The notes under the pieces were generated by a model that ran no database searches, was not told the DNA's origin, and saw only the letters and a list, made by a program, of their open reading frames with translations. A DNA stretch of 64,000 bases from Victivallales bacterium (lineage in GTDB: Bacteria > Verrucomicrobiota > Lentisphaeria > Oligosphaerales > Oligosphaeraceae), in NCBI GenBank assembly GCA_017535315.1, contig JAFXUD010000003.1:1-64000 (forward strand). The letters run 5' to 3'. Both the position numbers and the translations under genes were made by a program. How positions within the stretch are numbered: position 1 is the stretch's first letter; each line of letters starts with the position of its first letter. Shown piece after piece: positions 1 to 64,000 of this stretch.

Positions 1-199
1 ACGTGGGACGTGGGACGTGGGACGTGGGACGTGGGACGTGGGACGTGGGACGTGGGACGTGGGACGTGGGACGTGGGACGTGGGACGTGGGACGTGGGAC
101 GTGGGACGTGGGACGTGGGACGTGGGACGTGGGACGTGGGACGTGGGACGTGGGACGTGGGACGTGGGACGTGGGACGTGGGACGTGGGACGTGGGACG
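1..199. repeat. Heptamer satellite (GGGACGT)n
   Basis: About 28 near-perfect tandem copies of the 7-bp unit GGGACGT fill the start of the window and probably continue beyond it. Because 7 is not a multiple of 3, all forward frames are open and give spurious GRGTWDV repeats, which are not treated as genes. The last T of the array is the first base of the TGA stop (complement strand) of the adjoining MFS gene. Confidence 0.95.
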
Positions 200-1420
200 T
201 CAGCAGGGCGTGGTCTGGAAGCGTGGTCTGGTGAGGATGCGGATGATGATGAAATAGATAGGGAAGGCGATAAGATAGGAGGCGGCTGCGGTCAGGAAGG
301 TGCCCCGTATGCCGATGGTTGCATAGCATATTCCACCGATGACAGCGGCGAGCATAGTGCCGACGCTGCTGATGCTGCTGGAGGCCCCGAAGACAGTGCC
401 TCGCCTCTCTTTAGGCGTGATGGTAGATAGGGTGCGCTGGATGACAGGCTGGATGCCGCCTGCCGCGACATAGAGCAGCGTGCGGCAGGCGGCAAAATAG
501 ATGGGGCTGTTGCCAAAACTCTGCATGGTCATCGCAATGATGGAGACGATGAAGATGGGGCAGATGAGCACAATGGGCGGGTATCTGTCGGCCAGGGTAC
601 CCGCCGATGCTCCAGCGATGATGGCTCCGATGCAAACGATGGCGCTGATGATGCCCGTCCAGTATTCCGCCTCTTCCTTGGAGGTCATCTCCTCGACGCG
701 GAGGGCCAGGTAGGGGGTCTCGATGCTTCGGATGAGTCCCAGCAGGAGGAAGAGCAGGAGCATCAGCCAGATGGGGAGAGTGAAGTTGGTTCGCCAGCTC
801 TTTGCGGCGGTGTCAACGGCTTTTTTCAGCATGCTGTTCTTTTCCATGTCGTCATTGGTGAAGATGACGGCAAAGCCTGCGATGAAGTACATGACACCGC
901 AGAGCCAGAAGGCGTGCAGGTAGGTGTATTTGTGGATGATGAGTCCGCCGATGAAGTTGCCGAGCATGGCACCGCCCCAAATGGCCGTGGAGAGGAGTCC
1001 CAGCGCGAAACCCTGGCGATTTTCGGGCGTGGTTCTGACCACCATGATGTTGGAGGCGGCTGTGGTACCTGCACAGCTGGCGGTGATAAAACGCAGGAAA
1101 ATCAGCATCTCTGGCGATTTGACGTAGCCCATCAGCGCGAAGATGGGAGCTGTGACGAAGGTGCCTCGCAACAGCATGGGTTTGATGCCGAAACGGTCGC
1201 CAAGCATCCCCCAGATGGGGCAGAAGATGACATACCCTAGTGTCCCGAAGAAACTGAATGCCGAGATGTATTTCGCCAAGTCAGCCTGCACGGTGACGCC
1301 CAGCTCGTTCTTGATGAACAACGAGATGAAGGGTACCATCGCCGAATAGCCAGCCATGATGAGCAGCTGTGAAAACCACAGCATTGCGATGTTGATTTTC
1401 CAGTGGGATTTGGTTGCCAT
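200..1420 (-). CDS. MFS transporter (12-TM sugar/metabolite permease)
   Basis: A 406-residue polytopic membrane protein with about 12 hydrophobic segments and the layout of a major facilitator permease, including a GDRFG cytoplasmic loop 2 motif near residue 75. The start MATKSH at 1420 is preferred; an upstream in-frame start at 1507 would add 29 basic residues encoded by a repeat element. It is the last gene of a co-directional set with a BNR-propeller protein and a heparinase-type lyase, so import of oligosaccharides or uronates released by them is a reasonable inference. The substrate cannot be read from sequence. The stop codon is formed at the junction with the heptamer satellite, so the C terminus may have been trimmed or extended by repeat expansion. 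Confidence 0.85.
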   Translation of the reverse strand: MATKSHWKINIAMLWFSQLLIMAGYSAMVPFISLFIKNELGVTVQADLAKYISAFSFFGTLGYVIFCPIWGMLGDRFGIKPMLLRGTFVTAPIFALMGYVKSPEMLIFLRFITASCAGTTAASNIMVVRTTPENRQGFALGLLSTAIWGGAMLGNFIGGLIIHKYTYLHAFWLCGVMYFIAGFAVIFTNDDMEKNSMLKKAVDTAAKSWRTNFTLPIWLMLLLFLLLGLIRSIETPYLALRVEEMTSKEEAEYWTGIISAIVCIGAIIAGASAGTLADRYPPIVLICPIFIVSIIAMTMQSFGNSPIYFAACRTLLYVAAGGIQPVIQRTLSTITPKERRGTVFGASSSISSVGTMLAAVIGGICYATIGIRGTFLTAAASYLIAFPIYFIIIRILTRPRFQTTPC

Positions 1421-1480
1421 TGCGTTTTTGAGAGAAGCTCTGTGATGTCTCTCCAATTGAAATGTGCGTAGGCTTTTTCT

Positions 1481-1612
1481 GCGCCGTGCCGCTTCGCTAC
1501 GCGGCACGGCGCAAAGGGATTGGGAGAGCTGTTTGTCCCGTGGGTTTTCGCTCGCCGCTGACGCGGCTTCGCTCCACCCACGGCTATGTTCTTGTCGCCA
1601 CTACGCGGCTCT
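1481..1612. repeat. Hairpin-core repeat element
   Basis: Contains a GCCGTGCCGC/GCGGCACGGC stem and a CCGTGGGT/ACCCACGG stem, the core shared with elements at 10089, 18083, 53399, 55193 and 55456. It lies between the MFS gene start and the stop of the BNR protein gene. A 9-bp direct repeat AATTGAAAT (1455-1463 and 1613-1621) flanks it. Confidence 0.7.
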
Positions 1613-3992
1613 AATTGAAATCAGCGACAAATGACCAGGTCTTTCCGCCGTCCTTGGATTTGATAAGGGCGCGGGAGGAAATCTGTTCGTTGCGGTAGAA
1701 CCAGTAGGTTGACCAGTAGATGTAAGAGAGATAAAGGGTGCCCTTGCGGTCGATGCAGAGCCTGTGGTAGAAGACGCTGTAGTCGGTAAAGGGTGGATAG
1801 AGGAGGATTTCGGGCTCTGACCATTCATTCTGCATGGCAGGCTTCTGTTGCTGTGCCAGTTGCGCGAACGAACCGATTGGGAAGATGGGATGCTTGCTGC
1901 CCCAGAGGCGGAAGGCGGTGTGGAGGACATCCTGTTTGTCGCAGACGAGACCAATGTAGGTCTGCCCCAGCTTTTCCCCAACGTCAGCCGCTGGCGTCCA
2001 GCCTTCTTCGGCGGTGTTAGGTTTAAGGGAACGCGCATACTTGAAGGTGCTGCCGTGGGTGCCGACGAGGGCATGGAGGTATCCTTTGCTGTCCAAGGTG
2101 ATGCAGGGGGTGTTGTGGACATCGTTGGCAGGCGGCCCGAAGCCGATAAGGGCAGGGGAGGATAGTTTGCCAGTTTCATAGTCGTATGTCGCCACGAAGG
2201 TGGGAACGCCGACAATGCTCTTGTCATTGGGATCGGTTGCTTCAGCCCAGATGACATGCGTCCTGTTCTGGAAAGAGACGATTGTGCACGGGATGCCAGA
2301 ATGCAGGGAGATGCCGATGCTCAGCTTGGTGACGTGAATCGGTGGCAGGAAAGTGATTTCACCATCCTTCTTGACGGGGATGACGAGGTACATGTCGTTT
2401 TCACTGCGCCAGAAGGTCTGCCTGGTGCGCGGTCCTGTGTCGCGGCGCTTGTTGACAATGATGGGCGGCGGTCCTGGAGGCATGTTGTGCCCCGTAAAGG
2501 CTTCGATATCAATGGAGCCATAGATGGGGAGTTTTGCCAGCTTGAAGGTGAGGCCGTTGTCGCTGGAGTAGGCAAGGTATTGGCCGCGGTTGTAGCCGAC
2601 GACGACATAGACCCAGTTATCCTTGTCAAAGGCGATTTTTGTGGAGTTGAAGGTCTGGAGGTTGATGCTGGGTTCCTTCACATTTGGGACAATGAAACGG
2701 CCATGGCACCATTTGCCGTCGTGCAGGGACATGACATCCTTTGTGAGGACGAATGGCCTGTTCTCCATGTCAAAGTAGGGCTGCTGAATGGTGGGATAGT
2801 CGGGCGCGTAGGCGTACTGCTGGTTTTCGTGGTTGTAGGGTGTCAGGAGCAACGGTGTCTTGAAGGCATAGTCCTTGTCCTTTTGTGCCTGGCGGACCGT
2901 CAGCGTAGAGTAGGTGGTAAAGCCGTCAGTGGTGACGCGGATGCGGCATGAACCTTCCTCGCAGGAATTACATTTTACGGTGAGCTTCTTGTCGTAGCAT
3001 TGTGGCGGCAGGGTCACGTCTGTGAAGGGGAGGGTGGCGAAATGGGGGGTGTCGCCATCGTATTCCAGTTCGAGGTGGACCTGTTTGGGCTGGTCGCCAA
3101 GATTCTGCATGGTAAAGACGACATTCTCTTTTTTGCCTTGCGGAATATTGATGGTGAAGTTGTAGGGATGGAGCAGACGGCGGTTGGTACAGTAGTCGAA
3201 CCAGGCGGAACGCTTGTCGGTCCAGATGGTGCCGTTGGGGAAGAGCGAACTCTTTTCCCAGCGAGTAATGTGATCGCCATTGAGAACGGCCTGCATTTTG
3301 GAGAGGTGAATGGACCAGGGGGCCGTGCGGGAATCGTCTGCCTGGAGGGCAAGGCTTGTCTTGCCTTCTTCTGAGGCGGCCTCGAACTTGGCGACTGTAG
3401 TGCCTTTGTCATCGAGCAGCATTGGGGGTTCCGTACCTGGAAGAATACGGGATAGTTCCACGTTGAAGGCTGTCTTTGGAGGATAGAACACAATGTCACC
3501 TTCGTGTTCCCCAGAGAGAACGACAATGGGCTCCTCATGGCGGGCATCCCTGTGTCCGCGCGAGGTCTCGATAATGTATTTTTCGCAGTTTGTGGTGAAG
3601 CCCCAGCGGATTTCGTCACCATAGCGGTCACCAACGGCGGTGACGCAGAGGGCATAAACGCCAGGATGCTCCACGTCAACGGTGAAATCGACCTTCTGGA
3701 ACTGGTTGTTCTTCTGCGTGCCTGGTATCCAGACATCCGCTAGAACCTCTCTGGAAGGGGAGACGAGTATGGCGCGGACCGTTATTGATTTATTCGGGTC
3801 CATCTTCATGAGCGAGAGCGTGAACAGTCCCTTTTTCGGGTAGAAGAAGGCACCGCCCGTGGTTCTGATGCGGGTCGGGAAGAGAGAGAAGTCTGTCAAG
3901 GTCTGGATTTCGCTGACCTGTGCTTTGGATTGTGCAAAAGAGGATGAAGCCATAAGTAACGCTCCTGTAAGAATGAATAGTAGTTTTTTCAT
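1611..3992 (-). CDS. Secreted BNR/Asp-box beta-propeller protein
   Basis: A 793-residue exported protein. The start MKKLLFILTGALL at 3992 gives a classical signal peptide ending around SSFAQ; the upstream start at 4028 would place 12 polar residues before it. The C-terminal half carries Asp-box-like strands (SSDNGLTF and SKDGGKTWSF) and resembles BNR_4-type propellers found in sialidase-like and polysaccharide-processing proteins. The N-terminal ~400 residues look like beta-sandwich domains. The stop lies next to a hairpin repeat. The upstream gene on the same strand is a heparinase II/III-like lyase 54 bp away, so a role in binding or processing an extracellular acidic polysaccharide is likely. 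Catalytic residues of a true sialidase (Arg triad, Tyr/Glu) could not be assigned. Confidence 0.7.
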   Translation of the reverse strand: MKKLLFILTGALLMASSSFAQSKAQVSEIQTLTDFSLFPTRIRTTGGAFFYPKKGLFTLSLMKMDPNKSITVRAILVSPSREVLADVWIPGTQKNNQFQKVDFTVDVEHPGVYALCVTAVGDRYGDEIRWGFTTNCEKYIIETSRGHRDARHEEPIVVLSGEHEGDIVFYPPKTAFNVELSRILPGTEPPMLLDDKGTTVAKFEAASEEGKTSLALQADDSRTAPWSIHLSKMQAVLNGDHITRWEKSSLFPNGTIWTDKRSAWFDYCTNRRLLHPYNFTINIPQGKKENVVFTMQNLGDQPKQVHLELEYDGDTPHFATLPFTDVTLPPQCYDKKLTVKCNSCEEGSCRIRVTTDGFTTYSTLTVRQAQKDKDYAFKTPLLLTPYNHENQQYAYAPDYPTIQQPYFDMENRPFVLTKDVMSLHDGKWCHGRFIVPNVKEPSINLQTFNSTKIAFDKDNWVYVVVGYNRGQYLAYSSDNGLTFKLAKLPIYGSIDIEAFTGHNMPPGPPPIIVNKRRDTGPRTRQTFWRSENDMYLVIPVKKDGEITFLPPIHVTKLSIGISLHSGIPCTIVSFQNRTHVIWAEATDPNDKSIVGVPTFVATYDYETGKLSSPALIGFGPPANDVHNTPCITLDSKGYLHALVGTHGSTFKYARSLKPNTAEEGWTPAADVGEKLGQTYIGLVCDKQDVLHTAFRLWGSKHPIFPIGSFAQLAQQQKPAMQNEWSEPEILLYPPFTDYSVFYHRLCIDRKGTLYLSYIYWSTYWFYRNEQISSRALIKSKDGGKTWSFVADFN

Positions 3993-4046
3993 GGTCGTGG
4001 TTGGTGGATTCACCTGACGCTTAAGCACCAGGCAAAGGATATGTTA

Positions 4047-7000
4047 TCATTGAATGGAGGAGAAGAAGTCGATTTGGATGGTGTCGCCTGGGCCGTAGTC
4101 GTAGATGGTGAACATGGCATTGCCGTCGCCGTCAGTGTCAGGGAAGGCTTTGTTCATGTCTGGCTTGGAGATGTCGCCGATGACGTTGACATCGTTCAAC
4201 CATGCGTTTTTGATGGTGAAGATGCGGTCGCCTTTTTCATTGACGAGACACTTGCCGTTGTAGTAAAAGAAGTAACACATTCGCAGTTCGGTCTTGGTAT
4301 GGATGGCGCTTTCCGTGCAGTTGCGGATGAAGCCTTCACCGATTCGGGCATCGAGGTTGAACGTCAGGATGCATTTGCCGTCGATAAGTTCCGCCTTTTG
4401 GATGATGTAGGAGGCGGAACTCCCGTGTTCATTGTAGATGCGGATGTGCCGCCCTTGCAGGATGGCATCTTTGGGCGGAAGGTTGTCAAGTGTGATGGTT
4501 TTGTTTTTCCAGTCGCAGGAGGCGATTTTGGCACTGAAGGCTGCCGTGGGGAGGGTGATGGCGACATCGCCAGTTGTGAGGGTGGTACCCCGTACCAGGG
4601 TGGAGGCGGTGCATTTGCCGTTTTGATGGCGGACAAAGCCCACGATGCCGTCCGATGTTATGCCGCCTGCAGTGACTTTGGCACCATTGGCCTTCTGGAG
4701 GATGAAGGTGTCTGTGAAATCCTTGCCATGGACGCGAATGGCAAGTGGCGGCCACTCGGTTTTGCCGTCGGTTTTAACGTCAAGTTGCTCGATGCGTTCC
4801 AGGCAGGGAGCAAGCGTGAAAGGATTCATGATGTGGAGGTACTGTCCCTTCAAGTTGTCGCCTCCCTTGATTTTGGTGATGAACCAGGGAAGGTCGTAGG
4901 CGTTGTTGCCACCGCCAGGTGGTGTGGCATGGGCCTTGATGGTGGTCGAACCAGACGGCATGAGCGAAAAGACACGGTAGCCTGTGTGCGGTTGGTTGAA
5001 GAACTCCAAATCGATTTGCAGCGGGCCGTCAAAAGTGGCGGAGGCTGGGTCTTTCATATAGGAAAGGCACGCCAAATCCCTGTCGTTCACGCTGGAGAAA
5101 TCACCGTATTTCAGGCCCGCGCCAAGTGCTGTGCCCTCATAGGGCGTGAAAGACACGTTGGTCTTCAGGTTTCCTTCTTGCGTATGAAAACTGACGGTAT
5201 GCTCATCGCCACCGCAGACACGCTCAAGCGTCAGGACGTATGAGTCCTCGGGCGAGACATCCACGAGTATCAGCGTGCGCTCGCGGATGTGTCCATCCTT
5301 ATGTCTGGCCTCCGCCACGGCCACCTGGATGGGCGAGGCAGGTACGAAGGCGGTCAGTGCCCCCTTGTGGAAATCGATGGACTTGATGCCAGTGATATGC
5401 GTCTCGTAGTGGGTGCCCCAACTGCTCTCCCAATCAACTGCGTAGGACCAGCCGATGGGGTAGCCAAGTTCAGGTGTGAGGTCGCGCATGATGGCGGCAT
5501 ATCCCCAGGTGAGCATATCGACGTGGGCGTGCTGCGGGACGCGCTGGTAGCGCAGCCAGGCGGCACGCTGGTTGTTGTCCATGCCAGAGCGCAGAAATGC
5601 CATGCCATAGCCGTCCTGGAAGTTGGAGGGCACTTGCACCTGCCAGCCGAGGTGCTTGCCAGCCTCTTCAATTTTGGCGACCAGCTCCTTGTCCTTGATG
5701 TGTGCCGTGCCATTTCCCGTTGGACCGTAGATGGCCTGCAGGAAGCGCTCGTCGCCCGTATGCTTGTAGGCGGCGATGAAGTTCTGCTTGGAGAGCGGAT
5801 AGCCTTGGGACTGGGAAAGAATGGTGGGCCTTTTGGCGCCGCCTGTGTCTCCGACTATCGGGTAGTGGCGACCGATAAGGCCGAAATCAAGCGGTGCGTC
5901 AAATTGCAGGCGATATTTCGGGTCGTTGCGCGGGGAGACGAAGGTTGGGGGGACAAACTTGTCAGGGAAGAGGGCGGCTACCTTGTCCAGAGTATTGAAA
6001 ATACGTGTCATGTCGTTGATTTGTATACTGTTGTAGCTTGGCGACTCATGTGCATGACCGTCCTTGTAATACTGGTTTGTGAGGGCGAATCGGATGCCTT
6101 TTTCGTTGAGGAGCCAGTCGGCCACGTTGAGAGTCTGCTCGGTGCCATACGTCAGGGCAAGGGTGAGGGCGGTGGATTCCTGCTGCGGGTAGTTGCGGGC
6201 AATCTTGTTGTCCATGGCTGCTTGGATTTGGACGCGCAGGACACCTGCGTCCATGAAGCGTCTGAAAGCGGTGATGTCCGTGATTTCGGGGTGGTAATGG
6301 CTTTGGCAGAAGGCGATGAGGTCGTGGTCGTCATCCAGCTTGTCGAAGATGCAGTCCCATACGAGGGCCATCTGCTCCATGATGGGGGTGTCCCAGTTTG
6401 GCTGAATGTAGAGGAAGGTTTCAGGGGATTTGGTGTTTGGAATGGGGGCTCCGACAGGCCAGCGCAGGATGCCGTCGCGGTTGGGGATTTTGCGGTGGTT
6501 CATGTTGAGCGACATGTCAAGCATGCTTTCCGCATAGCGGAAGAGGGCGATTGCGGCGCGGTGGAGGGCTTCCTTGTCGTTGTTGGCGAGGCCAATGAAC
6601 GCCGCCTCTGTGATGCCTGGGATGAACTGCCGCATGTAGGCCATGGTCTGGTGGTAGTAGGCGATGAAAGGCCAGCGACGCGCCTGGCCGCTTGGCGCGA
6701 TGATTGGTTTGACGGGTTCGCATCCGAAGCCGTCGTCGGGGAAGTCGCCCGAGGTCATGTCGCCATTGGCCCAGTCGTTGGAGGGGAAGGAGGTTTTGCA
6801 ATTGGGGCAGGTCACCTTCCACGGGTTGTTGGAATCCAGTATCCAGGGATAGAAGCCGTTGCGTCCCTTGTAGATGTCGGTGCCGCAGACAGGACACCCC
6901 ATGGTCTTGTCATCTGCCCTGTTGCCCAAGACAATCAGGCAGGTGCGGGCGACGGCAGGACCAGGTATCATGTTGAAGACCTGCTCGTCGGATAGTCCCT

Positions 7001-7469
7001 TGAAGTGAAAGATGGGTTTCTTCCTGTATTTTGCAAGTTGTTCTGCATATTCGTCGTCGTCAAGCAGCGTGCGTCTGGTTTTCACGTTCTCTTGGTAGGG
7101 TGCGTCCATTGGCCAGATGCGCGGCAGGACGACGTTGCCGTATTTGCGGGGTGCATAGACATCTGCCCACGGAATGACCTCTACGTCCATCTCCAGATGG
7201 CCGCCCTTTCCGTCAAAGATGATTTTATGGGTTCCTGTTTTTTCCGCCGTGAAGTAGAAGCGCTGGTCGCTGTCCTTGTCTCGCTGTGCGTAGAGCTTAA
7301 GTGCATCTAGCGGGAATGTTGCCTTCAGCGTGCCAGAGTCTTTCTCCTGTCCGATGCAGATTCGGAACCGCTGGCCAGGGAATACCCACATGGGCTTGTC
7401 CAATACCTTTAATTCCGCTGCCATGACGAAGGCGGTCAGCATAAACAGTAAGGAAAGGATGTGTTTCAT
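4047..7469 (-). CDS. Large secreted heparinase II/III-type polysaccharide lyase
   Basis: About 1140 residues with a signal peptide (MKHILSLLFMLTAFVMAAE). The start at 7469 is chosen over 7511 because it begins directly at that signal. Residues ~191-222 contain two CPxC pairs (CPVCGTD and CPNCKTSF), a zinc-ribbon-like insertion. An (alpha/alpha) toroid region follows, with HESPSYN near 473 and QHAHVDMLTWG near 646, typical positions for the catalytic Tyr/His region of heparinase II/III family lyases. The C-terminal half is beta-rich. Family knowledge supports cleavage of a uronic-acid-containing polysaccharide by beta-elimination; the substrate is unknown. It heads the lyase-BNR-MFS gene set. 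The length is well above the usual 600-800 residues. Confidence 0.75.
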   Translation of the reverse strand: MKHILSLLFMLTAFVMAAELKVLDKPMWVFPGQRFRICIGQEKDSGTLKATFPLDALKLYAQRDKDSDQRFYFTAEKTGTHKIIFDGKGGHLEMDVEVIPWADVYAPRKYGNVVLPRIWPMDAPYQENVKTRRTLLDDDEYAEQLAKYRKKPIFHFKGLSDEQVFNMIPGPAVARTCLIVLGNRADDKTMGCPVCGTDIYKGRNGFYPWILDSNNPWKVTCPNCKTSFPSNDWANGDMTSGDFPDDGFGCEPVKPIIAPSGQARRWPFIAYYHQTMAYMRQFIPGITEAAFIGLANNDKEALHRAAIALFRYAESMLDMSLNMNHRKIPNRDGILRWPVGAPIPNTKSPETFLYIQPNWDTPIMEQMALVWDCIFDKLDDDHDLIAFCQSHYHPEITDITAFRRFMDAGVLRVQIQAAMDNKIARNYPQQESTALTLALTYGTEQTLNVADWLLNEKGIRFALTNQYYKDGHAHESPSYNSIQINDMTRIFNTLDKVAALFPDKFVPPTFVSPRNDPKYRLQFDAPLDFGLIGRHYPIVGDTGGAKRPTILSQSQGYPLSKQNFIAAYKHTGDERFLQAIYGPTGNGTAHIKDKELVAKIEEAGKHLGWQVQVPSNFQDGYGMAFLRSGMDNNQRAAWLRYQRVPQHAHVDMLTWGYAAIMRDLTPELGYPIGWSYAVDWESSWGTHYETHITGIKSIDFHKGALTAFVPASPIQVAVAEARHKDGHIRERTLILVDVSPEDSYVLTLERVCGGDEHTVSFHTQEGNLKTNVSFTPYEGTALGAGLKYGDFSSVNDRDLACLSYMKDPASATFDGPLQIDLEFFNQPHTGYRVFSLMPSGSTTIKAHATPPGGGNNAYDLPWFITKIKGGDNLKGQYLHIMNPFTLAPCLERIEQLDVKTDGKTEWPPLAIRVHGKDFTDTFILQKANGAKVTAGGITSDGIVGFVRHQNGKCTASTLVRGTTLTTGDVAITLPTAAFSAKIASCDWKNKTITLDNLPPKDAILQGRHIRIYNEHGSSASYIIQKAELIDGKCILTFNLDARIGEGFIRNCTESAIHTKTELRMCYFFYYNGKCLVNEKGDRIFTIKNAWLNDVNVIGDISKPDMNKAFPDTDGDGNAMFTIYDYGPGDTIQIDFFSSIQ

Positions 7470-7947
7470 GGGATGGTAACCTATGAGCAATTGAAGTGAA
7501 AAAAGCCCCAAATGGCGTTATCTGCCAATAGTATTGCCTAACAGTTCCTTAATATACACCGTCCGATGAAAATCTCATAAGTACTGCTTCAAAAAAGAAC
7601 ATTCTGTTTCCAAGAAGGTAGTTTTGGGAAAACTAAAGGCGGTCAACGCACATCATCAGAAGAGCATGGTAATAACGGCGAGGGCTCGTCGTTGATTATT
7701 GCTTCCAATACTGTTCACCAAGGCGCATAGCATTGGAAGGTATGTCCCCCGTGGTTGTGCAGGAGCAGCGTGGCATATACCTTGGGGCAGCCATGTGCGC
7801 GTTACGCGCACCCGTCGGCGTTGTGCGCACTTGCTGGTTGGTAGGGGGCGGTCCCCCTGTTGCTCGTAGGTGCTTGCAAATGGCGTTGGAATTATGTATA
7901 TTATCAAAATCGCCCCTTAAGCCAAAACAAAATCAGTGGAAATAAAG
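7470..7947. other. Intergenic region between divergent genes
   Basis: This 478-bp stretch should hold the divergent promoters of the lyase operon and the 7948 gene. It contains several short hairpins: AGTTTT/AAAACT near 7620-7634, GTGCGCGT/ACGCGCAC at 7795-7811, and GGGGG/CCCCC near 7845-7858. No convincing gene was seen. The hairpin-rich part (7730-7870) resembles the style of the element at 27356 but no good terminal repeats were found. Confidence 0.5.
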
Positions 7948-9759
7948 ATGTCTGAGGCATTTTTCATAAGCGACGGTGGTGTTGCCGCAAGTCCAGAGGA
8001 GTTGGTGCGCCATTTGCTAGGTCGAATGGACTGCACGCAGAAATGCTCCGTAAGGAAAGCACCATATCTTGAGTTGGCTGAGAAGATTGTCCGTGCGGCA
8101 GTTTCCTGGCAGGATGAGGTCAGTGGCCGTATAATTGACCCGTATGAGCATGTGGAGACGCCCACTGCCACCGCCCGTTATGTCGGAGCCTTGGGAGCAT
8201 TGCTGCAGCAGGGACGATGCAAAGACTTGGCGGACAGCTGCATCAAAGCCATGACTCCGGTCTTGGAGGATCTTTATTATGTCAGGACCAATCATGGGGA
8301 GTTCCTGGTCAAGGAGGCGATGATGGCATATATGGCTCTGAAGGATAGCGTCAGGCCAGAGTTGCTCCGTGAATGGGAGCATTATTTCGCTGATTATGAC
8401 CCTGAGAAAACCTATGGGCGTACGAAAAGCACCACTCCAGACATTGCCGAACGGCAGAACTACCTGACCTTTTCCCTGGCAGGTGAGGCGCTGAAAAAGC
8501 ACCACTGCCTGGCAGACAACCAGGTTTTCGTTCAAGCATATCTTGCCGAACAGCTTGGGAAGTTCGACGAGTGGGGAATGTACCGCGACCCACATTGCCC
8601 CATTGTCTATGATATCACGCCGAGGATGAATCTTGAGATTGCCGAGCATTATGCGTCATATCATGAGCCATACGCATCCATGCTGCGGAAAGACCTTTGG
8701 AATGGGGCGATGTGCATGCTGCTTTACCAATCGCCCACTGGCGAAATGCCCTTTGGCGGACGAAGCAACCAGCAGAATTTCGTGGAAGCCAGCTTTGCTG
8801 TAATCTGTGAACTGGAGGCACGGCGCTGCCGTGACAATGGCGATATGCTTCTGGCTGGGGTATTCCGCCGTGCCGCCGCCCGCGCAGTCCACAGTATCGA
8901 AAAATATCTGCAGGAGACGCCGATCAACTTCAACAAGAACCGCTTTCCGCCCTCGGTGCAGCATGGCAGGCAACGCTCATACGGCTATTATGGAGCCTAT
9001 TCGCTTCTGATAGCCAGCCAGCTGGCGCTTGCTTCGCTCTTTGCGGATGACGCGATTCCCTTCGCCAATTCGTCTCCAGCCGAAACCGGCACATATCTTT
9101 GGCGGACCACCGATGATTTCCACAAGCTATTTGCCTGTGTTCAGGGAAATCATGTAGAGGTAGAGCTGATGCCGGACATGAACTATGACGCGCTTGGCTG
9201 GGGACGCTGGCATCTGATGGGCGCTCCTGCTGAATTGGCGCTCTCTTGTCCTGTCACGGCGCATCCATCCTTTTTGACCATAACGCCGCCTTCTGAGGCG
9301 CTTGCCTTTGGTCCTGGAATCCCTGATGGATTTGTGGCTGGTATGAGCATCGAGAAGTCAAGTGAATGCAAGGTCCATTCCATTTCAGTAAACGATTCCG
9401 CCGTGGAGTTTTCCGTCGATTGGCCATGCTTTGGTGCACGCATTACGGAAACACTTCGTCTGGAAGCTGGTTCCGTTCATATCGAGGCGGTCAATCACAG
9501 CGCCGATGTAATTTACTATCGCGTGCCCATGATACTGACAGATGGGGAAAACTGGGGGACAGTTGAAACTTTGGACAATGGTTTTACATTACACTACAAG
9601 GGATGCTCCTTCATGGCGACCTGTGAAAACCATGAATTTGAAAAGCTTCAGGAGACATGGATTGCCGCTAACCGCAATGCCCTTTACCGTCCTATCTGTT
9701 TCAAGGTCAACTCACGCAGCATAAAGCTTGATTTTCGCATTGTGACGGCAAGAAACTAG
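7948..9759 (+). CDS. Cytoplasmic protein of unknown function, possible alpha/alpha-toroid carbohydrate enzyme
   Basis: A 603-residue protein without signal peptide or membrane segments. ATG at 7948 is preferred; GGAA lies 6 nt upstream. An in-frame GTG at 7936 is possible. Residues 1-370 are helical with Trp/Tyr/His-rich motifs (FGGRSNQQNF, GRQRSYGYYGAYS) reminiscent of (alpha/alpha)6 toroids. Residues ~390-603 look like a beta-sandwich (EVELMPDMNYDALGWGRWH). That two-domain layout occurs in polysaccharide lyases and some glycoside hydrolases, but I do not recognise the family. It is divergent from the lyase operon, which suggests intracellular processing of an imported oligosaccharide. This is inference. 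Confidence 0.7.
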   Translation: MSEAFFISDGGVAASPEELVRHLLGRMDCTQKCSVRKAPYLELAEKIVRAAVSWQDEVSGRIIDPYEHVETPTATARYVGALGALLQQGRCKDLADSCIKAMTPVLEDLYYVRTNHGEFLVKEAMMAYMALKDSVRPELLREWEHYFADYDPEKTYGRTKSTTPDIAERQNYLTFSLAGEALKKHHCLADNQVFVQAYLAEQLGKFDEWGMYRDPHCPIVYDITPRMNLEIAEHYASYHEPYASMLRKDLWNGAMCMLLYQSPTGEMPFGGRSNQQNFVEASFAVICELEARRCRDNGDMLLAGVFRRAAARAVHSIEKYLQETPINFNKNRFPPSVQHGRQRSYGYYGAYSLLIASQLALASLFADDAIPFANSSPAETGTYLWRTTDDFHKLFACVQGNHVEVELMPDMNYDALGWGRWHLMGAPAELALSCPVTAHPSFLTITPPSEALAFGPGIPDGFVAGMSIEKSSECKVHSISVNDSAVEFSVDWPCFGARITETLRLEAGSVHIEAVNHSADVIYYRVPMILTDGENWGTVETLDNGFTLHYKGCSFMATCENHEFEKLQETWIAANRNALYRPICFKVNSRSIKLDFRIVTARN

Positions 9760-9812
9760 AAGTTTTATAAGGGCATCTGACTAACACACTGCCTCTAACA
9801 TGCTTTTCCTAC

Positions 9813-10043
9813 TCAGTAGTTGAAAAGCTCCTTTACGGTGTACTCTGTTTTGAGGACCTTGTTGAGCGCACGCAGAACTTTCTGGCGGACGTTCATGGTG
9901 AGGAAGCGTCCACTACGTGCCTTGGCAACCATCTTGTGCGTGATCTGCTCAGTGGAGGCCGCGACGACGGCGTGGTTGTCGAGACCGTTCTCCTGCATAA
10001 TGGTGTCAATGGGTTGGGTTCCGTATTCGCGTGATTCTTCCAT
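9813..10043 (-). CDS. Small conserved-looking protein, unknown function
   Basis: A 76-residue polypeptide starting MEESREYG at 10043. A longer reading back to 10235 would run through the hairpin element and is rejected. The body (MQENGLDNHAVVAAS, THKMVAKARSGRFLTMNVR, KVLRALNKVLKTEYTVKELF) is basic and helical and could be a compact nucleic-acid-binding fold, but no family is recognised with certainty. It stands alone, downstream of a terminal-inverted-repeat element that occupies its promoter region (10089-10288), so its expression may depend on that element. Confidence 0.6.
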   Translation of the reverse strand: MEESREYGTQPIDTIMQENGLDNHAVVAASTEQITHKMVAKARSGRFLTMNVRQKVLRALNKVLKTEYTVKELFNY

Positions 10044-10088
10044 AGGCTTTAAGCGCGAAGCAAAAGCTTCGCGTACAGGACAGTTTTT

Positions 10089-10288
10089 GTAACTATTCAG
10101 AAACGATGCATATTGGCACAGGCTGCTTGGCTTTTCTGCGCCTTGCCGCGTAGCGTAGCGAAGCGGCAAGGCGCAAGGAAACTGGAGGTATTGCCTGTCC
10201 GTGGGTTTCGCTCGCGCCAGAGGCGCTCGTTTCACCCACGGCTATGTTCTTTCCGCAGCTAGCACGGCTTACCCTTCTGAATAGTTAC
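10089..10288. mobile_element. 200-bp MITE-like element with 14-bp perfect terminal inverted repeats
   Basis: The ends are GTAACTATTCAGAA (10089-10102) and its exact complement TTCTGAATAGTTAC (10275-10288). The inside holds the hairpin core also present at 1481, 18083, 53399, 55193 and 55456: GCCTTGCCGC/GCGGCAAGGC and CCGTGGGT/ACCCACGG. There is no coding capacity. It lies between the small gene at 9813 and the lipoate ligase gene. Confidence 0.75.
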
Positions 10289-10294
10289 TAGGTT

Positions 10295-10999
10295 TTATCG
10301 TTTGTCGTTCCACTCTTTGGTGGCGTATTTTGTCTCTTGTTTCTGCTGAATGAGAGTTTCCAGTGCGTTGTCTGGGACGAACTCCTGGAAGGAGACGGAC
10401 ATCAGTTGCGTGAAAGCGTCAGTGATGGCCTTGCCAAGAACGGCTCTGGTAAAGGGGAGGGGGCCGCCGAAGTGAAGGCTTCCCTGGTGCAGGATGCCGT
10501 CTGCCGTGCGCCGTTGTGCGCTGCCTGCGATTTTCGTGCCGTCCAGCAGAACATCGTATCGCGTCGGGTTGGTGAAGCAGACCATCGTCAGCCTATCGAC
10601 ATCGTGTGGGATGCTGCCCTGCGCGAGGGTAGCATGTACCTTCAGAGAATCCAGTGCTGACTGGATGCACCTGTTTATCCAGTCATAGCTTTCGTTGCGG
10701 TCAAGCCCTGTGAGCCAGTGGCCATCGGGGAAGACGACCGTGTAGGTGAAGTCGAAGTCATGATAGACGACGCCGCCGCCCGTCGGGCGACGCACGTAGG
10801 CGTATCCCGCAGGGGCGGCGGTGTGCTGCTGGAAGTAGCCGATGGAGACGGCCTTTGTGTTCCAGCTGTAGAAACGGAGCAGGGGGCGGTTGCGGCGGAG
10901 TGCAGTCTCCAGCAGAGTCTCGTCCGCCGCCATGTTGAACGATGGAGCATGTGCCCCATCGCTCCAAAAATCCCAAACTTCAGGCTGCGGTGTTTCCAT
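10295..10999 (-). CDS. lplA: Lipoate-protein ligase A family protein
   Basis: A 234-residue BPL/LplA/LipB-fold protein that would attach lipoate or octanoate to lipoyl domains (GcvH, E2 subunits). It shows the family signature RRPTGGGVVYHDFDFTYTVV near residues 68-87 and the lysine motif KIAGSAQRR with GILHQGSL around 155-175. It lacks the C-terminal accessory domain of E. coli LplA and so resembles the short LplA/LipM type; octanoyltransferase activity is an alternative. Its ATG overlaps the TGA of dapL (TGATG), giving translational coupling. Confidence 0.85.
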   Translation of the reverse strand: METPQPEVWDFWSDGAHAPSFNMAADETLLETALRRNRPLLRFYSWNTKAVSIGYFQQHTAAPAGYAYVRRPTGGGVVYHDFDFTYTVVFPDGHWLTGLDRNESYDWINRCIQSALDSLKVHATLAQGSIPHDVDRLTMVCFTNPTRYDVLLDGTKIAGSAQRRTADGILHQGSLHFGGPLPFTRAVLGKAITDAFTQLMSVSFQEFVPDNALETLIQQKQETKYATKEWNDKR

Positions 11000-12234
11000 C
11001 AGAAAACGAAGGTGGAATCGGCGAGGCGGTTCTTAACCTCCTGGAGCACGCGCTTTTCCTCTTCCAGTGTGGGGGCCACGAAGGTGGCGGAGAAGCGGAC
11101 GAAGTGGCCGACGTCATCCCACGGAACGGTGCTGATGAGCTTCTCCATAATCATCCACTGGCTGAACTCCTCGGCGTTGGCGAAATTCTGGCCACCCTTG
11201 ACGCCTTTGGGAATGGCTACGTAGAGGTAGAAGGAGCCTTCTGGGGTGTGCGCGTCAAAGCCTAGCTCGCGGAGTGTATCGACGAGCGCCTGGAGGCGGC
11301 GACGGTACTTCTCGCAGATAAGCGGCGTGATTTTCGCCTGGTTGGCAAGCGCCTTGGCAGCGGCCTTCTGAATGGCGAGGAACTGCCCGCTGTCCGCATT
11401 GTCCTTGACGGTGGCGAATGCCTTGACGGCGTCCGCGTTGCCGCAGACCCAGCCCAGACGCCAGCCTGTCATGTTGAATCCCTTGGACATGCTGTGCAGC
11501 TCCACGGCGACCTCTTTGCCATTCGGGCGGGAAAGGATGCTTAGGGGCTTGCCTTTGAAGTTCAGTGGTGCATACGGAGCATCGACAACCAGTAGGATGT
11601 TGTTCTCTTTGGCGAACGCGATGGCTTTGTCGTAGAACTCAGGCGTGGCGGAGGCACCCGTTGGGTTGTTGGGGTAGTTGAGGTAGATGAGCTTGCAGCG
11701 TTTGCGCTGGTCGGCGGTCAGGGAATCTAAGTCGGGCAGGAAACCATTCTCTTTGAGCAGCGGCAGATTGACCACTTCGCCGCCGAGGTATTTGGTCCAG
11801 GTACCTAGAACGGGGTAGCCTGGGACAGTCATGACAGTGATGTCGCCAGGGTTGATGAAGCAAGTTGGCAGCAGACTGAGGGCGGATTTGCTGCCGATGG
11901 AGTGCACGATTTCATTGACGGGATCGATGGTGACACCGTAGAGCTCCTGCATATACTTGGCGGCAGCGTCCTTGAACTCCTGGCAACCGTTGTCGGAGTA
12001 GAAGCGGTTTTCGATTTTCGCAGCTTCCTGCGCAAGGGCCTCAATGACCTCGGGAAACGCCTTGTCATCAGGCTCGCCAACGCCCATGTCAATCAGTTCC
12101 ACACCAGGCTTCGCTTTCTTGGCCGCCGCCTTGGCGCGTTTGATTTTCTCAAATTTGTAGATGGTGGTGTCTTTGCCGAATTTCTCACCGCCGATTCGCT
12201 CGGCGAATAGCTTTTGAAGGTAGGAGTCGCTCAT
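10999..12234 (-). CDS. dapL: LL-diaminopimelate aminotransferase
   Basis: A 411-residue fold-type I PLP aminotransferase closely matching DapL, which converts tetrahydrodipicolinate plus glutamate to LL-diaminopimelate in one step of lysine and peptidoglycan synthesis. Visible features: DMGVGEPDDKAFPEV near the N terminus, YLNYPNNPTGA around residue 180, DAPYAPLNF, and the Schiff-base lysine in SMSKGFNMTGWRLGW near 254. Length is normal. Cytosolic. It is the first gene of a two-gene unit with lplA. DapL in place of the DapC/D/E branch is known from chlamydiae, related PVC lineages and some anaerobes, supporting the host assignment. Confidence 0.92.
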   Translation of the reverse strand: MSDSYLQKLFAERIGGEKFGKDTTIYKFEKIKRAKAAAKKAKPGVELIDMGVGEPDDKAFPEVIEALAQEAAKIENRFYSDNGCQEFKDAAAKYMQELYGVTIDPVNEIVHSIGSKSALSLLPTCFINPGDITVMTVPGYPVLGTWTKYLGGEVVNLPLLKENGFLPDLDSLTADQRKRCKLIYLNYPNNPTGASATPEFYDKAIAFAKENNILLVVDAPYAPLNFKGKPLSILSRPNGKEVAVELHSMSKGFNMTGWRLGWVCGNADAVKAFATVKDNADSGQFLAIQKAAAKALANQAKITPLICEKYRRRLQALVDTLRELGFDAHTPEGSFYLYVAIPKGVKGGQNFANAEEFSQWMIMEKLISTVPWDDVGHFVRFSATFVAPTLEEEKRVLQEVKNRLADSTFVF

Positions 12235-12240
12235 GGGAGT

Positions 12241-12298
12241 GGTTAGTGATTAGTTATTAGTGATTGGTTTTTAGGGGCTAGTTATTAAGGGCTAGGAA
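12241..12298. repeat. Low-complexity TTAGTGATTAG/GGGGCTAG repeat
   Basis: A short degenerate repeat of TTAGTGATTAGTTATTAGTG- and GGGGCTAG-type units sits upstream of dapL. The same sequence style recurs at 20440-20455 and as a fold-back at 57041-57120. Confidence 0.6.
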
Positions 12299-12364
12299 CT
12301 AGGGGGCAACGGACGGGGGGCAAGAGCCCCGCGCGCCCCCCTTAGAGACGTCGTCGCTACCCCT

Positions 12365-13246
12365 CTATGCGTTTTTGCCACAGCACTTCTTGTATTTTTT
12401 CCCTGAACCGCAGGGGCATGGGTCGTTTCGTCCGATTTTCGGTGTGTCGCGGACGATGGTCTTGCCCTTGCTTGGCATTTCGGGCATCTCCTCAATAACA
12501 GGTTCGTGAATGTGCGGAATTTCATCTTCAGGATTGTCGAAGAAGCCCTTGTGCTGCTTGACGTAGATTTCGCGGAAGCGTTTGGAGTCCATGAAGATAG
12601 ACTGGATGGCCTGTGCTGCCATGGCGGAGTTGTCGCCGAGCTTGCCCGAATCCAACAGGGCAGTGATTTCCTTGCGAAGTGCCTGTCCCCCTACGACGGC
12701 GGAGTTGAGGACAAGAGCCAAGGCCATGCGCTCTTTAAGGCGTCCGCCTGCCAGCTTCTTGTTGATGATTTTGCGATATAGTTCGATGACATCCTGGTCA
12801 AGGAGCTTCTTCTCAACCCACATGAAATGAATGGCGAGCAGTGCCTGTTCGTTGATTTCAATTGGGAGGTCGTCATTGCAGGCCAGGTCGGCGAGCTTGT
12901 TGGTGTCGTTGGGACCTGCTATACTGCCGAGGATTCGGTGGAGGTTGACGATGGTCCAGTCTGTCATGCTGACATGCTCATTGAAAGACTTGTGCGTCAT
13001 CAGCTGGCAGATGTTGCCGAAGGGCTTCTTGGTCTTTTGTCGAGCAACCCAGAAGAGGGCTACGCGCAGGGTGGCGAACTCTTCAGGAGACATGATGCCC
13101 AGGTCATTTTTCGTGAGGTCTTCCAGCCATCCGACAAAGTCGGGCCTCTCCTGAGAACGTGGCTCCTTCAGCCAGGTCTGCATGTTGACCAGAAGAGACT
13201 CTGGGGACATGGAAGCAATTTTCGTGGTAATGTCGTTGCTGCTCAT
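12365..13246 (-). CDS. SEC-C motif protein with helical N-terminal domain
   Basis: A 293-residue cytosolic protein. The C-terminal ~20 residues form a complete SEC-C zinc motif ([18 protein letters not shown]), known from SecA and many bacterial proteins as a zinc-dependent protein-binding tail. The preceding ~250 residues are alpha-helical with repeat-like segments and match no family I can name; a link to DUF1186/HEAT-type scaffolds is only a guess. An acidic linker separates the two parts. It lies 32 bp after the M24 peptidase on the same strand. A chaperone or adaptor role is inference. Confidence 0.75.
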
Positions 13247-13278
13247 TGTTTTTGCTTAAAGTTATTGATTGTTGAATG

Positions 13279-14460
13279 TTATTCTATTTCCAGGAAGACT
13301 TTGGCGACGGCGAGGTCATCAAAGCCTTCTTCGGTGATGGCAAGGGTATCCTCTATGCGGATGCCTCCCCATTCTGGATAATATAATCCAGGTTCCACAG
13401 TTACAATGTGACCTGGTTGTAAAATAGTGGTTGAATGTGCACTTAGTGAAGGTTTTTCATGGATTTCCAAGCCGACTCCATGCCCGAGCGAGTGGATGAA
13501 GCCGTAAGGCTTGGCAGCCTTGTGGTCAGTCTTGAAGCCATACGAGGCCATCACTTCGCTGGCCTTGTTGTGAACATCCTTTGCGGCCACGCCTGGTTTC
13601 AGCATTTCGATGGCCTTGCGTTGTGCGTCATAAACAGCCGTGAATGCCTTCTTCACTATTTCTGGTGCCTTCCCTTTTACAACAGTGCGCGTGAGGTCGC
13701 CGAAATAGCCTGTTGCATCCGAGCGAGGGAAGATATCGATGACGATTGGCTCGCCTGCGTGAACGGGACCCGAACCCGTCAGGTGCGGATCAGCCCCCTG
13801 CACGCCAGGTGCAGTGATGGTGCCTGTGGCGGAGCCGTTATTTCGCGCGATTTCAGCATTGATTTCGCCTTGCAGCATCTCAGCCGTAAGTGTCTCTCCA
13901 TTCCATTTCAGGTAGCCTTTCTGATCAATCTTTGCCTCACGAATGAGCTGGAGGCCGCGATAAAGCCCCGCCTCAGCAATGCGTTCCGACTGACGGACAT
14001 GCTCGATTTCCGCAGGACTTTTACGCTCACGCTCGGATGTGAAGTTGTCGTTTGGGATGATGCAGAGGGCTTCGCCCGTGTTCGCGAAACGACGCGATTT
14101 CACGGATAGCTTTGTGTTCCAGAGCTTATCGACGAAGAAGTATGGGATGTCGTTATTGACAACCCAGTTCCAGCACTTTTCCTTGCGGGCGATGGCGGCG
14201 ACGAGGTTGCTGTAGCTACATTTTGCCTTGCCAAGCCCCCAAACTTTTGCAGCCTGGGCAGGGGTATAGACCTCGATACCCTGTCTGCACTGCTTGCGGG
14301 CACGCTCTTGCTCCATGGAGTTGATGATCACGATTTGACGTCTGTTGACCTCCAGCCACAGAAACGGATCGGGGGCTGAAAAGCCTGTCAGATAGAGCAT
14401 GTCTGCGCTGTTTTCACTGGCGCCAAATAATAATTTACCTGTCAGTGCCATGATCGTCAT
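13279..14460 (-). CDS. M24 family metallopeptidase (Xaa-Pro aminopeptidase-like)
   Basis: A 393-residue pita-bread peptidase with an N-terminal creatinase-like domain. All five metal ligands are visible in order: Asp in VIDIFPRSD, Asp in GDLTRTVV, His in HSLGHGVGLEIH, Glu in VEPGLYYPEW and Glu in GIRIEDT. It should remove N-terminal residues, likely before proline, in the cytosol. The ATG at 14460 overlaps the TGA of the trpR-like gene (ATGA), supporting this start over MALTG at 14451. It is one of four genes in line: thiI, trpR-like, this gene, SEC-C protein. Confidence 0.88.
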   Translation of the reverse strand: MTIMALTGKLLFGASENSADMLYLTGFSAPDPFLWLEVNRRQIVIINSMEQERARKQCRQGIEVYTPAQAAKVWGLGKAKCSYSNLVAAIARKEKCWNWVVNNDIPYFFVDKLWNTKLSVKSRRFANTGEALCIIPNDNFTSERERKSPAEIEHVRQSERIAEAGLYRGLQLIREAKIDQKGYLKWNGETLTAEMLQGEINAEIARNNGSATGTITAPGVQGADPHLTGSGPVHAGEPIVIDIFPRSDATGYFGDLTRTVVKGKAPEIVKKAFTAVYDAQRKAIEMLKPGVAAKDVHNKASEVMASYGFKTDHKAAKPYGFIHSLGHGVGLEIHEKPSLSAHSTTILQPGHIVTVEPGLYYPEWGGIRIEDTLAITEEGFDDLAVAKVFLEIE

Positions 14461-14762
14461 TTCCTCTTGGGAGCCTGCTCAATTAATTTATCGACGAGTT
14501 CGGTAAAGCCCTCTTTGCCGTATTTGAGCATGCGGGAGCCGCGGGAGATTTTGCCAAGGCAGATGCCGAGGCGAGATTGGATATCACGTTGGGTGACACC
14601 TGACTTAAGCAGTTTGAGGAGTTCCCAACGGAGGTGGATGGATTCGACTTCGGCGGGGGTGAGAATGCCGTCCAGCAGCAGGGCGAACTCCTCCTTGCTT
14701 TGGATGGTGGTCAGGAGCGAGGACATCTCCTCTATCATTTTCTCAATTTCCTGTTGCGGCAT
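14457..14762 (-). CDS. TrpR family transcriptional repressor
   Basis: A 101-residue all-helical protein whose residues ~28-80 align by eye with Trp repressor: ILTPAEVESIHLRWELLKLL, SGVTQRDIQSRLGICLGKIS and RGSRMLKYG. These include the conserved LTP start of helix B and the TQRDI-xxxLG-xxxIxRGS helix-turn-helix. TrpR binds operators when loaded with tryptophan; the YerC branch is an alternative but lacks the RGS signature. No trp genes lie in the window. It sits between thiI (8 bp) and the M24 peptidase (4-bp overlap), so it is expressed with genes that are not obvious targets. Confidence 0.82.
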   Translation of the reverse strand: MPQQEIEKMIEEMSSLLTTIQSKEEFALLLDGILTPAEVESIHLRWELLKLLKSGVTQRDIQSRLGICLGKISRGSRMLKYGKEGFTELVDKLIEQAPKRK

Positions 14763-14770
14763 GATAAACT

Positions 14771-16036
14771 CTACTTGCTGAACTCAAGCCTGTGTTGCGA
14801 GGCAGTGTTTGGGTTGATGATATCCGTCTTGGCGATGGCGGCATCCAGAAGAGCTGGAATGTCCAGCAGGGCTTCGTCCTCCAGAACATTCTCCAGGGTG
14901 GCGGCGGTAGTCGGGTCGTTGGGTGCGAAGACGGTGCAACTGTCGGGCACCTCCTCGATGGAGAGGTCATAGGTGCCGATATTACGCGCAATCTGCATTG
15001 TCTCCAGCTTCTCGAAAGTGAGCAGGGGACGCAGAATCATATTGGGGACGGCAGCGGAAATGACCCCCATGTTTTCCAGCGTCTGGCTGGCGACCTGGCC
15101 GAGATTGTCGCCTGTGACCAGTGCCTTGTGACCAAAAGTCTTGGCGAGGAAGGAGGCGACGCGCATCATAAAGCGCCTGTAGAGTACGGTGCGGTGTTTG
15201 GAACGGCACTTGTCCCGAATTGCCTTCTGGGCATCTAGGATGTTGACGGCATATAGTTTGCCGCGCTTCTGATATTCATTGAGCTTGCGGGCGATACCCA
15301 CCACTTTCGTGAGGTAGGCTGGTGGGGTGTAAGGCTCACTGTTGAAGGTGACAAAATCCACGGTGCAGCCGCGCCGCATCATCTGGTAGCATGCCACGGG
15401 GGAGTCGATGCCACCCGACAGCAGCGCAAGGACGCGCCCCGCGCTGCCTGATGGCAGTCCGCCTGGCCCCTCAACGCGCTCGAAGGAGACGAAGGCGTGG
15501 TGGTAGCGCATTTCTGCCTCGATGAGCAGATTCGCGTTTTTCAAGTCCAACTTTAACTCGGGGTGTGCTTCAAGAATGATGTCGGCTATATCGCATTCCA
15601 TCTCGGTTGCGGTCATGGGGAAGGCCTTGTTCACGCGGCGTATCCGCGTGGCATAGGTGGGCTCCTGCGGAGGATTCTGCGCCATGAACGCTTTGTATAG
15701 TGTCGGAAAATGCTCGATGATGACCGCTTTCAGCATCGCGTAGTCGGGCTCCAACAGGAAACCTGGTGAGACGGACGAAAGCCCCGCTACCGCTTTAGCA
15801 CGGCTGCGCACAATCTCCAGCGCTTCGGGTGAGAACACGGTTGCAGGAGCTTTGGGCACGATGAAAATACGTCCGTGCTCGAAGCGGAAGTCCATGCCGC
15901 CGATGTCGGCGAAGGCCCTGCGTAGGCTGTCCGCCAGCTGCTCTTCGAAGCGGTTGCGGTTCTTCCCCTTCGTGCCGATTTCATTATAGCGGCAATTCAG
16001 CGCATTGTATGGGAGATATGGTTGCCAGTGGGTCAT
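14771..16036 (-). CDS. thiI: tRNA 4-thiouridine synthase ThiI (no rhodanese domain)
   Basis: A 421-residue protein. The start at 16036 (MTHWQPYLPYN) is chosen because the 35 residues upstream at 16141 are unlike the family. Domains: N-terminal ferredoxin-like and THUMP (residues ~60-185), then a PP-loop ATPase with SGGIDSP at 207-213 and the conserved TGDNLGQVASQTLENM segment. It activates U8 of tRNA with ATP for sulfur transfer. The C-terminal rhodanese domain of E. coli ThiI is absent, the usual state in many bacteria and archaea, so sulfur must come directly from a desulfurase. It is the first gene of the thiI-trpR-M24 operon. Confidence 0.9.
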   Translation of the reverse strand: MTHWQPYLPYNALNCRYNEIGTKGKNRNRFEEQLADSLRRAFADIGGMDFRFEHGRIFIVPKAPATVFSPEALEIVRSRAKAVAGLSSVSPGFLLEPDYAMLKAVIIEHFPTLYKAFMAQNPPQEPTYATRIRRVNKAFPMTATEMECDIADIILEAHPELKLDLKNANLLIEAEMRYHHAFVSFERVEGPGGLPSGSAGRVLALLSGGIDSPVACYQMMRRGCTVDFVTFNSEPYTPPAYLTKVVGIARKLNEYQKRGKLYAVNILDAQKAIRDKCRSKHRTVLYRRFMMRVASFLAKTFGHKALVTGDNLGQVASQTLENMGVISAAVPNMILRPLLTFEKLETMQIARNIGTYDLSIEEVPDSCTVFAPNDPTTAATLENVLEDEALLDIPALLDAAIAKTDIINPNTASQHRLEFSK

Positions 16037-16151
16037 AATCGAAAAAGGGTGGAGCGGGAAAACCCACCCCACCCCAAAAAAACACAGCACTAAAGTGCCG
16101 CGCACAGAACAGGAATATGCCACGCTATAAGCGTAGCACACAGAACAGATG

Positions 16152-17171
16152 TTATTTCTTTGCTTTTGTCTTTTTCTTCATGGCCTCTTCAACGGCGACG
16201 GCGACGGCGACGGTAGCGCCAACCATCGGGTTGTTGCCCATGCCGATAAGGCCCATCATCTCAACGTGCGCGGGAACGGAGGAGGAACCTGCAAACTGTG
16301 CGTCGGAGTGCATGCGTCCCATGGTGTCGGTCATGCCGTAGGAGGCTGGGCCAGCTGCCATGTTGTCGGGATGCAGGGTACGTCCAGTGCCGCCGCCAGA
16401 TGCGACGGAGAAGTACTTCTTGCCGCGCTCGTTGCATTCCTTCTTGTAGGTGCCAGCGACGGGGTGCTGGAAGCGGGTCGGGTTGGTGGAGTTGCCCGTG
16501 ATGGAGACATCCACGCCCTCTTTCCACATGATGGCGACGCCTTCGCGCACGTCATCGGCACCATAGCATCTCACCGCAGCCTTCGGCCCTTTGGAGAAGG
16601 GGATTTCACGGACGATTTCCAGCTTGCCCGTGAAATAGTCGAACTTGGTCTGGACGTAGGTGAATCCGTTAATGCGGCTGATGATGTAGGCGGCGTCCTT
16701 GCCGAGGCCGTTGAGGCAGACCTTCAACGGGGTCTTGCGCACGACATTTGCCTTCTTGGCAATGCCGATGGCGCCTTCCGCAGCAGCGAAGGATTCGTGG
16801 CCTGCGAGGAAGCAGAAGCACTGCGTCTCTTCACGAAGTAGCATGGCGCCCAGATTACCGTGGCCAAGGCCGACCTTGCGGTCGTCGGCGACAGAACCAG
16901 GAATGCAGAAGGCCTGGAGGCCTTCGCCGATGGCTTCGGCGGCATCAGCTGCCTTCTTGCAGCCTTTCTTGATGGCGATGGCGGCGCCAACGGTGTAGGC
17001 CCACTTGGCGTTCTCGAAACAGATAGGTTGGATGCCTTCGGTGATCTCGTAGGGATCGAAACCTTTGGCCTTGCAGATTTCACGGCATTCCTCAATGGAT
17101 TTAATGCCGTATTTCTTGATGGCGGCGAGAATCTGGGGCTCGCGGCGTTCATATGATTCAAAAAGTGCCAT
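16152..17171 (-). CDS. GGGtGRT protein (partner of NifU-like scaffold)
   Basis: A 339-residue protein containing the family's namesake motif in SVASGGGTGRTLHPD, followed by glycine-rich SYGMTDTMGRMHSD and GLIGMGNNPMVGATV. It has 7 Cys, several near CFCFLAGHE, and a basic KKKTKAKK tail. The GGGtGRT family is a conserved but uncharacterised group, encoded almost always next to an iron-sulfur cluster scaffold-like protein; that arrangement is present here 27 bp upstream. Start at 17171 is supported by GAGG about 12 nt upstream. Cytosolic. A role in metal or sulfur handling is inference from the partner. Confidence 0.85.
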   Translation of the reverse strand: MALFESYERREPQILAAIKKYGIKSIEECREICKAKGFDPYEITEGIQPICFENAKWAYTVGAAIAIKKGCKKAADAAEAIGEGLQAFCIPGSVADDRKVGLGHGNLGAMLLREETQCFCFLAGHESFAAAEGAIGIAKKANVVRKTPLKVCLNGLGKDAAYIISRINGFTYVQTKFDYFTGKLEIVREIPFSKGPKAAVRCYGADDVREGVAIMWKEGVDVSITGNSTNPTRFQHPVAGTYKKECNERGKKYFSVASGGGTGRTLHPDNMAAGPASYGMTDTMGRMHSDAQFAGSSSVPAHVEMMGLIGMGNNPMVGATVAVAVAVEEAMKKKTKAKK

Positions 17172-17198
17172 ATTGTATTTACCTCGCGGGTTAAGTGC

Positions 17199-17891
17199 TT
17201 ACTCTTGACGGGGGTCAATCACCTTGGCGGCATCTTCGAAGCGGCCATAGCGACCAGTGGATTTCTTCAGGGCTTCGTCAGCAGAGGTGCCTTTTTTGAT
17301 GAGATCCATCATCACGCCCAGCTTGACGAACTCGTAGCCGATGATTTCGCCGTTTTTGTCCAACGCGATTTTGTTGACATAGCCTTCGGCCATCTCCAGG
17401 TAGCGGGGGCCTTTTTTGCGGGTACCGTACATGGTGCCGACTTGGGAGCGATGTCCCTTGCCGAGGTCTTCGAGACCAGCGCCAATGGCGAGGCCGTTTT
17501 CGGAGAAGGCGCTCTGGGTGCGGCCATAGACAATTTGCAGGAAGAGTTCGCGCATCGCCGTGTTAATGGCATCGCAGACGAGGTCAGTGTTCAATGCTTC
17601 CAGGATAGTCTTGCCAGGCAGGATTTCGGCGGCCATGGCGGCAGAGTGAGTCATGCCCGAGCAGCCCAGCGTTTCAACGAGCGCCTCTTCGATGACGCCT
17701 TTCTTGACATTCAAAGAGAGCTTGCAGGCACCCTGTTGGGGGGCGCACCAGCCCACGCCGTGGGTGAAGCCAGAAATGTCCTTGATTTCCTTGGCCTGTG
17801 TCCATTTGCCTTCCTGCGGAATGGGTGCGGGGCCGTGGTTGCACCCTTTCTTCACGCAGCACATCTTTTCAACTTCTTGCGTGTTCATCAT
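17199..17891 (-). CDS. NifU/IscU-like iron-sulfur scaffold family protein
   Basis: A 230-residue protein with IscU-like elements: GVGWCAPQQGACKL, VETLGCSGMTHSAAMAAEIL and a GKTILEAL segment where canonical IscU has its cysteine-rich cluster site. Extra cysteines near the N terminus (KMCCVKKGCNHG) could add metal ligands. AGGAAG lies about 10 nt upstream of the ATG at 17891; ATG at 17888 is equally possible. It forms an operon with the GGGtGRT gene, a pairing known from anaerobes. The usual isc/suf genes are absent nearby, so it is probably not the general scaffold. Confidence 0.82.
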   Translation of the reverse strand: MMNTQEVEKMCCVKKGCNHGPAPIPQEGKWTQAKEIKDISGFTHGVGWCAPQQGACKLSLNVKKGVIEEALVETLGCSGMTHSAAMAAEILPGKTILEALNTDLVCDAINTAMRELFLQIVYGRTQSAFSENGLAIGAGLEDLGKGHRSQVGTMYGTRKKGPRYLEMAEGYVNKIALDKNGEIIGYEFVKLGVMMDLIKKGTSADEALKKSTGRYGRFEDAAKVIDPRQE

Positions 17892-18082
17892 GTAGCTGTC
17901 TTCCTAATTGTTTTATGCAAGGCTTTTGCAAAGGTATTGACCGCCCTGTGCGGACACTACCCTGGGCTGCCAAACTGCAGCTATTTCCATACCCTAAAAA
18001 TATAAGCCTAAAACTCCGTTTTTCCAATGGGAAGGTGGAAAAAGTGTTGTATTTGCGCGATTATGAGTGATCCCTCACCGAT

Positions 18083-18330
18083 TGTTATGAGCCGCGTTAG
18101 CGGCGATGAGAGCATAGCCGTGGGTGGAGCGAGCGCCTCTGGCGCGAGCGAAACCCACGGGCAGGCGATATCCCCAGTCCCTTTTGTTATGAGCCGCGTT
18201 AGCGGCGATGAGAACATAGCCGTGGGTGGAGCGAGCGCTTCTGGCGCGAGCGAAACCCACGGGCAGGCGATATCCCCAGTTCCTTTGCGCCTTGTCGCTA
18301 GCGTAGCGGAGCGGCACGGCGAAGAAATGC
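18083..18330. repeat. Two tandem 102-bp hairpin-core repeats plus partial tail
   Basis: Copy 1 (18083-18184) and copy 2 (18185-18286) differ at only a few bases. Each carries a GCCGC/GCGGC hairpin and a long CCGTGGGT/ACCCACGG hairpin. The tail to ~18330 holds the second half of the family core (GCGCCTTGTCGC...). They fill most of the 478-bp gap between the NifU-like gene start and the stop of the hydrolase gene. The open frame across them is considered spurious. Confidence 0.8.
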
Positions 18331-18369
18331 CAGCGAGCATTATCAATCAATGATGCATTACGATTATGG

Positions 18370-20373
18370 TTATCTTGCGTCTTCCAGCACGGCCATGGCG
18401 TAGCCCTTGACCACGGGGATGGTAAAGGTGGCATAGTCATCCTGGATAGTGAAAGGCAGGGGAGTTCTGTCTGGTGCAAGATAGAGAGTGGTTGGCTGAA
18501 AGCCGTCAAGACGCAATTTTGCCTTGACATCAAGCGCAATGGATGGCTCCTCGACGATTTCCATATGCGTGCCCCGCTTTTCGGGAACGTAGCACAGGAG
18601 GTGGAGGATGCGGCGGCTTGGCTGTGTGGTGATGGTGGCCTGCCCAAAGGAGGGGAAGTTTTCTAGGTGGAGCAGGGGATTTGGGAGCAATCTGCGCAGT
18701 AGATTACGAAGGAGAGTTCGGTAGGCACAGGCTGCGTGCTCAAAATAGGCCGCGCCGAGGGGGAAGGTGAAGTGGCAGCCTTCGGCGAAGGCGACGATGC
18801 CTGGGCGTCCCGTCAGCTCCTTTTCAGGAATGTAGAGGTATTCGTGTTTATAGTCCCAGTCGCCAAGGTGGAAGTAGCCTTTGCCGAGTTCCGCCAGAGG
18901 AGTGCCCTGCTTGACTTCCACGGCGATGCCTTGGTTGTAGATAGTGGTGCCGATGTCGGGCATATCCTCTGCGATGTCTTGAGATGGATGAATGAAGGTG
19001 TATTGGCATGGTTCGTCCCCAAGGAACCTCATGGCTTTTCGGTGGCAAGGGAGGACGAAGTTCGTGCCGTCGGGAGCAAGTCCCGCCCAAGCGGAGCTGA
19101 TGAGCTTGCCTCCCTGTTCGAGATAGGCTTGTAGTTTGGTGGCAAACTTTGCGTCCAGGCGGACGAAGTCGGGGAGGATGAGCAGATGGTAGCGGGTGAA
19201 GTCCGCTTCGGCGTTGATAACGTCAAACTGCTGTTTCAACTCCAGTAGCATGCGGGAATACCCGCGCAAAGCGGTGGCGCATTTTGCGTTGTTTTCGTCG
19301 CCACAGCCGACGAGCCAAGGGGCAAGGATGGCGATTTCCGTGACGGGTTTTGCGCCGTCTGTCCACTCGTCCAGTTTTGCGATGGTGGAATAGACGTTGC
19401 CAATCATCTTATAGACGGCTGGTTCGAGGCGGCACCTGGGATGCAGGTGGTCGCCGATGCAGCAGTTGCCGCCATTGACGACAGAGTTGAGGCAGTCGTA
19501 GAGTAGGGCGGGTTCGGGGCGGATGCCGCCCAGGTCGCCCCAACTGCCTTGGAAGCGTCCTGTCATGGTGGAGTATGGCTTGCCAAGGGTGCGGATGTAG
19601 CGGATTCGTGCGGGGAGGTAGTCGTAGCCCCAGCCACCCTGCGGGAGCACTTCCAGTTCTTGGTGGGTGGGTTGATAGGCGGCTTCCAGTCCCAGAAAGT
19701 ACATGAACAGGTTGTCGCGCCTTTCCGTTGCCTTCGCTATGATGGAGTCCTTCATGTCCAGGCTGCTTTGGAAAGCGAGTTTGCGGACATCGTCGTCGTT
19801 TTTCATATCAAGGCCGAGAGCTTCTGCCTTCTCAACGCACTCGATGCCGTAGCAGGGGGTGGGGGTGAGGGAATCGAAGAGAAGACCATCGACGGGATAG
19901 GCCTCCAGCACCTCGTCAACCATCTGGAGGATAAGGTCGCGGTAGGGGGAGTTGAAGCACATCGTGCGGAACCAATGGTTCATCACATCGAATTTGTAAA
20001 CCTGCCCCAGTTTGTTCACACTGCACCAGTCGCGGTGGCGCAGGGCGTGCTCGTGGCTGAGACCAACGTTGAAGTAGGCGGCGACGCGAATACCCTCGTT
20101 GTGGCACGCATCGACCATCTCCCCCAGCAAATCCCGCTTGAGATCAGGGTAGATGTACCCCACTTTTGTCGGGTAATAGCAAAAGCCGAGATTGCACTTT
20201 GCAAAGACGTTGACATATTCTACACCCGCGTCGCGGAGCGTGGCTGCGAACTCTTTACCGTTGAACTGGCTGCCGAGGTCGTCGATACCTGGCATCGTGT
20301 GGAAGTCAAGATGAACGGCACGCTTTGGGAAACGAAGGAGTGGCGACGGCGAGAAAGGCTTCTTGTTCTCCAT
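18370..20373 (-). CDS. GHL6-like putative glycoside hydrolase with beta-galactosidase trimerisation-like domain
   Basis: A 667-residue protein with no signal peptide. The N-terminal ~330 residues look like a TIM barrel of the hypothetical glycosyl hydrolase 6 / alpha-amylase-like type (HLDFHTMPG, VAAYFNVGLSHEHA, VDGLLFDSLT with a candidate catalytic Asp). The next ~200 residues (TEIAILAPWLVGCG, YHLLILPDFVRLDAK) resemble the glutamine-amidotransferase-like trimerisation domain of GH42 enzymes, followed by a beta-rich C terminus. Substrate unknown. It lies downstream of a secreted SGNH hydrolase and a Na+ symporter on the same strand, suggesting a small carbohydrate-utilisation unit. Confidence 0.68.
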   Translation of the reverse strand: MENKKPFSPSPLLRFPKRAVHLDFHTMPGIDDLGSQFNGKEFAATLRDAGVEYVNVFAKCNLGFCYYPTKVGYIYPDLKRDLLGEMVDACHNEGIRVAAYFNVGLSHEHALRHRDWCSVNKLGQVYKFDVMNHWFRTMCFNSPYRDLILQMVDEVLEAYPVDGLLFDSLTPTPCYGIECVEKAEALGLDMKNDDDVRKLAFQSSLDMKDSIIAKATERRDNLFMYFLGLEAAYQPTHQELEVLPQGGWGYDYLPARIRYIRTLGKPYSTMTGRFQGSWGDLGGIRPEPALLYDCLNSVVNGGNCCIGDHLHPRCRLEPAVYKMIGNVYSTIAKLDEWTDGAKPVTEIAILAPWLVGCGDENNAKCATALRGYSRMLLELKQQFDVINAEADFTRYHLLILPDFVRLDAKFATKLQAYLEQGGKLISSAWAGLAPDGTNFVLPCHRKAMRFLGDEPCQYTFIHPSQDIAEDMPDIGTTIYNQGIAVEVKQGTPLAELGKGYFHLGDWDYKHEYLYIPEKELTGRPGIVAFAEGCHFTFPLGAAYFEHAACAYRTLLRNLLRRLLPNPLLHLENFPSFGQATITTQPSRRILHLLCYVPEKRGTHMEIVEEPSIALDVKAKLRLDGFQPTTLYLAPDRTPLPFTIQDDYATFTIPVVKGYAMAVLEDAR

Positions 20374-20478
20374 AATTGTTACTTGGAAGATTTATTAACC
20401 ACGAGGGGGAGGACCAGGGCTCTATTGAGGTGGCTAGCCACTAATCACTAACCACTCTCAACTGTCCCAAAGACCAAT

Positions 20479-21705
20479 CTACTTCTTGTACGCCTCGATG
20501 ATGGCATCGGTGACGGCCTTGGCAAGGGTGTCCTGTTCTGGGCCTGGCTTGAAGTGGACGTTGTTCCCTTTGCGCCATTCGTCGAAGACGGGGGAGTTGC
20601 GAACGACTGCGTTCAGGTCGCAGACAACCACCTGCGGGAACTCCGCCAGGACAGGCTTCACCGCCTCGTTGTATTTGAGCTCCTCGTCCTTGTGGCGGCC
20701 CCAGTTGCCATACGCATGGCCGTCGTTCGGGACGGGTGTGGTCATGACCCAGACCAGTTTCATGCCCGTCTTGGAGAGGAAGGTGAGTTCGCGGCGGATA
20801 TTGGCTGCGTAGTCGGCTGGTTCGATGCGGTGCGTATTGCCGAAGGCCTTAGTTTCCAGGTTGTAGTCCTGCAAGAGGTCATGCAGTCCATGGTTGAGCA
20901 CGACGACATCCCATTTGGATGCAGGGTTGGCGTAGTCGCCGAGCCACATCGCCAGGCAGGCCAGTCCGCGTGTGCTGGGACCGCCATTTGCGGGGATGCG
21001 GTGGTAGTTGAACTTGCCCTTCATCAGGGCCTTGGCGGCGTTGTTGTAGTTCATGCTGATGGAATCGCCCACGACGAGGACGCTGGGAAGCGAGAGGTCG
21101 TCATCTTTGCGCTCATCCTCTTTCTGAGTGACTTCGACCAAAGTGAGAATCTGGTCATCGCCGACGTTGTTGACCCAAAGGCGCAAGGCGTCGATGCGCG
21201 GCTTGATATCCGCCACATCCATCGGGAAGAACTCAATACCTGTGCCAGACCCCTTGATGCGCTTGCCGTCGATTTCAATCTCAAAGGTGTTTTTGCCAGT
21301 TGGGAAGAAGGGTGCGCGAAGACCGATGCCTGTGGGGCTCCAGCCTGGTTTTTGCGGCTGGATGTGGAATTCGATGCGGGCGCATTTGAAGGGCTTGCCC
21401 TCTTCTGCTAGCTTGTGGTTAGGGGCATCAAGATAGAAAAGGGCTACGCGCCCAGGTGCGATGGTGGTCATGTCGATGCCTTCGACTTTCCTTTGGAACA
21501 GTGTCTTGTCAGTCCATTTCAGGTTGAAGCTGGACTGGCTCTCATCTGTCTTCGGGTCATACGCCGTACTGGCCAGGACGGTCATTTCCTTTGCGTCCAT
21601 GTCGATCTTGTACGCCAGGCCCGTGTCCCCGTTCTTCATTTTGAAATTGGCCCCAAAAGCAAAAGTGGATGCAAGGCAAAGGGATGTGAGAAGTTGTTTG
21701 TTCAT
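20479..21705 (-). CDS. Secreted SGNH/GDSL hydrolase
   Basis: A 408-residue protein with a signal peptide (MNKQLLTSLCLASTFAFGA). Residues ~20-200 form a beta-rich N-terminal domain. The hydrolase domain carries block I VVGDSISMN near 209-214, glycine block II (NGGPSTRG), a block III variant LNHGLHD and block V NNVHFKPG near the end, giving a complete Ser/Asn/Asp-x-x-His set. Carbohydrate esterase activity (deacetylation of polysaccharide) is the likely role. A very strong ribosome site AAAGGAGG precedes the ATG, and a sigma70-like promoter is visible upstream (21742-21771). The gene is insulated from the upstream symporter by a terminator at 21812. Confidence 0.82.
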   Translation of the reverse strand: MNKQLLTSLCLASTFAFGANFKMKNGDTGLAYKIDMDAKEMTVLASTAYDPKTDESQSSFNLKWTDKTLFQRKVEGIDMTTIAPGRVALFYLDAPNHKLAEEGKPFKCARIEFHIQPQKPGWSPTGIGLRAPFFPTGKNTFEIEIDGKRIKGSGTGIEFFPMDVADIKPRIDALRLWVNNVGDDQILTLVEVTQKEDERKDDDLSLPSVLVVGDSISMNYNNAAKALMKGKFNYHRIPANGGPSTRGLACLAMWLGDYANPASKWDVVVLNHGLHDLLQDYNLETKAFGNTHRIEPADYAANIRRELTFLSKTGMKLVWVMTTPVPNDGHAYGNWGRHKDEELKYNEAVKPVLAEFPQVVVCDLNAVVRNSPVFDEWRKGNNVHFKPGPEQDTLAKAVTDAIIEAYKK

Positions 21706-21741
21706 TGAGCCTCCTTTAGTTCATTATCAAGAATGTCTGTT

Positions 21742-21771
21742 AATATAGTGTAATTTAACATAATTCGTCAT
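21742..21771 (-). promoter_or_regulatory. Candidate sigma70-type promoter of the SGNH hydrolase gene
   Basis: On the minus strand ATGACG (21766-21771, 4/6 to the -35 consensus) is followed after 18 bp by TATATT (21742-21747, 5/6 to -10). The predicted start lies ~30 nt upstream of the ATG, leaving room for the AAAGGAGG site. Confidence 0.4.
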
Positions 21772-21811
21772 TTCTGCGAATGAAATAATGCTTTTTTCTT
21801 GACAAAAAAAG

Positions 21812-21841
21812 AACGCGGGCAACGGATTGCCCGCGTTTTAA
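21812..21841. terminator. Rho-independent terminator (works in both directions)
   Basis: An 11-bp perfect stem AACGCGGGCAA / TTGCCCGCGTT with a CGGA loop. It is followed by TTT on the plus strand and by TTCTTTTTTT on the minus strand. The minus direction would end the symporter transcript. Confidence 0.85.
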
Positions 21842-21880
21842 GATTCGACGATGAGCCATCGTCGTTACACCATCAAGTGT

Positions 21881-22024
21881 TTATTCGCCATGGAAGGCAC
21901 CTGTGTTGGACCAGGTGTAGCCCAGGTACATGGGGCTGGAGCCGTGGAGTTGCGTGGCCTTGAGGGGGGCGACGTGGCCGTTCAGGAAGCCGCAGTTTGA
22001 GGCCCCTGCATGGGCGATGTGTAT
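21881..22024 (-). pseudogene. Remnant of an H-X9-DG pseudopilin C terminus
   Basis: A 47-codon open segment directly after the symporter stop reads HAGASNCGFLNG followed by HVAPLKATQLHG and YLGYTWSN. His, nine residues, then Asn-Gly matches the H-X9-DG signature of prepilin-type proteins (with D to N), and the complete example at 39844 shows H-X9-DG exactly. There is no start codon, prepilin leader or N-terminal helix. It is probably the 3' end of a gene deleted when the symporter gene was joined here. Confidence 0.65.
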
Positions 22025-22034
22025 ATGTAGTTGA

Positions 22035-24452
22035 TTATTGTTTGTTTTCAGGCTTGTCGTCGTTTTTTGCATTTTTGTCAAGGGCTTCGAGGGCCTGCTT
22101 GTCGGCGAGGGACATGTTGCCTTCGACGCGTCCATCGTCGAGGATGTTGGTTTCCTTGCGTTCGGCCAGGTCACGGAAGAGTTGCTTCAGGCCAAAGAAG
22201 CCGCCGATGCCGAACCAGAATGTGCTGACGAGGGCGATGAAGCCAGGGACAACGAAGTGGATGATGATAAAGTAGGTGCTCCACCATTGGATGGGCCAGC
22301 GGGAGAAGGTGTTCCAGATGACGGTTCCGATGAAGTTCAGGCAGAAGCCATAGACGAAACTGTGGCAGAAGATGCCATACGCGATGAAGCGGTCGCCTTT
22401 GGAGTATTCGGGAGTGATGCCAATAATGTTTTTGAAGATGTGGCGGGGCGTCCATTTGCGGGTAAGGTCGCGCTGCTCATTCAGACCATACTTACCGCGG
22501 TGCAGCATTCGTTCCAGGTTGAAGGGCTCCTTACAGGTGCATTTGGAGACAATGACGTAAAGAATGACGGTAAGAAGGGAGAGGAAGAAGGCGAACTCAA
22601 CGGAATTAACGGGGCATTTCACTTCATTCATGCTCCAGGTGATCCAGTCGCCGAACGGGGCGGAGAGTGTGCGGAGGATTTTGTCGCAGGTCTCGACCAT
22701 TCCTGCCTTCGCGATGGCTGGATAGACGATGTTAGCCCAGTTGCGTTGGATGAGGATGTAACTAGTACTCATGATGGAGCTGGTGATGAGCGAGGTCCAC
22801 GCGCCTGCGGTTGTTCCAAAGCGGCTATAGAGGCCGAAGACCATGACGGCGCCTGCGCCGCTGGTGAACATGGAGGTGACCAGGGAGACGAACATGTGGA
22901 TGTAGTCCAACTGCTGCATGAAATAGGAACCAGCGAGGAAGAAGACGCCGATGCTGATGGCGACGATGCGGATCATCCACACATGCTGCTCAGGCGTGAA
23001 GGGCTTTTTCCGAAGGGGCAGAACGACATCCTGCGCGATGGTGAGGGCGGCGCTGTAGATTCGCGTGTCATCAGTGGAGAGCATGGCGAGGAAGAGGAGA
23101 AGTGCGAAGAGGCCGAAAAGACCGTGCGGGAGCAATTTCCTCATGGTGACGGAGAGGTTCAACTGGTTGTAGAGGGTGCGGCACTGCTGGAATTTATCGT
23201 TGGCTATTCCTTCTGCATCGATAAGTGCCTTGTCCTTTATCTCCTGGGAGAGTTCGGCGTTTTCTGGTTTCTCGAACTCCTGGAGTTTCAAAGAACGCGC
23301 GTCGTCTTTGAGGGTCGTGTGGATGATGTCCAGGAAGGCGGTGTCGAGGTTTTCATTCTGGGAGAGTGGCTTGTCCACGCCGATTTCATGGACTTGTGGC
23401 GGAATCTTATCAATGGCTTCCTTGAGGAGTTCCCGTGTGTGTTCATCGCTCTTGAAGACATCGGCTGTTGCGCGGACGGCGAGGTCCTTGCGGACTTCAT
23501 TGGCCTCGGTGGCGAAGTCCTTGTGGTTGAGGAAGGTGATGAGCGCGCAGGAGATGAGGATGTAGAAGACGGTAACAAGAGAGCCGCGCCATCCGCCGAG
23601 GAGTCCAGCCATCTTCTGCTCTTGCGGGGTTTTTGCGGCGGTGGAGTAACCTGCGCCGATCCAGTTGGCTCGGTTCATGACGGTGGAGTATGCGGCGACG
23701 ATAACCATAGAGAAGAAGTTGAAGTCGCGCAATTTCTTGATGTCATACGGGTTGAGGAAACTCTCTCCTGGCACACGGTCCATCATCACAGGCATGATTT
23801 CCTTTGAGAAGGAGAACTTATAGAAGATGAAGATGACGAAGCAGAGGAGGATGGGGTAGAGAATCATGCCCTGGATGGAGTCGGTGACAATCAGGCTGAG
23901 AGTGCCGCCACAGCAGATGAGGGTGATGGCCAGGGTGAGGAAGAGAATCATCAGGAGAACATACGTGGAGAAGTTGATTCCGCAGAATTTGAAATAGTCT
24001 GGCAAGTCCAGCATGCGGATGAAGAAGCGCGCCGCAATGGCGGGCATGATCATGTTGGCCAGCATTTCGGAGAGGGAGCGGAGCCCCGCCGCGAAGATAC
24101 GGAATTTGCGGCTGTAGCGCATCTCCAGGAACTGCCCCAGGCTCATCGCCTTGGTTTCACGGAAGCGATAGACGCAGAAGCCAGTCAGACTTAGAACAAT
24201 GCTCAAGGGGGCAAGGATGCTGCTCCAGAAACTGACGGAGAAGCCTGTCTTGTAGTGGCTTTCTATGTAGGTGACGAGGCCGATGATGGAGAGGGCGTTC
24301 GCCAGGTCGCCGACGCAAATGACGTAGCGCCCGCAGATGCGGCCAGCCGAAAGGAAGTCTGATACGCCTCGTATGTATTTGCGGGAGTAAATGCCCATAA
24401 ACATGACGAAACACACTGGGATTACCAGAATCAACCAATCATACCAAACCAT
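22035..24452 (-). CDS. Sodium:solute symporter (SSS family) with large hydrophilic insertion
   Basis: An 805-residue polytopic protein of the SSS/LeuT fold, longer than the usual 450-600 residues. N-terminal helices (DWLILVIPVCFVMFMGIYSR) and the SAGRICGRYV segment fit the family. A hydrophilic stretch of ~120 residues interrupts the membrane domain around residues 310-440 (DEHTRELLKEAIDKIPPQVH), and a second polar extension precedes the last membrane helices. It should couple Na+ influx to uptake of a sugar or organic acid. It is co-directional with the SGNH hydrolase and GHL6-like hydrolase but separated from them by a terminator. GAGG upstream of the ATG supports the start. Confidence 0.85.
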   Translation of the reverse strand: MVWYDWLILVIPVCFVMFMGIYSRKYIRGVSDFLSAGRICGRYVICVGDLANALSIIGLVTYIESHYKTGFSVSFWSSILAPLSIVLSLTGFCVYRFRETKAMSLGQFLEMRYSRKFRIFAAGLRSLSEMLANMIMPAIAARFFIRMLDLPDYFKFCGINFSTYVLLMILFLTLAITLICCGGTLSLIVTDSIQGMILYPILLCFVIFIFYKFSFSKEIMPVMMDRVPGESFLNPYDIKKLRDFNFFSMVIVAAYSTVMNRANWIGAGYSTAAKTPQEQKMAGLLGGWRGSLVTVFYILISCALITFLNHKDFATEANEVRKDLAVRATADVFKSDEHTRELLKEAIDKIPPQVHEIGVDKPLSQNENLDTAFLDIIHTTLKDDARSLKLQEFEKPENAELSQEIKDKALIDAEGIANDKFQQCRTLYNQLNLSVTMRKLLPHGLFGLFALLLFLAMLSTDDTRIYSAALTIAQDVVLPLRKKPFTPEQHVWMIRIVAISIGVFFLAGSYFMQQLDYIHMFVSLVTSMFTSGAGAVMVFGLYSRFGTTAGAWTSLITSSIMSTSYILIQRNWANIVYPAIAKAGMVETCDKILRTLSAPFGDWITWSMNEVKCPVNSVEFAFFLSLLTVILYVIVSKCTCKEPFNLERMLHRGKYGLNEQRDLTRKWTPRHIFKNIIGITPEYSKGDRFIAYGIFCHSFVYGFCLNFIGTVIWNTFSRWPIQWWSTYFIIIHFVVPGFIALVSTFWFGIGGFFGLKQLFRDLAERKETNILDDGRVEGNMSLADKQALEALDKNAKNDDKPENKQ

Positions 24453-24741
24453 TTAGTCAAACCTCGTTTTGAATTGCTGTTGGGGGCAAGGCAAAGCAGC
24501 CGTAAGAGCTGAACGTTGGCTTTTTTGCCATGGTCACACTTGTATCTGATAATTATATTACATAAAACCCAAAAAACAATGCAGAAGGTCGTTTTTTTCG
24601 GGTAATCTGCGGGGAAATAGTCGGCGGTCAGGGGGCAAAGGATATTTCGGTTGGGCGAGCTGGAGAGGGGGCTCGCCGAGCGGCGGGAACAGGACAGGTA
24701 ATCACGGTGCTAAAGCACCCTTTACTGGATGGGAACGGGAG
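24453..24741. other. Intergenic region upstream of the symporter
   Basis: Holds the symporter leader. A minus-strand TATAAT (24552-24557) with TTGTTT 16 bp further upstream is a possible promoter. A TTGGC/GCCAA-type hairpin lies near 24515-24532. The rest (24600-24740) shows no gene or clear signal. Confidence 0.35.
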
Positions 24742-27270
24742 TTATCGCCTTTGGATATAGCATGTAAAGGCTTTTGCAAGCAATGCCAGTGAGGGAGGAG
24801 GCTGATTATCGGGCATCACAGGAGACGGTTCGTGGGAAAAGTTGTATGCAATGGAGGTCCCCATCAGGTACAGCCAGAAGGTCGATTCCTTGTTTTGTGG
24901 GAGGGAGGCAAGCAATTGGTTGAACTTTGCGGTAGAGAATTCAGGTTGCAAGTTAGCCAGTGCGCGGAAAGCGTCTCTTTCGTATTTGGGCGAGATAGGG
25001 GCGGCTCCCAGAAGGTCGGCTGCCGTCTGGATGCCGCCTTGTTTCCCATTGAGTGCCTTTAGGCTGGCGTCAAGCGCAAGGAGCGATGGATAATATCGGA
25101 TGAGGCATGCATGGTTCATCGCCAGAATCTGTTCCGTCTGTTTCATGGCAGTCTCCAGATTACCATGGTTCAGGCAAAAGGAGCAGCGTGCCAGCAACCA
25201 GGCCATGATGGTTTCTCCGCCTTGGAGAGGCCAGTTTGGTGCATGTGCATCGACGTATGCAAGAAAAGTGGTGTCGCCTTTGTTCGACAGACCTTCTGGA
25301 GTATTAGCTGAGGCAATCCATGCACGTAGAAAAGCCCAGTCAATATCCCTGTCGATGATGTGCTCCAGCAGGCATTCGGCAGGATTGCCATCATAGTTGA
25401 TGAGCCTTTCCAAAAAGCGTTTGGAGGTTCCCTGAAAGCCATATCCTTCGAGGAAAACGTTTTCCTGTAATTTTGCTTGAAGGTCTGTTCTGAAGTGTTC
25501 AGATGGGGAATACTCCAGGAGGAGGGTGTAGCACTGGTAGAAGACGGTTCGCTTTGCCTGATCGTTTCCTGCGTAATTGTATTCTGTGAGGAACTGCTGT
25601 TCAAGGTTTGGCGATGGCGTGAAAAGCGGCAGTTTGTCAGGTGCTTTCAATCCATAGAGCATCAAGGGGAAGGCTGATAGCAGGGCCATAATTTGAGCGT
25701 CAGGTGGTGTCGTGCGCTGAAGCTTTTTTACGAAAGGAGCGAAAGCCTTTGAGCTGATGGGAGTTTCTGAAAACCTTGCCTCATAGAGTGCCTTGGCGAA
25801 TAGCAAGGCAAATGTGGCGGCTTCTTGTGCGTCTTTGGGAGTTTTGTCGAAAGGGTATGGAAATGGCTTTTCGCTGGAGAGAAAGGTGTTGGCTTTGGAC
25901 CAGTCCCCGAAGGCGAAGCGTGCAAGGGGTAACATGCTTTCCATAGCCTTTTGGTCAAGTTCACTCTCGAATGTTGCTGCTGCATTGCGGCAGAGTACGA
26001 GGTTATGGGCAGGGGGGTAGTGGTTGAATAGAGGAATCGCATGTGCTAGGGTGTTTTTATGCAGCTCAATGGGTGAGTTCAACAGCTCAAAGCCGTTCTT
26101 GATGGTTTCATCAAGGAGATTTTTCTCTGGAAACTTAATGCGCCCAAAGCGATTGAAGGCGGTCAAAGCAGTATGAAGGGCGGCGTTGTATTTTGCCTGT
26201 CTTTGCAGTTCCTTGGCTTCACGCGCCAGTTTTCCAGCCTGGATCTCTGGCAGGGCATAGCTGAGTTTGTCAAGAAGATCGATAAGGGAACGCTGATCGG
26301 CTTCTGAAAGGAGTGCAGCCTTTTTGTCAGCTGCAAGTATTTTTTTGATTGTGGAGGCTGTCAGATGGTCATTTGCGTTAAGCCATGAGATGCGTAATGC
26401 ACTCATCAGTTCGAGGATTTCCTTGGTGGAAGGTGTGAGGAAACGCTGAATCTGGCCGAGTAAGAACCAGTTGTTCAGGGTATCGACATTCGACGTTATC
26501 TTGTAATCCCCGAATTTGGCGGATTGCAAATAGCTTGCGACCATTGGTGCCTGTCCGCAAAAAAGAAGAACGGCCAGATAGGGCTTGGAGCTGTTTGGTT
26601 TGGTTGGCTCCTTTTCAAGCAGATGCTTGCAGAGTTCGACTAGGAGTCCTTCTTTGCGGAAAGCGTCCCATGTGAGGGTTCTGTCCAACGTGCCTCGGCT
26701 GGTTGTCTGGGTAAGCTTGATGACGTCGAAATCCAACGAGGTGATAACCTCTTCAGTCATGTTTTTGTTTTTGAGTTTTATGCCGAGGAGCGAGTCTTTT
26801 TGGGCGAGGATGGAGGTTTTTGCCTCGGCCAACGACGGGAGGACCTCCTGGTTGACGAATTGGAGGAGTTGTCTGGTTTTAGGCGGGAGCGAGGTGTCGA
26901 GCAGCCATTTGTCAATGGTCTGTACCATTGGTTCGACCGAGGAGGCGTCGATGTCGTAACGGAGTTTTGCCAATAGCAGGGCTGCTTTTGCATTGGCCTC
27001 GTTAAGAAGAAATCGCTTGCTTAGGTCAAACGGCAGATCTTGCCTGGAAGAAGTTGCCGTCTTTTGGTAGGAATTGGCGTTTGTTTTCTGTGCAATTGTC
27101 TTCTGGACAAATACTTTATTTTCCTCTGAATGTAGGATTGCTGTCTTTTTTTCACTTTGTCCTGTATGAGAGTTGGCGAAAGCAGCCAATGGTTTCTTCA
27201 ACGTCTCATTATATCCCGCAAAGGAAGCAAGGGGAACAAGAAGAACAAAGAACAATAGGAGATTAACCAT
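24742..27270 (-). CDS. Large exported protein of unknown function, helical-repeat-like
   Basis: About 842 residues. The start at 27270 (MVNLLLFFVLLVPLASFAG) gives a clear signal peptide and has AAGGGG about 10 nt upstream; 27312 is less likely. The mature protein is strongly alpha-helical, leucine- and alanine-rich, with segments resembling TPR/solenoid repeats (EAKELQRQAKYNAALHTALT, NHGNLETAMKQTEQILAMNH). No enzymatic motif was found. Upstream on the same strand, beyond a 194-bp inverted-repeat element, is a membrane Ser/Thr kinase. A periplasmic scaffold role is only a guess. Confidence 0.7.
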   Translation of the reverse strand: MVNLLLFFVLLVPLASFAGYNETLKKPLAAFANSHTGQSEKKTAILHSEENKVFVQKTIAQKTNANSYQKTATSSRQDLPFDLSKRFLLNEANAKAALLLAKLRYDIDASSVEPMVQTIDKWLLDTSLPPKTRQLLQFVNQEVLPSLAEAKTSILAQKDSLLGIKLKNKNMTEEVITSLDFDVIKLTQTTSRGTLDRTLTWDAFRKEGLLVELCKHLLEKEPTKPNSSKPYLAVLLFCGQAPMVASYLQSAKFGDYKITSNVDTLNNWFLLGQIQRFLTPSTKEILELMSALRISWLNANDHLTASTIKKILAADKKAALLSEADQRSLIDLLDKLSYALPEIQAGKLAREAKELQRQAKYNAALHTALTAFNRFGRIKFPEKNLLDETIKNGFELLNSPIELHKNTLAHAIPLFNHYPPAHNLVLCRNAAATFESELDQKAMESMLPLARFAFGDWSKANTFLSSEKPFPYPFDKTPKDAQEAATFALLFAKALYEARFSETPISSKAFAPFVKKLQRTTPPDAQIMALLSAFPLMLYGLKAPDKLPLFTPSPNLEQQFLTEYNYAGNDQAKRTVFYQCYTLLLEYSPSEHFRTDLQAKLQENVFLEGYGFQGTSKRFLERLINYDGNPAECLLEHIIDRDIDWAFLRAWIASANTPEGLSNKGDTTFLAYVDAHAPNWPLQGGETIMAWLLARCSFCLNHGNLETAMKQTEQILAMNHACLIRYYPSLLALDASLKALNGKQGGIQTAADLLGAAPISPKYERDAFRALANLQPEFSTAKFNQLLASLPQNKESTFWLYLMGTSIAYNFSHEPSPVMPDNQPPPSLALLAKAFTCYIQRR

Positions 27271-27355
27271 GTTTTTATGCCCCTTGCGTCGTTTAGATAT
27301 GCCAGGCATCAAAGACGTTTAAGTTATTTAGGTCGTTAAATCAACCCGTTTGGAA

Positions 27356-27549
27356 AACGCTATGTTCCCCAAGAGGGTAGGTAACGGCAACGATTTTTTG
27401 TTGTGCCCTTGCGGACGCTAAGTTCAGGGGGCATCCCTCCCCCACGCTGCGCGCCCTCGGGCGCTTGCGTGGGGTTACGCATGGTTGCGCACTCTGTGCG
27501 CTGCCGCTTCGCGGCCTCCGTAAACTACCCTGTTGGGGAACATAGCGTT
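27356..27549. mobile_element. 194-bp MITE-like element with 25-bp terminal inverted repeats
   Basis: The left end (27356-27380, beginning AACGCTATGTTCCCC) and right end (27525-27549) are complementary over 25 bp with one mismatch. The interior has GC-rich hairpins (CACGC...GCGTG near 27442-27475 and a GCGCAC...GTGCGC pair) and no coding capacity. TGGAA occurs at both outer edges, overlapping the right end by one base, and may be a short target duplication. It lies between the kinase stop and the start of the exported unknown gene. Confidence 0.75.
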
Positions 27550-27584
27550 GGAAAAAGAGCGTTCAGATTGCGCTTGTTTTGAAA

Positions 27585-28667
27585 TTACCTCTCAACTTTG
27601 GATTCAAGCGGAGTTGATTGCTGCTGTAGTTTAGGTGAAGACGATTGAGATGTCTTCAGGATAATTGCCATGACAATCAGCACTATCGTGAAGAAGGCAG
27701 CGACAATCCAGTACAGGAGACTGCCTTTCTTTTTAGGTACTGGAGGCTTTTTAGGAAGACGATTGCGGGAATCGGTTGGCTTGTTGAGTACCAGTTTTTT
27801 CTTCTGAGGCGTGGATAGGGCTGCCGTCACTGCGCGCAGTCCCGCGAGAACTTCTGACCAGCTCTGGATGCGTCTGGTTGGATCCTTGACGAGCATTCTA
27901 TCGACAAGGTCCGAGAGAAGCTGCGGAGTCTGGGGATAGCGATTATTCAGCGGCTCTGGGTTTTCATGTACGTGCCTGTCAAGAACCTCTTGTGCATCAT
28001 TGCCAGGGAAGGGTGGGGACCCCGCAATGACATGATAAAGTGTTGCTCCGAAGGCGTAGATATCAGAACGACAATCGCCTTTTCGTCCATTTCCACGGAT
28101 GAGTTCAGGTGCGGCGTAGAGTGGGGTGAGCATGACCTCATTTCCAGCATAGTCGTGGCCTTCGACCTTGGCAAGCCCGAAGTCGGCGAGTTTTGCTTGT
28201 CCCTGCAAATTGACCATGATGTTTTCTGGCTTGATGTCCCCATGAATGAACTTATACCTTTGCCAGCCGTAGTCAAGGGCTTCCGCAACTTCTGTTAGCA
28301 ATGCAAGTGATTGCAGGATGGGAACTCGCTCGTTCTCGTTGATCATGTCCAGCAGGGTTTCGCCTTCTACATATTCCATGCAGAAATAGTAGAGACCTTC
28401 CGTGGTGATTCCTGCCTTGTATGCCTGAATAATGGCGGGATGCGATAGGGAGGCGGCTGCTCGCGCCTCGTTGAAGAAACGCGATACGTAATCCTTGTCT
28501 CGCGCAAGGGAGGCTGACAGCACCTTGAAGGCAACAGGCCTATCCAAATCAAGCTGCTTGGCCAGATAGACGATAGCCATGGCACCACGTCCAATTTCGT
28601 ATTGGATCTCATAGCCATCGACGATCGTTCCTGGTTGAAGGTATTGGGATGATTTGTCACTGCTCAT
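27585..28667 (-). CDS. Membrane-anchored Ser/Thr protein kinase (HGD variant)
   Basis: A 360-residue Hanks-type kinase: P-loop IGRGAMAIVY (25-34), Lys48 in VAFKVL, catalytic loop HGDIKPENIM at 142-151 and DFG at 162-164, then a basic linker and one membrane helix (~316-337) with a short polar outer tail. The arginine of HRD is replaced by glycine, so activation-loop phosphorylation may not be needed; all catalytic residues (Asp, Lys, Asn, DFG) remain. No sensor domain follows the membrane helix. The ATG overlaps the stop of a short upstream frame (28664-28762). Confidence 0.92.
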   Translation of the reverse strand: MSSDKSSQYLQPGTIVDGYEIQYEIGRGAMAIVYLAKQLDLDRPVAFKVLSASLARDKDYVSRFFNEARAAASLSHPAIIQAYKAGITTEGLYYFCMEYVEGETLLDMINENERVPILQSLALLTEVAEALDYGWQRYKFIHGDIKPENIMVNLQGQAKLADFGLAKVEGHDYAGNEVMLTPLYAAPELIRGNGRKGDCRSDIYAFGATLYHVIAGSPPFPGNDAQEVLDRHVHENPEPLNNRYPQTPQLLSDLVDRMLVKDPTRRIQSWSEVLAGLRAVTAALSTPQKKKLVLNKPTDSRNRLPKKPPVPKKKGSLLYWIVAAFFTIVLIVMAIILKTSQSSSPKLQQQSTPLESKVER

Positions 28668-28762
28668 GGAAGATCAGGAGAATAGTGGGAGAGGAAAGTT
28701 GCATCCAGATGCTCATAGGTGCCTAAGTCATGCTGTTTGAGATAGTCTTCGACGAAGTCAAT
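28664..28762 (-). pseudogene. Possible C-terminal remnant of a lost gene between rhaB and the kinase
   Basis: Minus-strand frame reading IDFVEDYLKQHDLGTYEHLD and then ATFLSHYSPDLP, ending in a TGA that overlaps the kinase ATG (ATGA). The same frame continues upstream beyond a TAG at 28763 as HQQARIIQMFSDLA. The composition looks protein-coding but there is no start codon and no recognised family. It could be a gene broken by the TAG. Confidence 0.25.
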
Positions 28763-28808
28763 CTACGCCAAGTCGCTGAACATCTGGATGATGCGGGCCT
28801 GTTGATGC

Positions 28809-30287
28809 TTATTTGGTTTGGATGATTTTTTTGAAACTATCGAAGGCCAGTGTCCAAAGTTTGGTATCCTGTGGAGTGAATATGCCCATTTCAGTACTGT
28901 CTGCGATGATGGCGCGCGCCTGGTCGAGATTCTCGATGTCGCCAGTCGCAATGGCTTGGACTGCGATGTTGCCAAGTGCCGTGGCTTCGACAGGACCCGT
29001 AAGAATCTTGCGTCCAGTAGCATTGGCTGTGAATTGGTTCAGCAGATCGTTCTTACAACCACCGCCGACGATGTGCAGCACGTCGATTTTCTTGCCTGTG
29101 ATCTTTTCCAGGTCATCGACGGACATCTTGTAGCGCATAGCAAGGGATTCCAGTGCGATGCGAATGGTTTGACCAGGTGTCTGCGGTACTTTCTGGCCTG
29201 TCTTTTTGCAGAATTCGGCGATGCGCTGAGGCATGTTTCCGGGTGTGACGAAAGAGGCGTCATTAGGATCAACAAAGGCGAAGAAGGGTTCTGCCTCCTG
29301 GGCAAGTTTTACGAGGTCACCCCAGCTGTATTCAGTTCCCTGGCGTATCCACTCGTTTCTGCATTCCTGGATGAGCCAGAGACCCATGATGTTTTTCAGA
29401 AAACGGATTTTGCCGCCCACACCGCCTTCGTTGGTATAGTTTGCCTCCCCGCTTTCAGGGGTGATGAGAGGCTTGTCCAACTCCAGGCCGATAAGGCTCC
29501 AGGTGCCGCTGCTGAGGTAGGCCCAGTTGCTACCTTTTTGCACGGGGACTGCCGCCACCGCGGAGGCCGTGTCGTGCGAACCAATGAGGATGACGGGCAG
29601 TGGTCCGCATTTCAATTCTTCCTGAAGTTGGGTAGAGACGGTTCCGACAACGGTGCCAGAGGGCACGATGTTGGGGAAGAGGCTGCGCTTAAGGCCGAGT
29701 GCGTCGATGATTTCCCAGGCCCAGTCGCCTGTATTGGGATTGTATAGTGCCGAGGTGGTGGTGATGCTGTACTCGGCGGAGACGTTGCCGCAGAAAAGAT
29801 AGGTGAGGGCATTGGGCATAAAGAGTAGCTTGTCTGCCGCTAGGAGCTGTTTGTCGTTGTCGCGCACGGAGGCCGCCAGCTGGAAAATGGTGTTGAGGGA
29901 CATGAACTGGATACCAGTCAGCTCATAGATCCTGTCCTTGGCGATTTTTTCAAACGCAAAGGGCATCACATCCTCTGTGCGGGGGTCGCGGTAGTTTCGC
30001 GGAAGGCCGACGGGGAAACCGTCGGAATCAATGAAAGTATAATCGACGCCCCAGGTGTCAATGGCGATACCATCCAGTTCAACGCCTTCCTGTACGGCCT
30101 TGGCAAGACCTGTCTTCAGTTCTGTGAACAGGCCTGGGAGGTTCCAGAAGAGTCCGCCATTGATAGCGACGGGCCCGTTGGAGAAGCGATGAATCTCACG
30201 CAGGGAGATTTTCCCATTGTCAAGCGTGCCGATGATGGCACGTCCGCTGGATGCGCCTAGGTCAAATGCCAGATAGTTCTTGCTCAT
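28809..30287 (-). CDS. rhaB: Rhamnulokinase
   Basis: A 492-residue FGGY-family sugar kinase. The start at 30287 (MSKNYLAFDLGASSGR) is favoured, with AAGGAAA upstream; the longer reading to 30419 is unlike the family. It has the phosphate-1 motif FDLGASSGRAIIG, IDTWGVDYTFID typical of RhaB, IGSHDTASAVAAVP, SSGTWSLIG and the adenosine motif HIVGGGCKNDLLNQ. It phosphorylates L-rhamnulose to L-rhamnulose 1-phosphate. No rhaA or rhaD occurs in the window, but a class II aldolase lies 4 kb away. Fuculokinase-type specificity cannot be fully excluded. Confidence 0.9.
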   Translation of the reverse strand: MSKNYLAFDLGASSGRAIIGTLDNGKISLREIHRFSNGPVAINGGLFWNLPGLFTELKTGLAKAVQEGVELDGIAIDTWGVDYTFIDSDGFPVGLPRNYRDPRTEDVMPFAFEKIAKDRIYELTGIQFMSLNTIFQLAASVRDNDKQLLAADKLLFMPNALTYLFCGNVSAEYSITTTSALYNPNTGDWAWEIIDALGLKRSLFPNIVPSGTVVGTVSTQLQEELKCGPLPVILIGSHDTASAVAAVPVQKGSNWAYLSSGTWSLIGLELDKPLITPESGEANYTNEGGVGGKIRFLKNIMGLWLIQECRNEWIRQGTEYSWGDLVKLAQEAEPFFAFVDPNDASFVTPGNMPQRIAEFCKKTGQKVPQTPGQTIRIALESLAMRYKMSVDDLEKITGKKIDVLHIVGGGCKNDLLNQFTANATGRKILTGPVEATALGNIAVQAIATGDIENLDQARAIIADSTEMGIFTPQDTKLWTLAFDSFKKIIQTK

Positions 30288-30388
30288 GGTTTGATGTTTC
30301 CTTTTATTGACGGAGATGATTAAAATATAGACGCTGGAAAAGGGCGGTTTATTTGCGAGGTTTCCTGCGCATCGACGCCCCCGCACAC

Positions 30389-31318
30389 CTACGATTGCGG
30401 GTATAAGCCAGCAGCACATGGCTGGTTTGGAAAGTCGCAGATGGTGTATGAACCTTCAAGGGTCAGGGAACCAGCGCAAAGTTGAAGCTGTCCTCTCGGC
30501 ATTTTCAACAGAAAAGGTTTGTGTTCATGGCCAGAGAGGATGGCATCGACTTTCCCTTCCTTGAGTTTTGCCGCGAGAAACGATGCGCCGCGGAGGCCAT
30601 GTCTCCATCCTGCAAGGGTGTCGTTTGGCATGAGGGGAGGGAAATGGCAGGCGATTGCACGAGGGGTTTCTTCAGGAATATCTTCAAGGAGTTCATCCAC
30701 CCGATGCTGCATGACCGTGTTTAATATGCCGCAAGAGAGGTGGTAGGTGACTGGGCAGGCTGGATTGAGGAGGATGAGTGCCACTCCTTTTACGACATGA
30801 ATAGCGGGTAGGGCGTCCAGTTGCAAACCATCGGGGTTGCAGTGTCGAAAGGTTTGGTGAAGGGTGTCAAAAGCCTTTTCGTCGCTGACATAACGGTCGT
30901 GGTTGCCTGGAACGTAGATGAGATTGTATTTCTTGAATGGCTGCAGGAGCTTTTCGGCAGTTTGGAATTCTGCGGAGATGCCGATGCTGGAGAGGTCGCC
31001 TGTGCAGAGGACCGCGTCTGGCTGGAGCTGCGGAAGAAGTTGCGCGAGGCTTTGAATAAAATCGACGTGGATGCGGTGCTTACGTCGTATCAAGTGATTG
31101 AGGTAACCGAGGATTCGTTTTGTGAAGAGCAATTCACGCAAGGAGGGCGAAAGTCCGATGTGGATGTCCGAGAAATGAAGCAAACGCACAAAGCCGTCTT
31201 TCTTGGATGGAAGATTGTCCTTTTGGGCAATATTCAAAAGATGGCATATCGGAACAGGACGTTGCATGGTTCGCAGAAAGCGGAGACGGAAAACGGGAGG
31301 CTTGAAGGAGGTGATCAT
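30389..31318 (-). CDS. Calcineurin-like metallophosphoesterase
   Basis: About 309 residues with all metallophosphoesterase blocks: HFSDIHIG, CTGDLSS, VPGNHDRY, ACHFPPL and SGHEHKP. These give a binuclear metal centre hydrolysing phosphodiesters or phosphomonoesters; the CpdA-type cytosolic family is nearest by layout. No membrane segment. The start is uncertain: GTG at 31327 and ATG at 31318 and 31267 are all possible. The first two lie inside a 19-bp inverted repeat (31307-31325) carrying the GGAGG. It is 13 bp or less downstream of the zinc-ribbon kinase, so it is probably co-transcribed with it. Confidence 0.85.
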   Translation of the reverse strand: MITSFKPPVFRLRFLRTMQRPVPICHLLNIAQKDNLPSKKDGFVRLLHFSDIHIGLSPSLRELLFTKRILGYLNHLIRRKHRIHVDFIQSLAQLLPQLQPDAVLCTGDLSSIGISAEFQTAEKLLQPFKKYNLIYVPGNHDRYVSDEKAFDTLHQTFRHCNPDGLQLDALPAIHVVKGVALILLNPACPVTYHLSCGILNTVMQHRVDELLEDIPEETPRAIACHFPPLMPNDTLAGWRHGLRGASFLAAKLKEGKVDAILSGHEHKPFLLKMPRGQLQLCAGSLTLEGSYTICDFPNQPCAAGLYPQS

Positions 31319-31325
31319 CACCTCC
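31307..31325. promoter_or_regulatory. Palindrome over the metallophosphoesterase start
   Basis: GGAGGTGAT-C-ATCACCTCC: perfect 9-bp arms around one base. On the minus strand it contains the GGAGG and the ATG at 31318. As RNA it could hide the start site; as DNA it could bind a dimeric regulator. Confidence 0.45.
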
Positions 31326-31331
31326 ACAGGG

Positions 31332-33695
31332 CTATTGTTTCGCGTTCTTCTTCAGTTCTTCGATTTCCTCCTGTGCGTTTTCGAAGGCGTTGGCGTCATA
31401 GTTCTTCAAAACGTAGAGGAGTGGCTTCACTTGTGTTGAAGAGAGTTGCGGAATAAGCTGAATCATAGATTTGAGGTATTCAGCCCCGTTGAGTGCGTCG
31501 GCTTCTTCTGCGCCAAAGGTGTCGCCCAGCTTCTCAAGCTGGTCTTTGACATATTTCAGATTGGCACCGCGGATGAGCAGATAGGTGGCCAGCATCTCCT
31601 GCGCTTCGTCCTTGGAACACTCCTCCTTGTCGGCAGCAGCATAGGCGAGCTTCAGAAGTTGTGGTGGGAGCAGAGTGTCCAAATTGAGTTTTCCGCGCGT
31701 CGTGCTGGTGATATCCTTTTTCTTTTTGGAGTCGTAGTTTGTGCGGGTGAGGTAGATGGAAATGGAGGTGAAAGTAATGTTATCAATTTCCCATTCCTGT
31801 TTATCGCCCAGAACAGGGATAAAGGTGCCTGCGTATTTTTTTTGGGAATCCTTGAAAAGCTTGTAGAATTTTTCGGCCTTGTCAATTCTGTCATGCCATG
31901 ACTTTGCCCAGTTGGAAATCTGTTCGTTGTCAGATGCTTCCATTTCGGATAGCATGACAACGGGGTGTGAGAAGTCGTGTTTATTGGCATACTCAAGTAG
32001 TTTTTCCCTGAAATCAGTCTGTTTTTGCGCAAAGGCGGCTTCCTCATCCTTTTTTGCCTTTTCCTCGGCGGCTTTTGCAGCCTTTGCCTCGGCTTCTGCT
32101 TTTTCTTCGGCTGCCTTACGTTCCGCTTCGCGTGCCTCCATTTCAGCCTTTGCCTTCATGGCGGCGACCCCAGCATCCCAGGTTGCCTTCAATTCGTCGT
32201 ATTTTGCTTTACGTGCTTCCGCAAGTGCTTTCTCTACGAATGGTGCGACTTTGGTATTGAACTCGGCACTGGCAGGTTGGTCAGGAGGAAAATCTGGCAG
32301 AAGGCGCGTAACCTCGCTGATGATGGCCTGCGCATCAGAGCCATCTGCAAGAAGGGTGTCCAGTTGGTTTGTATCGACCTTTTTTCCGCCAGAAAGCGTT
32401 TTTGAAGTATTGGAATCACCAGTTTTCTTCCCGCCAAACGCAAAAAAGGCTCCCCCTGCGCCAAGGAGAATGACGATGATTGCGATGATGGCGATGAGTT
32501 TCCCTTTCCCCGCAGACTTCTGTGGTTGTGCGCCACCAGCTATGGGGGAAGCGTTTGAACTCTGTGCATCGCCTATAGCTGAGGTGGGCTTGGATTTGTC
32601 AAGGGTGAGCTTTCCTTTTCCTCCTTTGATGGAGAGTTTTTTGGCGCTGCCAAAAGCGGGTTCAGTAGTGTTATCATCGTTCCCCAAAGGGAGCATGGGG
32701 TCGGCTGCATTGGAGTCAATGGGAATCTGGGCTTCTGGAATGTCCTCGTGGTTTGGCATTTGTCCCGCTTTGACCAGTTCCAGGTCATTTTTTAGCTCAT
32801 CATAATCTTGATAGCGGTGGCAGGGACGTTTGGCCATCATGATTCGGATGAGGGTCGCCAAGGGAGTGGGGGCGTCTGGTTCCCCGATAGGAGGCAGAGG
32901 CGTTTCCAGATGCATGGTCACGATGTCCTCAACGTTCTGGGACGCATATGGGAATTGTCCTGTAAGCAGGAAATAGAAGGTTGCGCCCAGGGCATAGATG
33001 TCGCTGGAGGGGGTTGCAGGGTTTCCAAAAACCAGTTCGGGGGCGATGCATTGGGGGGTGCCAAAAAGCTCGGAGGAGCCGTCTTCGTTGATTTCCGTGA
33101 CCTTTTTTGCCAGCCCTAGGTCAGCCAGTTTTGTCTGGTTCAGACTGTTCAGCAGGATATTGTCTGGTTTGATGTCCCGATGGATGAGCTTTTTTTCATT
33201 CCATGCGTAGGAGAGTGCGTCAATCATCTCGCTGGCGATTTCAAGGACCCTGCTTTCTGCGAGGGGGCCTGTCATTTCGACCTGTTGCTTGAGAGTCGGG
33301 CCATCGACATACTCCATAGCAAAATAGTATGTCTTTGATGCATCGTCTTTTCCGACAGCGTATGCTTCCACAACGTTCGGGTGACGGATCTGCGCCGCCA
33401 TGCGCGCTTCATTAATGAAGTCCTGGAGAAAGTGCTTGTCGGACTCGAAGGCGGGCAGGAGGATTTTCAGGGCCACGTCTCGGTCCAGGCTGATCTGGTG
33501 CGCGAGAAAGACGGTCCCCATTCCTCCTGTGCCGATTTCACGCAATACGACAAAGTCCCCGATGATGGCACCAGGGGCAGTTTTGGAGAGTGGGACATTG
33601 ACGGCGTTACCGCATTTGCCGCAGGCGACCAACTCGCCTGGCAGACAGTTGTCGATGTCCAATATGGTCTTGCAATAAGGACATTGGAAGCGCAC
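31332..33695 (-). CDS. Zinc-ribbon membrane Ser/Thr protein kinase (DLG variant)
   Basis: About 787 residues from a GTG at 33695 (MRFQCPYC), chosen because GAGG lies 9 nt upstream and the protein begins at its domain; the reading to 33764 adds 23 untypical residues. Order: zinc ribbon with CxxC at 5/8 and 25/28; Hanks kinase with GTGGMG (55-60), Lys77, HRDIKPDN (172-179) and DLG instead of DFG (192-194); linker; one membrane helix (GKLIAIIAIIVILLGAGG); then an outer region with an Ala/Glu/Lys-rich coiled coil and a helical C-terminal domain. Membrane signalling kinase of PVC type. It is followed by the metallophosphoesterase. Confidence 0.9.
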   Translation of the reverse strand: MRFQCPYCKTILDIDNCLPGELVACGKCGNAVNVPLSKTAPGAIIGDFVVLREIGTGGMGTVFLAHQISLDRDVALKILLPAFESDKHFLQDFINEARMAAQIRHPNVVEAYAVGKDDASKTYYFAMEYVDGPTLKQQVEMTGPLAESRVLEIASEMIDALSYAWNEKKLIHRDIKPDNILLNSLNQTKLADLGLAKKVTEINEDGSSELFGTPQCIAPELVFGNPATPSSDIYALGATFYFLLTGQFPYASQNVEDIVTMHLETPLPPIGEPDAPTPLATLIRIMMAKRPCHRYQDYDELKNDLELVKAGQMPNHEDIPEAQIPIDSNAADPMLPLGNDDNTTEPAFGSAKKLSIKGGKGKLTLDKSKPTSAIGDAQSSNASPIAGGAQPQKSAGKGKLIAIIAIIVILLGAGGAFFAFGGKKTGDSNTSKTLSGGKKVDTNQLDTLLADGSDAQAIISEVTRLLPDFPPDQPASAEFNTKVAPFVEKALAEARKAKYDELKATWDAGVAAMKAKAEMEAREAERKAAEEKAEAEAKAAKAAEEKAKKDEEAAFAQKQTDFREKLLEYANKHDFSHPVVMLSEMEASDNEQISNWAKSWHDRIDKAEKFYKLFKDSQKKYAGTFIPVLGDKQEWEIDNITFTSISIYLTRTNYDSKKKKDITSTTRGKLNLDTLLPPQLLKLAYAAADKEECSKDEAQEMLATYLLIRGANLKYVKDQLEKLGDTFGAEEADALNGAEYLKSMIQLIPQLSSTQVKPLLYVLKNYDANAFENAQEEIEELKKNAKQ

Positions 33696-34013
33696 TGCTA
33701 GAACCTCGTGTGTTGTATTGGGTGAAGAAAAATGGAGAGGTGAACTGCGAAACCATCGCCCCAAAAGGTTGGCTTTGCAATAACCTCCGCAGGAAACTCC
33801 AAAAAACGGTTGGTAACTAGAAAAAACTGTTATCTATATTATATTAACTTTTGTTTTGCAAAAACGCAAATACGTTTTGTCAAGATTTTACAATGAAATG
33901 ATGTTTTTTATTTAGGAGGCGGTGAAACGGCTCCTAATTGAGTTCCGAGGGAGACAATGATTGCCTCTTTCGGGAAACAACAAAAGTTCTGAAAAGGGAC
34001 AAAGGAAACAACA
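33696..34013. other. Divergent promoter region between kinase and aldolase
   Basis: A 318-bp gap. 33820-33900 is AT-rich with TATATTATATT and a TTTGC/GCAAA inverted pair. 33913-33934 has an AGGAG...CTCCT hairpin. 33957-33992 is an 11-codon open frame (MIASFGKQQKF) preceded by GAGGGAGA and ending 21 bp before the aldolase ATG; it could be a leader peptide. No confident promoter was found. Confidence 0.35.
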
Positions 34014-34964
34014 ATGATCGTCACGACGAAGGATCTGTTCAAGGCCGCTTACGGCAAGTATGCCATCGGTGCCTACAACATCAACAACCTCGAGCAGTGC
34101 ATGGGCCTCTTCAGGGGCAACATCGCCAGCAAAGCCCCGTTTATCATCCAGATTAGCAAGGGTGCGCGCGGCTACACCAACAAGCTGATGCTGGAAGGCA
34201 TCATCCGTGCCGCCGACCAGGTCTTCCCCGAAGCAATCTTCGCCGTGCATCTGGACCATGGTGACGAGGAAACCTGCATGGACTGTATTAACAGCGGTTT
34301 CTATAGCTCCGTCATGATTGATGCATCCTCCAAGCCCTACGAGGAAAATATTGCCATTACGAAGCGTGTTGTTGACGCGGCCCATGCGAAAGGGCTGGTA
34401 GTTGAGGCCGAGCTAGGACAGCTGGGCGGTGTCGAGGAGCATGTTAAAGTCTCCGAGTCCGAAGCAAAGCTCACGGACCCCGACCAGGCGAAGGACTTTG
34501 TGACCAGAACTGGCGTTGATAGCCTTGCCTGCGCAATCGGCACAAGCCACGGCGCGTTCAAGTTCTCTGGCACCCAGGGACTGCATTTTGACGTTCTGGC
34601 CGAAATCCAGAAGCGTCTTCCTGGCTTCCCGCTGGTGATGCACGGCTCCAGTTCCGTCCCACAGGACGAAGTTCGCCGCATCAACATCGCAGGCGGCAAA
34701 CTGGCAGGCGCCAAGGGCGTCAACGCCGACGAGTTCCTGCGCGCTGCGCAGCTCGGTGTCACCAAAATCAATATTGACACGGACGGTCGCCTCGTGTGGT
34801 GCCGTGTTCACCGTGAACACTTCATCCTGCATCCAGAGGACTTTGACCTGCGTCCCGCTGGCAAGGAGTTTATGGCTGCATATGCGGAGTTCATCGCCGC
34901 CAAGAACGTCAAGCTGGGCAGCGCTGGCAAATTGGACGAAGTCCGCGCGATGCTTGCGAAATAA
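34014..34964 (+). CDS. fba: Class II fructose-bisphosphate aldolase family
   Basis: A 316-residue zinc-dependent aldolase: HLDHG at 79-83 holds the catalytic Asp81 and zinc ligand His82, followed by EAELGQLGG, GTSHGAFKF (zinc His and phosphate binding), MHGSSSVPQDE and KINIDTDGRL. It splits fructose 1,6-bisphosphate into GAP and DHAP, or a related ketose bisphosphate. Length fits the short class II type. AAAGGAAA precedes the start. It is a single gene ending in a strong terminator at 34987. Codon use is more GC-rich and regular than in the neighbouring kinase genes, as expected for a highly expressed enzyme. Confidence 0.92.
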   Translation: MIVTTKDLFKAAYGKYAIGAYNINNLEQCMGLFRGNIASKAPFIIQISKGARGYTNKLMLEGIIRAADQVFPEAIFAVHLDHGDEETCMDCINSGFYSSVMIDASSKPYEENIAITKRVVDAAHAKGLVVEAELGQLGGVEEHVKVSESEAKLTDPDQAKDFVTRTGVDSLACAIGTSHGAFKFSGTQGLHFDVLAEIQKRLPGFPLVMHGSSSVPQDEVRRINIAGGKLAGAKGVNADEFLRAAQLGVTKINIDTDGRLVWCRVHREHFILHPEDFDLRPAGKEFMAAYAEFIAAKNVKLGSAGKLDEVRAMLAK

Positions 34965-34986
34965 TAGCATCGGTGCCTGAAACAGA

Positions 34987-35016
34987 AGACCCGTGCCGAA
35001 GGGCGCGGGTCTTTTT
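34987..35016 (+). terminator. Rho-independent terminator after the aldolase gene
   Basis: AGACCCGTGCC / GGCGCGGGTCT, an 11-bp stem with one G-T pair and a short loop, followed by TTTTTC. Confidence 0.9.
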
Positions 35017-35021
35017 CGTAA

Positions 35022-35175
35022 GAGGGGATTTCAAAACTGGCTCGAAATGCGCTAAGAGATGGGCATAGTAGTTGAGACAACGGCTCGAAGCAGCACGGAC
35101 GTGTGGCGAGAGGCGTTGCCAACGCCAATGTGTTCATAGCGACGCGCATTACGATGATAGTTTTGAAATTTCCTC
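35022..35175. mobile_element. 154-bp element with 17-bp imperfect terminal inverted repeats
   Basis: The ends GAGGGGATTTCAAAACT (35022-35038) and AGTTTTGAAATTTCCTC (35159-35175) pair with two mismatches. The interior is non-coding with small hairpins. It lies just after the aldolase terminator and before the NYN gene. Confidence 0.5.
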
Positions 35176-35223
35176 GTAGTAGAGCTTTTTCAAAAGAGGC
35201 AATTAGTTGATAAGATTTATTAG

Positions 35224-37020
35224 ATGTCCCTATTCTCCACAAATAATCTTAGTGAAGAGGCCTGCAATTGGTTGGTAGAGCATTGCTCCCAGAAGGATTT
35301 GCTGCCCATCCTGAAGAAATATCCGCAGATTTCCCGTAGTGTGTTTGGCGGTTTTCGCCCCACGGCGGAGAACCTACGGTTGCCAGCTGTCCACCTGCGT
35401 TTGATGCAGGAATTGACGGGCAATGTTTTGGTGTGTGAGAAACTGGTGGATGTTTTTGGCAGGTATGCCAGAGATTGTCATCTTGATAGGATGCTTGGTT
35501 GGCTTGGTCCCCGCTGGTTTTTGTCCTATTGGCGTGACATGGGAAGGCGGCTTTCGTATTTCCGTGAGTATTTTGTGCTGTTGTGCGCGACTTATCCTGA
35601 AGATGATGCTGAAAGCGAGTTGTACAGGCGTTTTGGAAGACGTCTTTTAAAAACGCATGGCATGTGGAAAATGGGGGTACCACAGAACGATGATGCCCCT
35701 GAAATCCGTGATGCGCAGAGTTTCATTCGAACAGCATGCCACTTTTTTTATCCAGATAAAATGTTCCTAGAGGGGGCTGCAGAGATCGAACAGGAGGAAG
35801 CTATAAAAAAAGAACTAGCCTCTCTTCGGCAGAGATTGGAGAAGGAGCAGGCGTTGACACGCTCCTTGAAGGCTAAATTGTCAGAGGCAGAGCAGAAGAC
35901 TGATGAGTGTCAAAAGGAGAAAAACACCTTGAAAAAGGAGCTTGGCGCTTTCAGGCATGAACAGGATGCGCGTTTGCAGCGTATGCAGGACGACTATTCT
36001 CAAAAGCTTTGCGTCCAATATGAATTGATGCAGAGGGATTTCCTGGATCTGGACGGGAAATGGCTTCAGACCAGTTCCAATGAGACCGATGAGGCGGATG
36101 TTTTGCTTGAGCGCTCTGAAAATCTCTTGGCGCAACAAAGGCAATTGAACATCAAATATGGCACTCGTAGCGGCCTTCGTGAAAAGGAAAACCAATTGCG
36201 TATGGCATACATGCAGTTGGCGACTGCCGCCAAGGAGTCCCTGCATCCCCATGACGAATTGCGCACGCTGATGGATGCCATCAACCGCAAACGCCAGAAA
36301 ATCAATGCACTGCTTGAGGATGGCAACGAACATGTCGGTTCAGAACTTTATGAATATCTTTTTACGACCATTCGAAGCCTGAAGCACTCCAACGAGATTC
36401 CCTTGGAATTGGAAAGGATTGGACAGTTTATCCGAGATGCTGAGAGCATGGAGCTTCTCCAGACCGACGAACGGACGAATCTGTTGAATCAGTGTGACAA
36501 ACGGCGTATGTTGTGGCAGAATATGTCTAGGACAGGGGAGGACAGAAGCCAGCGCAATGATTCAGAATATACGCCTGAAATCATGGACATACGCAGGCAT
36601 CTGTCTGAAGCTGCCAACGTGATTCTGTTGGTTGACGGCTATAACGTTATGATGCGTTCTGATGGTTGGAAACGCTATCAAGAAAAACGTGGAATGAGTT
36701 TTCAGGAAGTTCGAGGCGAGTTTATCGCGCGATGCAGGAGCATTGCCCGCTATTTCAAGTCGCTTCGGTTGGTGTTTGATGGCGATGACGCTTATTTCGA
36801 CAATGTTTTGCCATGCTCTGATGGCCTTTACGTGGTATATGCCCAGCACAAGGATGAGGAGCATAATGCGGACAGGTATATCAAGGAGTTTATCAATGGC
36901 GATAAACAGGCAGGGGAAAGATTTTGGCTTTGCTCTGAAGATTTTGGCATTCGCCAGGATGTGCAGAGGGTTGATGCATTTGTCAGCAACCTGGCCTTGA
37001 ACCGATTTATCGGGATGTGA
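35224..37020 (+). CDS. Coiled-coil protein with C-terminal NYN/YacP-like nuclease domain
   Basis: A 598-residue soluble protein. Residues 1-185 are a helical domain I do not recognise (EEACNWLVEHCSQKDLLPIL). Residues ~190-265 are a strong Glu/Lys coiled coil, followed by a helical region to ~455. Residues ~458-598 form a PIN-like NYN domain of YacP/Rae1 type: VILLVDGYNVMM (~466-477), LVFDGDD, HNADRYIKEF and LCSEDFGIRQDVQR supply the acidic cluster expected for metal-dependent RNA cleavage. The stop is 15 bp from the start of a kinase-FGE fusion gene, so the two are an operon. Fusion of YacP-like NYN to a long coiled coil is unusual; regulated RNase activity is inference. Confidence 0.75.
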   Translation: MSLFSTNNLSEEACNWLVEHCSQKDLLPILKKYPQISRSVFGGFRPTAENLRLPAVHLRLMQELTGNVLVCEKLVDVFGRYARDCHLDRMLGWLGPRWFLSYWRDMGRRLSYFREYFVLLCATYPEDDAESELYRRFGRRLLKTHGMWKMGVPQNDDAPEIRDAQSFIRTACHFFYPDKMFLEGAAEIEQEEAIKKELASLRQRLEKEQALTRSLKAKLSEAEQKTDECQKEKNTLKKELGAFRHEQDARLQRMQDDYSQKLCVQYELMQRDFLDLDGKWLQTSSNETDEADVLLERSENLLAQQRQLNIKYGTRSGLREKENQLRMAYMQLATAAKESLHPHDELRTLMDAINRKRQKINALLEDGNEHVGSELYEYLFTTIRSLKHSNEIPLELERIGQFIRDAESMELLQTDERTNLLNQCDKRRMLWQNMSRTGEDRSQRNDSEYTPEIMDIRRHLSEAANVILLVDGYNVMMRSDGWKRYQEKRGMSFQEVRGEFIARCRSIARYFKSLRLVFDGDDAYFDNVLPCSDGLYVVYAQHKDEEHNADRYIKEFINGDKQAGERFWLCSEDFGIRQDVQRVDAFVSNLALNRFIGM

Positions 37021-37035
37021 GAAGGTTTCAGAAGA

Positions 37036-39813
37036 ATGACTGAACACCATGAAACAGATATTAAGCAAGAGAGCATGGCTGAAAACGATGCCGAAATGGA
37101 CCACTTTCTCGAGCTAGAGAAGGAACGTCTTGGTCTGCATGTCAGCATCACAGAGCCGCCATTGGAGGTGCTTGGGAAGCTGGGCACTGGTGGCAGTGGC
37201 GAGGTCTGTCTTGCCGTCGATAGTATTCTTGGGAGGAGTGTCGCCGTCAAGTTTTTGCACAAGGAACTGCGTGCCAGATCTGATCAGCTTGAACGCATGA
37301 TACGGGAGGCGCAGGCGGCAGCCCAGTTGGAGCATCCCAATATTGTTCCCATCTATTCCATTGGACTGAGCCCGACTTATGGCGTCTATTTCACGATGAA
37401 GCGTCTGCGTGGGGATTCACTGAGGCATATCCTTTCTGAACTGGCATTGCAGAATCCTGCCTATACCTGGCGTTATACGCCCTCCCGTCGTCTTGCCATT
37501 TTCATCCGCATTTGTCAGGGGGTGTCCTATGCGCACAGCAAAGGGATTTTGCATCGTGATCTGAAGCCCGAGAATGTCCGTATCGGGGACTATGGCGAGG
37601 TGACGATTATTGACTGGGGGCTTGTCCATGAAGTTTCATCCAAATCAACCAGGCGAGATGGCAAGAAAAAAGGGGACGATAAGGGGCACGCGACCTGGGA
37701 GAACGAGCTTGAAATCGACAAGTTCATTAATACGAGCAATCCGACACTGGATGGTGAGCTGAGTGGTACTCCAAGGTATATGTCTCCCGAGCAGGCGGAG
37801 GCGCAAAACTCGGAACTTGATGAACGCTCTGACATCTATTCTCTTGGGGTAATTTTATATGAACTTCTGACTTGCTATAATCCCTTTTACGACAAGGAAT
37901 CGCAGCGTGATATAATTGATGCGGTGTGCAAAGGGAACTACCATAAGCCACGCCGTTTTGCGACCGCTAAAAATGTGTCTGAAGAACTTGAGGCGATTTG
38001 CCTCAAGGCAATGGCGTTGCACCGTGAGAACCGCTATCAGAGCGTGAACGAACTATTGAAGGATATTTATGCACATCAAGAGGGAAGTCAGGTCCAGGCT
38101 TTCACGGGAAATGCCTACCGCAAGATGATGAAGCTTTTTAGGCGAAATCCTATTCGGACTGCGGTTTTCTTCAGCGCAATCCTTGCAGTTGTCTCCTTTG
38201 CATCAATACGCTATTTCATTGACAAGCAGAATTTTAACAGAGTTATGGAACAAGTCGAGGAATCATTGGATACTGTTAAACGCCATCAGCATCTGCTGCA
38301 ATATAAACAAGAAGGGAGCGCGGGCATGGATCCAGATTTCCAGAAAAAGACGGCCAATATGCAGAACGAAATCGAGAATCAGCTTGAGGCGGCGAACCTG
38401 CTGTTGAATTCTGTCTCCAATTTCAAGCCAGGGCTTTATCGTTTTCAACGTATCCAGGAGAGACTCCTGATGAATGATATGCGCTTCTGCGCAAAGTACA
38501 GGCATTTCCCCGAATTGCGGAAAAGGCTGGGACAGGCGGACGAACTACTTGTCTTCAGGCGCGAGTATGCAAGTCCAGAGTTTATGGAGGCTGTTTATCA
38601 GGCGCGTCTGCTTCTTTCTGGAAACTGCACGATTGCTTCTGTGGTATCGGAACCAGCAGGAGCCGTCTTGCGCATCCAAAAGGTTTTGGCGGAAAACCAG
38701 GATGGAAAGCTGATTTTGGATGATTACAAGATATTTAATGAATTTGCCACTGAATCCAATAAAGAGAATGAGCCTGGCAAAGAGAATGAGCCTGGCAAAG
38801 AGAATGAGCCTGGCAAAGACAATGAGCCTGGCAAAGAGAATGAGCCTGGCAAAGACAATGAGCCTGGCAAAGAGAATGAGCCTGGCAAAGAGAATGAGCC
38901 TAAGAAAAACAATGATGTTGTGGAGGATATGACAGTTGCACATACTCCTTTGCAGAGCTTTACGTTGGCAAAGGGAAAATATATTTTCAGCTTCGAGACA
39001 CGTGGCGGCCAGAAACTGGAGCTTCCCGTTTTGCTACGTCATGCGGAGGAACGCAATATCCGCGTGGTTGTTCCCCGCGAGATTCCAGCAGGTACAGTCT
39101 ATGTTCCTGAAGGGTTGTTTTTTCTTGGAGACCATGATCTGGAAGATGACTTGTACAGGCGCCAGTACATTTCTGGTTTTTTCATCGGCAAATATGAGGT
39201 GACTTTTGCGGAATACATCCAATTCTGGCTTGAATTGCCAGAAGATGAACGGGATGAGTGTATGCCAGTGGTGGTTCTGACGGATCGGCGAACGCCGATA
39301 AACGCCTTGGACAGCAAGGGGCACCTTCACAACAAGCTTCGTGCAGAGTGTCCTGTTGTGGGAATATCGCATGATGCGGCAGTGAAATACTGCACGTGGT
39401 ATGGGCAACGAATCGGTAGGCTCTGCCGTCTGCCTACTGCCGATGAGTGGGAGGCTGCCGCACGTGGCGTGGATGCTAGGCTCTATCCCTGGGGAAACAG
39501 CTTTGGGCCAGAATATGCCAATACCGTTGAAAATGTTGCTTCTCGTGAAAAACAGGGGCATTATCCCGCGCCTCCAGGCTCCTTCCCGAAGGATGTATCG
39601 CCGTTTGGGGCGTATGACATGGCAGGAAATGTTCGCGAAATCACGGATAGCCAGTTCAATGACGGAACCGATTACTACCAGATAAAAGGGGCCAGCTTCA
39701 CTTCCAGCCGTCGTTCCTTGCCACTCTATGTTTCAGGAGACACGCCTTTTTCGCCTTCTGACGTGGGCTTTCGCATCCTTATCCCCTTGCAGCCACAGGA
39801 TGTTGAGGAGTAG
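37036..39813 (+). CDS. Ser/Thr kinase - membrane helix - FGE-sulfatase domain fusion (DWG variant)
   Basis: 925 residues. The kinase domain (~45-330) has LGTGGSGEVCLA, AVKFLH, HRDLKPEN at 173-180 and DWG in place of DFG at ~193-195. One membrane helix at ~373-393. An outer region with a coiled coil precedes a run of eight hexapeptides (KENEPG/KDNEPG, residues 576-623). A formylglycine-generating-enzyme/SUMF1-like domain (~685-925) follows, with FFIGKYEVTFAEYIQF, RLPTADEWEAAARG, YPWGNSFG, GAYDMAGNVREI and a DVGFRI end. No CxPxR-active FGE cysteines are obvious, so this domain probably binds ligands. AGAAGG precedes the ATG. It is the second gene of the NYN operon. Confidence 0.9.
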   Translation: MTEHHETDIKQESMAENDAEMDHFLELEKERLGLHVSITEPPLEVLGKLGTGGSGEVCLAVDSILGRSVAVKFLHKELRARSDQLERMIREAQAAAQLEHPNIVPIYSIGLSPTYGVYFTMKRLRGDSLRHILSELALQNPAYTWRYTPSRRLAIFIRICQGVSYAHSKGILHRDLKPENVRIGDYGEVTIIDWGLVHEVSSKSTRRDGKKKGDDKGHATWENELEIDKFINTSNPTLDGELSGTPRYMSPEQAEAQNSELDERSDIYSLGVILYELLTCYNPFYDKESQRDIIDAVCKGNYHKPRRFATAKNVSEELEAICLKAMALHRENRYQSVNELLKDIYAHQEGSQVQAFTGNAYRKMMKLFRRNPIRTAVFFSAILAVVSFASIRYFIDKQNFNRVMEQVEESLDTVKRHQHLLQYKQEGSAGMDPDFQKKTANMQNEIENQLEAANLLLNSVSNFKPGLYRFQRIQERLLMNDMRFCAKYRHFPELRKRLGQADELLVFRREYASPEFMEAVYQARLLLSGNCTIASVVSEPAGAVLRIQKVLAENQDGKLILDDYKIFNEFATESNKENEPGKENEPGKENEPGKDNEPGKENEPGKDNEPGKENEPGKENEPKKNNDVVEDMTVAHTPLQSFTLAKGKYIFSFETRGGQKLELPVLLRHAEERNIRVVVPREIPAGTVYVPEGLFFLGDHDLEDDLYRRQYISGFFIGKYEVTFAEYIQFWLELPEDERDECMPVVVLTDRRTPINALDSKGHLHNKLRAECPVVGISHDAAVKYCTWYGQRIGRLCRLPTADEWEAAARGVDARLYPWGNSFGPEYANTVENVASREKQGHYPAPPGSFPKDVSPFGAYDMAGNVREITDSQFNDGTDYYQIKGASFTSSRRSLPLYVSGDTPFSPSDVGFRILIPLQPQDVEE
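38761..38904 (+). repeat. Eight 18-bp tandem repeats in the kinase-FGE gene
   Basis: Unit AAAGAGAATGAGCCTGGC, nearly identical in DNA, with G-to-C changes giving KDNEPG in copies 4 and 6 and a changed end in copy 8. Encodes the charged linker between the outer coiled coil and the FGE domain. The frame is kept because the unit is a multiple of three. Confidence 0.95.
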
Positions 39814-39843
39814 TTCTGATATCCCCTCTTTAGTTTGTTATCT

Positions 39844-40545
39844 TTACCAGCTGCCTTGCCAGAAGATTTTTCCATCAGTGGTGTTGTTGAGGAGTCCCTT
39901 GACAACTCTGTGCTCAACATGTCCGTCGCTAAAGCTGACGTTGAGGCCCTTGCCATGGCGGACTTGCACGTCTTCGCTGGCGTCATAGTCAGGGGCTGTG
40001 TTGGGGTATGTACTGCCGTCCCATTGGGAGCCGCTGGAATTTATTCCTACGTTGAGGCGTCCGTCCCCAAGAAACCAGGTCTGGGATGGATACTGCATGA
40101 TTACCTTGCCAGGCTGGACCTCGTATGAACCGACATAACCGAAAACCCTGTTTTTGCTTACGTTGGCGGCTGCGCCATTGTAACCGTAGCAGCTTTGGAT
40201 GCAATCACTGTTATAGACATAGCGGTACTGTGCCGATGGACACTGAAAAACGCCTTGGATGATGGGCTTCGTCGCGGAATATCCCGTCTTGTCGTATGTC
40301 CCGAGAAGATAGGGATAAAGGTAATAGTTCATGGTAAGGGGATGATATCCCCAGCAGGCGTATTCGTCATTGTCCGATTCATAGAGGTTGAGGGCGAGAG
40401 CAAGCTGTTTGAGGTTGTTCTTGCAGCTTGTGTCCCGTGCCTTTGCGCGCGCCTTGCTCAAGGCGGGCAACAACATGGCGGCTAGAATGGCGATGATGGC
40501 AATGACGACTAAAAGCTCAATCAGCGTGAATGGTTTTCTTTTCAT
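39844..40545 (-). CDS. Type II secretion-like pseudopilin with H-X9-DG motif
   Basis: A 233-residue protein. The start at 40545 ([18 protein letters not shown]) gives a short basic leader and the prepilin site followed by Phe-Thr-Leu-Ile-Glu (Glu5 of the mature protein) and a hydrophobic helix; GGAG lies about 11 nt upstream. A DUF1559-type globular domain follows ([20 protein letters not shown], with paired cysteines) and the C-terminal [18 protein letters not shown] shows the H-X9-DG signature. Such proteins occur in very large families in Lentisphaerota and Planctomycetota. It should be cleaved by a prepilin peptidase and inserted in the inner membrane or a pseudopilus. It converges with the kinase-FGE gene. 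Confidence 0.92.
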
Positions 40546-40835
40546 TGTCTTTATGCTCCAGGATAGTTTGGTTTTCATAGATTTCTATTTATTATACAAA
40601 TGAAAAGAGAAAAAGCAAGTTGTTGCTAGAAAATAACCTCACTGATACTGCCGTTTGGGGCAAGGCCTTTGGAGGAACGTTTTTTTGCAGGTTTGGAGGA
40701 CAGTTTCCTTGGGGGAAAACGGGCGCGCTTCGCGCATCCCAGAAGCACTCCAGAAGAGTCCTGGGGCCAATCCCTCTGGGGTGCGCGTTCTACGCGTACC
40801 CTTTGTACCAGTGGGCTATGTAGTGCCCATGTTGT
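40546..40835. other. Non-coding gap with GC-rich hairpins
   Basis: The first 80 bp are the pseudopilin leader. 40725-40800 holds GCGCGCTTCGCGC- and GTGCGCGTTCTACGCGTAC-type hairpins similar in style to the elements at 7795 and 27356. No gene and no clear terminal repeats seen. Confidence 0.4.
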
Positions 40836-41621
40836 TTAACCACAGGCGAATCGCCGATGGGTTTCTTTGTCACCGTATTTGTCATCAGTGGAGGCAAGTT
40901 CCTCTGGCGAATAAGCCGTTTGGATTTCACGCACGAGAACTTGTTCGGGGAAATCCCCCTCCACCATTGTGAACAGGATTCGCCAGGTGCGGTAGGCGAG
41001 AACATGCGAACCATCTATATCGGGGCAGAGGCGGTTTCGGGTGCTGTCGAGAGGGGTGATGGATAGGCGATCCTGGATGAAGTCCTGGATGCAGGGCACG
41101 CCATTGTTGGCAAGCCACTCTAGTTGCCGTGCCGCGAGTTCCGTGTATTGGATTTGGTAGCATTTCTCGTTACCCTCGGCTGTCCAGCCAGGGGATGCAT
41201 CTGGGAAGGAATCTGCATACGGAAGATAGGGTTTGATGTCGAGGATGGGGGTACCGTCAAGCAGATCGTGGGAGGAGATGAAGATGTTGCGTCCCTTGAT
41301 GGCATCAAGGTGGACGCAGGAGATGCCTATGCGTGAAGGCCTGTAGGGTGAACGCGACGCGAATAGGCCGACTTTCTGGTTGGTATGGCGGGGGGGCTGG
41401 ATCATTGGTTTCCAGGTGGTGTTCTTGTGAAAAAGGAAAACCACCCAGATGTGGGAGAAGGAATCCAGTCGGAAAAGGGCATTCTCATATTCAGGCATGA
41501 GCGTGATGATGCCTTTGTTGCCAGTTGCCAGGACCCCCTGCCTCGGCACATCGTATGGGTATTTTTGCTTGCAGGAGAAGAATCCAATGGGGCTTATGAT
41601 ATATTGGGGCCTCTCGGTCAT
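40836..41621 (-). CDS. trmO: tRNA (N6-threonylcarbamoyladenosine37-N6)-methyltransferase TrmO
   Basis: A 261-residue SAM-dependent methyltransferase of the TsaA/YaeB fold. Visible: YIISPIGFFSCKQKYPYDVPRQG at the start, FSHIWVVFLFH, ASRSPYRPSRIGISCVHL, the ILDIKPYLPYAD motif near 130 and a C-terminal segment RTWRILFTMV. It methylates t6A37 of tRNA-Thr. Length close to E. coli YaeB. The ATG overlaps the TGA of the antiporter gene (ATGA), making it the last gene of a four-gene overlapping operon. Confidence 0.88.
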   Translation of the reverse strand: MTERPQYIISPIGFFSCKQKYPYDVPRQGVLATGNKGIITLMPEYENALFRLDSFSHIWVVFLFHKNTTWKPMIQPPRHTNQKVGLFASRSPYRPSRIGISCVHLDAIKGRNIFISSHDLLDGTPILDIKPYLPYADSFPDASPGWTAEGNEKCYQIQYTELAARQLEWLANNGVPCIQDFIQDRLSITPLDSTRNRLCPDIDGSHVLAYRTWRILFTMVEGDFPEQVLVREIQTAYSPEELASTDDKYGDKETHRRFACG

Positions 41622-43957
41622 TGCGGGAGTCCTTCAATGAGGAGTTTTCGCGCAAGCTCCATCTGCTGCGCGCTGCCGAGGACGGTGACCTTGTCGCCTG
41701 GTTGGAAAAGGAGATCTGGACCAGGATTGTCCGTTGGGGGGGCTTCCTTATGTTCGATTCTGACCACATTGGCGCCAGTTGCATTGCGGAGATGCAGTTC
41801 CTTCAAGGACTTTCCGCACGCGAAACCGTTGGCTGGGATGTAAATGGACGAAAGCTGCAGTGAAAGCATGCTGGTGATGGTGTCCATTGCGGAATCCCCG
41901 ATGTCGCTCTGGCTTAAAAACTTTTGGGTGTTCTTGAGTTGTTCTTCGTTGGCGAGAAGGAAAAGCGTATCTCCCTTTTGAATGACGGTTCTGGGGCCAG
42001 GGTTGAGAGTGGATTCACCGTTTTGATGGAGTATTTTGGTGATGGTGATGCCTGTCCTGTTGCGTAGTCGGAGGGCGGCGATGCTTTTGCCGATGGCACC
42101 TGAATGATCGGGGATTGGCAACTGCTGGACAATGCTTGACAATGTTTCAGGCTCCTGGGCAGGCGTTTCTTCGCGGTCGAAGACCATTTGAAGGGTCTTT
42201 TGCGTCTCAAGAGCCATTGGCTGAATTCGTTTCCACCAGATGAAACCGATGATGACATAGCAGAGCAGGATGCAGAGCATCTCAAACTTGCTGGGGATCA
42301 GCAGGACGCTGAGGGCGGTGAACTCAATCGTTGTCAGAGACATTAGAATGAGAAAGACGATGAGGTAGGTCATCCTCTGCATGGGGTGTGCCAGTCCGTG
42401 TTTGATGAAGGAGGGGACTGATGCCTCTCCAATTCCTTCCGCCAGTTTTCGTGCATTGATGAATACACCGATGAAAATGGGAAAACTGAAGAGGCAGCTC
42501 AACAGCCACAGGAGCATCGTGCGGTAGTTGGATAGGAAACTGGGCAGGGCACCCCACAACTCCTCCTTGCCTTGCAGGTAGTGTGCGACTGCAAAGATAA
42601 CGGCGATGAGGAGCAGGTTCGTTGCAAACATGAAGGCGTTCCGTTTGAAGAAAGGAGTGATGGCGCTTTTTTTGACTTGGTGTCCCGTGCGCTGGGTCCA
42701 CAGCGTGTAGTTTTCCAGAGCCTGGCGCACACGGGTGGGCAGTTTTTTGTCCAGCCATTCGGAAAAAGGCTGCGAGGCTTTCAATAGGAACGGGTTAACA
42801 AGAGTGGTGATGACGGAGACGCCGACGGCAATCTGGTACATTTTAGGATATGGCTCTGCCTTGTTGCAGAGTTCGATGCCCAGCAGGGCGACAAGATAGG
42901 CGAAGTCGCCGATCTGCGCAAGTCCGATACCTGTCTTCAAGGCATCTTTATGGGGCAGTCCAGTGATGAAGGAGGCCAGAAGGCAGTTGATTGTCTTTCC
43001 TACAATCACGATGACGGAAAGAAGCAGTATAATCAGGAGGTTGTTCCACATCTGGTGCAAGTCAACCATCAGTCCGATGGTGACGAAGAAGATGGCGGAG
43101 AAGGTGTGCTTCAAAGCCGAGGTGTGTTCGTGGATGCGATGGGAAACGCTGGATTCCGCCACGACCGCACCGACCAGAAAGGCGCCAAGCGCAAGGCTGA
43201 ATTGCATCTTCTCCGCAATAAAGGCGATGCCGAAGCAGATGCCAAGGATGATGATGAGCAGCGTTTCCTCGTCCTTCATCTGGCGTATCTTGTTGAGGAA
43301 TCTGGGGAGCATCAGAAAGCCAAAGACCAGCACGCCAGCGAGGAACATTGCAAGGAGACAAAGTTGCCTGCCGAGTTCCGCCGCCTGGAATTGTCCTGTC
43401 ATGGCTAGTCCAGTCAGGATTGCCATGACGCCGATGGTGAGAATATCCTCTGAAAGCGTAGTCCCGAAGATGATGGCGGCGAAATACTCCTTGGAGCAGC
43501 CCATTTCCTCCAGGCTCTTGGCGAGGAGGGTTGTGGAGGAATCGCATAGGACGGCACCCAGGAAAAGGCTTGGCAGAAAGCCCCAGCCCAATATGTAGGT
43601 CCCTGTGGCATAGCCAATGAGAAGCATGGCTGCCAAGTCGTATGCGGCGGTTGGAAAGACCATCCCGCCGATTCTGCGGAGCTTGCGGATGTTCAGCTCC
43701 AGTCCCATGGTGAACATGAGAAAGATGATGCCCAGGTTGGCCAGGACGTTCACGCTGTTTTCGCTGGCGATGAGAAATCCTTTGATATTGGGAAGTCCCA
43801 TGAAGGTGCCAGCCGCGATATAGCCGATAACTTTGGGCCATCCCATATAGTGAAAGAGGGCTGCAAACAAGCCCGCGACCAGCATGACGGCGGCCAGGTC
43901 CTGCACGAGGGACTGTTTGCTCAACGCCATTTCGGCTATGGGAAGAATGGTGACCAT
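41618..43957 (-). CDS. CPA2-type cation:proton antiporter with two TrkA-C domains
   Basis: A 779-residue membrane protein. Residues ~15-400 are a Na+/H+ exchanger (KefB/CPA2-like) domain with MGLELNIRKLRR, FLGAVLCDSSTTLLAKSL and LGAFLVGAVVAESS. Four more hydrophobic helices lie at ~430-590. Then two TrkA-C-like domains follow in tandem (~610-685 and ~700-775), each with the pattern LRxRTG/LRNATG-IxxIxH-PGP-GD. TrkA-C domains bind regulatory ligands such as nucleotides; two without a TrkA-N domain is unusual. Likely K+ or Na+ efflux. It starts one base after the epmA stop and overlaps trmO by 4 bp. Confidence 0.88.
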   Translation of the reverse strand: MVTILPIAEMALSKQSLVQDLAAVMLVAGLFAALFHYMGWPKVIGYIAAGTFMGLPNIKGFLIASENSVNVLANLGIIFLMFTMGLELNIRKLRRIGGMVFPTAAYDLAAMLLIGYATGTYILGWGFLPSLFLGAVLCDSSTTLLAKSLEEMGCSKEYFAAIIFGTTLSEDILTIGVMAILTGLAMTGQFQAAELGRQLCLLAMFLAGVLVFGFLMLPRFLNKIRQMKDEETLLIIILGICFGIAFIAEKMQFSLALGAFLVGAVVAESSVSHRIHEHTSALKHTFSAIFFVTIGLMVDLHQMWNNLLIILLLSVIVIVGKTINCLLASFITGLPHKDALKTGIGLAQIGDFAYLVALLGIELCNKAEPYPKMYQIAVGVSVITTLVNPFLLKASQPFSEWLDKKLPTRVRQALENYTLWTQRTGHQVKKSAITPFFKRNAFMFATNLLLIAVIFAVAHYLQGKEELWGALPSFLSNYRTMLLWLLSCLFSFPIFIGVFINARKLAEGIGEASVPSFIKHGLAHPMQRMTYLIVFLILMSLTTIEFTALSVLLIPSKFEMLCILLCYVIIGFIWWKRIQPMALETQKTLQMVFDREETPAQEPETLSSIVQQLPIPDHSGAIGKSIAALRLRNRTGITITKILHQNGESTLNPGPRTVIQKGDTLFLLANEEQLKNTQKFLSQSDIGDSAMDTITSMLSLQLSSIYIPANGFACGKSLKELHLRNATGANVVRIEHKEAPPTDNPGPDLLFQPGDKVTVLGSAQQMELARKLLIEGLPQ

Positions 43958-43958
43958 G

Positions 43959-44939
43959 CTATAGAAAAGCGTTTGTTTGTGCTATGTTGTCCAAATTGGC
44001 AAGAAGCATGAATAGCCTGTCCAGGCCGATGGCGACACCTGCGGTTTGCGGGAACCCCAGGCGGATTGCGTCCAGGAAGGGCTGGTCGAGCTTGTAGATG
44101 TCCCTGTGTTCGCGTGCACGGAGGCGAGTACATTCGATAAAACGCCGTGTCTGTTCGGGCGGGTCAGCCAGTTCGGTGCAGGCATTGCCGAGTTCAAGCC
44201 CCGCGACATAGACCTCCCATCGTTCCACGCGGTTGGGGGTGCCTGGAATCTGTGCGGAGAGACCGCTGCAGGCAAGTGGATATTCCGTGAGGGCGGTGGG
44301 GCGTCCGTTCATTCCCAGGTATGGTTCGACCGATTCGCAGAGCACCTCCTCGAATACCCCCTGTGCGATGCATTCATCCAGCTCTTTGTTTGCGAAACGG
44401 CTGAACGACTCCTGGACGGTGATGCGCTCCCATGGAAGCGCAAGGTCGAGTTCTTGTCCACGGAAGTGACAGCGTGTAGAGCCGAGCACCTGATTGGCTG
44501 TGAACGCCAGCAGTTTTTCGGCATCGGCGAGCACATCCATCCAGTTGGCCTGGGTGCGGTACCATTCCAGCATGGTGAACTCCGTGAGATGTCTGGCTCC
44601 ATGTTCTTCACGGCGGAAGCAAGGGCCCGTCTGGAAGATTTTGCCATATCCAGCCGCCAGCATCCGCTTCATATGGAACTCTGGAGATGTGCGGAGCCAT
44701 TCGGCGCCAGAGGGGACTGCCTCAATGTAGTCTTCCAAAGCAGGTGTCGGGATGCGCACAGGGGTGAATACCTCCAGAAAACCCTGTTCATGGAAAAAAC
44801 GCCGCACGGCTTCCACGGCGGAGGCGCGCAGTTCCAGAACATTTTTCATTGCCTGCAGGTTTGCACGTTCAGCCGCTGCCGCCTCCAGGTCTGGTTTGTC
44901 CACCCAGATCTCCTTTATGTCATCGGGTATCGTGCTCAT
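43959..44939 (-). CDS. epmA: Elongation factor P--lysine lysyltransferase (PoxA/GenX family)
   Basis: A 326-residue class II aminoacyl-tRNA-synthetase core without anticodon domain, matching EpmA in length. Motif 2 FRREEHGARHLTEFTMLEW and motif 3 AGVAIGLDRLFMLL are complete, and LELGNACTELADP gives the lysine-site region. EpmA attaches (R)-beta-lysine to EF-P, easing translation of polyproline. Neither efp nor epmB is in the window. Its ATG overlaps the metF-fusion TGA (ATGA), and the antiporter follows after one base. Confidence 0.9.
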   Translation of the reverse strand: MSTIPDDIKEIWVDKPDLEAAAAERANLQAMKNVLELRASAVEAVRRFFHEQGFLEVFTPVRIPTPALEDYIEAVPSGAEWLRTSPEFHMKRMLAAGYGKIFQTGPCFRREEHGARHLTEFTMLEWYRTQANWMDVLADAEKLLAFTANQVLGSTRCHFRGQELDLALPWERITVQESFSRFANKELDECIAQGVFEEVLCESVEPYLGMNGRPTALTEYPLACSGLSAQIPGTPNRVERWEVYVAGLELGNACTELADPPEQTRRFIECTRLRAREHRDIYKLDQPFLDAIRLGFPQTAGVAIGLDRLFMLLANLDNIAQTNAFL

Positions 44940-46753
44940 TTCTGCAGCACGTCAAAGGCGACTTGCACGCGTCCGAATGGCGCGCTGACCTGAACGCCTG
45001 CTACCCTGGCGCGTACGGCTTCAATTGCCTCCTGGGCGATTTTGATGCCAGTGGCAAGCTGTTCGTCATTGGCGGCATCCGCCATGCGTTTCATGATGGA
45101 ATCGGGCACGACGACGCCAGGCACCTCATTTCTCATGAATTCCGCGTTACGGTAGCTGACCAGGGGCCAGATGCCTGCTATGACGGGGATGTTCAAGTCG
45201 CTGATGGCATCCATGAAGCGGAAGAGCGCCTCTGGAGCAAAGACGGGTTGCGTGGTAATGTAGTCCGCCCCTGCGGCGACCTTTTCCCTCATGCGGCTGA
45301 TTTCGCGGTCAAAGTCCAGTGCATTGGGGTCGGCGCCGACTCCGACGACTGCCTCTGTGGCAGGTCTGATGGGCTGTCCGCCCAGGTCTATGCCATGGTT
45401 GATGTGCTTCTGGAGCTTAACCAGGCCGATGGAATCCGTGTCAAAGACCCCAGACGCGAAGCTGTAGTTGCCCAGCTTGGGTGGGTCGCCCGTGATAAGC
45501 AGAAAATTGCGGAGGCCGCACGCGGCGGCGCCCAGCATATCGGACTGAAGGGCGATCATATTGCGGTCACGTCCGCAGATATGGACGACGGTCTCGATAC
45601 CAGCCTGCTGTTGGACGAGCATTCCCGTGACCAGTGCGGAAAGGCGTGGGCTGGCGCGCGGACCATCTGGTATGTTCAAGGTATCAATGCCATGCTCGCG
45701 GCAGAGGATGGCCTTTTCGATGAGCTTGTCTGTCTGCCAGGTCGTAGGCGGTGTGAGCTCGATGGTTGTAATCCATTGATGGTTGGCGAGTTTGTAGCCA
45801 AGTTTTGAGCGTTCCGCAAGCGGCTTTTCTGGCACCATGTTGGATGTGTCGTCCGTTCCCTGGATGACTGGTGCGTTGAGGATGGCCTTTGCAAATGGCT
45901 TCAGTGCACGGGCAAGTTCTGCAATGTGGGCGGGGGTTGTACCGCAGCATCCGCCGATGGCGCGTGCACCCAGGTTGATGTAGCGCTGTGCGTAGGTAAA
46001 TAGATATTCGGGCGAGCAGAGATAGAGCTGGCGTCCGTCCTGCATACGGGGAACCCCTGCATTGGGCTGTACAATCAATGGTAATTGGGTGGATTTGACC
46101 GCATATTCAAGGACTGTCAGCATGGAATCGGGACCTGTTCCGCAGTTGAGACCGAGCGCAACAGGTTGCGGCAGGTTTTCAAAAGGAGCCAGTCGCTGGC
46201 GGACAGAGGAGGAAATATCTCCGTCTTCTGGGATGGAGAAGGAGAGCACAAAAGGAAGATCGATGCCTTTCATGGCCATGGATGCCTCCAGGGCGGTTTC
46301 CCGATTGGGCAGCGTTTCAAAAATCAGGAAATCCACGCCGCCCTCAAGCAAAGCCTTGGCCTGGTTAGACAGAGCTTGGATGCGATCGTCTCGATTGCTG
46401 GTGAGGGTGAAGATTGGCCCTATGGAGCCTGCGACTAGGATTTTTCTCTCCTTGCATTCATCGGCGGCCTTTCTGGCGAGCTGGGCGGCGGCGATGTTGA
46501 TTTGCCTGGCTTTGTCCATGAGACCATATTGCTTCAGTGAGATGGCATTTGCCCCAAAGGAGTTGGTTGTAAGCACATCGGCTCCTGCCTTGACGTAGTC
46601 TTCATGAATGCTGGAGACCAGTTTGGGACTGGAAAGGCAGACCTCGTCATAGCTTCTGTTGGTGAAAACGTGCCTGGCGTAAAGTTCCGTCCCCATGGCA
46701 CCGTCAAATACCAGCAGCCTTTCCTGAAGTATTTGGGATAAATTGACTGTCAT
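44936..46753 (-). CDS. Bifunctional homocysteine S-methyltransferase / 5,10-methylenetetrahydrofolate reductase
   Basis: 605 residues, a YitJ-like fusion. Residues 1-~285 are a homocysteine methyltransferase (FDGAMGTELYAR, LGLNCGTGPDS, and the zinc site GGCCGTTPAHI). Residues ~310-605 are a MetF barrel (WITTIELTPP, NIPDGPRASPR, LLITGDPPKLG, GADYITTQPVF). The pair would reduce methylene-THF to methyl-THF and transfer a methyl group to homocysteine; use of S-methylmethionine as donor is the alternative. Cytosolic. First gene of the overlapping operon. No SAM or cobalamin riboswitch was seen in the 134-bp upstream gap. Confidence 0.92.
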   Translation of the reverse strand: MTVNLSQILQERLLVFDGAMGTELYARHVFTNRSYDEVCLSSPKLVSSIHEDYVKAGADVLTTNSFGANAISLKQYGLMDKARQINIAAAQLARKAADECKERKILVAGSIGPIFTLTSNRDDRIQALSNQAKALLEGGVDFLIFETLPNRETALEASMAMKGIDLPFVLSFSIPEDGDISSSVRQRLAPFENLPQPVALGLNCGTGPDSMLTVLEYAVKSTQLPLIVQPNAGVPRMQDGRQLYLCSPEYLFTYAQRYINLGARAIGGCCGTTPAHIAELARALKPFAKAILNAPVIQGTDDTSNMVPEKPLAERSKLGYKLANHQWITTIELTPPTTWQTDKLIEKAILCREHGIDTLNIPDGPRASPRLSALVTGMLVQQQAGIETVVHICGRDRNMIALQSDMLGAAACGLRNFLLITGDPPKLGNYSFASGVFDTDSIGLVKLQKHINHGIDLGGQPIRPATEAVVGVGADPNALDFDREISRMREKVAAGADYITTQPVFAPEALFRFMDAISDLNIPVIAGIWPLVSYRNAEFMRNEVPGVVVPDSIMKRMADAANDEQLATGIKIAQEAIEAVRARVAGVQVSAPFGRVQVAFDVLQK

Positions 46754-46797
46754 AGCGATTCCAAATCAAAAAAATAAACTCTTCATCATGTTTGCGA

Positions 46798-46826
46798 TTG
46801 GCGAAATTGCTAAAAACAACTATAAT
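46798..46826 (+). promoter_or_regulatory. Sigma70-type promoter of the DUF4432 gene
   Basis: TTGGCG (46798-46803), 17-bp spacer, perfect TATAAT (46821-46826). The predicted start is near 46833, just before an ACACGA/TCGTGT hairpin (46830-46850), giving a leader of ~55 nt. Confidence 0.6.
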
Positions 46827-46887
46827 ATACACGACTTTCTTTTTCGTGTAGCGTGTTTTGTCAATGAAAAGCAAAAAAGGAGTGACT

Positions 46888-48090
46888 ATGAGCAAAGAAA
46901 TGAAATGGGTGCTGACGGACAACTCGAAGCGCGTCTATGTTGAAAACTGTGTCATTGACCCGACTTTGCTGCATTGCAGCGAAAGCGGTAACTGGTCTGT
47001 GGTCAAGACACGTTTGAAAGGCGGTTTGTCTGATGGCGTGGACATCATCGAGGTCAATAATGGCAGACTCTCTTTTACCGTGATTCCCACACGCGGCATG
47101 GGACTGTGGCGCGGTAGTTGCGACGGATGCTCCCTGGGGTGGGATTCCCCTGCCAAATATCCCGTCAATCCGATGTTCCTGAACATGATGGAACAGGGTG
47201 GTTTGGGGTGGCTCAAGGGGTTCAATGAGTGCATTGTCCGCTGCGGATTGAACTCCAACGGGGCCCCTGGAATCGATTCCGTCATCGATAACAACGGCAA
47301 TCTCTCCGAGGTCATGCTCAGCCTTCATGGCAACATTGCCAACCTGCCTGCAAACTATGTGGAGGTTAGCATTGTTCCCGCTGGTGCACAGACGAAGATC
47401 GTGGTGAAGGGGATTGTCGATGAGGCTCGCTGCTTCTGCCCGCAGTACCGCTTGGTCAGCACCTTCACGACTATTGTCGGAAGCAACAAGGTTGACATCA
47501 AGGACGAGGTGACCAACTGGGCGGATTCCCCCACGGAGTTCGAGATGCTCTACCACTGCAACTTCGGTCAGCCTTTCCTGGACACGGGCGCGAAGCTGGT
47601 CTGCCCTGCGCTGGAAGTCGCCCCGCGTGACCCCCGTGCCGCCGAAGACATCAAGACCTGGGACACCTACAAGGCGCCTGAGGCGGGCTATGTCGAACAG
47701 GGTAACTACCTGGAGATGGCCGCGAAGAAGGATGGCTCCACCCTCTCCATGATTCGCAACAAGAAGGGTGACAAGGGCGTCATCATGCGCTTCAACAAGA
47801 AGCAGCTTCCCTGCTTCTGCCAGTGGAAGCACACCACGGGCATGAACGAAGGCTATGTCACGGGTATGGAACCAGCCGTCAACTATCCGAACAACAAGTC
47901 CTTCGAACGCAAGAAGGGACGTGTGATCACGCTAGCCCCTCAGCAGACCTATACCATCGATCTGACTCTTGAGGTACAGACGACCGCCGCTGGCGTCACC
48001 GCCATCGAGAAGGAAGTGGCTGCCATCATGGGCAAGAAGAAGACAGTCGTCCATATGAAGCCCATTGCCAAGTGGTCACCAATTGAGTAA
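46888..48090 (+). CDS. DUF4432 aldose-1-epimerase-like protein
   Basis: A 400-residue galactose-mutarotase-fold protein. ATG at 46888 is preferred over 46858 because AAAAGGAG lies 6 nt upstream. Family features: FTVIPTRGMGLWRGSCDG near 60-80, LSLHGNIANLPA, EFEMLYHCNFGQPFL and GYVTGMEPAVNYPNN carrying the conserved His and Glu. DUF4432 proteins are thought to act as cytosolic sugar epimerases or mutarotases on sugar acids, but the substrate is unproven. Many C-terminal codons are GC-rich as in the aldolase gene. An MFS permease follows on the same strand. Confidence 0.82.
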   Translation: MSKEMKWVLTDNSKRVYVENCVIDPTLLHCSESGNWSVVKTRLKGGLSDGVDIIEVNNGRLSFTVIPTRGMGLWRGSCDGCSLGWDSPAKYPVNPMFLNMMEQGGLGWLKGFNECIVRCGLNSNGAPGIDSVIDNNGNLSEVMLSLHGNIANLPANYVEVSIVPAGAQTKIVVKGIVDEARCFCPQYRLVSTFTTIVGSNKVDIKDEVTNWADSPTEFEMLYHCNFGQPFLDTGAKLVCPALEVAPRDPRAAEDIKTWDTYKAPEAGYVEQGNYLEMAAKKDGSTLSMIRNKKGDKGVIMRFNKKQLPCFCQWKHTTGMNEGYVTGMEPAVNYPNNKSFERKKGRVITLAPQQTYTIDLTLEVQTTAAGVTAIEKEVAAIMGKKKTVVHMKPIAKWSPIE

Positions 48091-48117
48091 CGACGACGGT
48101 CCACTCCTAACTTAAAA

Positions 48118-48209
48118 GGGACGGGAGCGACGGGAGGGACGGGAGCGACGGCAAAATGACGCTAAGGCTTCTTTTTTGTCGCTCTTGTCTCTCATGTTCC
48201 TCCCGTCCC
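48118..48209. repeat. G-rich fold-back repeat GGGACGGGAGCGAC
   Basis: The left arm (48118-48149) and right arm (48178-48209) are complementary at about 25 of 32 positions. The same sequence unit recurs three times plus an inverted copy at 62173-62374. It lies between the DUF4432 gene stop and the MFS start, so it may shape the mRNA end. Confidence 0.75.
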
Positions 48210-48287
48210 ATTATGCCCTGTCCTGTCCCCAGTGCTCAGAGTGCTGGGAGAGGGGGAGGCTTTCTGCCTGGAGATTCCTTTCAAAGA

Positions 48288-49508
48288 ATGAGTGAACTTG
48301 ATGCAAGAGAGAAAAGGCGCATGGAAATGCGCTTTTTTCTGGTCTATGTGGCGTTGTTTACGCCATACGCGGTATTGACCCCCTATTTACAGCAGCTTCT
48401 GCATCTGTATGGTTTCGAGCACGATGCCATTGGCTACATCCAGGGTGCAGTGGAACTGATGGGGGTGCTGGCCCCTCCAGTATGGGGAATCCTGAGTGAT
48501 CGGGTGCATCGCCCTCGACTGGTTCTTTGCACCACTGTTCTCTTGTGCATACCAGCCATTCTGCTGCTGCGTCCAGGACAGGGACTGGGTACCGCACTGG
48601 GCATTGCCTTGCTGATAGGCTTCTTCAACAAGCCTTCCATTTCATTGACGGATGGGCTGACGTTCGGCCATTTCAGGCGCAATGGCTGCGACTATGGCCA
48701 TGTGCGCATAGGGGGGACGATTGGATTTGTTCTTTCGTTAATCCTGTTTGAACGTGTCTTGGGCATCAGCGGGGATACCACAGGGCGCCTGATTGTCTCC
48801 ACGCTGATAGGGGCATTGCTGTTCCAGGCGGTTTTGGTGTGGGTTGTGCCGCGGTTGCCTAAGGAGACGGACGCTTCGGTTGCCTCCCGTTCCCCGAAGA
48901 AGGAATCTCTGCCATGGCGACGCCTGATGACACCGACATTCCTTGGCCTGATAGTCGCAGCTTTTCTGGCGCGTTTTGCCATGATGAGCTACTACAGCTT
49001 CTTTACCCGTTATTTGAATGAGGTTTATCATTGCGAGAGCGTGGGGTATGTGTGGCTGATGGGGTCGATGGCAGAGTTCCCTGTTGTCTTTTGGAGTCGC
49101 CAGATCATAGCACGCATCGGGGTGAAGCGGATGTTCATACTGGCCATGGTTGGGACGGTGCTCCGTCTGTTTGGTTTTGCCTGCGAGAGTGCACTATGGG
49201 TGACAATGTCGATGCAACTACTTCATGCGCTGACGTTTGGAGCGTATCACTGCTCGACGTTGACATACGTGAGCCGTGCTTTCCCTGCAAAGTTTCAGGG
49301 GAGCGTGCAAACCATTTACGCTGCATTGACGGTTGGCCTGGGGAGTGTCTGCGGCAGCGCTGTTGCGGGAGTTGTTCTCCAGCACAGCAGTTATTACACG
49401 ATGTATCTGTCATTCAGCGGCATTGCCTTGATTGCCTTGATTATCAGCTTTTTCCTTGATATGGACGGGAAAAAAGATTTTTCGTCAACCAACGAGAATT
49501 TTCGCTAA
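48288..49508 (+). CDS. MFS permease (MFS_1-like / sugar or nucleoside symporter type)
   Basis: A 406-residue 12-TM transporter starting MSELDAREKRRMEMRFFLVY at 48288; the ORF from 48156 would translate the fold-back repeat and is rejected. It has the N-terminal layout of LacY/NupG-like MFS_1 proteins (YLQQLLHLYGFEHDAIGYIQ, GVLAPPVWGILSDRVHR) and the matching loop in the second half. A basic linker lies near residue 205. Probably proton-coupled uptake; substrate unknown. Downstream of the DUF4432 gene, with which it may form a sugar uptake and epimerisation unit. Confidence 0.85.
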   Translation: MSELDAREKRRMEMRFFLVYVALFTPYAVLTPYLQQLLHLYGFEHDAIGYIQGAVELMGVLAPPVWGILSDRVHRPRLVLCTTVLLCIPAILLLRPGQGLGTALGIALLIGFFNKPSISLTDGLTFGHFRRNGCDYGHVRIGGTIGFVLSLILFERVLGISGDTTGRLIVSTLIGALLFQAVLVWVVPRLPKETDASVASRSPKKESLPWRRLMTPTFLGLIVAAFLARFAMMSYYSFFTRYLNEVYHCESVGYVWLMGSMAEFPVVFWSRQIIARIGVKRMFILAMVGTVLRLFGFACESALWVTMSMQLLHALTFGAYHCSTLTYVSRAFPAKFQGSVQTIYAALTVGLGSVCGSAVAGVVLQHSSYYTMYLSFSGIALIALIISFFLDMDGKKDFSSTNENFR

Positions 49509-49571
49509 AAAAAACACATATTTGATTATATGGATTGCAAGAAACTCTATTGACTAAGGAGGTTATTTCTT

Positions 49572-49610
49572 ATGAAATTACCTCAAAGGTCACTAGGAAG
49601 TGAATCATGA
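49572..49610 (+). CDS. 12-codon leader ORF coupled to clpS
   Basis: ATG at 49572 has an optimal AAGGAGG (49556-49562) 9 nt upstream and encodes MKLPQRSLGSES. Its TGA (49608-49610) overlaps the clpS ATG (49607-49609) as ATGA. clpS has its own AGGAAG inside this ORF. This fits a leader peptide whose translation opens or controls clpS. No family known. Confidence 0.5.
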   Translation: MKLPQRSLGSES

Positions 49611-49939
49611 CGGAGACAGGACGTAAAACATCGGTTACAACGCAGACACGGACGCGTCTGCGCCCTCCTTCCATGTTTAATGTCGTCATGTACAATGACG
49701 ATTTTACGACGATGGAGTTCGTGGTTATGGTGCTTATGGTTGTCTTTGATTATGACAAGAACACGGCAATCGGAAAGATGCTGGCAATTCACGGAAGCGT
49801 AAAGCAGGTTGTTGGAAAATACGTCAAGACAATTGCAGAGTATAAAGTGCAACAATGTGACGAAATGAAGAAAGCGCATGGCTTTCCTTGGTTTCGTGTA
49901 GAAATAGAGAGGGAGGTGGAGGAAAATGGCGGATGCTGA
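49607..49939 (+). CDS. clpS: ATP-dependent Clp protease adaptor ClpS
   Basis: A 110-residue N-degron adaptor. A ~20-residue flexible N-terminal arm precedes the fold FNVVMYNDDFTTMEFVVMVL, which has the conserved NDD(F/Y)T substrate pocket segment, and the C-terminal IAEYKVQQC helix. ClpS delivers N-end-rule substrates to ClpA. It overlaps clpA by 14 bp and is preceded by a coupled leader ORF. Some pocket residues differ from E. coli (AIHGSVKQVV where family members usually have VHxxGxGV), so substrate choice could be altered. Confidence 0.92.
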   Translation: MTETGRKTSVTTQTRTRLRPPSMFNVVMYNDDFTTMEFVVMVLMVVFDYDKNTAIGKMLAIHGSVKQVVGKYVKTIAEYKVQQCDEMKKAHGFPWFRVEIEREVEENGGC

Positions 49940-52364
49940 AAACAATCATACAAAATGGCTGAAATCCAGGAAAGGCAGGAAGTTTGCCAACAGGTGCAAG
50001 GAACTTGTCCTCAGATTCAACTCGCCTTGCGTGATGCCAGAGCATATCCTGCTGGCGATTTGGGATTCCATGGATATCCAAATCATGTTTACACTGAACG
50101 AATCCCTGCATGGCAAGGCTCGAGAGAATCTGGAACTATTTCTGGAAGAACTGACTGATGAATCATCAAATGATACCAGAATGACCAACACCCCGTTTAC
50201 AACGCGGTATTGGGAAAAGGTGGATGAACTTGTTAATGAACTTGATATGGATTATTCCAACCTTTCTGAAGCAGTCTTTCTGTTGGCATTGCTCTATGAG
50301 GAGGACAGCTTTCAGCAATACCTGCTCTTGTCCTTGGGATTTACGGCAGAGAAGCTTTTCAAGGCATTGAAGGAGGATGAGCCTTTCTTGCTCACGGAAG
50401 ATGATGCTCCCGTTGACGGGAAACTCTTTTCTGATGATGACAGCGATGATGATGCGTCGGACAACGCAGAAGATGACTTAGACGAGGATTTTTGGAAACG
50501 TGCCCGTGGGAGAAAACTGAGACTGCCAAACGAACAGGCTATGGAGAATACTCAAGCATCGGACAATAAGTCGTCCAGTGGCATTCCTGAGCTACTTCGT
50601 CCGTTCCTGATAGACCTGGTGGAGTTGGCGAAGGCTGGAAAGATTGACGATGTCATCGGTCGTGCCAAGGAAACGGAAGAAGTGATGCGCGTCTTGAACC
50701 GCAAGAAGAAATCTGCTCCTTTGTTGATTGGCGCCCCTGGTGTTGGAAAGACGGCGGTGGTAGAAGGATTGGCCTTGCGCATCGCGCAAGGAAACGTGCC
50801 AGGCATGATGAAGGACACGCATATTTACAGTCTGAATGTCAATGGCTCGATTTCTGGTGCAAACTGCCGAGGAGACTTTGAAAAACGCCTGAGTTCCACC
50901 TTTGAGTTCATCGAAAAGCAGGAGAATGCCATTCTTTTTATTGATGAGCTTCATAGTTTCCTTAACGCGGAGGCTGGCGGCAACCATGCTGGAGATGCAA
51001 TCAAGCCTGAGATTGCCAGCGGCAAGCTGCGTTGCATCGCCACAACCACTGATGAGGATTTCCGCAGGCATATTGCGCCTGAAAAGGCCTTTGCCAGGCG
51101 TTTTCAGACCATCATGATAGCCGAACCCTCTGCCGATGACTGTTTCAAGATTCTCCAGGGAATCAAGAAACTCTACGAACAACACCATCACATTCAGATT
51201 CAGGATGAGCAGTTGAAGCGAATCATTTCCCTGAGCATACGGTATCTGCCTGGACAGACGCTTCCTGACAAGGCCATTGATGTCCTGGATACGGTCGGCT
51301 CCAAATATCGTCTTCATTCGAAGGACGAGGCGGAGGTTGTGGGAGACAAGAAGGCGAGAACAGTCTTAAACGAGGACATTGACGCTGTGATTTGTTCCAT
51401 GGCAAAACTGCCATCCATTCCCAGTTTCGATGGGAAAGGCAATGACAACGATTTTGCCGAGATGGCTACCCTTGAGGACAAGCTCAAGTCGAAGGTCTTC
51501 GGGCAAGACGAGGCTGTCAAGGTTCTGGTGCGTGCCCTCAAGATTTCAAAGACTGGTCTGATGTCGGAGCGTGCAGGGACATTGGGAAACTTTTTCTTCG
51601 CGGGGCCCACTGGCGTTGGCAAAACGGAGATTTGCAAGAGCCTGGCCGCCGCCATGAACATGAAGCTGGTTCGTTTTGACATGTCTGAATATCAGAGTGA
51701 CCAGATGCTGACGCGTTTTATTGGCAGCGCCCCTGGATATGTTGGGTTCGAGGGCGGTGGTCAACTGACCAATGCCGTTCGGGACAACCCCAACTGCGTC
51801 ATCCTTCTGGATGAAATCGAGAAGGCTCATAGCGCCATCCACAATCTGCTTTTGCAGGTGATGGATGATGGTGAACTGACAGACAGCCGAGGTTTCAAGA
51901 CCGACTTTCACAATGCCATCTTGATTATGACCTCCAATGCAGGCTGCACAGAGGCGAGCGCGAAGTCCATGCGCCTTGGATTTGGCGCAAAGATTTCTGA
52001 CAGCTTTGATGACGCCATCATCCAGACCGCTATCAAAAACGGTTTTAGCCCTGAATTCCGTTCGCGTCTTACCGCAAGCGTTGTTTTCAAGGAGCTTGGA
52101 AACAAGGAAATGGAGCGCATTGTCGATCATAAGTTCAATGAGATTGTCACCAAGGCACAGACTAGAGGCTTCTCCGTGAAACTGACAGACGAGGCGCGTG
52201 AAAAGATCGTTCAGAAGGTCATGGAGGCAAAGCAGGGGGCGCGTCCAGTGGAGAAGATTCTTGATGACGAAGTGCGTGCGCCGTTGGCGGACATCATTGT
52301 CGCTTCTGGAAAGCAGCATGAGTTCAGCCTGGTGCTGAAGGATGGCAAATTGAGGATGGAGTAA
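49926..52364 (+). CDS. clpA: ATP-dependent Clp protease ATP-binding subunit ClpA
   Basis: An 812-residue AAA+ unfoldase. The Clp N domain is followed by an acidic linker (SDDDSDDDASDNAEDDLDED, around residues 165-190). First AAA module: GAPGVGKT (269-276) and LFIDELHSF. Second: GPTGVGKT (~560-567), VILLDEIEKAH, and a P-loop LGF (in RLGFGAKISD) that matches the ClpP-binding IGL/F tripeptide. Forms hexamers with ClpP, which is not in the window. Start at 49926 overlaps clpS, fitting coupled translation. The aspartate-rich insert is longer than in E. coli. Confidence 0.93.
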   Translation: MADAENNHTKWLKSRKGRKFANRCKELVLRFNSPCVMPEHILLAIWDSMDIQIMFTLNESLHGKARENLELFLEELTDESSNDTRMTNTPFTTRYWEKVDELVNELDMDYSNLSEAVFLLALLYEEDSFQQYLLLSLGFTAEKLFKALKEDEPFLLTEDDAPVDGKLFSDDDSDDDASDNAEDDLDEDFWKRARGRKLRLPNEQAMENTQASDNKSSSGIPELLRPFLIDLVELAKAGKIDDVIGRAKETEEVMRVLNRKKKSAPLLIGAPGVGKTAVVEGLALRIAQGNVPGMMKDTHIYSLNVNGSISGANCRGDFEKRLSSTFEFIEKQENAILFIDELHSFLNAEAGGNHAGDAIKPEIASGKLRCIATTTDEDFRRHIAPEKAFARRFQTIMIAEPSADDCFKILQGIKKLYEQHHHIQIQDEQLKRIISLSIRYLPGQTLPDKAIDVLDTVGSKYRLHSKDEAEVVGDKKARTVLNEDIDAVICSMAKLPSIPSFDGKGNDNDFAEMATLEDKLKSKVFGQDEAVKVLVRALKISKTGLMSERAGTLGNFFFAGPTGVGKTEICKSLAAAMNMKLVRFDMSEYQSDQMLTRFIGSAPGYVGFEGGGQLTNAVRDNPNCVILLDEIEKAHSAIHNLLLQVMDDGELTDSRGFKTDFHNAILIMTSNAGCTEASAKSMRLGFGAKISDSFDDAIIQTAIKNGFSPEFRSRLTASVVFKELGNKEMERIVDHKFNEIVTKAQTRGFSVKLTDEAREKIVQKVMEAKQGARPVEKILDDEVRAPLADIIVASGKQHEFSLVLKDGKLRME

Positions 52365-52407
52365 CCGCATGGCGAGGGTCATGCTACTTCCTTGAGATTC
52401 AGAGATT

Positions 52408-53292
52408 ATGGTTATTGGCATTGACATCGGAGGCACCAAATGCGGGGTCGCCAAGGCGGATGAACAAGGGAACATCTTGGAGACAAGACTGTTCAGGACG
52501 ACAACCTGCCAGGAGACGTTGGCTAAAATTTTGGCTGCTGTCGAGGAACTGCACCCAGGGGATTCCCCAAAATTCGGCATCTCCTGCGGCGGTCCGCTGG
52601 ATGCAGGGCGGGGGATTATCCTCTCGCCGCCTAACCTTCCAGGCTGGGATGAAGTCCATATCACGGAAATTTTGGAAAGGCGCTTCGGTGGACATGCGCG
52701 CCTGATGAACGACGCCAATGCTGGCGCTCTAGCTGAATGGAAGTTTGGAGCTGGCCGCGGTACACGCAACATGGTTTTCCTGACCCATGGAACAGGAATG
52801 GGATGCGGTCTGATTCTCGAAGGTAAACTCTATGAGGGAACCACTGGCGATGCAGGTGAGGCAGGACACGTGCGGCTGGCTCCAGACGGCCCAGTCGGCT
52901 ATGGCAAGCCTGGCTCTTTCGAGGGGTTTTGCTCTGGTGCTGGCATAGCCAGGCTTGCCAAGGGGAGGATACCTGGTTTCCCTGAACCGACCGCCAAGGA
53001 GGTGGCGGAGGCTGCTGATCGCGGGTGTTCCGAGGCGATTGCCGTCATGAATGAAAGTGGTGCATGGTTGGGACGCGCCCTTGCTATGCTGATTGATATC
53101 TTGAACCCTGAAATGATTGTTTTGGGTTCAATATTTGTGCGCAGCGGACATTTGCTGAAAACAGCCATGCAACGCGAGCTTGAGGCGGAAGCACTGCCGT
53201 CGGCCTTGGCTGCCTGTCGCATCGTTCCTGCGGAACTTGGCGAGCGGACTGGCATAATCGCCGCTGTGACAGTTGCGCTGACAGCCTACTAG
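52408..53292 (+). CDS. ROK family sugar kinase lacking the zinc motif
   Basis: A 294-residue kinase: phosphate loop IDIGGTKCGVAKAD at 4-17, NDANAGALAEWKFGAG (catalytic Asp region), THGTGMGCGLI and LNPEMIVLGSIF. Following GEAGHVRL the usual CxCGxxGC zinc cysteines are absent; the sequence reads GYGKPGSFEGFCSG instead. ROK kinases phosphorylate glucose, N-acetylmannosamine or allose; the loss of zinc ligands argues against the standard GlcK or NanK type. It is 43 bp after clpA but functionally unrelated. Confidence 0.85.
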   Translation: MVIGIDIGGTKCGVAKADEQGNILETRLFRTTTCQETLAKILAAVEELHPGDSPKFGISCGGPLDAGRGIILSPPNLPGWDEVHITEILERRFGGHARLMNDANAGALAEWKFGAGRGTRNMVFLTHGTGMGCGLILEGKLYEGTTGDAGEAGHVRLAPDGPVGYGKPGSFEGFCSGAGIARLAKGRIPGFPEPTAKEVAEAADRGCSEAIAVMNESGAWLGRALAMLIDILNPEMIVLGSIFVRSGHLLKTAMQRELEAEALPSALAACRIVPAELGERTGIIAAVTVALTAY

Positions 53293-53398
53293 TGCAAGGC
53301 ATTAGATAATGTCGTTCTTTCGTTCTGTCCTTGCAAGGTGTTAGTTTTTTCAAGTTTGCTTTCTAGCTTGAGCAAGGATGTTATGGTCGTTTTTTGGG

Positions 53399-53639
53399 GG
53401 GAATTATATACTTTAGTTGCCGATTGGACTTTACCCACAGAGAAGAGCCGCGTAAGCGGCGGCAAGAGTATAGCCGTGGGTGGAGCGAAGCCGCGATAGC
53501 GGCGAAGCGAAACCCACGGTCAGATGCCCCCCCCAGTCCCCGTGCGCCTTGCCGCGTAGCGCAGCGAAGCGGCAAGGCGCATCTTGGCTATCGACCAGTG
53601 AGGGATAATTTCATCAGGAAACTGAAGTATATAGTTCCC
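53399..53639 (+). mobile_element. 241-bp MITE-like element, copy A
   Basis: The terminal inverted repeats begin GGGAATTATATACTT at 53399 and end complementary at 53639 with about three mismatches in 23 bp. The interior holds the CCGTGGGT and GCCTTGCCGC hairpin cores. It is about 93% identical to the inverted copy at 55193-55433. No coding capacity. It accounts for most of the 53293-53699 gap. Confidence 0.85.
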
Positions 53640-53699
53640 TTTTTTTGCTCTATGGGTTTTCTCAGCTGGAACCATGCAGGAAAATCTGTTATGTCTGAT

Positions 53700-54641
53700 T
53701 CAAACCCTCATGGCAATTTTGCTGTATGGTGGGATGCTTTCTGTGAGCCAGACATTGCCGCCGATGACGGAGTGGTGCCCGATGGTGACGTTGCCGAGAA
53801 TGGTGCTTTCCGCGTAGATGGTGACGTTGTCCTCGATGTTGGGATGGCGCTTGTTGCCTTTGATGATTTTGCCGCATGCGTCTTTCGGGAAGCTGAGTGC
53901 CCCAAGCGTGACCCCCTGGTAGAGCTTCACGTTGTTGCCGATGACGGCGGTCTCGCCGATGACAACGCCCGTACCATGGTCGATGAAGAAGTGCCGTCCG
54001 ATGGTAGCTCCTGGATTGATGTCGATGCCCGTTATGGTGTGTGCATATTCGCTCATGACCCTGGGGAGCAGCGGGACATGCGCCACATAGAGCTCGTGCG
54101 CGATACGGTGAACGCTGATGCACTTGAAACCTGGGTAGGCAAGGATGATTTCATCGAGGGACTGCGTGGCGGGGTCGCCGTCGAGGGCGGCCTGCACATC
54201 GTCCAGCAGGAGTTCCCTGATTTCGGGAAGTTTTTTGAGTAGGGCGGCTGCGACGGAACGCGCGTGCTGCACACAGTCCTCATTGCAGTTTTCTCGCTTG
54301 CACTTATAGGAGAAGGCCTTGGCTATCTGCGAGGCCAGGCCGCTGTGAATCTGGTTAAGCATGTTGCCAACGGTGAAGAACTGTCCAGCCTGGGTGATTT
54401 CACGCCGTCCCGTGTAGCCAGGGAAAAGGAGGTCCAGCATCGATTCCAGAAGCCCCACGACGACGTCACGCTCGGGGATGGACTGGTTTTCGCTGTAACT
54501 GACGCCAAGGCCCTTTGCGTAGGAGTCGCAGAGCTGGCCCGTGACCTCCTGCGCCATCTCCGTGCTCCAGTCAATGCGTCCATTCATGCAGTTCTCGCAG
54601 GTCTTCATCGCTTGCTTTATGGGATTCTCTGATTTGTTCAT
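53700..54641 (-). CDS. cysE: Serine O-acetyltransferase
   Basis: A 313-residue protein with the CysE N-terminal helical domain ([28 protein letters not shown]) and a left-handed beta-helix with hexapeptide repeats ([60 protein letters not shown]) carrying the catalytic Asp/His. It makes O-acetylserine for cysteine synthesis. The N-terminal ~80 residues include extra cysteines ([17 protein letters not shown]) as in EpsC-type enzymes. The short C-terminal tail ([10 protein letters not shown]) lacks the usual long CysK-binding end. The ATG overlaps the dtd stop (ATGA). Confidence 0.92.
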
Positions 54642-55087
54642 TTGGTGCTGTCCTTTTCAATGAGGATGGTGACGGGGCCGTCGTTGACCAGGGAGACCGC
54701 CATATCTGCCCCGAACTCGCCAGTCTCCACCTTGGTGCCAGACTGCTTCAGCCTATCGACGAAGTAGTTGTAGAGTGGCTCGGATACGGGTGGCTGCGCG
54801 GCCTCGATGTAGGAGGGTCTGCGCCCCTTCCGTGCATCGCCGTAGAGGGTAAACTGGCTAACAACCAGCAATTCGCCGCCCACATCGCCCAACGCCAAGT
54901 TCATCTTGCCCTCCGCATCGCTGAAGATGCGGAGGGCAAGGCACTTGTCAGCCAGGAAATCGGCCTCCGCCTGGGTGTCGCCGACTTTGACGCCCAGCAG
55001 AATCAACATGCCCTTGCCTATTTTGCCGACTGTCTTGCCGTCGATGGCGACGGAGGCCTCTGTTACTCGTTGGATTAGTACGCGCAT
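54638..55087 (-). CDS. dtd: D-aminoacyl-tRNA deacylase
   Basis: 149 residues from [13 protein letters not shown] at 55087; the reading to 55156 is unlike the family. Complete active-site motifs [17 protein letters not shown] and the C-terminal cross-dimer NDGPVTI motif. It hydrolyses D-Tyr and other D-aminoacyl or Gly-mischarged tRNAs. Length typical. It runs into cysE with a 4-bp overlap. Both genes are bracketed by inverted 241-bp elements. Confidence 0.93.
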
Positions 55088-55192
55088 TTGTATTTCTTGG
55101 CTTGAACTTAAAGTGTAGGCAAATAACTTCCATGGGGTTCGCTTCGCTTCATCCATGGTGGGATTCTGTCGCCCCTACGGGGCTTAATTTAT

Positions 55193-55433
55193 GGGAATTA
55201 TATACTTGAGTTTCCTGATGAAATTGTCCCTCACTGGTCGATGACCAAGATGCGCCTTGCCGCTTCGCTGCGCTACGCGGCACGGCGCACAGGGACTGGG
55301 GTGGTCATCTGACCGTGGGTTTCGCTTCGCCGCTGTCGCGGCTTCGCTCCACCCACGGCTATGCTCCTGCCGCCGCTTACGCGGCTCTTCTCTGTTGGTG
55401 AAGTCTAATCGGCAACTAAAGTACATAATTCCC
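55193..55433 (-). mobile_element. 241-bp MITE-like element, copy B (inverted)
   Basis: Same length and ~93% identity to the copy at 53399-53639 but in opposite orientation. Ends GGGAATTATATACTT (55193) and complementary at 55433. It lies upstream of dtd, so it may supply or disturb its promoter. Neither copy shows a clear target duplication. Confidence 0.85.
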
Positions 55434-55455
55434 TATTTTATTGGGGGCTTTATGT

Positions 55456-55527
55456 CCGTGGGTTTCGCTCGCCCCAGAGGTGCTCACTCCACCCACGGCT
55501 ATGCTCTGTCGCCGCTAACGCGGCTTT
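55456..55527. repeat. Partial hairpin-core repeat
   Basis: CCGTGGGT/ACCCACGG and GCCGC/GCGGC hairpins of the family core, without terminal repeats, abutting the 3' end of the membrane protein gene. Confidence 0.65.
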
Positions 55528-57006
55528 TTATTGCAGGAATTTGAGTTTGGATTCGTTTTGAGGTGGTGGGACGACTCGCCAGAGTTGGCAGCCAGAGGGC
55601 CACTGTTTTTCGAGGATGAGCCAGTCCCGTCCGTTGACGTAGATATCCGCCAGGGGGGAGTTGTCCTTGGGGTAGTATTTCCCATTAGGTGGCGGGATGA
55701 GGATGTGCAGTTGTTCGTCGGTCTCCTGCTTGAGTAGATCATCCTGCTGGAAATCCAGCCTGGCGACGAAGCGTTTTTCAAGCGGGTCGGGGTAGGCGGC
55801 GGGGAGCTTGAGACCGTAGAGCATCGTGCGGGACTGCGGCCAGAACTGGTCGATGAAGGCGGTGAGTTCTTCGCGTGGGGGTAGTCCCCCTGGTGCCAGT
55901 GCCACGATGGAACCATGAGTGAAGGAGGAGGCGATGCGGAAGGAGGCAAGAATGATAATGATGAGGCTTGCCAGCGTTGTCTCTCGGGACACCTTGTGGG
56001 GTAACGTGCAGATGCTGGCAAGGGTGACGGTGGAGAGGATGTCCACAATGACAAGCGGCCAAACTGCCGTGGCGGGGATCTGGATGCAGCGGCTGAGGGC
56101 GGCTACAGCAAGTAGGAGGACAACCTGGACTATCAGGCACTGGGATGCTTCCTTTTTATCGCTTTTGAGGCAAAGGATGACAAGCGGCGCGAGGAAAAGG
56201 AGGATGATAACGCTAAGTGGATTGGGTGTGATTAGAATGAGATTGAAGCCCTTCCGCGAAATCGAAGGAAGCCTGGCGAAAAGGTCGCGCAAACCGAAAA
56301 AAACATCGTCCATGACCAGCCAGTTCCAAAGAAGCCAGATGAAGATGCTGTAGGCGGCTGTGGACCAGAGGAGGGTGCGCAGCCCGCTGGTGGGGCTGCC
56401 CTGTTCAGCCAGGTCCTTTTTCGCGATGATATAGAGCAGGATGGCCGTGGCGCAGCCCGTGAAGAGTCCTGCTAGGCCGCAAAGACAGAGGATTCCGCAG
56501 CAGGCAGAGGCCACGATCATGCTGCGCAGGTTCTTTGTCTCCTTCCACAGAACCAAGTGGTAGAGGATTTCGGCGGCGGGGACGGCGGCAATCCAGTTTG
56601 GGTCAAGGGAGAGCAGAACATCCCTAATGACAGGGAGAACGGCACTGAGCAGGATAGGCAACCAAGCAAGTTTCAAGTGCCCTGTATGCAGGAGGATGCG
56701 GACAAAGATGGTGAGCATCCAGGCCTGCGTCAGTGCGCACATCAGGCGTGGACCGCTGAGCCTGATAGGCGTGGCGACGGCTTCGCATACCAGCAAGCAA
56801 AGGCTCTGGAGGGCGGGGTAGTCGGTATTGCCGACGAGTGCCTGCCTGCCCCAGTTGTTACCCGCGCGGAGCGCCTCCGTGATGGCCTGGTGAATCTCCA
56901 TCGCCTCTGTTGGCTTATGGGGAAGAAGATACAGCAGGAGCAGCAGCACCACGAAAACGGTGGGCAATGTCCAAGGCGGCAATTTATGTTCAGTGTCTTC
57001 TTCCAT
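55528..57006 (-). CDS. Polytopic GT-C-like membrane protein
   Basis: A 492-residue protein with about 11 membrane helices and a C-terminal soluble domain of ~100 residues. The N-terminal loop after the first helix (EIHQAITEALRAGNNWGRQA) and the layout resemble GT-C glycosyltransferases of the PMT/ArnT type, but the diagnostic DE/DD motif is not clear. The C-terminal domain ends with ADIYVNGRDWLILEKQWPSG, predicted beta-rich. It is third in line with a secreted unknown protein and a processive GT2 enzyme, so transfer of lipid-linked sugars to an envelope polymer is plausible. Confidence 0.65.
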   Translation of the reverse strand: MEEDTEHKLPPWTLPTVFVVLLLLLYLLPHKPTEAMEIHQAITEALRAGNNWGRQALVGNTDYPALQSLCLLVCEAVATPIRLSGPRLMCALTQAWMLTIFVRILLHTGHLKLAWLPILLSAVLPVIRDVLLSLDPNWIAAVPAAEILYHLVLWKETKNLRSMIVASACCGILCLCGLAGLFTGCATAILLYIIAKKDLAEQGSPTSGLRTLLWSTAAYSIFIWLLWNWLVMDDVFFGLRDLFARLPSISRKGFNLILITPNPLSVIILLFLAPLVILCLKSDKKEASQCLIVQVVLLLAVAALSRCIQIPATAVWPLVIVDILSTVTLASICTLPHKVSRETTLASLIIIILASFRIASSFTHGSIVALAPGGLPPREELTAFIDQFWPQSRTMLYGLKLPAAYPDPLEKRFVARLDFQQDDLLKQETDEQLHILIPPPNGKYYPKDNSPLADIYVNGRDWLILEKQWPSGCQLWRVVPPPQNESKLKFLQ

Positions 57007-57040
57007 TGTACGTGGTTAGGGATTAGAGAGTAGGGGCTAA

Positions 57041-57120
57041 GGATTAGGGGCTAGAGATTTGGGATTAGGGGCTAGGGGCAAAGATAATGAGTCTTTTCCC
57101 AAATCCCTATCCCCTAATCC
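57041..57120. repeat. GGATTAGGGGCTAG fold-back repeat
   Basis: Left arm 57041-57064 pairs with right arm 57097-57120 over 24 bp with two mismatches. It lies in the 115-bp gap between two genes of the polysaccharide operon. Sequence style shared with 12241-12298. Confidence 0.75.
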
Positions 57121-57121
57121 C

Positions 57122-58573
57122 TCAACTACTCTTGGCAGTGGCATTGGGATCAGCGAAGTGCTTGGTCTTCTCCCAATGGTGTGGGTTCGAGAAGAGTTGG
57201 AGGAAGCCCTTCCAAGCGGCGATGCTCATCATCATCCAGTAGAAGGGCATGAGAAGCGAATACTTCGCCAACTCCCCTACACCTCGCCGCACACACGCGA
57301 TGGCGCTGGTATAGACGAAGATAAAGTTGCCGACGAAGAGGCAGAAGGAGCCCATCGCGAAGATGGAGGTCGGGAAGAACTGGTCCAGACCCGCAGGGCG
57401 CACGAAGAGCCAGAGCAGCGTCATGATCCAGTAGAGCGGGTTGACGAGTTGGCTGATGAAGGTGCCGCCGATGAGAAGGTGGAACTGGAGGCTGTTCCAG
57501 AAGCCCAGTTTGCGATGGAAATTGAGCAGGTCGCGAGTGTGGATGCAGTAGGTCTGCACATACCCCTTGACCCACCTGGAGCGCTGCTTGATCCAATACG
57601 GGACGGAGGGACACGCTTGCTCCCAGGTGGTGGATTCGAGGATGCGCGTTCGCCATCCCTGGCTGAAGAGGCGCAATCCAAGGTCGCAGTCTTCCGTGAC
57701 GTTGTATTCATCCCAACCGCCGACCTGACGCAAAACGTTCAGACGGAAGTGGTTGGAGGTGCCACCAAGCGGAATGGGGGCTTGGAGGCAATCAAGTCCA
57801 GGCAGGCAAAGCCCGAACCAGGTGGCATATTCGGCGGTGAAGCAGCGGGTCAGCAGATTGAAGGTCGGATTGTAGTAGCCCAGTTTCGCTTGGATGCACG
57901 CAACATTCGGCGGACACTTCGCAAAGGCGTGGGCTGCTTTCTTGAGTTGGTCGGGCTCGGTCTGGTCTTCGGCGTCGTAGATGACCAGGTAGTCTGCGTC
58001 GCCGTCTTCGATGCCAACGTTGCACGCCTTCGGTTTCGTGCGTGGATACGACTTCGGGATGCGGACAACTTTGAATGGCGGCTTCAGGTCGAGCTTGTCG
58101 GCAACGGCGAGGGTCTCCTCGTCGTCTTCCTCGATGAGCAGTCTGATTTCAAGACGGTCCTTTGGGTAGTCGAGCTTCTGGAGGCCGCGGATGAGGTTGG
58201 GAAGCACGTCACCCTCCTTGTACATGGGCAGGATAACCATGTACTTGGGCCACTTTTTGCCATTCGGCGGGCGCGATATCTCCGCCTTCGTGAAGGACAT
58301 CTCGCGCGGTTTTCGCAGCGCCAGTTCAATGATAAGCATCCTGTAGAGGGTTGTCAGGAGATAGAAGACGGTCAAGATGAAGTTGACAACCAGCAGCTCG
58401 CTTCGGTAGTCGAACACGGCCCAGAGGAGAAGGGCGGTGACGGCTCCGATGAGGAACCACTTCTGCCAGGCGCAGAGCGTCAGCGTCGCCTGCGGGAAGC
58501 CCCGCGGCGAAAGAGGCGCGCTGCTGTCGTGCGTGGTCAGGTCGCAAATCTTGTTGGGTGGTGGTTGTGGCAT
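57122..58573 (-). CDS. Processive family 2 glycosyltransferase (membrane, cellulose synthase-like)
   Basis: A 483-residue GT2 with membrane helices on both sides. The cytosolic catalytic domain has MVILPMYKEGD, KPKACNVG, the DAEDQTEPDQL metal motif (DxD-like), TEDCDLGLRL (TED base) and QRSRWVKGYVQT, the Q(Q/R)xRW signature of processive synthases. Two N-terminal helices and about four C-terminal ones. It should polymerise a polysaccharide from UDP-sugar at the inner membrane. It is flanked by a secreted unknown gene (22 bp upstream) and the GT-C-like gene. No PilZ domain seen. Confidence 0.88.
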   Translation of the reverse strand: MPQPPPNKICDLTTHDSSAPLSPRGFPQATLTLCAWQKWFLIGAVTALLLWAVFDYRSELLVVNFILTVFYLLTTLYRMLIIELALRKPREMSFTKAEISRPPNGKKWPKYMVILPMYKEGDVLPNLIRGLQKLDYPKDRLEIRLLIEEDDEETLAVADKLDLKPPFKVVRIPKSYPRTKPKACNVGIEDGDADYLVIYDAEDQTEPDQLKKAAHAFAKCPPNVACIQAKLGYYNPTFNLLTRCFTAEYATWFGLCLPGLDCLQAPIPLGGTSNHFRLNVLRQVGGWDEYNVTEDCDLGLRLFSQGWRTRILESTTWEQACPSVPYWIKQRSRWVKGYVQTYCIHTRDLLNFHRKLGFWNSLQFHLLIGGTFISQLVNPLYWIMTLLWLFVRPAGLDQFFPTSIFAMGSFCLFVGNFIFVYTSAIACVRRGVGELAKYSLLMPFYWMMMSIAAWKGFLQLFSNPHHWEKTKHFADPNATAKSS

Positions 58574-58595
58574 TTTTGACTATTGTCTTGGCAAG

Positions 58596-60722
58596 TCATT
58601 GCCTCTTTTGTTTCTGCATGAGGAGGAATGGTGCAATCTGGTCGGCAAGCCAGTTGATGGCGTTGTCGCTGGGTACGGCGGAGGTAATGCCCTTTGCGCT
58701 GTACCACGCCTCCATATCGACGGGGGATGCGATTTGCCTGGAGTAGAGATCGATAACGGGGATGTCCGTAGCGACGGCGATTTCCTTCGTGTAGAGGGCA
58801 TTCAGCCGCGTAGCTTCCTTGTTTAGGCCAGGCAGAGGTGGCAGGCACACGGGAACAGGTTCGATACCGCGCTCTAGGCACGCTTGAACGATAAATAGGA
58901 GGAGCGTGGCGTTGAAGAGCGGCTCCTCTTGCTCCTGGAGGCTGGCAAGCCCGTTGACAAGTACTGCTATGCCAGGCTTCCAATTGAGCAGGTTTTCTAG
59001 ATGCGCGAGGAGGGTGGCGGTTGTGGTGGCACCTTCGTCGGCCTCCACTGGGGCGAAACCGCAGAACGCGTAGTTTTTTTGCGGAAGCTGAGCAGTTTTT
59101 TTATAATAATTTACTTCATCCTTGAAGAGCCTTTCGCGAATTGCATCGCCCAGCTTGTTGGTGCTTTGGGAGGAGTTTGAAGCCCCCGAAAAGGCGTCGA
59201 GTACGCAAACGCTCAGGGCATTGGATAATGGTTTGTTTTTCTTGCTGGTTGTAGAAAGCGGGTTGCAGACCAGAGTAACGCGGTTTGATTGAGCCGAGAT
59301 GGCTTCTCCCGTGGCATCAATGCGGTTGATTTCATCGTGCGGACGGATGAGACGCAGGCATGCGGGGGCGATGGCGTTCTTTCCCGCAAGGGTTATGCGG
59401 AATTGGACTTTGTCCGCCTCGTCAGGGAGGCTTTGAATGCAACGTGACAGGATGCGTTGTCCTTCCAAAGGCTCTTCTGTATGCGAAAGGAGGTTGTTGC
59501 CCTTGCAGAGTTCCGTGACCAGAGTGGCCTGGGAGAGAATGGCACTGGCGTTTTCAGGCGCGTCGATTTTCAGTGTGCATTCCAATGGCGCGTTGTGCGG
59601 AATGACCAGCGGGGATTTACTGATGCGGGCCCGCAGAAAAAGGGGATGGGCGGGCTGGAATCGTTCCACGGCGGGTATCTCCCATTTGCCGTCGAGGCGG
59701 ATGCCAGGGCGGAAGCTGGCGTTATGCACGAGAGTGTCGCCCTTGAAGGCCAACTCCTTGCCCTCCAAGTCGATGAACACGGCGTTCTTTGCTTGGACAG
59801 TGGCCTGGCAGATGGTCTCGTCTGTGGCGGTGAAATGGGTGGCACCGACGGCGTTGTAGAAGAAGGAGGCTGTTTCCTCTGGTTTGTCTTTGGTTTCCAG
59901 CGTGAAGCCTGGCAGGAAGTTCGGGGCGGCGTCGCCTGTGACGGGCTCTGGCTTGCCGTTGCGCAGGATGAGGGCCTCTGGCGGGGCTTCATCCCGTCGC
60001 AGGAGGGAAAGCAGCTGGATCGTGTAAGTGCCTTTGGGCATGTCGTTCCAGACCTTCCCCATGAATGCACCGTCCCGCTGCTCGGCTGACGTCCAGTCGG
60101 CCATGGGCATGCCGTCCGCAAGAATGGCCCATGCGGTGTTGGGCTGCTTGGTACCGAAACTAAAGGTGGTTGCTTCATCGAAATGCAGGACAGTCTCCCA
60201 CTGGATGGCGTGGCAGGCGTGCGGATTGTCCCCGAATTTCCAGTAGTCGCCCTGAGGTATCTCGCCCATTTTGGTGACGAACGCTGCCCGCATATCGGTT
60301 GCCGCCGTGGTTTTCAGGCTGCCGAAGTAGCGTTCAATCTCCTGTGTGGTGAAGGCACGTGTGGTGATGGGGCGCTTGACCAGCGTGACCTTTACCTTGT
60401 TTGGTGACGTGTTAAGCACCTCCTTCGGATGCTTCGCCTTGCAGAAGTAAAGCTCCATCTTCCCTGTGCGCTGCTTCTTGGTGAGCGCGGTCAAGTCCAG
60501 TCGGATGCCCACACCAGGCACAACGGAAGCAGGGAACGGCGTGCCCTGTCCGTCAAACGCCAGGCAGGAGGCACACTCGACGCCTTTTGGGACAGGCACA
60601 AGAAACTGCCGTCCCCACGGCGGCATCTCCGCCGACAGCTTCACATCGGCCTCCTGGACCAGCCACCCGCCTTGTAGAAGGGCAGTCAAGGTCAATAGGA
60701 TTGTGAATATGCGGTATTTCAT
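58596..60722 (-). CDS. Exported protein with C-terminal SGNH-like fold, function unknown
   Basis: About 708 residues; the start at 60722 (MKYRIFTILLTLTALLQGG) gives a signal peptide, with GGGAAGAG upstream. Residues ~20-480 are beta-rich and include a PA14-like pattern (WKFGDNPHACHAIQWETVLH) and paired beta-sandwich segments. The last ~220 residues (PGIAVLVNGLAS, IEPVPVCLPPLPG, TDIPVIDLYSRQIAS) resemble an SGNH fold in strand order, but GDS and DxxH are not recognisable. It is first in the operon with GT2 and GT-C-like genes, so it may bind or modify the polymer. Divergent from the sugar-binding lipoprotein gene. Confidence 0.6.
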   Translation of the reverse strand: MKYRIFTILLTLTALLQGGWLVQEADVKLSAEMPPWGRQFLVPVPKGVECASCLAFDGQGTPFPASVVPGVGIRLDLTALTKKQRTGKMELYFCKAKHPKEVLNTSPNKVKVTLVKRPITTRAFTTQEIERYFGSLKTTAATDMRAAFVTKMGEIPQGDYWKFGDNPHACHAIQWETVLHFDEATTFSFGTKQPNTAWAILADGMPMADWTSAEQRDGAFMGKVWNDMPKGTYTIQLLSLLRRDEAPPEALILRNGKPEPVTGDAAPNFLPGFTLETKDKPEETASFFYNAVGATHFTATDETICQATVQAKNAVFIDLEGKELAFKGDTLVHNASFRPGIRLDGKWEIPAVERFQPAHPLFLRARISKSPLVIPHNAPLECTLKIDAPENASAILSQATLVTELCKGNNLLSHTEEPLEGQRILSRCIQSLPDEADKVQFRITLAGKNAIAPACLRLIRPHDEINRIDATGEAISAQSNRVTLVCNPLSTTSKKNKPLSNALSVCVLDAFSGASNSSQSTNKLGDAIRERLFKDEVNYYKKTAQLPQKNYAFCGFAPVEADEGATTTATLLAHLENLLNWKPGIAVLVNGLASLQEQEEPLFNATLLLFIVQACLERGIEPVPVCLPPLPGLNKEATRLNALYTKEIAVATDIPVIDLYSRQIASPVDMEAWYSAKGITSAVPSDNAINWLADQIAPFLLMQKQKRQ

Positions 60723-60853
60723 GGTTGTCTCTTCCCGCTGCTTGCACAACGGGTGCGAGGAAAAAAGCTGCTTTTGAATTGAAGAAATCCTAAAGCGGAT
60801 TACATTGAATAGCGAAATAATCAAAACAATAATATAATCAACAGGAGATTTCA

Positions 60854-62140
60854 ATGCATCATTGGTGGTCGTTTTTTGTGGTTGCCTCCCTCTTTTTTGT
60901 GGGATGCGGCAAGCGGGCGGAGAAGGAAGCGGTGGAGCGTGCGGTGAACGAGGCGGCGGAACGCTCGATTCAACTTAGCCTGTGGCATATCATGAACTAC
61001 AGCGGACCGCGTGAGGTCATCGAACGTGCTGTAGCGCGTTTCGAGGCGGAGAATCCAGACTGCAAGGTGCAGATTCAGACCTTTGAGAACGATGGCTACA
61101 AAGTCAAACTATCCGTGGAGCTTGCCAGCGGAAATGCGCCTGACGTGATGTTCACCTGGGGCGGCGGCCACCTGAAGGAGATGGTGCGCGCGGAGAAGGT
61201 GATGGAACTCACTTCTTCCCTGAAAGAAAACGCTTGGAAGGAGCGGTTTATTGACGCCGCGCTTGACCTTTGCTCACAGGATGGACGCGTCTATGGTGTG
61301 CCGCTGGACCTATCCGCAGTGCTTCTCTGGTGCAACTCAACTCTTTTCGAGAAGAACAGCATCTCCTATCCGAAAACCTACGATGAGCTTCTCCAGGCCT
61401 GCAAGGCCTTCCGAGCCGTGGGCATTGAACCGTGTGCGCTGGGCAACAAGAACCAATGGACGGGAGCCTTCTACTTCTGTTATCTAGCGAACCGCTGCGG
61501 AGGCACAAAACTCTTCTATGACGCTGCCGAGGACAACTCGCTCTTTGCGGACGACGCCTTCATCCGCGCGGGGAAGATGCTTCGGGAACTGGTCGATGCA
61601 AAGGCTTTCCCCGTTGGCTTTAACGGACTTGACGATGGCCCCGCACGGGCACGCTTCCTTTCGGAGAAATCCGCTATGCTTCTGATGGGAAGCTGGCTCG
61701 TGGCACGCGTCAAGGCGGAGAAGCCAGAGTTCATGGAGCAGCTAAAGCCGATTCCCTTCCCCGTTGTGGCAGGCGGGAAGGGTAGCGCGGATACCGTGCT
61801 TGGCGGCGTGAACTGCGGCTTCGCCGTCTCGTCGGCGTGCAAGCATCCCGACAAGGCCGTTGCGCTGCTCCGTTGCCTCACCTCCGAGCAGGTAGTTGGC
61901 GAATGGTGTGAAATCGGGCGCATCCCTGCCCTGAAAACCACCCCAGAGCAGGAGGCACTACTGCCGAAGCCGACGCAGGAGGCCCTCGTCGCCCTGCGTG
62001 CCAGCTCCTCCCTTCAGCCGTACTACGACCAGTACCTCTCCCCGCGCCTTGCCGTGGAGCACAAGAACACCACGCAGAATATCTTCGCGGGAGTCATGAC
62101 ACCCGAGCAGGCCGCCGCAAAAATGGCCGAAAAGCACTAG
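60854..62140 (+). CDS. ABC transporter extracellular sugar-binding lipoprotein
   Basis: A 428-residue family 1 solute-binding protein. MHHWWSFFVVASLFFVGC ends in a lipobox (Cys18), so it is a lipoprotein. Signature YKVKLSVELASGNAPDVMFTWGGG around residues 77-100 and a GGVNCGFAVSSACKHPDKA segment near 315 fit sugar-binding proteins. AGGAG lies 7 nt upstream of the ATG, with TATAAT at 60833-60838. No permease or ATPase genes follow in the window. Downstream is a fold-back repeat and a PHP-like gene. Confidence 0.9.
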   Translation: MHHWWSFFVVASLFFVGCGKRAEKEAVERAVNEAAERSIQLSLWHIMNYSGPREVIERAVARFEAENPDCKVQIQTFENDGYKVKLSVELASGNAPDVMFTWGGGHLKEMVRAEKVMELTSSLKENAWKERFIDAALDLCSQDGRVYGVPLDLSAVLLWCNSTLFEKNSISYPKTYDELLQACKAFRAVGIEPCALGNKNQWTGAFYFCYLANRCGGTKLFYDAAEDNSLFADDAFIRAGKMLRELVDAKAFPVGFNGLDDGPARARFLSEKSAMLLMGSWLVARVKAEKPEFMEQLKPIPFPVVAGGKGSADTVLGGVNCGFAVSSACKHPDKAVALLRCLTSEQVVGEWCEIGRIPALKTTPEQEALLPKPTQEALVALRASSSLQPYYDQYLSPRLAVEHKNTTQNIFAGVMTPEQAAAKMAEKH

Positions 62141-62172
62141 GGGCGGCAATGACGACCTTGCAAGTACTCTCT

Positions 62173-62374
62173 ATGGGACGGGAGCGACGGGAGGGACGGG
62201 AGCGACAGCGCAGAAAAATCCTGATATGGGACGGGAGCGACGGGAGGGACGGGAGCGACAGCGCAGAAAAATCCTGATATGGGACGGGAGCGACGGGAGA
62301 GACGGGAGCGACAGCGCAGAATTCCTGTTGTCGTTCTCGCGTCCCTCCTGTCCCTCCCGTCGCTCCCGTCCCAT
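62173..62374. repeat. Three tandem 53-bp G-rich repeats with a terminal inverted copy
   Basis: Units start at 62175, 62228 and 62281. The right arm 62350-62374 is a perfect 25-bp complement of 62173-62197. This is the same motif as at 48118. As RNA this would make a long stem downstream of the sugar-binding protein gene; no T-run follows. Confidence 0.85.
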
Positions 62375-62444
62375 TAAGAGTCCTTGGAGCAATACCAGCT
62401 TTGCCATCTAATAACAAGCACATTTCAGGAGTTTTTTAGCAAAC

Positions 62445-64000
62445 ATGAAAATCGGTTATTTCAAGCATTGGTTCCAGCCGCCGTACAGCTTTGTCACCTT
62501 TTTGAAGGAGGAGTTCGGCATTGAGGCGGAGGAGATCGACTACAAGAAACGCGGCTACCTGGAAGGGTACGATGTCGTGCTGATTGAGCAGAATGGCTAC
62601 AATGATTTCATTGAGAACGACGAGGCCTACTTCCGTGACTATATCAAGCGTGGCGGCATCTGCTGGTTCATGCACCAGGACTACCGTCGCTGGGCAAAGT
62701 TCTTCCTGCCTGAAGAAGTCGGCTACCCGATGCTGGTGCATCGCTATGTGACCACCGTCGAGATGTCTGGCAGCACCTTCAAGTGCTATATGATGCCCAT
62801 GGTCGAACCAGCTGGACGCCAGCTATTCGAGGTGCCAAACAAGATCAACCCAGAAGACATGGTCTATTGGCAGACGCCCGCCAACACCTTCGGGCTTGTG
62901 GGTTCGGAGAAGGGACGTCCGCCTGAAATCGTCAAGTCTGCGGCTCTTTCCTGCGCGGTTGACTGCGACAAATGGGAGGTACTTGGCTCCTACATGGATC
63001 CCGTTGTGACGGATGGCGCACTGGTTCTGCAGGCGAAACACGGCGAGGGGCTCTACTTCTGGAGCCAGATTCTCTTCCCCGAGGTCAAGTGCGACACCGC
63101 TGAGCGTCCTTTTGCCTTCTGGCGCAAGTACGTGCCTAATGTGCTGGCACATTTCCAACGCTTCTTGGACAAGGATACCACGCCCTACATGCCGCCGCAA
63201 CCGCCTCCGCGCCAGCGGAAGCGCAACTACAAGATGGCCATCCATCTCCATTCTCTGGAATGGTATGGCGGCGACTCTTCGCTGGGCACCATCCTCGCGA
63301 TGATGCGCTACATGAAGTATGACATCGCCACCATCGCCATCAAGGATGCCGTCCCCTACCACGGAACACTGGACTTGAACCGCTTCTCCGATGACAAGCT
63401 GCTGATGCTTCATGGCCAGGAGTACCATCCGTTCAACTGGACGGAGGTGAACGCCATTTCAAACCACAATGCCTACCACATGCTTGCCATGGGGACCAAC
63501 GCCGACGCTTATAAGCCCGAGTTTACGCGCAGCTTCTTCAGCACGGAAGAGATCAAGGCATACCTGCACGAGGCCATCGACTATGTGCATGCGCAAGGCG
63601 GTGCGGTCTGCGCCACTCATCCCTACTTCGACTATTGGAAGAACTACGACTACGACGGCGTCGATAAGGAGCATCTGACCTCCCTAGAGGGTTCCATGTA
63701 CGAAAAGGTCTATGCGGAGGGACGGCACATCGCCATGATGAACTCCGTCGATTTGTTTGGCGTGGAACGCCTTGTTCACAACCTCGCTCAGAATTTCATT
63801 TACGTAGAAGGGGAACTGACACGCGATTCCGTGGTCGCCGCCATCCGCGCGGGGCACAACATCGCCGCCGCCTGGTTTGACGAGGTGGATGTGACGCTGG
63901 ACGACAAACTGCCTGGCGACACGGTGGAGCTCAAAGGTGACAGCGCCATTGCCATCCACGCCAAGGCACTGGATTCCAACATACGTAAGCTGCGCGTCTT
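62445..64000 (+). CDS. PHP-like metal-dependent hydrolase, partial (3' end outside window)
   Basis: An open frame of 518+ codons from ATG at 62445 (AGGAG about 13 nt upstream) to the window end. Residues 1-~255 form an unrecognised N-terminal domain beginning MKIGYFKHWFQPPYS, with GGICWFMHQDYRRWAKFF suggesting a ThuA/GATase-like fold. From ~265 the sequence has MAIHLHSLEWYGG, LLMLHGQEYHPFN and GGAVCATHPYFDYW, which fit the metal-binding His/Glu motifs of PHP phosphoesterase-type proteins. No signal peptide. It follows the sugar-binding lipoprotein gene, so an intracellular role on an imported sugar compound is possible. Confidence 0.65.
   Translation, partial: MKIGYFKHWFQPPYSFVTFLKEEFGIEAEEIDYKKRGYLEGYDVVLIEQNGYNDFIENDEAYFRDYIKRGGICWFMHQDYRRWAKFFLPEEVGYPMLVHRYVTTVEMSGSTFKCYMMPMVEPAGRQLFEVPNKINPEDMVYWQTPANTFGLVGSEKGRPPEIVKSAALSCAVDCDKWEVLGSYMDPVVTDGALVLQAKHGEGLYFWSQILFPEVKCDTAERPFAFWRKYVPNVLAHFQRFLDKDTTPYMPPQPPPRQRKRNYKMAIHLHSLEWYGGDSSLGTILAMMRYMKYDIATIAIKDAVPYHGTLDLNRFSDDKLLMLHGQEYHPFNWTEVNAISNHNAYHMLAMGTNADAYKPEFTRSFFSTEEIKAYLHEAIDYVHAQGGAVCATHPYFDYWKNYDYDGVDKEHLTSLEGSMYEKVYAEGRHIAMMNSVDLFGVERLVHNLAQNFIYVEGELTRDSVVAAIRAGHNIAAAWFDEVDVTLDDKLPGDTVELKGDSAIAIHAKALDSNIRKLRV

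Follow-up and report, generated by a model that had tools for sequence, protein, structure and literature searches.

A Rae1-like NYN coiled-coil protein of Victivallales and its clade-specific pairing with a kinase-FGE protein

The window, a 64,000-nucleotide stretch of contig JAFXUD010000003.1 from a gut-type Victivallales bacterium (assembly GCA_017535315.1), carries two neighbouring genes. One encodes a coiled-coil protein ending in a YacP/Rae1-type NYN domain, and the other a transmembrane Ser/Thr kinase with an FGE-fold domain. The reading that we favour, with a probability of roughly 0.6, takes the NYN protein for a Rae1-like, metal-dependent RNase of the cytosol that its helical and coiled-coil parts direct to a target. 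In one clade its gene would be co-transcribed with that of an ordinary kinase-FGE receptor. The pairing is a local, clade-specific arrangement and not a conserved signalling system, because the genes are apart, or only one of them is present, in most relatives.

Both open reading frames were confirmed on the + strand (Table 1). They are separated by 15 bp (37021-37035), the spacing given in an earlier sequence-only reading of the window. The gap runs from the stop codon of the first frame to the ATG of the second and holds a Shine-Dalgarno-like sequence, AGAAGG. The upstream neighbour of the pair is a fructose-bisphosphate aldolase gene, followed by a Rho-independent-type terminator hairpin with a 13-pair stem, a GAAG loop and then a U-run (−25.5 kcal/mol, z −6.5). 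Because this strong hairpin sits behind the aldolase gene, and given the short spacing, the NYN and kinase genes probably form a transcription unit of their own. An Rfam search of positions 34000-41000 gave no match, and consensus promoter sites around the pair were not above chance. Two more Hanks-type Ser/Thr kinases are encoded nearby on the other strand. The larger of these has a weak N-terminal zinc-ribbon match and is adjoined by a metallophosphoesterase gene.

Table 1. Features of the locus, in positions of the window.
Feature	Position	Strand	Details
Hanks-type Ser/Thr kinase gene	27585-28667	-	
Metallophosphoesterase gene	30389-31327		
Hanks-type Ser/Thr kinase gene, larger	31332-33764	-	
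Fructose-bisphosphate aldolase gene	34014-34964		
Rho-independent-type terminator hairpin	34985-35014	+	3' of the aldolase gene; separates it from the pair
Coiled-coil NYN protein gene (P0001)	35224-37020	+	598 aa
N-terminal all-helical domain (residues 11-174)	35254-35745	+	Structure model
Long coiled-coil helix (residues 190-312)	35791-36159	+	Structure model
Second helical region (residues 317-439)	36172-36540	+	Structure model
YacP/Rae1-type NYN domain (residues 466-598)	36619-37017	+	Pfam, profile, alignment, model
NYN acidic residue D471	36634-36636	+	
NYN acidic residue D519	36778-36780	+	
NYN acidic residue D550	36871-36873	+	
NYN acidic residue D573	36940-36942	+	
Transmembrane Ser/Thr kinase gene with FGE-fold domain (P0002)	37036-39813	+	925 aa
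Hanks-type kinase domain (residues 44-343)	37165-38064	+	HRDLKPEN and DWG; Pkinase 1.8e-42
Single predicted transmembrane segment (about residues 373-395)	38152-38220	+	Hydropathy
18-bp in-frame tandem repeat, coding KENEPG/KDNEPG, outer part of kinase	38761-38901	+	7.8 copies, 96% match
FGE/SUMF1-like domain (residues 686-914)	39091-39777	+	FGE-sulfatase 4.3e-35

The assignment of the NYN domain rests on several searches. NYN_YacP (PF05991) matches residues 468-580 of the window protein with an E-value of 2.4e-5, at 24.9 bits barely over the cut-off of 24.6. The same model matches 16 of 19 family members (E <= 0.1), the best at 7.9e-10. A profile built from 25 NYN domain sequences of the family had a single significant match in the PDB, Rae1/YacP (PDB ID: 5mq8 and 5mq9; E 1.6e-8), and a full-length family profile gave only chance coiled-coil matches there. 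An AlphaFold2 model was computed from the window protein and six relatives (from Victivallales, Lentisphaeria or Verrucomicrobia bacterium contigs, several of them ruminant-gut). The mean pLDDT is 72, and about 85-90 in the NYN part; the helical parts are of moderate confidence (pTM 0.31). When this model was compared with the PDB by Foldseek, the best match, and the only significant one, was again Rae1 (5mq9_A; E 1.7e-4, TM 0.60 on the target), in agreement with a PIN-like/Rossmann fold. The coiled coil is modelled as a helix about 120 residues long. The long coiled coil and the YacP/Rae1-like domain with its acidic residues, noticed at first from the letters alone, are borne out, the former by the model and the latter by Pfam, profile, fold and alignment. 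The N-terminal helical domain has conserved positions across the family (W16, G43, W103, L141 and W148), and a fold search of the PDB with this part found no significant relative.

An incomplete acidic cluster in a structural model had been named as one of two findings that would count against the sequence-only reading; by sequence the cluster is complete (D471, D519, D550 and D573), so that reading stood on this point. D471, N474, D519 and D573 are invariant in the 25 NYN sequences, at least 90% of which also have D550. Two homologues, L041 and L050, carry glycine at the D550 position (NAD to NAG or DAG). Their NYN domains are possibly inactive, and activity may therefore not be universal in the family. 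This loss of the third aspartate, together with the fact that about three quarters of the protein is helical in the model, agrees with the alternative that the protein is a degenerate nuclease serving as an RNA-binding or structural coiled-coil scaffold. However, few columns of this otherwise fast-evolving family are as well conserved as the acidic positions, and we consider the scaffold alternative unlikely.

The second protein has the features of a Hanks-type kinase: the VAIK lysine (in AVKFL), HRDLKPEN, and DWG in place of DFG. These motifs are conserved in orthologues, HRDLKPEN and DWG in all 20 of those aligned. Together with the Pfam matches and the one hydrophobic segment, this agrees with its initial description as a transmembrane Ser/Thr kinase with DWG and an FGE/SUMF1-like domain. 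The KENEPG repeat is private to the kinase of the window's genome among the aligned copies, and is absent from the orthologue in G019. Compared with the PDB, the FGE domain matches 7spq at 1.7e-17 and SUMF2 at 1.4e-15, and its relatives include chains deposited as Ser/Thr kinases (7spq and 5nxl). The segment that carries the FGE catalytic cysteines (IKGASFTSSRRSLPL) contains no cysteines in the window kinase and none in its orthologues, so formylglycine generation is not expected from this domain. An FGE-type C-type-lectin fold without catalytic residues has been described for TaqVP, a variable protein of a diversity-generating retroelement (DGR; PMC6328139). Since such a fold is described and PDB relatives are deposited as kinases, kinase-FGE proteins are a known kind. 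DGR diversification of the window FGE domain was rejected, because a search of the window's genome for a reverse transcriptase (RVT_1) found no match. Elsewhere in that genome, G000:C19 and G000:C88 hold very large open reading frames (about 1320 aa) that encode several FGE-fold domains one after another.

The distribution of the two genes was followed in 29 genomes of the GTDB family and 48 of the order. The NYN protein occurs in 21 of the 29 family genomes and the full kinase-FGE orthologue in 20, with a fragment in one more (G005). Both genes are present in 14 genomes (G005 counted), the NYN gene alone in 7, the kinase gene alone in 7 and neither in 1; some absences may be assembly gaps, to which two genomes are counterexamples: G010, assembled as a single contig, has the kinase but lacks the NYN gene, and G027, which is 96% complete, has the NYN gene but no such kinase. 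There is no positive association between the two presences (Fisher p 0.38, odds ratio 0.29). Across the order, NYN family matches are found in 34 of 48 genomes, with the full-length architecture recurring throughout, and kinase orthologues in 27. Outside the order the NYN matches are weak or partial. Frames of 834-927 aa in three genomes of the same phylum (G124, G273 and G109) match the coiled coil and the NYN part only, and are possible distant relatives of the family. A scan for related loci with the single window NYN protein as query returned no relative.

The NYN family tree recovers the genus groups g5, g8, g11 and g12, and these groups also appear in the kinase tree for genomes that have both genes. 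At the level of the order, Victivallales, the NYN gene occurs mostly as a single copy and has most likely been passed on largely by vertical descent. It and the kinase-FGE gene represent two order-level families that are independent of each other.

The two genes adjoin in three genomes from two genera, namely the window's genome, G019 of the same genus and G017 of another. In these cases they lie on the same strand with gaps of about 10 to 32 bp. The flanks differ: the aldolase gene is upstream in the window's genus and a different open reading frame in G017, and the downstream genes differ too. The short gaps and differing flanks are in keeping with co-transcription in one clade. The NYN proteins of the two genera share only 27% identity, and adjacency kept between them despite this divergence leaves room for a clade-specific functional link.

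The pair had been presented as an operon, and separation of the two genes in most relatives had been named as the other finding that would refute the sequence-only reading; this finding was made. Of the 13 family genomes in which both are present and placeable, 10 have them apart; in all ten another gene follows the NYN gene and the kinase gene is on another contig. G005 is cut at contig ends and was left out of this ratio. Six more genomes of the order have both genes, and no kinase orthologue lies within the NYN neighbourhood that was read. A conserved two-gene operon was rejected on this gene order (3 adjacent, 10 apart) and on the co-occurrence counts (14/7/7/1). In G018, which belongs to the window's genus, the kinase gene is preceded by a dihydrouridine synthase gene and there is no detectable NYN gene. 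The kinase tree groups G018 with the three adjacent cases, a placement that is less than certain given the long branches. The idea that the kinase gene had been inserted between the NYN gene and one shared with g5 was likewise set aside, as the neighbours taken to be shared have only 22-24% identity.

These results weigh on the mechanism proposed in the sequence-only reading, a dedicated pathway in which a ligand on the outer FGE domain activates the kinase, the coiled-coil NYN protein is phosphorylated, and RNA cleavage is turned on or off. The 15 bp gap on one strand, the adjacency retained in G019 and G017 with different flanking genes, and the intact catalytic motifs of both proteins are what such a pathway would lead one to expect. 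The separation of the genes in most relatives, the seven family genomes with each gene alone, and the G018 kinase beside another gene in the same genus argue against it. Because the genes are mostly apart (10 of 13) and their presences are not associated (p 0.38), the proposed chain from outer signal through kinase to RNase has no comparative support outside one clade, and we give it little credence. Kinase control of the NYN RNase is possible but unsupported. A narrower form, in which the kinase phosphorylates the NYN protein in the two genera with adjacent genes and an outside signal sets the rate of RNA decay, is likewise improbable. If true, a receptor kinase would act on a ribonuclease in a pathway of which the papers found describe no example. 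The statement that no described system has this pair was matched by our literature search, which found no paper on one.

In the window's genome an NYN paralogue (G000:C32) with 29% identity is immediately followed by two GmrSD-type genes. This locus (L034:9948-15154), with a diverged NYN coiled-coil protein followed by two genes resembling defence proteins, looks like a defence-type island, and shows that the NYN family can occupy other contexts in the same cell. The paralogue's setting, and the occurrence of FGE-fold domains in DGR-diversified conflict systems (PMC10907252), would suit a defence or abortive-infection module with the FGE domain as sensor of an invader and the NYN RNase as effector. 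For the window pair this was rejected as very improbable: no PADLOC model matches the window NYN protein, the kinase matches the kinase-domain models of several PADLOC systems as any such kinase would, the FGE domain is not DGR-diversified, defence-like genes are found only beside the paralogue, and the NYN family, found across the order mostly in single copy and in step with the genus groups, behaves unlike most defence genes.

We therefore return to the reading of a Rae1-like RNase beside an ordinary receptor kinase. The first gene product would be a cytosolic, metal-dependent endoribonuclease whose catalytic part works like Rae1/YacP. Its NYN domain would be carried by the long coiled coil, and the protein is probably a dimer or oligomer. 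The N-terminal helical domain may select the target, which could be RNA, the ribosome or a partner protein. The second product would be a membrane receptor kinase in its own right, about as widespread, with an outer FGE-fold domain that has no formylglycine chemistry and probably serves to bind a ligand or a protein. The two genes would have come to lie side by side in one clade of two genera, where co-transcription is probable. What would have made the locus most noteworthy, a conserved NYN-kinase system, is removed by the gene order. What remains is an uncharacterised, order-wide family of Rae1-type nucleases that has a helical domain and a coiled coil of its own. Every YacP-type NYN match found in the genomes of the GTDB family is this protein or its paralogue, which makes the family a reasonable candidate for RNA decay tied to the ribosome or to mRNA in these bacteria.

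Proteins in the PDB deposited as Ser/Thr kinases (7spq, 'ToxD', and 5nxl/5nyy) likewise have an FGE/C-type-lectin-fold domain. In the window protein, by contrast, the kinase is N-terminal and the FGE domain C-terminal, with one transmembrane helix and a spacer between them, and the FGE domain is not DGR-diversified. Chlamydia Pkn1 is a further Ser/Thr kinase with a domain of this fold. SUMF1 and its paralogue SUMF2 belong to the same domain family, but the cysteines of the catalytic segment are missing in the window protein.

It is established that NYN domains act as metal-dependent RNases and that their aspartates are essential (PMC11346440). The CRISPR-associated NYN ribonuclease of Bacteroides fragilis is likewise a metal-dependent nuclease of NYN/PIN-like type, and its aspartate triad is conserved (PMC11346440); no coiled coil is reported for it and its context is CRISPR, whereas the neighbours of the window NYN gene are aldolase and kinase genes. 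The closest likeness is to Rae1/YacP of Bacillus subtilis (PDB ID: 5MQ8, 5MQ9; PF05991), which has the same NYN fold and whose VDGYN, FD(G/A), AD and (S/T)xD motifs align with those of the window protein. Rae1 is small (about 180 residues) and essentially the domain alone, whereas the window domain ends a 598-residue protein with a helical domain and a coiled coil, which sets it apart from the small, single-domain Rae1 orthologues. The coiled-coil NYN family is probably a new variant of the Rae1-type nuclease, set in a larger architecture.
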